Position numbers and translations under genes: made by a program. From positions 1-15,129 of the forward strand of contig JAJRTR010000118.1 in NCBI GenBank assembly GCA_024278215.1: 15,129 nucleotides of DNA, written 5' to 3'. Numbering within the stretch: position 1 is the stretch's first letter; each line of letters starts with the position of its first letter. Positions 1 to 15,129 of this stretch are shown here, piece by piece. Under the pieces are notes generated by a model, which searched no databases, was not told the origin of the DNA, and saw nothing but the letters and a program-made list of their open reading frames with translations. Source of the stretch: a bacterium (GTDB lineage Bacteria; UBP15; UBA6099; JAJRTR01).

Positions 1-1733
1 AGCACGATGTCGGTGCCGCGCCCCGCCATGTTGGTAGCGATAGTAACCTGTCCCTTGCGGCCCGCTTCCGCTACTATTTCCGCTTCACGCTCGTGATGTT
101 TAGCATTGAGAACATTATGAGAGACTCCTTTTCGCAACAGCATCTGGCTGAGCAGTTCGGACTTCTCGACCGATACGGTGCCTACCAGGACCGGCTGGTT
201 GCGTTTGTGGCATTCGACAATATTTTCGACGACAGCTTTATATTTCGCCTTTTGCGTTTTATATATCACATCGGGATAATCGATTCGCGCAAGCGGCAGG
301 TTGGTTGGAATGACCACAACGTCGAGACCGTAAATCTTTGAGAACTCATCTTCCTCTGTTTTCGCTGTTCCGGTCATGCCGGCAAGTTTATCGTACATGC
401 GGAAGTAGTTCTGAAAAGTGATGGAAGCGAGAGTCTGGCTCTCGTGCTCGATTTTTACGCCTTCCTTGGCTTCGATAGACTGGTGGAGCCCCTCGCTGTA
501 GCGCCGCCCGTACATGAGCCGCCCGGTGAATTCATCGACAATGATCACCTGGCCGTCCTTCACTATGTAGTCGCGGTCAGATTTGAAAAGCGTGTATGCT
601 TTAACAGAACTGGCGATGGTGCTGATGATTTCGTTGTAGTGCTGCAACTTCTGATGGTCGCGTTCGGTGGCGGTGGTGGGGTCGAAGTTCTGGCCCCAGT
701 CATAGAGGTCGGGCATATTCAGTTGTTTCGCTATATACTCCTGGCCTTCTTCCGTAAGATTTGCCGTGTGTTCTTTTTCATCAAACTCATAGAGCTCCTC
801 GTTGCCCATGAGTTTTCCGACAGCTTTGTTGACCCTGTAGTATATGCTTACGTCCTGCTCGGCCTGCCCGGAAATAATCAGCGGTGTGCGGGCTTCGTCC
901 ACGAGGATGCTGTCCACTTCGTCGACAATGGCGTAATTGTGTTCGCGCTGTACCATGTGTTCGCGCCTCAGCACCATGTTGTCGCGCAGGTAATCGAATC
1001 CGAATTCATTGTTCGTGCCGTAAGTAATATCGCAGTTGTACGCCTCGCGCCGCTTTACACTGTCCATATCATGCTGGATTACTCCGATGGATAGTCCGAG
1101 CGATTTGTAGATCGAGCCCATCCAGTTACTGTCGCGTTTGGCAAGGTAATCGTTGACTGTGACTACATGCACGCCCTTGCCGCTGAGTGCGTTAAGATAG
1201 ACGGGCATGGTCGATGAAAGAGTTTTTCCTTCACCGGTTTTCATCTCAGCGATATTGCCTTCGTGCAGCACAATGCCGCCTGTGATCTGCACATCGAACG
1301 GTCGCATCCGTGTGCCCCTGACGTCGAGCGCGCGCAATTTGTGGTAAAAGGACGCGGGCAATAGTATGTCTTCTATTTTTTCTCCTTCATTGAGTCTGGC
1401 CTTCACCTCGTGGATGGTTTTCTTTACGTCTTCGTCGCTGATCAGCCTTTTGATCTTGTCGTTCTCCCAGAAAAAAACCGAGCAGTTACCGCCGGGATTG
1501 CAGTGTCTGTCCGCCGCCTCGCGGCAAACCGCGAACGCTTCAGGCAACAGCGAGTCGAGACTTTCGCCCTGTTCGATCCGCTGCCTGAACTCGCCGGTCT
1601 TTTCCCTCAGCGCTTTATCGTCCAGTGAGGCCATCTCATCACTGTGGACATTGACGCGCTGTACTATCTTATCGATTCTGGCAAGCACTTTTTTATTTTC
1701 ATCGAAAAACATCTGAAGGAATTTCTTGATCAT
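1..1733 (-). CDS. secA: Protein translocase ATPase SecA (N-terminal 577 residues; runs off left edge)
   Basis: SecA is the cytosolic motor ATPase that pushes unfolded preproteins through the SecYEG channel. The reading frame stays open from ATG at 1733 to base 1. It shows Walker A ([10 protein letters not shown], about residues 162-171), the segment '[17 protein letters not shown]', '[18 protein letters not shown]', Walker B ([24 protein letters not shown] at 271-274) and, at the left edge, the NBD2 motif '[12 protein letters not shown]'. The C-terminal scaffold, wing and linker lie outside the window. An AGGGA about ten bases upstream supports the start. Relative to E. coli SecA, Walker A and B are both displaced by 62 residues because of an insertion at about residues 77-142, just before the Q motif (FDVQITGG), that resembles the preceding segment (see findings). 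It is the last gene of the minus-strand series, 374 bases after the hydrolase, so it may have its own promoter. Confidence 0.97.
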
Positions 1734-2107
1734 AATTATCTGTTCCCTGTTTACATGTCATTGCGCGTGGAAAACAGATACGGGTACCACCCGGAAACGG
1801 CGTTGCCCGCCACTGTTGTCTGCATATTCCCGCTGCAAAATACCATAACCCTTTTTTGTCGCACACCTTTTGCGCGGCGAATGCAATGTTTGTATTGCCG
1901 ACCGCTTCAGTCTTGTTTTAACCCGCATTTGTGAAATATGCGGGTTAAAAGCATTCTCCATCCTGAATTTTCAGTTTATTCTATATCAACGGTCACGCCG
2001 AATTCAATGTTGCACAACTGCCTGTATTATAATATTAAGTTATGAACGGAAAAATGTTCGGAAACAAAGTTTTCTGTAACTGTCCCAACTTATACTCAGT
2101 CGAATTA
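1734..2107. other. 374-base intergenic region upstream of secA
   Basis: No convincing gene is seen here. The stretch separates the alpha/beta hydrolase stop from the secA start and presumably holds the secA promoter and leader. It contains a perfect 13-base inverted repeat (1916-1950) and an AT-rich palindromic TATTATAATA at about 2025-2034 that could serve as a -10 element in either direction. A 67-codon minus-strand frame (1758-1961) ends 24 bases before secA, but it is highly basic, lacks a signal peptide or SecM-like arrest motif, and spans the palindrome, so I do not call it a gene. Confidence 0.6.
1916..1950. repeat. Perfect 13-base inverted repeat upstream of secA
   Basis: The arms TTTTAACCCGCAT (1916-1928) and ATGCGGGTTAAAA (1938-1950) are exact reverse complements with a 9-base spacer. 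On both strands the T-run lies in the 5' arm and the A-run in the 3' arm. That is the reverse of an intrinsic terminator, so an operator for a dimeric regulator or a cruciform is more plausible. It sits about 180 bases upstream of the secA start. Confidence 0.8.
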
Positions 2108-2956
2108 TTACAATACATCATCATTGTTTCGTTCCAGGAAATCACACACGACTTCATTGAAATCGGCAGGTTTTTCATTCATAGGCGAATGCCTTGTTCC
2201 CTTTATTATCACTGTCTCAACGCCGGGATATTTTCCTGCGACAGCGCGGGCGTCTCTCCCGGTAAACATCATGTCGCGATCACCATACACCAGCAAGGCA
2301 GGCAGTCCTTCCACCGGCATATCAGACAGTTCCCAGCGCATCACCGACGACATCAACGCACTCGTCACAGCCAGGTCCGATTTATCAACATGCCTGTTTC
2401 TCTGTGACAGCAGACGACGGGTCGCCCCGGTCACATTCTTCGAGCTCATATTCAATGTGAGCGTGTAGAAATTCAACAACGCTTCATTCTCAATAAGCGG
2501 TGCCGCAACAGGCAACAGTAAAGAAAGTAATGGAACAAGCGGCTTAAGCAGAATATTCGAGCCCAGCATCACAGGCGTCGAAACAGCAATTATCGCTTCT
2601 ATCCGCTGCGGGTAACGGGAAAGCATGTCGAATGCGATTATGCCGCCGAATGAATGGCCTGCGACTATGAACGAGGCATCCGCTCCGAGTTCGGCATTCG
2701 CCACGGCAAGAACGTCGTCCGCCGCGTCGGCTATAGTGACATTGCGCGGATCATCCGCCGTAGACCTGCCGCAACCGCGAATATCCGGCGCTATGCAAGT
2801 GTACCTGTCTGAGAATTCCTCAAACTGGAATCCGAAATCGATGCTGTTGGACATAATGCCGTGTATCATCACCAGTGCCGGGCCTGCCCCGGACTTCAGA
2901 TACGAAATCTTCGCGCCGGGCACATTCAGTTCTTTTGTTTCCGCAAAGTCAGTCAT
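2108..2956 (-). CDS. Alpha/beta hydrolase (esterase/lipase-like)
   Basis: A 282-residue single-domain alpha/beta hydrolase of usual length. The catalytic set is readable: oxyanion segment 'VMIHGIMSNS' (29-38), nucleophile elbow AGHSFGG with Ser102, acid in 'LLVYGDRD' (Asp226) and His256 in 'KGTRHSPMNEKP'. 'APDIRGCGRS' (57-65) is the usual loop after strand 4. A helical, hydrophobic lid-like insertion lies at about 130-175. No signal peptide is seen, so it is probably cytosolic. The substrate cannot be told: the family includes esterases, haloalkane dehalogenases, epoxide hydrolases and peptidases. It starts 48 bases after the SRPBCC gene stop and is likely co-transcribed. The SD is weak (GGAAA, about eight bases upstream). 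Confidence 0.88.
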   Translation of the reverse strand: MTDFAETKELNVPGAKISYLKSGAGPALVMIHGIMSNSIDFGFQFEEFSDRYTCIAPDIRGCGRSTADDPRNVTIADAADDVLAVANAELGADASFIVAGHSFGGIIAFDMLSRYPQRIEAIIAVSTPVMLGSNILLKPLVPLLSLLLPVAAPLIENEALLNFYTLTLNMSSKNVTGATRRLLSQRNRHVDKSDLAVTSALMSSVMRWELSDMPVEGLPALLVYGDRDMMFTGRDARAVAGKYPGVETVIIKGTRHSPMNEKPADFNEVVCDFLERNNDDVL

Positions 2957-3004
2957 AATAATTTCCGGTGCAACTTACCCGGCTTCAACCCGGTCGAGCG
3001 GCAT

Positions 3005-3505
3005 TCACACTTCTCCGTTTATAATCAACTGTGCCATCCGGTCGATTGTGCGGAATTCTTTTTCCATACTTTTTTTGAACCCGGACGCCATAGTTTTCTC
3101 AATCGCATCGCCGATGAAAGGAACTTTCACTTTGATAGTGCAATCGATGTTCCGTTCAGTTTTGCCGCCTTTAGACTTATAGCTTGTGATACCCTTCCAC
3201 ACAAGCTTCTTTTTCGCCTTTGACTTCATTTCCCATTCCACCTGTTTCTTTTCCTTGTCCCACACTGCTGTCTCGACAAAGCTGAACATGTCGGGCGGAA
3301 GCATCTTACGCACGGCGGCAGGCGTTTTCGACATATCGACATCGAACGGCCTTGTGGTTTTTACTGTCTTGTCGTCTTCGTCGACTTCGGTAAAGTTCAG
3401 CTTCTTGAGTCCGTCGATCCTGTCGATATGATCGTATCGTTCGTCTTTCGCCCGCAGCACGATATCCAGCGGCGCGTCAAATTCCTGGGTCATCTTTACT
3501 CTCAT
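3005..3505 (-). CDS. SRPBCC/START-fold protein, DUF2505-like
   Basis: A 166-residue protein whose layout suggests a helix-grip (SRPBCC) fold. It opens with 'MRVKMTQEFDAPLDIVLRAK', which resembles the 'eFdap.e.V...l.d..y' start of DUF2505 and polyketide-cyclase-like families. A middle block of alternating charged strands (about 85-130) follows, then a long C-terminal helix with 'FIGDAIEKTMASGFKKSMEKE'. Such folds bind hydrophobic ligands or lipids, but no ligand can be named. It is lysine-rich with no membrane segment or signal peptide. The start is well supported by GGGAGGA a few bases upstream. It follows xseB by 118 bases and precedes the hydrolase; pairing of a lipid-binding-type fold with a hydrolase hints at, but does not prove, a shared small-molecule substrate. 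Confidence 0.68.
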   Translation of the reverse strand: MRVKMTQEFDAPLDIVLRAKDERYDHIDRIDGLKKLNFTEVDEDDKTVKTTRPFDVDMSKTPAAVRKMLPPDMFSFVETAVWDKEKKQVEWEMKSKAKKKLVWKGITSYKSKGGKTERNIDCTIKVKVPFIGDAIEKTMASGFKKSMEKEFRTIDRMAQLIINGEV

Positions 3506-3623
3506 TTTTCATCCTCCCGAATAGCGTTTCGGTGCCCCGTCCCTGCAACATCATTGCCGGTATGCAGCACACGTTCCGCCTGTGACCGGCCCTGTAATGC
3601 TTCATATTCCCCGGTCGCGCACA

Positions 3624-3851
3624 TCATACTTCAGGCATGAACGGCTCTGTCACATCCGGTTCGTCGATGAGTTTGTTTATGCGCAGTTCCGCCTCATCAA
3701 GTGTTTTTCGGCAGTCTTTGATAAGCTTCATGCCTTCCTCGAACTGCCTGATAGTGTCTTCGAGGCCGAGTTCGCCCTTTTCCACTTTTTCTACTATACC
3801 TTCGAGTTTTTCGAGTTTTTCTTCAAACGCCGGTTCTTTTTTCTTTGCCAT
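3624..3851 (-). CDS. xseB: Exodeoxyribonuclease VII small subunit XseB
   Basis: XseB binds XseA and is needed for the activity of exonuclease VII, which degrades single-stranded DNA to short oligonucleotides in repair. The 75-residue length and sequence fit: 'AFEEKLEKLEGIVEKVEKGE' (8-27), then 'LGLEDTIRQFEEGMKLIKDC' (28-47), giving the antiparallel helical hairpin typical of the family, and a short acidic tail. It lies 110 bases downstream of xseA on the same strand. The SD (GGTGA) is weak. A small hairpin, gcaaaaa/tttttgc (3880-3896), lies in the xseA-xseB gap and may modulate expression. Confidence 0.95.
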   Translation of the reverse strand: MAKKKEPAFEEKLEKLEGIVEKVEKGELGLEDTIRQFEEGMKLIKDCRKTLDEAELRINKLIDEPDVTEPFMPEV

Positions 3852-3961
3852 TTGTCACCATTCAGTAAAAGTTAGATTTGCAAAAAGTGTTTTTGCTTCG
3901 AGACGCCGCGAGCCGACATATTATGGAATCAGCGCGCGGGTTTTCACGGGCCGCGTGGTTT

Positions 3962-5230
3962 TTAATCGAAATCCAGCGCGCCCTGCGATTCATTCGCCTT
4001 GAGGTCGGCCCTTGTGAGTATATCGCCGTCGCCGAGTGAAACATTCAGCAGTTGGCCGTTCTTTACAGATTTTACAGACCTTATGATTTTTCCGGTCCGC
4101 GCGTCGCGCGTCACGGAATAGCCTCTTTGCAACACTCGCTTCGGGTCCAGTCCGTTCAATTGCTTGCCGAGCGACTCGATACGTTCGCGCAGTGATCTGC
4201 AATCATACACCAACTGCTTTTTCGCCACATTCATGAGGTCGTCGAGATACTGCCTTTTCCGGTCGATCTCGTCCAGCAGCCGCCTGTAAGATACCGTGGC
4301 GGAGACAGTATCTATACGGGTATTGAAATAGCGTATAGAGTCCTTTGTGATGCGAAGCAGCCTGTTTTCGACGTTGTTGAGACCTGCGACAAGTTCGGTG
4401 AGGTCGGGTACGGACACTTCCGCCGCCGCGGATGGAGTCGGCGCGCGCAGGTCGGACACGAAATCGGCAATCGTGAAATCCGTCTCATGCCCGACACCGG
4501 ATATAATCGGCACCGTACATGCCGCGATGTCGCGCGCGAGCGACTCGTCGTTGAAACCCCACAGGTCTTCTATCGAGCCGCCGCCGCGAACTATCAGAAT
4601 AGTGTCGAGGCGCGGCAGTTGCGCTGCCTTGGCGAGTGCTGCCCGAATACTCGCGGGCGCGGCGTCGCCCTGCACCACCGCCGGCGCTATCGTCACTTCG
4701 ACAGCCGGGTAACGCCGCGAGATAACATTTATGACATCACGCACCGCGGCTCCCGTCGGCGATGTGACAACCGCTATCCTTTTCGGGAACTTCGGTATCT
4801 CACTCTTGCGTTCACTATCGAACAAACCCTCGGCGGCAAGTTTCTTTTTCAGTTTCTCGAATTCGAGGAACAGCGCGCCCATACCGGCCGGCTGCATATA
4901 CCTGATGTATAGCTGATATTCGCCCCGCTTCTCATAAACGCTCACGCTGCCGTAGGCCAGCACCTCGGCGCCCGCCTTCGGCTTCTCGCGCAGTGTTCCC
5001 GCGAAACGACTGAACATCACACACCGAATTTGCGCGTTCTTATCCTTCAGCGAAAAGTACATGTGGCCGGAAGCATGATGCGTGAAGTTTGATATTTCGC
5101 CCTTTATCCAGACATCGTTGAGTCCTGGATCAGACTCGATATTTCTCTTCACATGCCTGTTGACGTCAGTGACAGTGAGAACATTTTCCGGTTCTGAGCC
5201 GGCTGCTGATTTCCGGTTGGAATAATCCAT
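3962..5230 (-). CDS. xseA: Exodeoxyribonuclease VII large subunit XseA
   Basis: Catalytic subunit of exonuclease VII. From the ATG at 5230 the protein has 422 residues, normal for the family. The N-terminal OB-fold is clear (about 15-115: 'VWIKGEISNFTHHASGHMYF', 'SLKDKNAQIRCVMF'). The nuclease domain follows with 'IAVVTSPTGAAVRDVINVIS' (152-171), 'ILIVRGGGSIEDLWGFN' (211-227) and 'GVGHETDFTIADFVSDLRAP' (245-264), the expected Asp and His-x-x-Asp region. A coiled-coil stretch (about 290-375) and a C-terminal segment with 'RGYSVTRDARTGKIIRSV' complete it. A TTG at 5260 would add ten residues, but neither start has a strong SD; I prefer the ATG because homologues begin shortly before 'LTVTDVNRHVK'. 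It follows nusB by 81 bases, a common nusB-xseA-xseB order. Confidence 0.96.
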   Translation of the reverse strand: MDYSNRKSAAGSEPENVLTVTDVNRHVKRNIESDPGLNDVWIKGEISNFTHHASGHMYFSLKDKNAQIRCVMFSRFAGTLREKPKAGAEVLAYGSVSVYEKRGEYQLYIRYMQPAGMGALFLEFEKLKKKLAAEGLFDSERKSEIPKFPKRIAVVTSPTGAAVRDVINVISRRYPAVEVTIAPAVVQGDAAPASIRAALAKAAQLPRLDTILIVRGGGSIEDLWGFNDESLARDIAACTVPIISGVGHETDFTIADFVSDLRAPTPSAAAEVSVPDLTELVAGLNNVENRLLRITKDSIRYFNTRIDTVSATVSYRRLLDEIDRKRQYLDDLMNVAKKQLVYDCRSLRERIESLGKQLNGLDPKRVLQRGYSVTRDARTGKIIRSVKSVKNGQLLNVSLGDGDILTRADLKANESQGALDFD

Positions 5231-5311
5231 TTTATATCTGTGATTTTCTGTGTAAAACAATTTCGGAACACGTTATTACGATCCGGGGGCCGACGGAATA
5301 TCTATCCGGTT

Positions 5312-5758
5312 TCAACTTTCGGCGTTGCCGACCGGCATATCTTCATCCGAACAAACGCCCGGCTCCTCGCGGCAGAACTTTCCAAGGATACCGTTGATAA
5401 ACTTCGCCGCGTGTTCCATTCCGTATCTTTTAGCGAGTCGGACCGCTTCGTTTATCGACACACTTATCGGAATGTCGTCCGCGAAAAGAATTTCACCCAC
5501 GGCAAGCCTCAGAATCGAACGATCGACCTTGCCGAGCCTGTGCAGGTCCCAGTCGATGGAATATCTGCGGATGATTTCATCAATCTTTTCCTGGTTGATC
5601 ATCACATAATTCACGACACGTTCGAGATATAACTGATCGCGCTCGGCGAGTCCTTCCTCGAGCGCCCGCTCGCGCATAACATGCTCGAGGCCGTCTTTGC
5701 CTGTATCAAGTTGAAAAAGGGATTGCATGGCCACGAGACGCGCCTTGTTGCGAGACAT
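5312..5758 (-). CDS. nusB: Transcription antitermination protein NusB
   Basis: NusB pairs with NusE (ribosomal protein S10) on boxA RNA to prevent premature termination, chiefly in rRNA operons. The 148-residue all-helical protein has the family landmarks: 'RNKARLVAMQSLFQLD' (3-18), 'DWDLHRLGKVDRSILRLAVG' (69-88) and 'PISVSINEAVRLAKRYG' (97-113) followed by 'AAKFINGILGKF'. The C-terminal tail (about 130-148), acidic and cysteine-containing, is a little longer than usual. Its SD (GGAAG) is embedded in the last codons of the upstream small membrane protein gene, six bases away, suggesting translational coupling. Confidence 0.96.
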   Translation of the reverse strand: MSRNKARLVAMQSLFQLDTGKDGLEHVMRERALEEGLAERDQLYLERVVNYVMINQEKIDEIIRRYSIDWDLHRLGKVDRSILRLAVGEILFADDIPISVSINEAVRLAKRYGMEHAAKFINGILGKFCREEPGVCSDEDMPVGNAES

Positions 5759-5764
5759 ATTGAA

Positions 5765-5971
5765 TTACTTCCCAAAATAATTATTTAATATCCTTTTGAT
5801 AATCTCCGGATCATCGACTGCGTATCCGATAAAGAAACCCAGCACGGCGAGAAATATTACAAACAGCGTCTTGAAAAAACCAAGCGTCAGGAACAGGACT
5901 CCGAAAACGGCGAAAACTATTGCCATAAATATTTTCCCGATATTATTTTTCATAAAATCGTTCCGGTTCAT
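5765..5971 (-). CDS. Small two-helix membrane protein (DUF2273-like) of the Asp23/AmaP cluster
   Basis: A 68-residue protein with two hydrophobic segments (about 11-32 and 34-51) separated by 'FFK', ending in a short charged tail 'DDPEIIKRILNNYFGK'. Small integral membrane proteins of the DUF2273 type are known beside asp23/amaP in Firmicutes, and the layout here matches; I assign it by context plus topology rather than by a distinctive motif. The ATG at 5971 begins one base after the amaP stop (TGA-T-ATG). An in-frame longer start at 6043 would overlap amaP and is unlikely; an internal ATG at 5953 is possible. It probably acts with AmaP at the cytoplasmic membrane. Confidence 0.78.
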   Translation of the reverse strand: MNRNDFMKNNIGKIFMAIVFAVFGVLFLTLGFFKTLFVIFLAVLGFFIGYAVDDPEIIKRILNNYFGK

Positions 5972-5972
5972 A

Positions 5973-6539
5973 TCAGTCCGGTTTCTCCAGCCCGGTCGGT
6001 TCCGGGACCACCGCTCCGGCGGCGGCTGAAGCCTGGATGTCAAGCGCGTCTATTGTTATTCCGAGACTCTCGCTGAAATAGTTTCTTATTTTTCTGTTCA
6101 GTTCGACGCTGTAGTCCTTCAGATTGGTGTTTGCCATGTCGACTTCAATTTTCAGAGCGATGCGCAGAGCGTCATTCTGCGGTTTGACATTCAGCGCCTC
6201 GACAACCGCCTGCGGAAGCATCCCGCCCGCGATGTCCTCGATGAGCTTTCTGATAGTCGCGCCGGAGACAGAGAGGGTCCCCTCGCTGTCGCGCCGGATA
6301 ACATAAGTTTTGTCGCCTTTCGACGCGGCGAAAAGTATGCGCAGGAAAAAAAGAAAAACGACAAAAAGCGCGACCGCGCCGATTGCGACTCTGCCTGTCG
6401 TCGTCTCGAGCAGGGTGTTCGCTTCCGACATTGCATAATAAAAAACGTCGGGTTCGATAACGACATATATTACGCCGCACGCGGCGCATAAAACCGCGAG
6501 ATCGAAAAGAAGGCTTATTAGTGATGAAAGAACCTTCAT
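5973..6539 (-). CDS. amaP: Alkaline shock response membrane anchor protein AmaP
   Basis: AmaP anchors Asp23 to the membrane in Staphylococcus aureus. The 188-residue product has two N-terminal membrane helices (about 7-28 and 49-71) joined by a loop containing 'IEPDVFYYAMSEAN'. A cytosolic alpha/beta domain (75-170) follows that resembles Asp23 itself ('LSVSGATIRKLIEDIAG', 'ALRIALKIEVDMAN', 'RKIRNYFSESLGITIDALDI'). The tail is alanine/proline rich. The start ATG (6539) abuts the asp23 stop (TAA), implying coupled translation with its partner. Confidence 0.9.
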   Translation of the reverse strand: MKVLSSLISLLFDLAVLCAACGVIYVVIEPDVFYYAMSEANTLLETTTGRVAIGAVALFVVFLFFLRILFAASKGDKTYVIRRDSEGTLSVSGATIRKLIEDIAGGMLPQAVVEALNVKPQNDALRIALKIEVDMANTNLKDYSVELNRKIRNYFSESLGITIDALDIQASAAAGAVVPEPTGLEKPD

Positions 6540-6926
6540 TTAATCCTCTGTTTTCGGGGCGACCAGGAGATTCTCGGGCAGCCTGATGTCGGCAATGTGA
6601 ATATTCACGCCGCTGACAGCTTTTCCAGTGATCGACTCGATCTTCGTTTTGACAATTTCCTGAGCCTTTCGCGCAACGTCGGTAACTTTGACATCGTAGT
6701 CGATTATAATATCGAGATCGATTGAGAAAGAATCGTTTTCATTATCCCTGTCGACCCTGATGCCTGCCGAGAACTTCTTCTTTCCGGTCGTCGCCTGCCT
6801 GATGTCCTCGAAAAGGCCACCTTTCATTCCGGCTATTCCGGGTATCTCGCTTACCGCTATCCCCGCTATTGTGCCGATAACTTCGTCCGATATTTCTATC
6901 CTGCCGATTTCAGCGTCTGTCGCCAT
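6540..6926 (-). CDS. Asp23/Gls24 family envelope stress protein
   Basis: A 128-residue Asp23 (DUF322) protein. Landmarks are 'GRIEISDEVIGTIAGIAVSE' (8-27) followed by 'IPGIAGMKGG', and a second half with 'SIDLDIIIDYDVKVTDVARK' (68-87), 'AQEIVKTKIESITGKAV' and the family's closing strand 'VSGVNIHIADI' (104-114). In staphylococci Asp23 is an abundant membrane-associated cell-envelope homeostasis protein held by AmaP; the same role here is inferred from the next two genes. GGAGG about eight bases upstream fixes the start. It lies 92 bases downstream of efp; an AT-rich TATAAT at 6980-6985 (minus) in that gap could give an extra promoter. Confidence 0.93.
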   Translation of the reverse strand: MATDAEIGRIEISDEVIGTIAGIAVSEIPGIAGMKGGLFEDIRQATTGKKKFSAGIRVDRDNENDSFSIDLDIIIDYDVKVTDVARKAQEIVKTKIESITGKAVSGVNIHIADIRLPENLLVAPKTED

Positions 6927-7018
6927 TGCCGTCCTCCGATCAATTACACATCACAACATCTGATGAAAACCTGTATATAATTATAACATGACATCCTTTG
7001 AATCTACCGCCGGGACTG

Positions 7019-7588
7019 CTATTTGTTCGCGCGTTCTATATACCTGTTGGCCCGTGTGTCGATGCGGATAACTTCGCCGCTCTCGATGAACAGGGGAACC
7101 TGCACGACCGCGCCGGTTACGAGTTCGGCGTTCTTCGTAGCGCCCGAAACAGTGTTTCCCTTCTCGCCGGGTTCCGTATACTTGATCTCTATTTCCATGT
7201 GCTGCGGCAGCTCGATGCCGAGTATCTCATCGCCATTGAACTGAACATCTATCGTCATATTTTCAAGCAGATAATTGACCCTTTCGCCGAGCATATCCTT
7301 ACTTATGCTCACCTGTTCATAAGTTTTCTGATCCATGAACACGTAATCGTCGCCGTCCTGATAAAGATACTCCATTTTACGTTGATCGAGACGCAGTTGC
7401 TCGACTTTCTCACCGGCCCTGAACGTTTTATCGACAACAGCGCCGGTGCGCACATTTCGTATCTTCGTCCTTACGAACGCGGGCCCTTTCCCCGGTTTCA
7501 CATGCTGGAATTCAATGACCTGCTGAATCTCGCCATCATATTTGAAATACATGCCGTTCCTGAAATCATTAGTTGTTATCAAGCGCAT
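7019..7588 (-). CDS. efp: Translation elongation factor P
   Basis: EF-P binds between the P and E sites of the ribosome and relieves stalling at consecutive prolines. The 189-residue length is standard. The N-terminal KOW-like domain carries the tip loop 'HVKPGKGPAF' with Lys34 at the position modified in many bacteria (beta-lysylation or other). The OB domains show 'DQKTYEQVSISKDMLG' and the C-terminal signature region 'ATKNAELVTGAVVQVPLFIE'. GGGAGGA directly upstream fixes the ATG at 7588; an in-frame ATG at 7624 would add twelve atypical residues and overlaps the likely promoter. No epmA, epmB or ymfI-like modification gene is in the window. It is the first gene of the minus-strand housekeeping operon. 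Confidence 0.97.
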   Translation of the reverse strand: MRLITTNDFRNGMYFKYDGEIQQVIEFQHVKPGKGPAFVRTKIRNVRTGAVVDKTFRAGEKVEQLRLDQRKMEYLYQDGDDYVFMDQKTYEQVSISKDMLGERVNYLLENMTIDVQFNGDEILGIELPQHMEIEIKYTEPGEKGNTVSGATKNAELVTGAVVQVPLFIESGEVIRIDTRANRYIERANK

Positions 7589-7623
7589 ATCCTCCCATAA
7601 AGACCATATTACAATAGTTACCA

Positions 7624-7629
7624 ATTATA
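7624..7629 (-). promoter_or_regulatory. Probable -10 element for the efp-led operon
   Basis: On the minus strand a perfect TATAAT lies at 7629-7624, about 36 bases before the efp start codon, giving a leader of roughly 30 bases that contains the strong GGGAGG. The hexamer 17 bases upstream (AAATCA) is a poor -35 match, so this rests on the -10 and on its position. Confidence 0.4.
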
Positions 7630-7746
7630 TAAGTTAACGTATTTTATGATTTTTGGGAAGGATTAAAGATTCTTAAGGGCAATTTCCCGACAATAGTATT
7701 GGCGCGAAAAACTTTTTTCGTGAAAGCGGATGTCAAGTGGAGATGA

Positions 7747-7859
7747 AAAATCCTCGCAGGAGTACTTGTAGAGTACGTCGAGGACGATTTCGCGCCGACA
7801 ACACAGCTATGGACAATAGCAGCCGACCGCAGCCGAATCAGAATTTTGCAATTGGCTCG
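7747..7859 (+). repeat. Dispersed repeat, copy A (113 bases)
   Basis: This stretch matches the reverse complement of 14988-15100 over 113 bases with three substitutions. Weaker similarity continues about 13 bases to the left (7734-7746 against 15101-15114). The first 44 bases can fold as a hairpin: CCTCG (7752-7756) with CGAGG (7779-7783), and inside it GTACT (7762-7766) with AGTAC (7772-7776). A second small hairpin, GCTAT/ATAGC, lies further right around 7806-7820. No coding potential is evident. It lies 3' of the sulfatase-fold gene. Confidence 0.93.
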
Positions 7860-7864
7860 GCAAG

Positions 7865-7895
7865 CGCCCCTATTTTACACGCCGCATCAGGGGCG
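7865..7895. repeat. GC-rich inverted repeat downstream of the sulfatase-fold gene
   Basis: CGCCCCT (7865-7871) and AGGGGCG (7889-7895) are exact complements around a 17-base spacer, 28 bases past the sulfatase-fold stop codon. It could end or stabilise that transcript, but no T-run follows on the minus strand, so it is not a typical intrinsic terminator. Confidence 0.5.
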
Positions 7896-7923
7896 ACCGC
7901 GGTCCGGAATACGGTGCAGGTCT

Positions 7924-9744
7924 CTATACATAGCCAAGGTCTTCGAGTCGTTTTTTTATCTCGCGCATCTCTTCGTCGTCCGGTTTTGTTTCAAACTCAT
8001 CTACCGGTATCGTAAAGTCCCGCGGTATTTCGGCGAAGAGCGCACTTTCGAGTTCTCCGGCATGCCTGTTGTTTCGCGTGTGTATGTTGTTCAATTCGCG
8101 CTCGTCATCGCGGAGATTGAAAAGTTGCCGTGTGTTGTTTTGCAGGTCGGCGATAAGTTTGAAGTCATTATGAATTACGTACGCGAGCAAACCCTCGAAT
8201 CCTGTCATGCTGAATATCATGTCGTCGAAAAGTGGTTTCGCCGGTTCGTTTCCGGTTTCGATGCACCTGAGGAGCGGCAGGAGATTTTTCAGATTGAATC
8301 TCCTGCCCTGGCCGTCGCGCACCAGGTCCCGCGCTATCCCGCGATGTGATGGAGGCGCTTTAATCATTATCGGGACATTCAACGTCTCATTGTAAAGAGA
8401 GTGTCCGTGCCTGGGGTAGCGCAGGCGGCCGCGCTCGCGCAGTTCTTCACCATGGTCGGAGAAGAAGACAACTATGGTTTTTTCCAGCAAACGGTGTATC
8501 TGTAATATTTTTATTATTTGTCCGAAATACAAGTCCGCCGTATATACGGCGCTGTTGTAAACAGACAACTCTTCCGTGAAATCACGAGAATATACAGGGT
8601 CGACCAGGCCGCCCCGTGGCGCGAATTTTTCTATCTGCTCGACAGTCACCGACGCCTCGGGCAGACTCACATAAGGCTGATGGGTGTCCATACAGTGGAT
8701 GTACATGAAAAACGGCGTGTCGCCCAGCTTTGCAAAATATTCGTTCGCGAGAACATTGAACTGCTCGCCGCGCCAACCTCCTTTCGGGATGCTGTCGTGA
8801 TAGCCTCTGCCGTATCCCAGCCTCGACACGAGCCAGTAATTCGCGTTCAGAAAGATTTTCAGTTTATTGAAACATGACAGGTTATATGTCGCGGAAACGA
8901 ATTTCCTGTTGGGCAATTTGTAGCGGTTTTCCGTGTCGGTCGATGAAACTTCCTTCAGTACACAGTGCTCCCATGGCTGAAGGCCGGAGATAATGCTTGC
9001 GATGACAGTCGGCGTCCATGTGGAAGGCGACACTCCGTCCAGAATAATTCCGTCTTCGAAGAAAGCGTCTATTTCCGGCGTGGGGCAGAACCGCGGGGGT
9101 GATCCGTAGAGCCCGACCCTGTCCCTTCTCAGCGAATCCTGACAGATCAGCAGTACATTAAGCGGTTCGTCGTCTCTGCCCGGCAGAACGTAAAAGTGTG
9201 GTTGTTTTATCCGGCGGACCACCTGGCGATAATACTTATCTTCCGGCGCTGTTCCCGAATGATTTCGTATCGTCACAAAATCATCAGTATCTTGCGGCAC
9301 ATGATTTTCCGGTGGATTGTATCCGAGAATAATATGTGTTTCTTCCCTGTCGAGGATTTCAGTCATGTCGGCGCGCTTGAGGGCTTCGGCAAGCAGCGCG
9401 ACATATTTTTCCGTGATTATTATTCGATGTAAATCATTGATCTTCGCCTGGAGCTGTTTCAGCAGGTATCCCAGGCCGACGCCAAGCAGCAACACGTTCT
9501 TCCGGCCGCCTATCAACCGCAGTTTTCCGGCTGCCGCTCTTTCCGGATCGATCCTGCTCTCTATATATTTCCTCCCGCCGCTTTCTGTGACCACATAAGC
9601 GGTTTCATCTCCCGCTTCGCTTTTTTCAATGCAAATTCTATCCCTGTCGTTTTCGTTCACATTTACGACGAGATACGCGATGACCGGGAATCGCCTCTCG
9701 AGCACTTCCAGATTTTTTTTGAACAGGTTGTTTTCCGGTTTCAT
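7924..9744 (-). CDS. Maf-type N-terminal domain fused to a sulfatase/alkaline-phosphatase-fold domain
   Basis: 606 residues in two parts. Residues 1-145 resemble the N-terminal domain of Maf (motility-associated factor) glycosyltransferases: 'LFKKNLEVLERRFPVIAYL' (7-25), 'ESRIDPERAA' (62-71), a Rossmann-like 'NVLLLGVGLGYLLKQL' (83-98) and 'IIITEKYVALLAEAL'. Residues 195-545 are a sulfatase-superfamily domain with metal-site 'LLICQDSLRRDRVGLYG' (Asp203), 'HCMDTHQPY' (350-358), 'FFSDHGEEL' (Asp430, His431) and 'HGHSLYNETLNVP' (446-458). The formylglycine motif C/S-x-P-x-R is absent; the aligned stretch is 'STWTPTVIASIISG' with Thr244 at the nucleophile position, so a phosphoryl or phosphoglycerol-type reaction is at least as likely as sulfate ester hydrolysis. 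No signal peptide is seen. AGAGGA supports the start. Confidence 0.88.
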   Translation of the reverse strand: MKPENNLFKKNLEVLERRFPVIAYLVVNVNENDRDRICIEKSEAGDETAYVVTESGGRKYIESRIDPERAAAGKLRLIGGRKNVLLLGVGLGYLLKQLQAKINDLHRIIITEKYVALLAEALKRADMTEILDREETHIILGYNPPENHVPQDTDDFVTIRNHSGTAPEDKYYRQVVRRIKQPHFYVLPGRDDEPLNVLLICQDSLRRDRVGLYGSPPRFCPTPEIDAFFEDGIILDGVSPSTWTPTVIASIISGLQPWEHCVLKEVSSTDTENRYKLPNRKFVSATYNLSCFNKLKIFLNANYWLVSRLGYGRGYHDSIPKGGWRGEQFNVLANEYFAKLGDTPFFMYIHCMDTHQPYVSLPEASVTVEQIEKFAPRGGLVDPVYSRDFTEELSVYNSAVYTADLYFGQIIKILQIHRLLEKTIVVFFSDHGEELRERGRLRYPRHGHSLYNETLNVPIMIKAPPSHRGIARDLVRDGQGRRFNLKNLLPLLRCIETGNEPAKPLFDDMIFSMTGFEGLLAYVIHNDFKLIADLQNNTRQLFNLRDDERELNNIHTRNNRHAGELESALFAEIPRDFTIPVDEFETKPDDEEMREIKKRLEDLGYV

Positions 9745-9863
9745 TTTTCCTCTGTTTTTTTAGATGCCGGAACTATGTGTTTTCAAGAATAATCGTGTGT
9801 GCCATGCACAAAATTCTTTCGTATCCGTTCACAAGTAACTGTTCGCAACGGTACATCTGAAAT

Positions 9864-9942
9864 TCCTGGGATGCAACGACTGTGTCGTTGCAACTGTGAA
9901 AAAGTCGCATTTCGCAAAAACTGACGTTTTTGCATCCCAGGA
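9864..9942. repeat. Compound, cloverleaf-like inverted repeat
   Basis: Outer arms TCCTGGGATGCAA (9864-9876) and TTGCATCCCAGGA (9930-9942) are exact complements over 13 bases. Between or overlapping them sit two more perfect hairpins: TGCAACGAC/GTCGTTGCA (9872-9892, 3-base loop) and GCAAAAAC/GTTTTTGC (9914-9933, 4-base loop). The inner stems compete with the ends of the outer stem, so the element could switch between a closed three-way form and two separate hairpins. It may be a small mobile or REP-like element; no target-site duplication could be recognised. Confidence 0.8.
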
Positions 9943-9979
9943 TTTTCTGTTATCGCCGTTATACTCAAAATCCGTGGTT

Positions 9980-10006
9980 TGTCATTCTGAGCGAAGCGAA
10001 GCATCT
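9980..10006 (+). repeat. Dispersed 'TCATTCTGAGCGAAGCGAAG' repeat
   Basis: The sequence TGTCATTCTGAGCGAAGCGA followed by AGCATCT matches a short interspersed repeat that I know from many unrelated bacterial genomes, usually ending AGAATCT. Its function is unknown. It is about 20 bases left of repeat copy C. Confidence 0.7.
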
Positions 10007-10025
10007 ACAGGTGTTTGAGCCGATT

Positions 10026-10064
10026 GCAGTCGACCGCAGCCGAATCAGAATATTGCAGGCGCTC
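10026..10064 (+). repeat. Dispersed repeat, partial copy C
   Basis: Bases 10026-10057 match the right-hand end of copy A (the part from GCAGCCGACC through TTGCA) with two substitutions. The final GCTC of the element recurs at 10061-10064 after a divergent 3-base stretch. The left two thirds of the 113-base unit, including the large hairpin, is missing. Confidence 0.8.
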
Positions 10065-10114
10065 TTTAGAATGATAGTTTGCCCCCGAGCGTCCTGTCAA
10101 ATAAGCGCTTGCGG

Positions 10115-10143
10115 ATTACAATTACCCGTTTTTATGTAATAAT
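10115..10143 (+). promoter_or_regulatory. Possible promoter of the URO-D/glycosyltransferase unit
   Basis: ATTACA (10115-10120) and AATAAT (10138-10143) are spaced by 17 bases and match the -35 and -10 consensus at four and five of six positions. A start near 10150 would give a leader of about 47 bases. No supporting operator is seen. Confidence 0.35.
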
Positions 10144-10196
10144 GTCATAGATAAATCATTCACAAACATGCGAGGCCGGAAGAAAGAGACATTGCG

Positions 10197-11300
10197 ATGA
10201 ATGTAAAAGAGCGCTTTACGGCAACACTTCGCTTCGAGGAGACAGACAGGCCGTTCTTTATGCCGTCGATAGGTTTCTGGAAAGAGACACTCGACCGCTG
10301 GTACGGCGAAGGGCTCCCGAAATATGTTATAAATGAGCTGGTGGCGGTCCTTTATTTTAATTATGACTACTGGGTTCCGATCCCTGTCGGCACGCATGAG
10401 CAGCCAGGTTTTTTCCCGCCTTTCGCAAGAAAAACAATAGAGAAGGGCGAGAACTGGCGGATAGTGCGCGACGGCGCGGGAAAAGTGTTCAAGGAATTCA
10501 CGGACGGTTCGTCGTCGGTCCCGCTTTTTCTCGAAGCGCCTGTGAAGAATATGGATGATTTCCGGCAGTTGCGCTGGCGGCTGCGCCCGAACATGCCGGG
10601 GCGGGCGATCAACCCGGCCTGGGATATTATGAACTCGTTCTGCGCGAAACAGGGGCTGCCTCTCGTGGTTCAGTTCTCCGGGTTGTTCGGGTTTCATCGC
10701 CACCTGCTGGGCGACGAGGAACTGATGCTGGCTTACTATGACATGCCGGATGTCATACACGCGATGTCGAAAGCATGGGTGAGACTCACCCGCGGAACTC
10801 TGCGGCGGATGACAAAACGCTACGACATCACGATGGTCGCTTTCTGGGAAGACATGTGTTTCCGCAACGGTCCTCTGATATCACCGAAAACTTTCAGGGA
10901 ATTCATGACGCCATACTACAGGGAAGTCATAGACGACGCCAGAGAAAACGGCATCGAGTTCTTCCAGGTAGACACGGACGGCGACTGCACGCTGGTCATT
11001 CCGCTATTCGAGGAAGTAGGGGTCAATATGCTGCTGCCGTTCGAGGTGCAAGCCGGTATGGACATTCTTAAAGTGCGCGAAGACCACCCGAAAACGGCAA
11101 TATTCGGCGGACTCGACAAGCGCGTGCTGGCGGAGACGAAAGATGATATAGAAGAAGAAGTCATGAGCAAAGTACCTGCCATGCTCGAGCAAGGCGGCTA
11201 CTTCCCGGCGATCGATCACGCGGTGCCCCCGGATGTATCGCTCAAGAATTTCAAATTCTTCCTCTGGCTTTTGAAAAGCCGAAAAGTTAATGTGCGATAA
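10197..11300 (+). CDS. Uroporphyrinogen decarboxylase (URO-D) family protein, methyltransferase-like
   Basis: 367 residues with the URO-D/MtaA-type TIM barrel. It opens 'MNVKERFTATLRFEETDRPF', the usual start of this family. It then shows 'VAFWEDMCFRNGPLISP' (214-230), 'TFREFMTPYYREVIDDA', 'FFQVDTDGD' (255-263), 'FEVQAGMDILKVRE' (282-295), 'IFGGLDKRVLA' (302-312) and 'GGYFPAIDHAVPPDVS' (333-348). True HemE catalytic features are lacking, and the zinc-binding His-x-Cys of corrinoid methyltransferases such as MtaA is replaced by Asp-Thr-Asp-Gly-Asp, so neither heme synthesis nor Zn-thiolate methyl transfer can be assumed. Large paralogue sets of this type occur in Lentisphaerota/Planctomycetota-like genomes, with unknown substrates. 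It is first in a two-gene unit, 38 bases before the glycosyltransferase. Confidence 0.88.
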   Translation: MNVKERFTATLRFEETDRPFFMPSIGFWKETLDRWYGEGLPKYVINELVAVLYFNYDYWVPIPVGTHEQPGFFPPFARKTIEKGENWRIVRDGAGKVFKEFTDGSSSVPLFLEAPVKNMDDFRQLRWRLRPNMPGRAINPAWDIMNSFCAKQGLPLVVQFSGLFGFHRHLLGDEELMLAYYDMPDVIHAMSKAWVRLTRGTLRRMTKRYDITMVAFWEDMCFRNGPLISPKTFREFMTPYYREVIDDARENGIEFFQVDTDGDCTLVIPLFEEVGVNMLLPFEVQAGMDILKVREDHPKTAIFGGLDKRVLAETKDDIEEEVMSKVPAMLEQGGYFPAIDHAVPPDVSLKNFKFFLWLLKSRKVNVR

Positions 11301-11338
11301 TTAGTGACCGAACATCCGCAAACAGGTTCGAGAGAATC

Positions 11339-12916
11339 ATGCCTATGAATGATGATAAAAACAGGCTGCCCGCATTGTTCGTCGTTCTGGCGGTGGCAAT
11401 GGCCCTGAGAATCGCTTTCATGACCAGGTGCTTTTTCGACCCCGAAGAACTGATCGAATTTTCTGTGACGCGAATATCGTCGTTCGGCGATTTCTTCCAG
11501 GCGGCTATCCAGCTCGACAAAGGTTTCATAGACCTTTTTTTCCTCCGGGCACTCAGCAACATCAGCAGCAATGAATTATTCCTTCGGTCGGGCGAACTTG
11601 TCCTGAACCTTATTTTTCTGCTTATCGCCTGGCGCGTACTTGTCGAGATAACGGAAAGTGCGGAAGCCGCCATGATCGGGATAATCATTATCGCACTGTC
11701 GCCGCTGCACACATATTATTCCTGTATTCTGCGTTACCAGAATCTCTCTTATATCTTTACAGCACTGTCAATACTTTATTTCTGGCGGCTGATGTTCAGG
11801 CCGTACAGAGCCCTCAATGTCGTGATGTACGGAGCGATGACTGCACTGTGCTGCATGTCGCACTATTACGGATTTTTCTTTGTTGCGGCGCAGTTTATCA
11901 CGTTTGCAGCGCTGAAGGCAAAGCAGGTCAGGGACTGGCCGAAGATGGCACTTGCGGCAGTGATGGCGGGTGTTTTTTTCCTGCCGTGGCTACCGATATT
12001 TCTCAAGCAGCTCGCACGCAGGGGCAGCGGCATTTCTCCCGCCGCTTTTAATATCAGCAATCGATTCGGTGCGTCCCTGCTCAATATACCGGATGTTTTC
12101 TTCCAGTTCGTTACAGGTGAATACTACAACCTTCACGGGGACCGGCTGATCGAAAAGTTTATTCTATATACTTGTTTTATTTCTCTGCTGGCATGTCTCG
12201 GGCTTTTCTTGTCGGTTTTGTTCAGGCGACAGATGAGCCGGGGTATGCGTTTCAGTACAATACTGCTGTCGAGTGTTATTCTTATCGGTTATTTCTCAAA
12301 GAATATTACCGATGTCGCTTTTCACACAAAATACCTTATCCCGTATTCGATCCTCTTTTATGCGATACTCGCAATGTTGATAGCGTCGATAAAAAACAAG
12401 TCCGGCCAGTTGGCGGCGGCGGCGTTGCTGATGCTGCCGCTGGGTGTCAGCCAGGTATACATGCAGGTGGTAGCGAGCGATGCGGATAATATAAGAAATA
12501 CGGCGCGGCTTGTGGCAAACAGTTATGAGCCGGACGATGTCGTAATAACTCCGGGCGTAAAATGCGGAAAACTTTTCAGCTACTACATGAACACGGATAA
12601 AAACATTGATCTTCGAATATGGAATTACGCGGACAAAAGCCGCGTGCTGCTCGAACAATACTACGACATAAGCGGCATCGCTCTTAATAGTCGCGAAGAC
12701 CTCCGGGAACTCATGCGCGGGCACAAGCGTGCATGGGTCTTCTATTGCCTGATGGGACCGAGGGGAAGCATGGATGTCTTCAACCGTCTCTACGACCCGG
12801 AAGGCATACTGCCCGACTGGTTCGGGAGCAATATGACACCGAGCGGAAATATCATATTCAAAACAAGTCCACGGGAGAATTATTTTCTGGGCCGCGTTTT
12901 TCTCTTTGTCCGATGA
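11339..12916 (+). CDS. GT-C membrane glycosyltransferase, GT39/ArnT-like
   Basis: 525 residues with about ten hydrophobic segments up to residue 375, then a soluble C-terminal domain. The first loop after helix 1 has 'RCFFDPEELIEF' (30-41), where GT-C enzymes carry their catalytic acidic residues (Asp34, Glu36 and Glu37 are candidates). 'MSHYYGFFFVAAQF' (173-186) is the conserved His-Tyr-x-Gly region of bacterial GT39-like proteins. The C-terminal part has 'DADNIRNTARLVANSYEPDD' (381-400), the motif before the periplasmic domain core. Such enzymes transfer a sugar from a polyprenyl-phosphate donor to lipid or protein on the outer face of the cytoplasmic membrane. GAGAG seven bases upstream supports ATG 11339; ATG 11345 is an alternative. 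The acceptor is unknown. Confidence 0.82.
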   Translation: MPMNDDKNRLPALFVVLAVAMALRIAFMTRCFFDPEELIEFSVTRISSFGDFFQAAIQLDKGFIDLFFLRALSNISSNELFLRSGELVLNLIFLLIAWRVLVEITESAEAAMIGIIIIALSPLHTYYSCILRYQNLSYIFTALSILYFWRLMFRPYRALNVVMYGAMTALCCMSHYYGFFFVAAQFITFAALKAKQVRDWPKMALAAVMAGVFFLPWLPIFLKQLARRGSGISPAAFNISNRFGASLLNIPDVFFQFVTGEYYNLHGDRLIEKFILYTCFISLLACLGLFLSVLFRRQMSRGMRFSTILLSSVILIGYFSKNITDVAFHTKYLIPYSILFYAILAMLIASIKNKSGQLAAAALLMLPLGVSQVYMQVVASDADNIRNTARLVANSYEPDDVVITPGVKCGKLFSYYMNTDKNIDLRIWNYADKSRVLLEQYYDISGIALNSREDLRELMRGHKRAWVFYCLMGPRGSMDVFNRLYDPEGILPDWFGSNMTPSGNIIFKTSPRENYFLGRVFLFVR

Positions 12917-13023
12917 AAGAAGGATCATCGGCAATACGTTTGAGTTCCCATCGCATAATCCGTGGCTCAGTGATGTCTGTGTCGATACTCGTTTTATTTG
13001 TTCAGAAACTACCAGGGTCGGGT

Positions 13024-14970
13024 TCACTGCTTCTTCATCATGCGCATCTGTTCGAGATATTCTTTCGCTTTTTTATTGCGCGGGTCGAGTTGCAGCGCGT
13101 GCCGCCAGAGTTTTGCCGCCTCAGCCGGGTCGCCCTCCATGTAGCGGCACAGCCCGAGATTTATCCAAACAGAGATTGCATCGGGATAGGCTTTTGCCAG
13201 TGCGCTGAATATCGAAGCGGCGTCCGAATACTGCTTGTTCAGGAAGAGTGTGTTCGCGTATATCATGGCGGCCTGCATATCGCCCGGCGCTGCTTCTGCC
13301 GCTGCGGCGCAATAACCGACAGCGGAGGCGGTATCCTTCTTCACCAGCATGCTGCGGCAGATTATTTGATTCGCCCACACGCTGCCGGGCTCCGCCACAA
13401 GCATTCTGCGCGCGATTCCGATCGCGTCGTCGGGCCTGTCTGTTTCCACATAGGACATGCTGAGTTTCCGGAGCACACGCGGGATATCCGGCTCGAGCTT
13501 CTGCACTTTTTCCAGGTATTCCGCCGCCTGCGCGTAGTCCCCATTGCGCCCGTATATCGTTCCGAGGTTTTCATACGGCACAAAATGATTGGGGTCGGCC
13601 CTGATCGCTCTCACATAAAGGTCTTTCGCTTCCTCGACCCGACCTGTTTTCTCATATTCGCTCCCGAGATTATTCAGCGCAATTGTATTGAATGGATTCT
13701 TTTTTATTGTGTCCGACCATAGCGTTTCGCTGTTTCGCCACACTTTATTTCTCTGGAATGTCGCGTAAGAAAAAGTGACTGTCAATATAAGCAGCCCGAT
13801 CAACACAATAGTTGTCGACCCCGCTTTTCTCGCTTCGACCGCCTCGCTTAGTTTCCCCGCCGCAACCGCGACCCCGAGACAGAACGCCGCCGATGCAACA
13901 TACAGATAGCGGTCCGCCATGCCCGCCCGGAACTGGACGATGTGCAGCACCGGCAACAGACTTACAACAAACCAGCCGGCATAGAACAGCACCCCGCGCC
14001 GCCGCCGCGCCGCGACGACGACCGCACCGGCGATCATCAGCACAACGAGCCAGCACCCTAGATAGAGCGGGTCCGTCAATCCTTCGGGAAGCCTGATTAT
14101 GTAATGTGTGCTGAGGTTCACAGGAGCGAAAAGCAGTCCCGCATATCGCAACAGCAGGAAACCTGTGGTCATCTGCGTCATCGCAAAAGAGCCGCCCAGG
14201 TGCCCGGACACAACATTGCGCTCGGCGAGTACCTGCATCTGTGTCCACACGAACAGCGCGCCCGGCAGCGCGAATACCGCAAGTCCGGCGATCCCCTTCC
14301 GCAGCGACTCACGTCTCTCGACCACGGCCAGCCACACAAATGCAAGTCCCGGCAATATTACTGCCGTCGGCTTTGCCAGCAGAGCCGCCGTCCACAACAG
14401 AATCGAGCAAAGAAGCGCAACACCGGAAATCGCTAGGCTCCTGCTTCGAACGAACGAAATAAATGTCGCAAGCGACGCGAACAGCAGCGCCGCGCTCAAC
14501 GGTTCCTTCCTCGCCGCGAGCCACGCCACCGCCTCGACATGTACCGGGTGCACCGCAAACAGCAGCACCGCCCACAACGCGACTCCCCTGCCCCACGGCC
14601 CGCACCGAAAAAGCAACAGCAGCAACACGCACGCTGCCACATGCAGCAGGATGTTGCCCAAGTGATAGCTCCATGCGGAATAACCGCTGATTCTGTAATT
14701 CAACGCCCATGTCAATGCCGTCAGCGGCAGGTTTACATCCGTCTGCGAACCCGGCAGATAGGCCGACAGCATCTCGCCGATGCTCCGAGCGTCCAGTGTC
14801 CTGATAGTCTTGTTGTTCAGTATCAGGTCGTAATCGTCATAAGTGACAAAGTCGTTGCCGAACGTATTCAGATATGGTATCACCGCCGCCAGCACGACAA
14901 ACACACAGGCGGCCCACAGTGGCAGCTCACTTCCCGGCAGGTCGGATTTCCTTTTAATGTCTGAATTCAT
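13024..14970 (-). CDS. TMTC-like multi-pass membrane protein with C-terminal TPRs (probable GT-C glycosyltransferase)
   Basis: 648 residues. Hydrophobic segments span about 18-405. The first periplasmic loop has 'NDFVTYDDYDLILNN' (39-53), with the Asp-Asp pair expected in GT-C folds. Next come the family hallmark 'HPVHVEAVAWLAARKEPLSA' (141-160), 'LLAKPTAVILPGLA' (197-210) and 'MADRYLYVAS' (351-360). After 'KVWRNSETLWSDTIKKNP' (409-426), about six TPR units run from 430 to 635. This matches bacterial relatives of eukaryotic TMTC O-mannosyltransferases; in bacteria the activity is mostly untested. The TPRs probably face the periplasm and bind protein. No SD is seen before the ATG; a TATAAT seven bases upstream raises the possibility of a leaderless message. 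It is convergent with the GT39-like gene across 107 bases with no clear terminator. Confidence 0.87.
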   Translation of the reverse strand: MNSDIKRKSDLPGSELPLWAACVFVVLAAVIPYLNTFGNDFVTYDDYDLILNNKTIRTLDARSIGEMLSAYLPGSQTDVNLPLTALTWALNYRISGYSAWSYHLGNILLHVAACVLLLLLFRCGPWGRGVALWAVLLFAVHPVHVEAVAWLAARKEPLSAALLFASLATFISFVRSRSLAISGVALLCSILLWTAALLAKPTAVILPGLAFVWLAVVERRESLRKGIAGLAVFALPGALFVWTQMQVLAERNVVSGHLGGSFAMTQMTTGFLLLRYAGLLFAPVNLSTHYIIRLPEGLTDPLYLGCWLVVLMIAGAVVVAARRRRGVLFYAGWFVVSLLPVLHIVQFRAGMADRYLYVASAAFCLGVAVAAGKLSEAVEARKAGSTTIVLIGLLILTVTFSYATFQRNKVWRNSETLWSDTIKKNPFNTIALNNLGSEYEKTGRVEEAKDLYVRAIRADPNHFVPYENLGTIYGRNGDYAQAAEYLEKVQKLEPDIPRVLRKLSMSYVETDRPDDAIGIARRMLVAEPGSVWANQIICRSMLVKKDTASAVGYCAAAAEAAPGDMQAAMIYANTLFLNKQYSDAASIFSALAKAYPDAISVWINLGLCRYMEGDPAEAAKLWRHALQLDPRNKKAKEYLEQMRMMKKQ

Positions 14971-14983
14971 TTTATCAATTATA
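14971..14983 (-). promoter_or_regulatory. Possible -10 element of the TMTC-like gene, near-leaderless
   Basis: A perfect TATAAT (14983-14978, minus) ends seven bases before the ATG at 14970. Transcription from it would begin at or next to the start codon, consistent with the absence of an SD. The -35 position would fall inside repeat copy B and does not match consensus. Confidence 0.3.
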
Positions 14984-14987
14984 TTAT

Positions 14988-15100
14988 CGAGCCAATTGCA
15001 AAATTCTGATTCTGCTGCGGTCGGCTGCTATTGTCCATAGCTGCGTTGTCGGCGCGAAATCGTCCTCGACGTACTCTACAAGTACGCCTGCGAGGATTTT
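14988..15100 (-). repeat. Dispersed repeat, copy B (113 bases, inverted relative to copy A)
   Basis: Reverse complement of copy A over 113 bases with three substitutions. Unlike copy A, its hairpin has a 6-base inner stem (CGTACT/AGTACG) because one of the substitutions restores pairing. It lies 18 bases upstream of the TMTC-like start. Weaker similarity to copy A continues to about 15114, so the element may extend towards the window edge. Confidence 0.93.
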
Positions 15101-15129
15101 ACACCTCCGCCTTGCTCTGAACAATTTCG

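Follow-up and report, generated by a model that had tools for sequence, protein, structure and literature searches.

A dispersed 178-bp MITE as the probable source of an inverted repeat pair framing four genes

Main finding

The two inverted repeats that frame four genes in the window (the whole stretch of 15,129 nt analysed here) are very probably, at a probability of about 0.93, independent insertions of an abundant dispersed MITE, and their framing of the four genes is ordinary. The element is 178 bp long and represents, in our classification, a new family within a known kind of element. This reading is built on its terminal repeats, target duplications, copy number and intergenic placement, all of which were observed. 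In the mechanism that we propose, a presumed DDE transposase, not found in the assembly, would have moved the MITEs in trans by their terminal repeats, the two copies (A and B) would have landed independently on either side of the four genes, and the outer end of copy A would have been lost later. The pair has the look of a bracket because the mean gap between MITE copies is 7.3 kb, about half of the neighbouring pairs are in inverted orientation, and an assembly break falls within copy B. Recognizing the element as a MITE keeps the block from being mistaken for a mobile or phase-variable one, and puts on record, for a lineage that has been little sampled, a MITE family that is dense and was active fairly recently.

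The inverted pair and the genes of the window

The window makes up the whole of contig C92 in a fragmented assembly (4.55 Mb in 207 contigs, 95% complete). Its features are as follows.

3962..6926, minus strand: Asp23, AmaP-like protein, small membrane protein, NusB and XseA (tblastn synteny)
7019..7585, minus strand: efp, elongation factor P (Pfam EFP domains; orthologues with 58-64% identity in four same-order genomes)
7739..7858, plus strand: copy A, a MITE truncated to element positions 59-178 of 178 (blastn of the consensus to the window, 95% identity)
7924..9744, minus strand: sulfatase-fold protein (weak Maf_flag10_N match at residues 82-135, in the N-terminal part)
10023..10057, plus strand: decayed remnant of the MITE inside the block, element positions 136-170 (88.6% identity to the consensus; direct repeat D2)
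10197..11300, plus strand: URO-D family protein (Pfam PF01208)
11339..12916, plus strand: PMT_2/GT39-like membrane glycosyltransferase (Pfam PF13231)
13024..14970, minus strand: TMTC-like membrane protein with TPR repeats (Pfam TPR families)
14989..15129, minus strand: copy B, a MITE with element positions 38-178 of 178 present (blastn, 99.3% identity to the consensus)

The single long inverted repeat of the window has arms of 121 nt at 7739-7859 (plus) and 14988-15108 (minus), which are 96% complementary and separated by 7128 nt, and the match is real and beyond chance. A sequence-only reading of this DNA had described the arms as inverted copies of a 113-base repeat that differ at three positions only. 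The differences were as stated, but when the copies were aligned together with their flanks, the 113 bases proved not to be the repeat unit; they are the right two-thirds of the 178-bp element. The same reading had seen no transposase in the window, and the Pfam scan of the window's main genes is consistent with this.

The block was also said to be exactly bracketed by the two copies, and it is not. Copy A, which sits in the gap between the 3' end of the sulfatase-like gene and the 5' end of efp, has an intact inner (right) terminal repeat and, in the alignment with flanks, lacks its outer 58 nt. Copy B, placed just upstream of the TPR/TMTC-like gene, likewise has its inner terminal repeat intact and reaches the last base of the window, where it is cut by the contig end at 15129. 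The decayed remnant lies inside the block. Since the outer end of each copy is missing, the target duplication of A and B cannot be read.

Adjoining the MITE remnant, at 9976-10016, is another dispersed repeat (...TGTCATTCTGAGCGAAGCGAAGCATCT...), with similar copies in loci L130 and L157.

Structure of the 178-bp element

When copies were aligned with their flanks, the full unit was found to start with GAGCCAATTGCAAAATTATGTTCG and to finish with CAGAATTTTGCAATTGGCTC, and the flanks diverge beyond these points. Terminal inverted repeats of 17 bp (GAGCCAATTGCAAAATT) are present at both ends, and the full copies are uniform in size (176-179 bp) and have no coding capacity. Target duplications were counted in the 58 unique full copies for which the flanks on both sides could be read. 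An identical 4-bp word stands on either side of 36 of these; when the right flanks were shuffled among copies, such matches averaged 1.8 and never exceeded 6. A 5-bp word flanks 3 of the 58. The duplicated words are 79% A+T and without a fixed sequence. Target duplications of 4 bp argue for a transposase of the DDE type. With a length below 500 bp and no genes, terminal repeats, a target duplication and many dispersed, mostly intergenic copies, the element is a MITE, and the flank duplications are what transposition of a non-autonomous element leaves behind.

The MITE consensus folds along its entire length (-86 kcal/mol for one strand and -67 for the other), and this full-length hairpin, together with the position of most copies between genes, would suit a conserved regulatory RNA or attenuator that is kept for its hairpin and is not a transposon. 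The stems themselves argue otherwise, as they contain no covariation beyond chance (3 double changes, 2.4 expected), 73 of 123 single changes break pairs, and the rate of change is similar for paired and unpaired bases. Since compensatory change does not exceed chance, the fold is due to the palindromic build of the element and not to selection on an RNA. An Rfam search with the MITE gave no match, and the same-order genomes lack the element save for one, which has a single match of 72%. The 4-bp target duplications largely refute the RNA reading, which we consider extremely unlikely; transcripts may be processed at individual copies as a by-product.

Some terminal-repeat pairs are more closely spaced, namely L157 12872-13033 (162 bp), L155 2572-2677 (106 bp) and L136 5216-5279 (64 bp). 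These may be internally deleted derivatives of the MITE, and the 162-bp pair has a matching 4-bp flank, ATCT.

Copy number, spacing and contig ends

Searching the genome with its own repeat gave 464 first-look candidates, and all 40 of the 40 that were scored are near-full at 93% identity or more. Pattern searches found 228 occurrences of a 37-nt core when as many as 3 mismatches were allowed, and 519 of the terminal repeat with no more than 1 mismatch; the control, a reversed pattern in the case of the core, gave 0 for both. To estimate spacing, 420 kb of genome stretches were used; these contain 45 copies, of which 31 are full length. This extrapolates to approximately 490 genome-wide, degenerate copies included, or one detectable copy per ~9 kb. 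We estimate a total of roughly 200-500 copies, ~490 detectable copies amounting to about 1.5% of the genome. Full copies have a median identity of 94% to the consensus (maximum 99.4%), and this high identity indicates that the family spread fairly recently, after the split from the sampled relatives. As judged against a greedy longest-ORF heuristic rather than a curated annotation, 29 of 33 copies in a 320-kb sample fall outside the predicted ORFs, although these take up 85% of the sequence and leave only ~15% uncovered.

In the 420-kb sample, the gap between neighbouring copies has a mean of 7336 bp and a median of 5324 bp, 21 of 37 neighbouring pairs are in inverted orientation, and the Poisson probability of a neighbouring copy within the A-B gap (7128 bp) is 0.53. 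An inverted pair 7128 bp apart is thus the typical arrangement for the MITEs of this genome. Nothing sets the pair apart in this genome, which has 228 cores, about one copy in every 9 kb, and more neighbours in inverted than in direct orientation. The fallback of the sequence-only reading, that A and B belong to an abundant dispersed family and frame the block by chance, matches the copy number, spacing and orientation. That reading had also held that dozens of evenly scattered copies with no tendency to bracket accessory genes, and no inversions in relatives, would make the bracketing coincidental, and mapping found hundreds of copies scattered through the genome, which is largely that situation. 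Its two other proposals, an invertible switch and the ends of a transferred unit, gained no support, as A lacks its outer repeat and the outer end of B is unassembled.

In the first of these proposals, homologous recombination between A and B would flip the 7.1-kb block and alter what lies upstream of efp. The inverted copies have ~120 bp in common at 96% identity, in principle long enough for RecA-mediated exchange, and the upstream neighbour of efp is not the same as in relatives. Against this, hundreds of other MITE copies are equal or better substrates, so that the A-B pair is not favoured, and an inversion would leave copy A beside efp with the ~150 bases between them unchanged, only the gene beyond A being exchanged. 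We therefore consider the switch very unlikely and rejected it as unneeded.

The MITE also coincides with breaks in the assembly. No fewer than 16 of the 30 best copies are 60 nt or less from the end of a contig, where 1.6% would be expected; the assembler stops inside the repeat, and many contig breaks are caused by it. Copy B is one of these contig-end copies, so the right border of the block is an assembly break. Such breaks matter when gene neighbourhoods of this assembly are read.

Transposase partner, distribution and likeness to known elements

No autonomous element with the terminal repeats of the MITE was found in this assembly. A search for PF01609 (DDE_Tnp_1) returned three genes, the flanks of which do not have MITE ends in a transposon arrangement, and searches of the genome for PF13546, PF13586 and PF13751 were empty. 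When terminal repeats next to a different sub-terminal sequence were sought, the hits were all MITE copies or variants, fragments or unpaired ends. The autonomous partner may have been lost, may be of another family, or may lie in the unassembled part.

We also searched 59 other genomes, all from outside family f1, that of the present genome. One distant genome has a 39-bp match, and among the same-order genomes G005 alone, which belongs to another family, has a match, so that mapping the repeat in relatives, as the sequence-only reading had suggested, yielded a single diverged 159-bp relative (72%) at L062 (G005:C27) 1501-1659. Transfer of the MITE by phage or plasmid was considered and rejected, since there was no match in the collections of plasmids, phage records and viral contigs.

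Prokaryotic MITEs have been described as shorter than 500 bp, with terminal repeats of 4-30 bp, direct-repeat flanks, a stem-loop, intergenic placement and truncated copies (PMC10969869). Known examples are Correia in Neisseria, ERIC in enterobacteria (711 copies in Photorhabdus luminescens), Chunjie in Geobacter uraniireducens and QMITE2 in Coxiella (PMC10969869). The 178-bp element has in common with these its size, the lack of a gene, terminal repeats, direct-repeat flanks that decay with age and a stem-loop, as well as intergenic placement and truncated copies that lack an end. Its copy number falls in the range reported for MITEs, which is hundreds in some hosts, and its terminal repeat sequence was not found in the literature searched. 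The REP/REPIN palindromes, which are mobilised by RAYT (Y1) transposases, are similarly intergenic palindromic repeats in hundreds of copies, but the 178-bp element is longer and has defined terminal repeats and 4-bp target duplications.

The efp junction

On the other side of copy A, efp is the first gene of a conserved downstream operon, its start being set at 7585 from comparison with relatives. The order efp, Asp23, AmaP-like protein, small membrane protein, NusB and XseA is kept in 4 same-order genomes (tblastn). The upstream side of efp was listed in three of these four (G003, G005 and G002, representing two families), and in each a TPR-adenylate cyclase of 946-1010 aa, named by sequence reading rather than by a family search, is directly upstream. 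The cyclase orthologue of the present genome is on contig C57, with 51% identity over its length, and there a 143-bp hairpin element belonging to a different family comes after it, with what we take for the end of an insertion sequence beyond. The presence of the cyclase upstream of efp in relatives, and on C57 here, shows that a rearrangement or insertion parted the two genes in this lineage.

This junction bears on the idea of a composite mobile unit, in which two MITEs served as ends and the four genes were carried into place. It would agree with the finding of the cyclase, and not the four-gene block, directly upstream of efp in relatives, and with the sulfatase fusion, the one of the four block genes that was compared with relatives, for which no close homologue was found in the same-order genomes and, there as in the genome collection, only generic sulfatase matches. 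However, copy A is without its outer terminal repeat (positions 1-58) and so is of no use as an outer end now, the four genes face both directions with no mobility gene among them, and the cyclase on C57 is adjoined by the different hairpin and the putative insertion-sequence end, not by the 178-bp MITE. A composite transposon bounded by A and B is in our judgement very unlikely indeed, and was rejected as unneeded and because copy A lacks its outer end, that of B being beyond the contig.

Independent insertion of A and B is thus the reading that we prefer, and nothing ties the event at the efp junction to these two copies rather than to any other repeat. It is conceivable, though unlikely, that the junction is instead the product of an exchange between MITE copies, and that MITEs and at least one other hairpin family are a leading source of rearrangement in this uncultured lineage.

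The 143-bp hairpin element on C57 (L152, G000:C57, 6553-6695) has 20-bp ends, TGATTCGTGTGTAATAAGTC and GACTTATTATGCACGAATCA, that are 90% complementary, and it provides the stop codon of the adenylate-cyclase gene. More copies or diverged relatives of it are present in L159, L174, L132, L133 and L164. In L174 (G000:C153, 1-274) it lies between two pieces of the MITE (positions 11-126 and 155-178) and looks nested.
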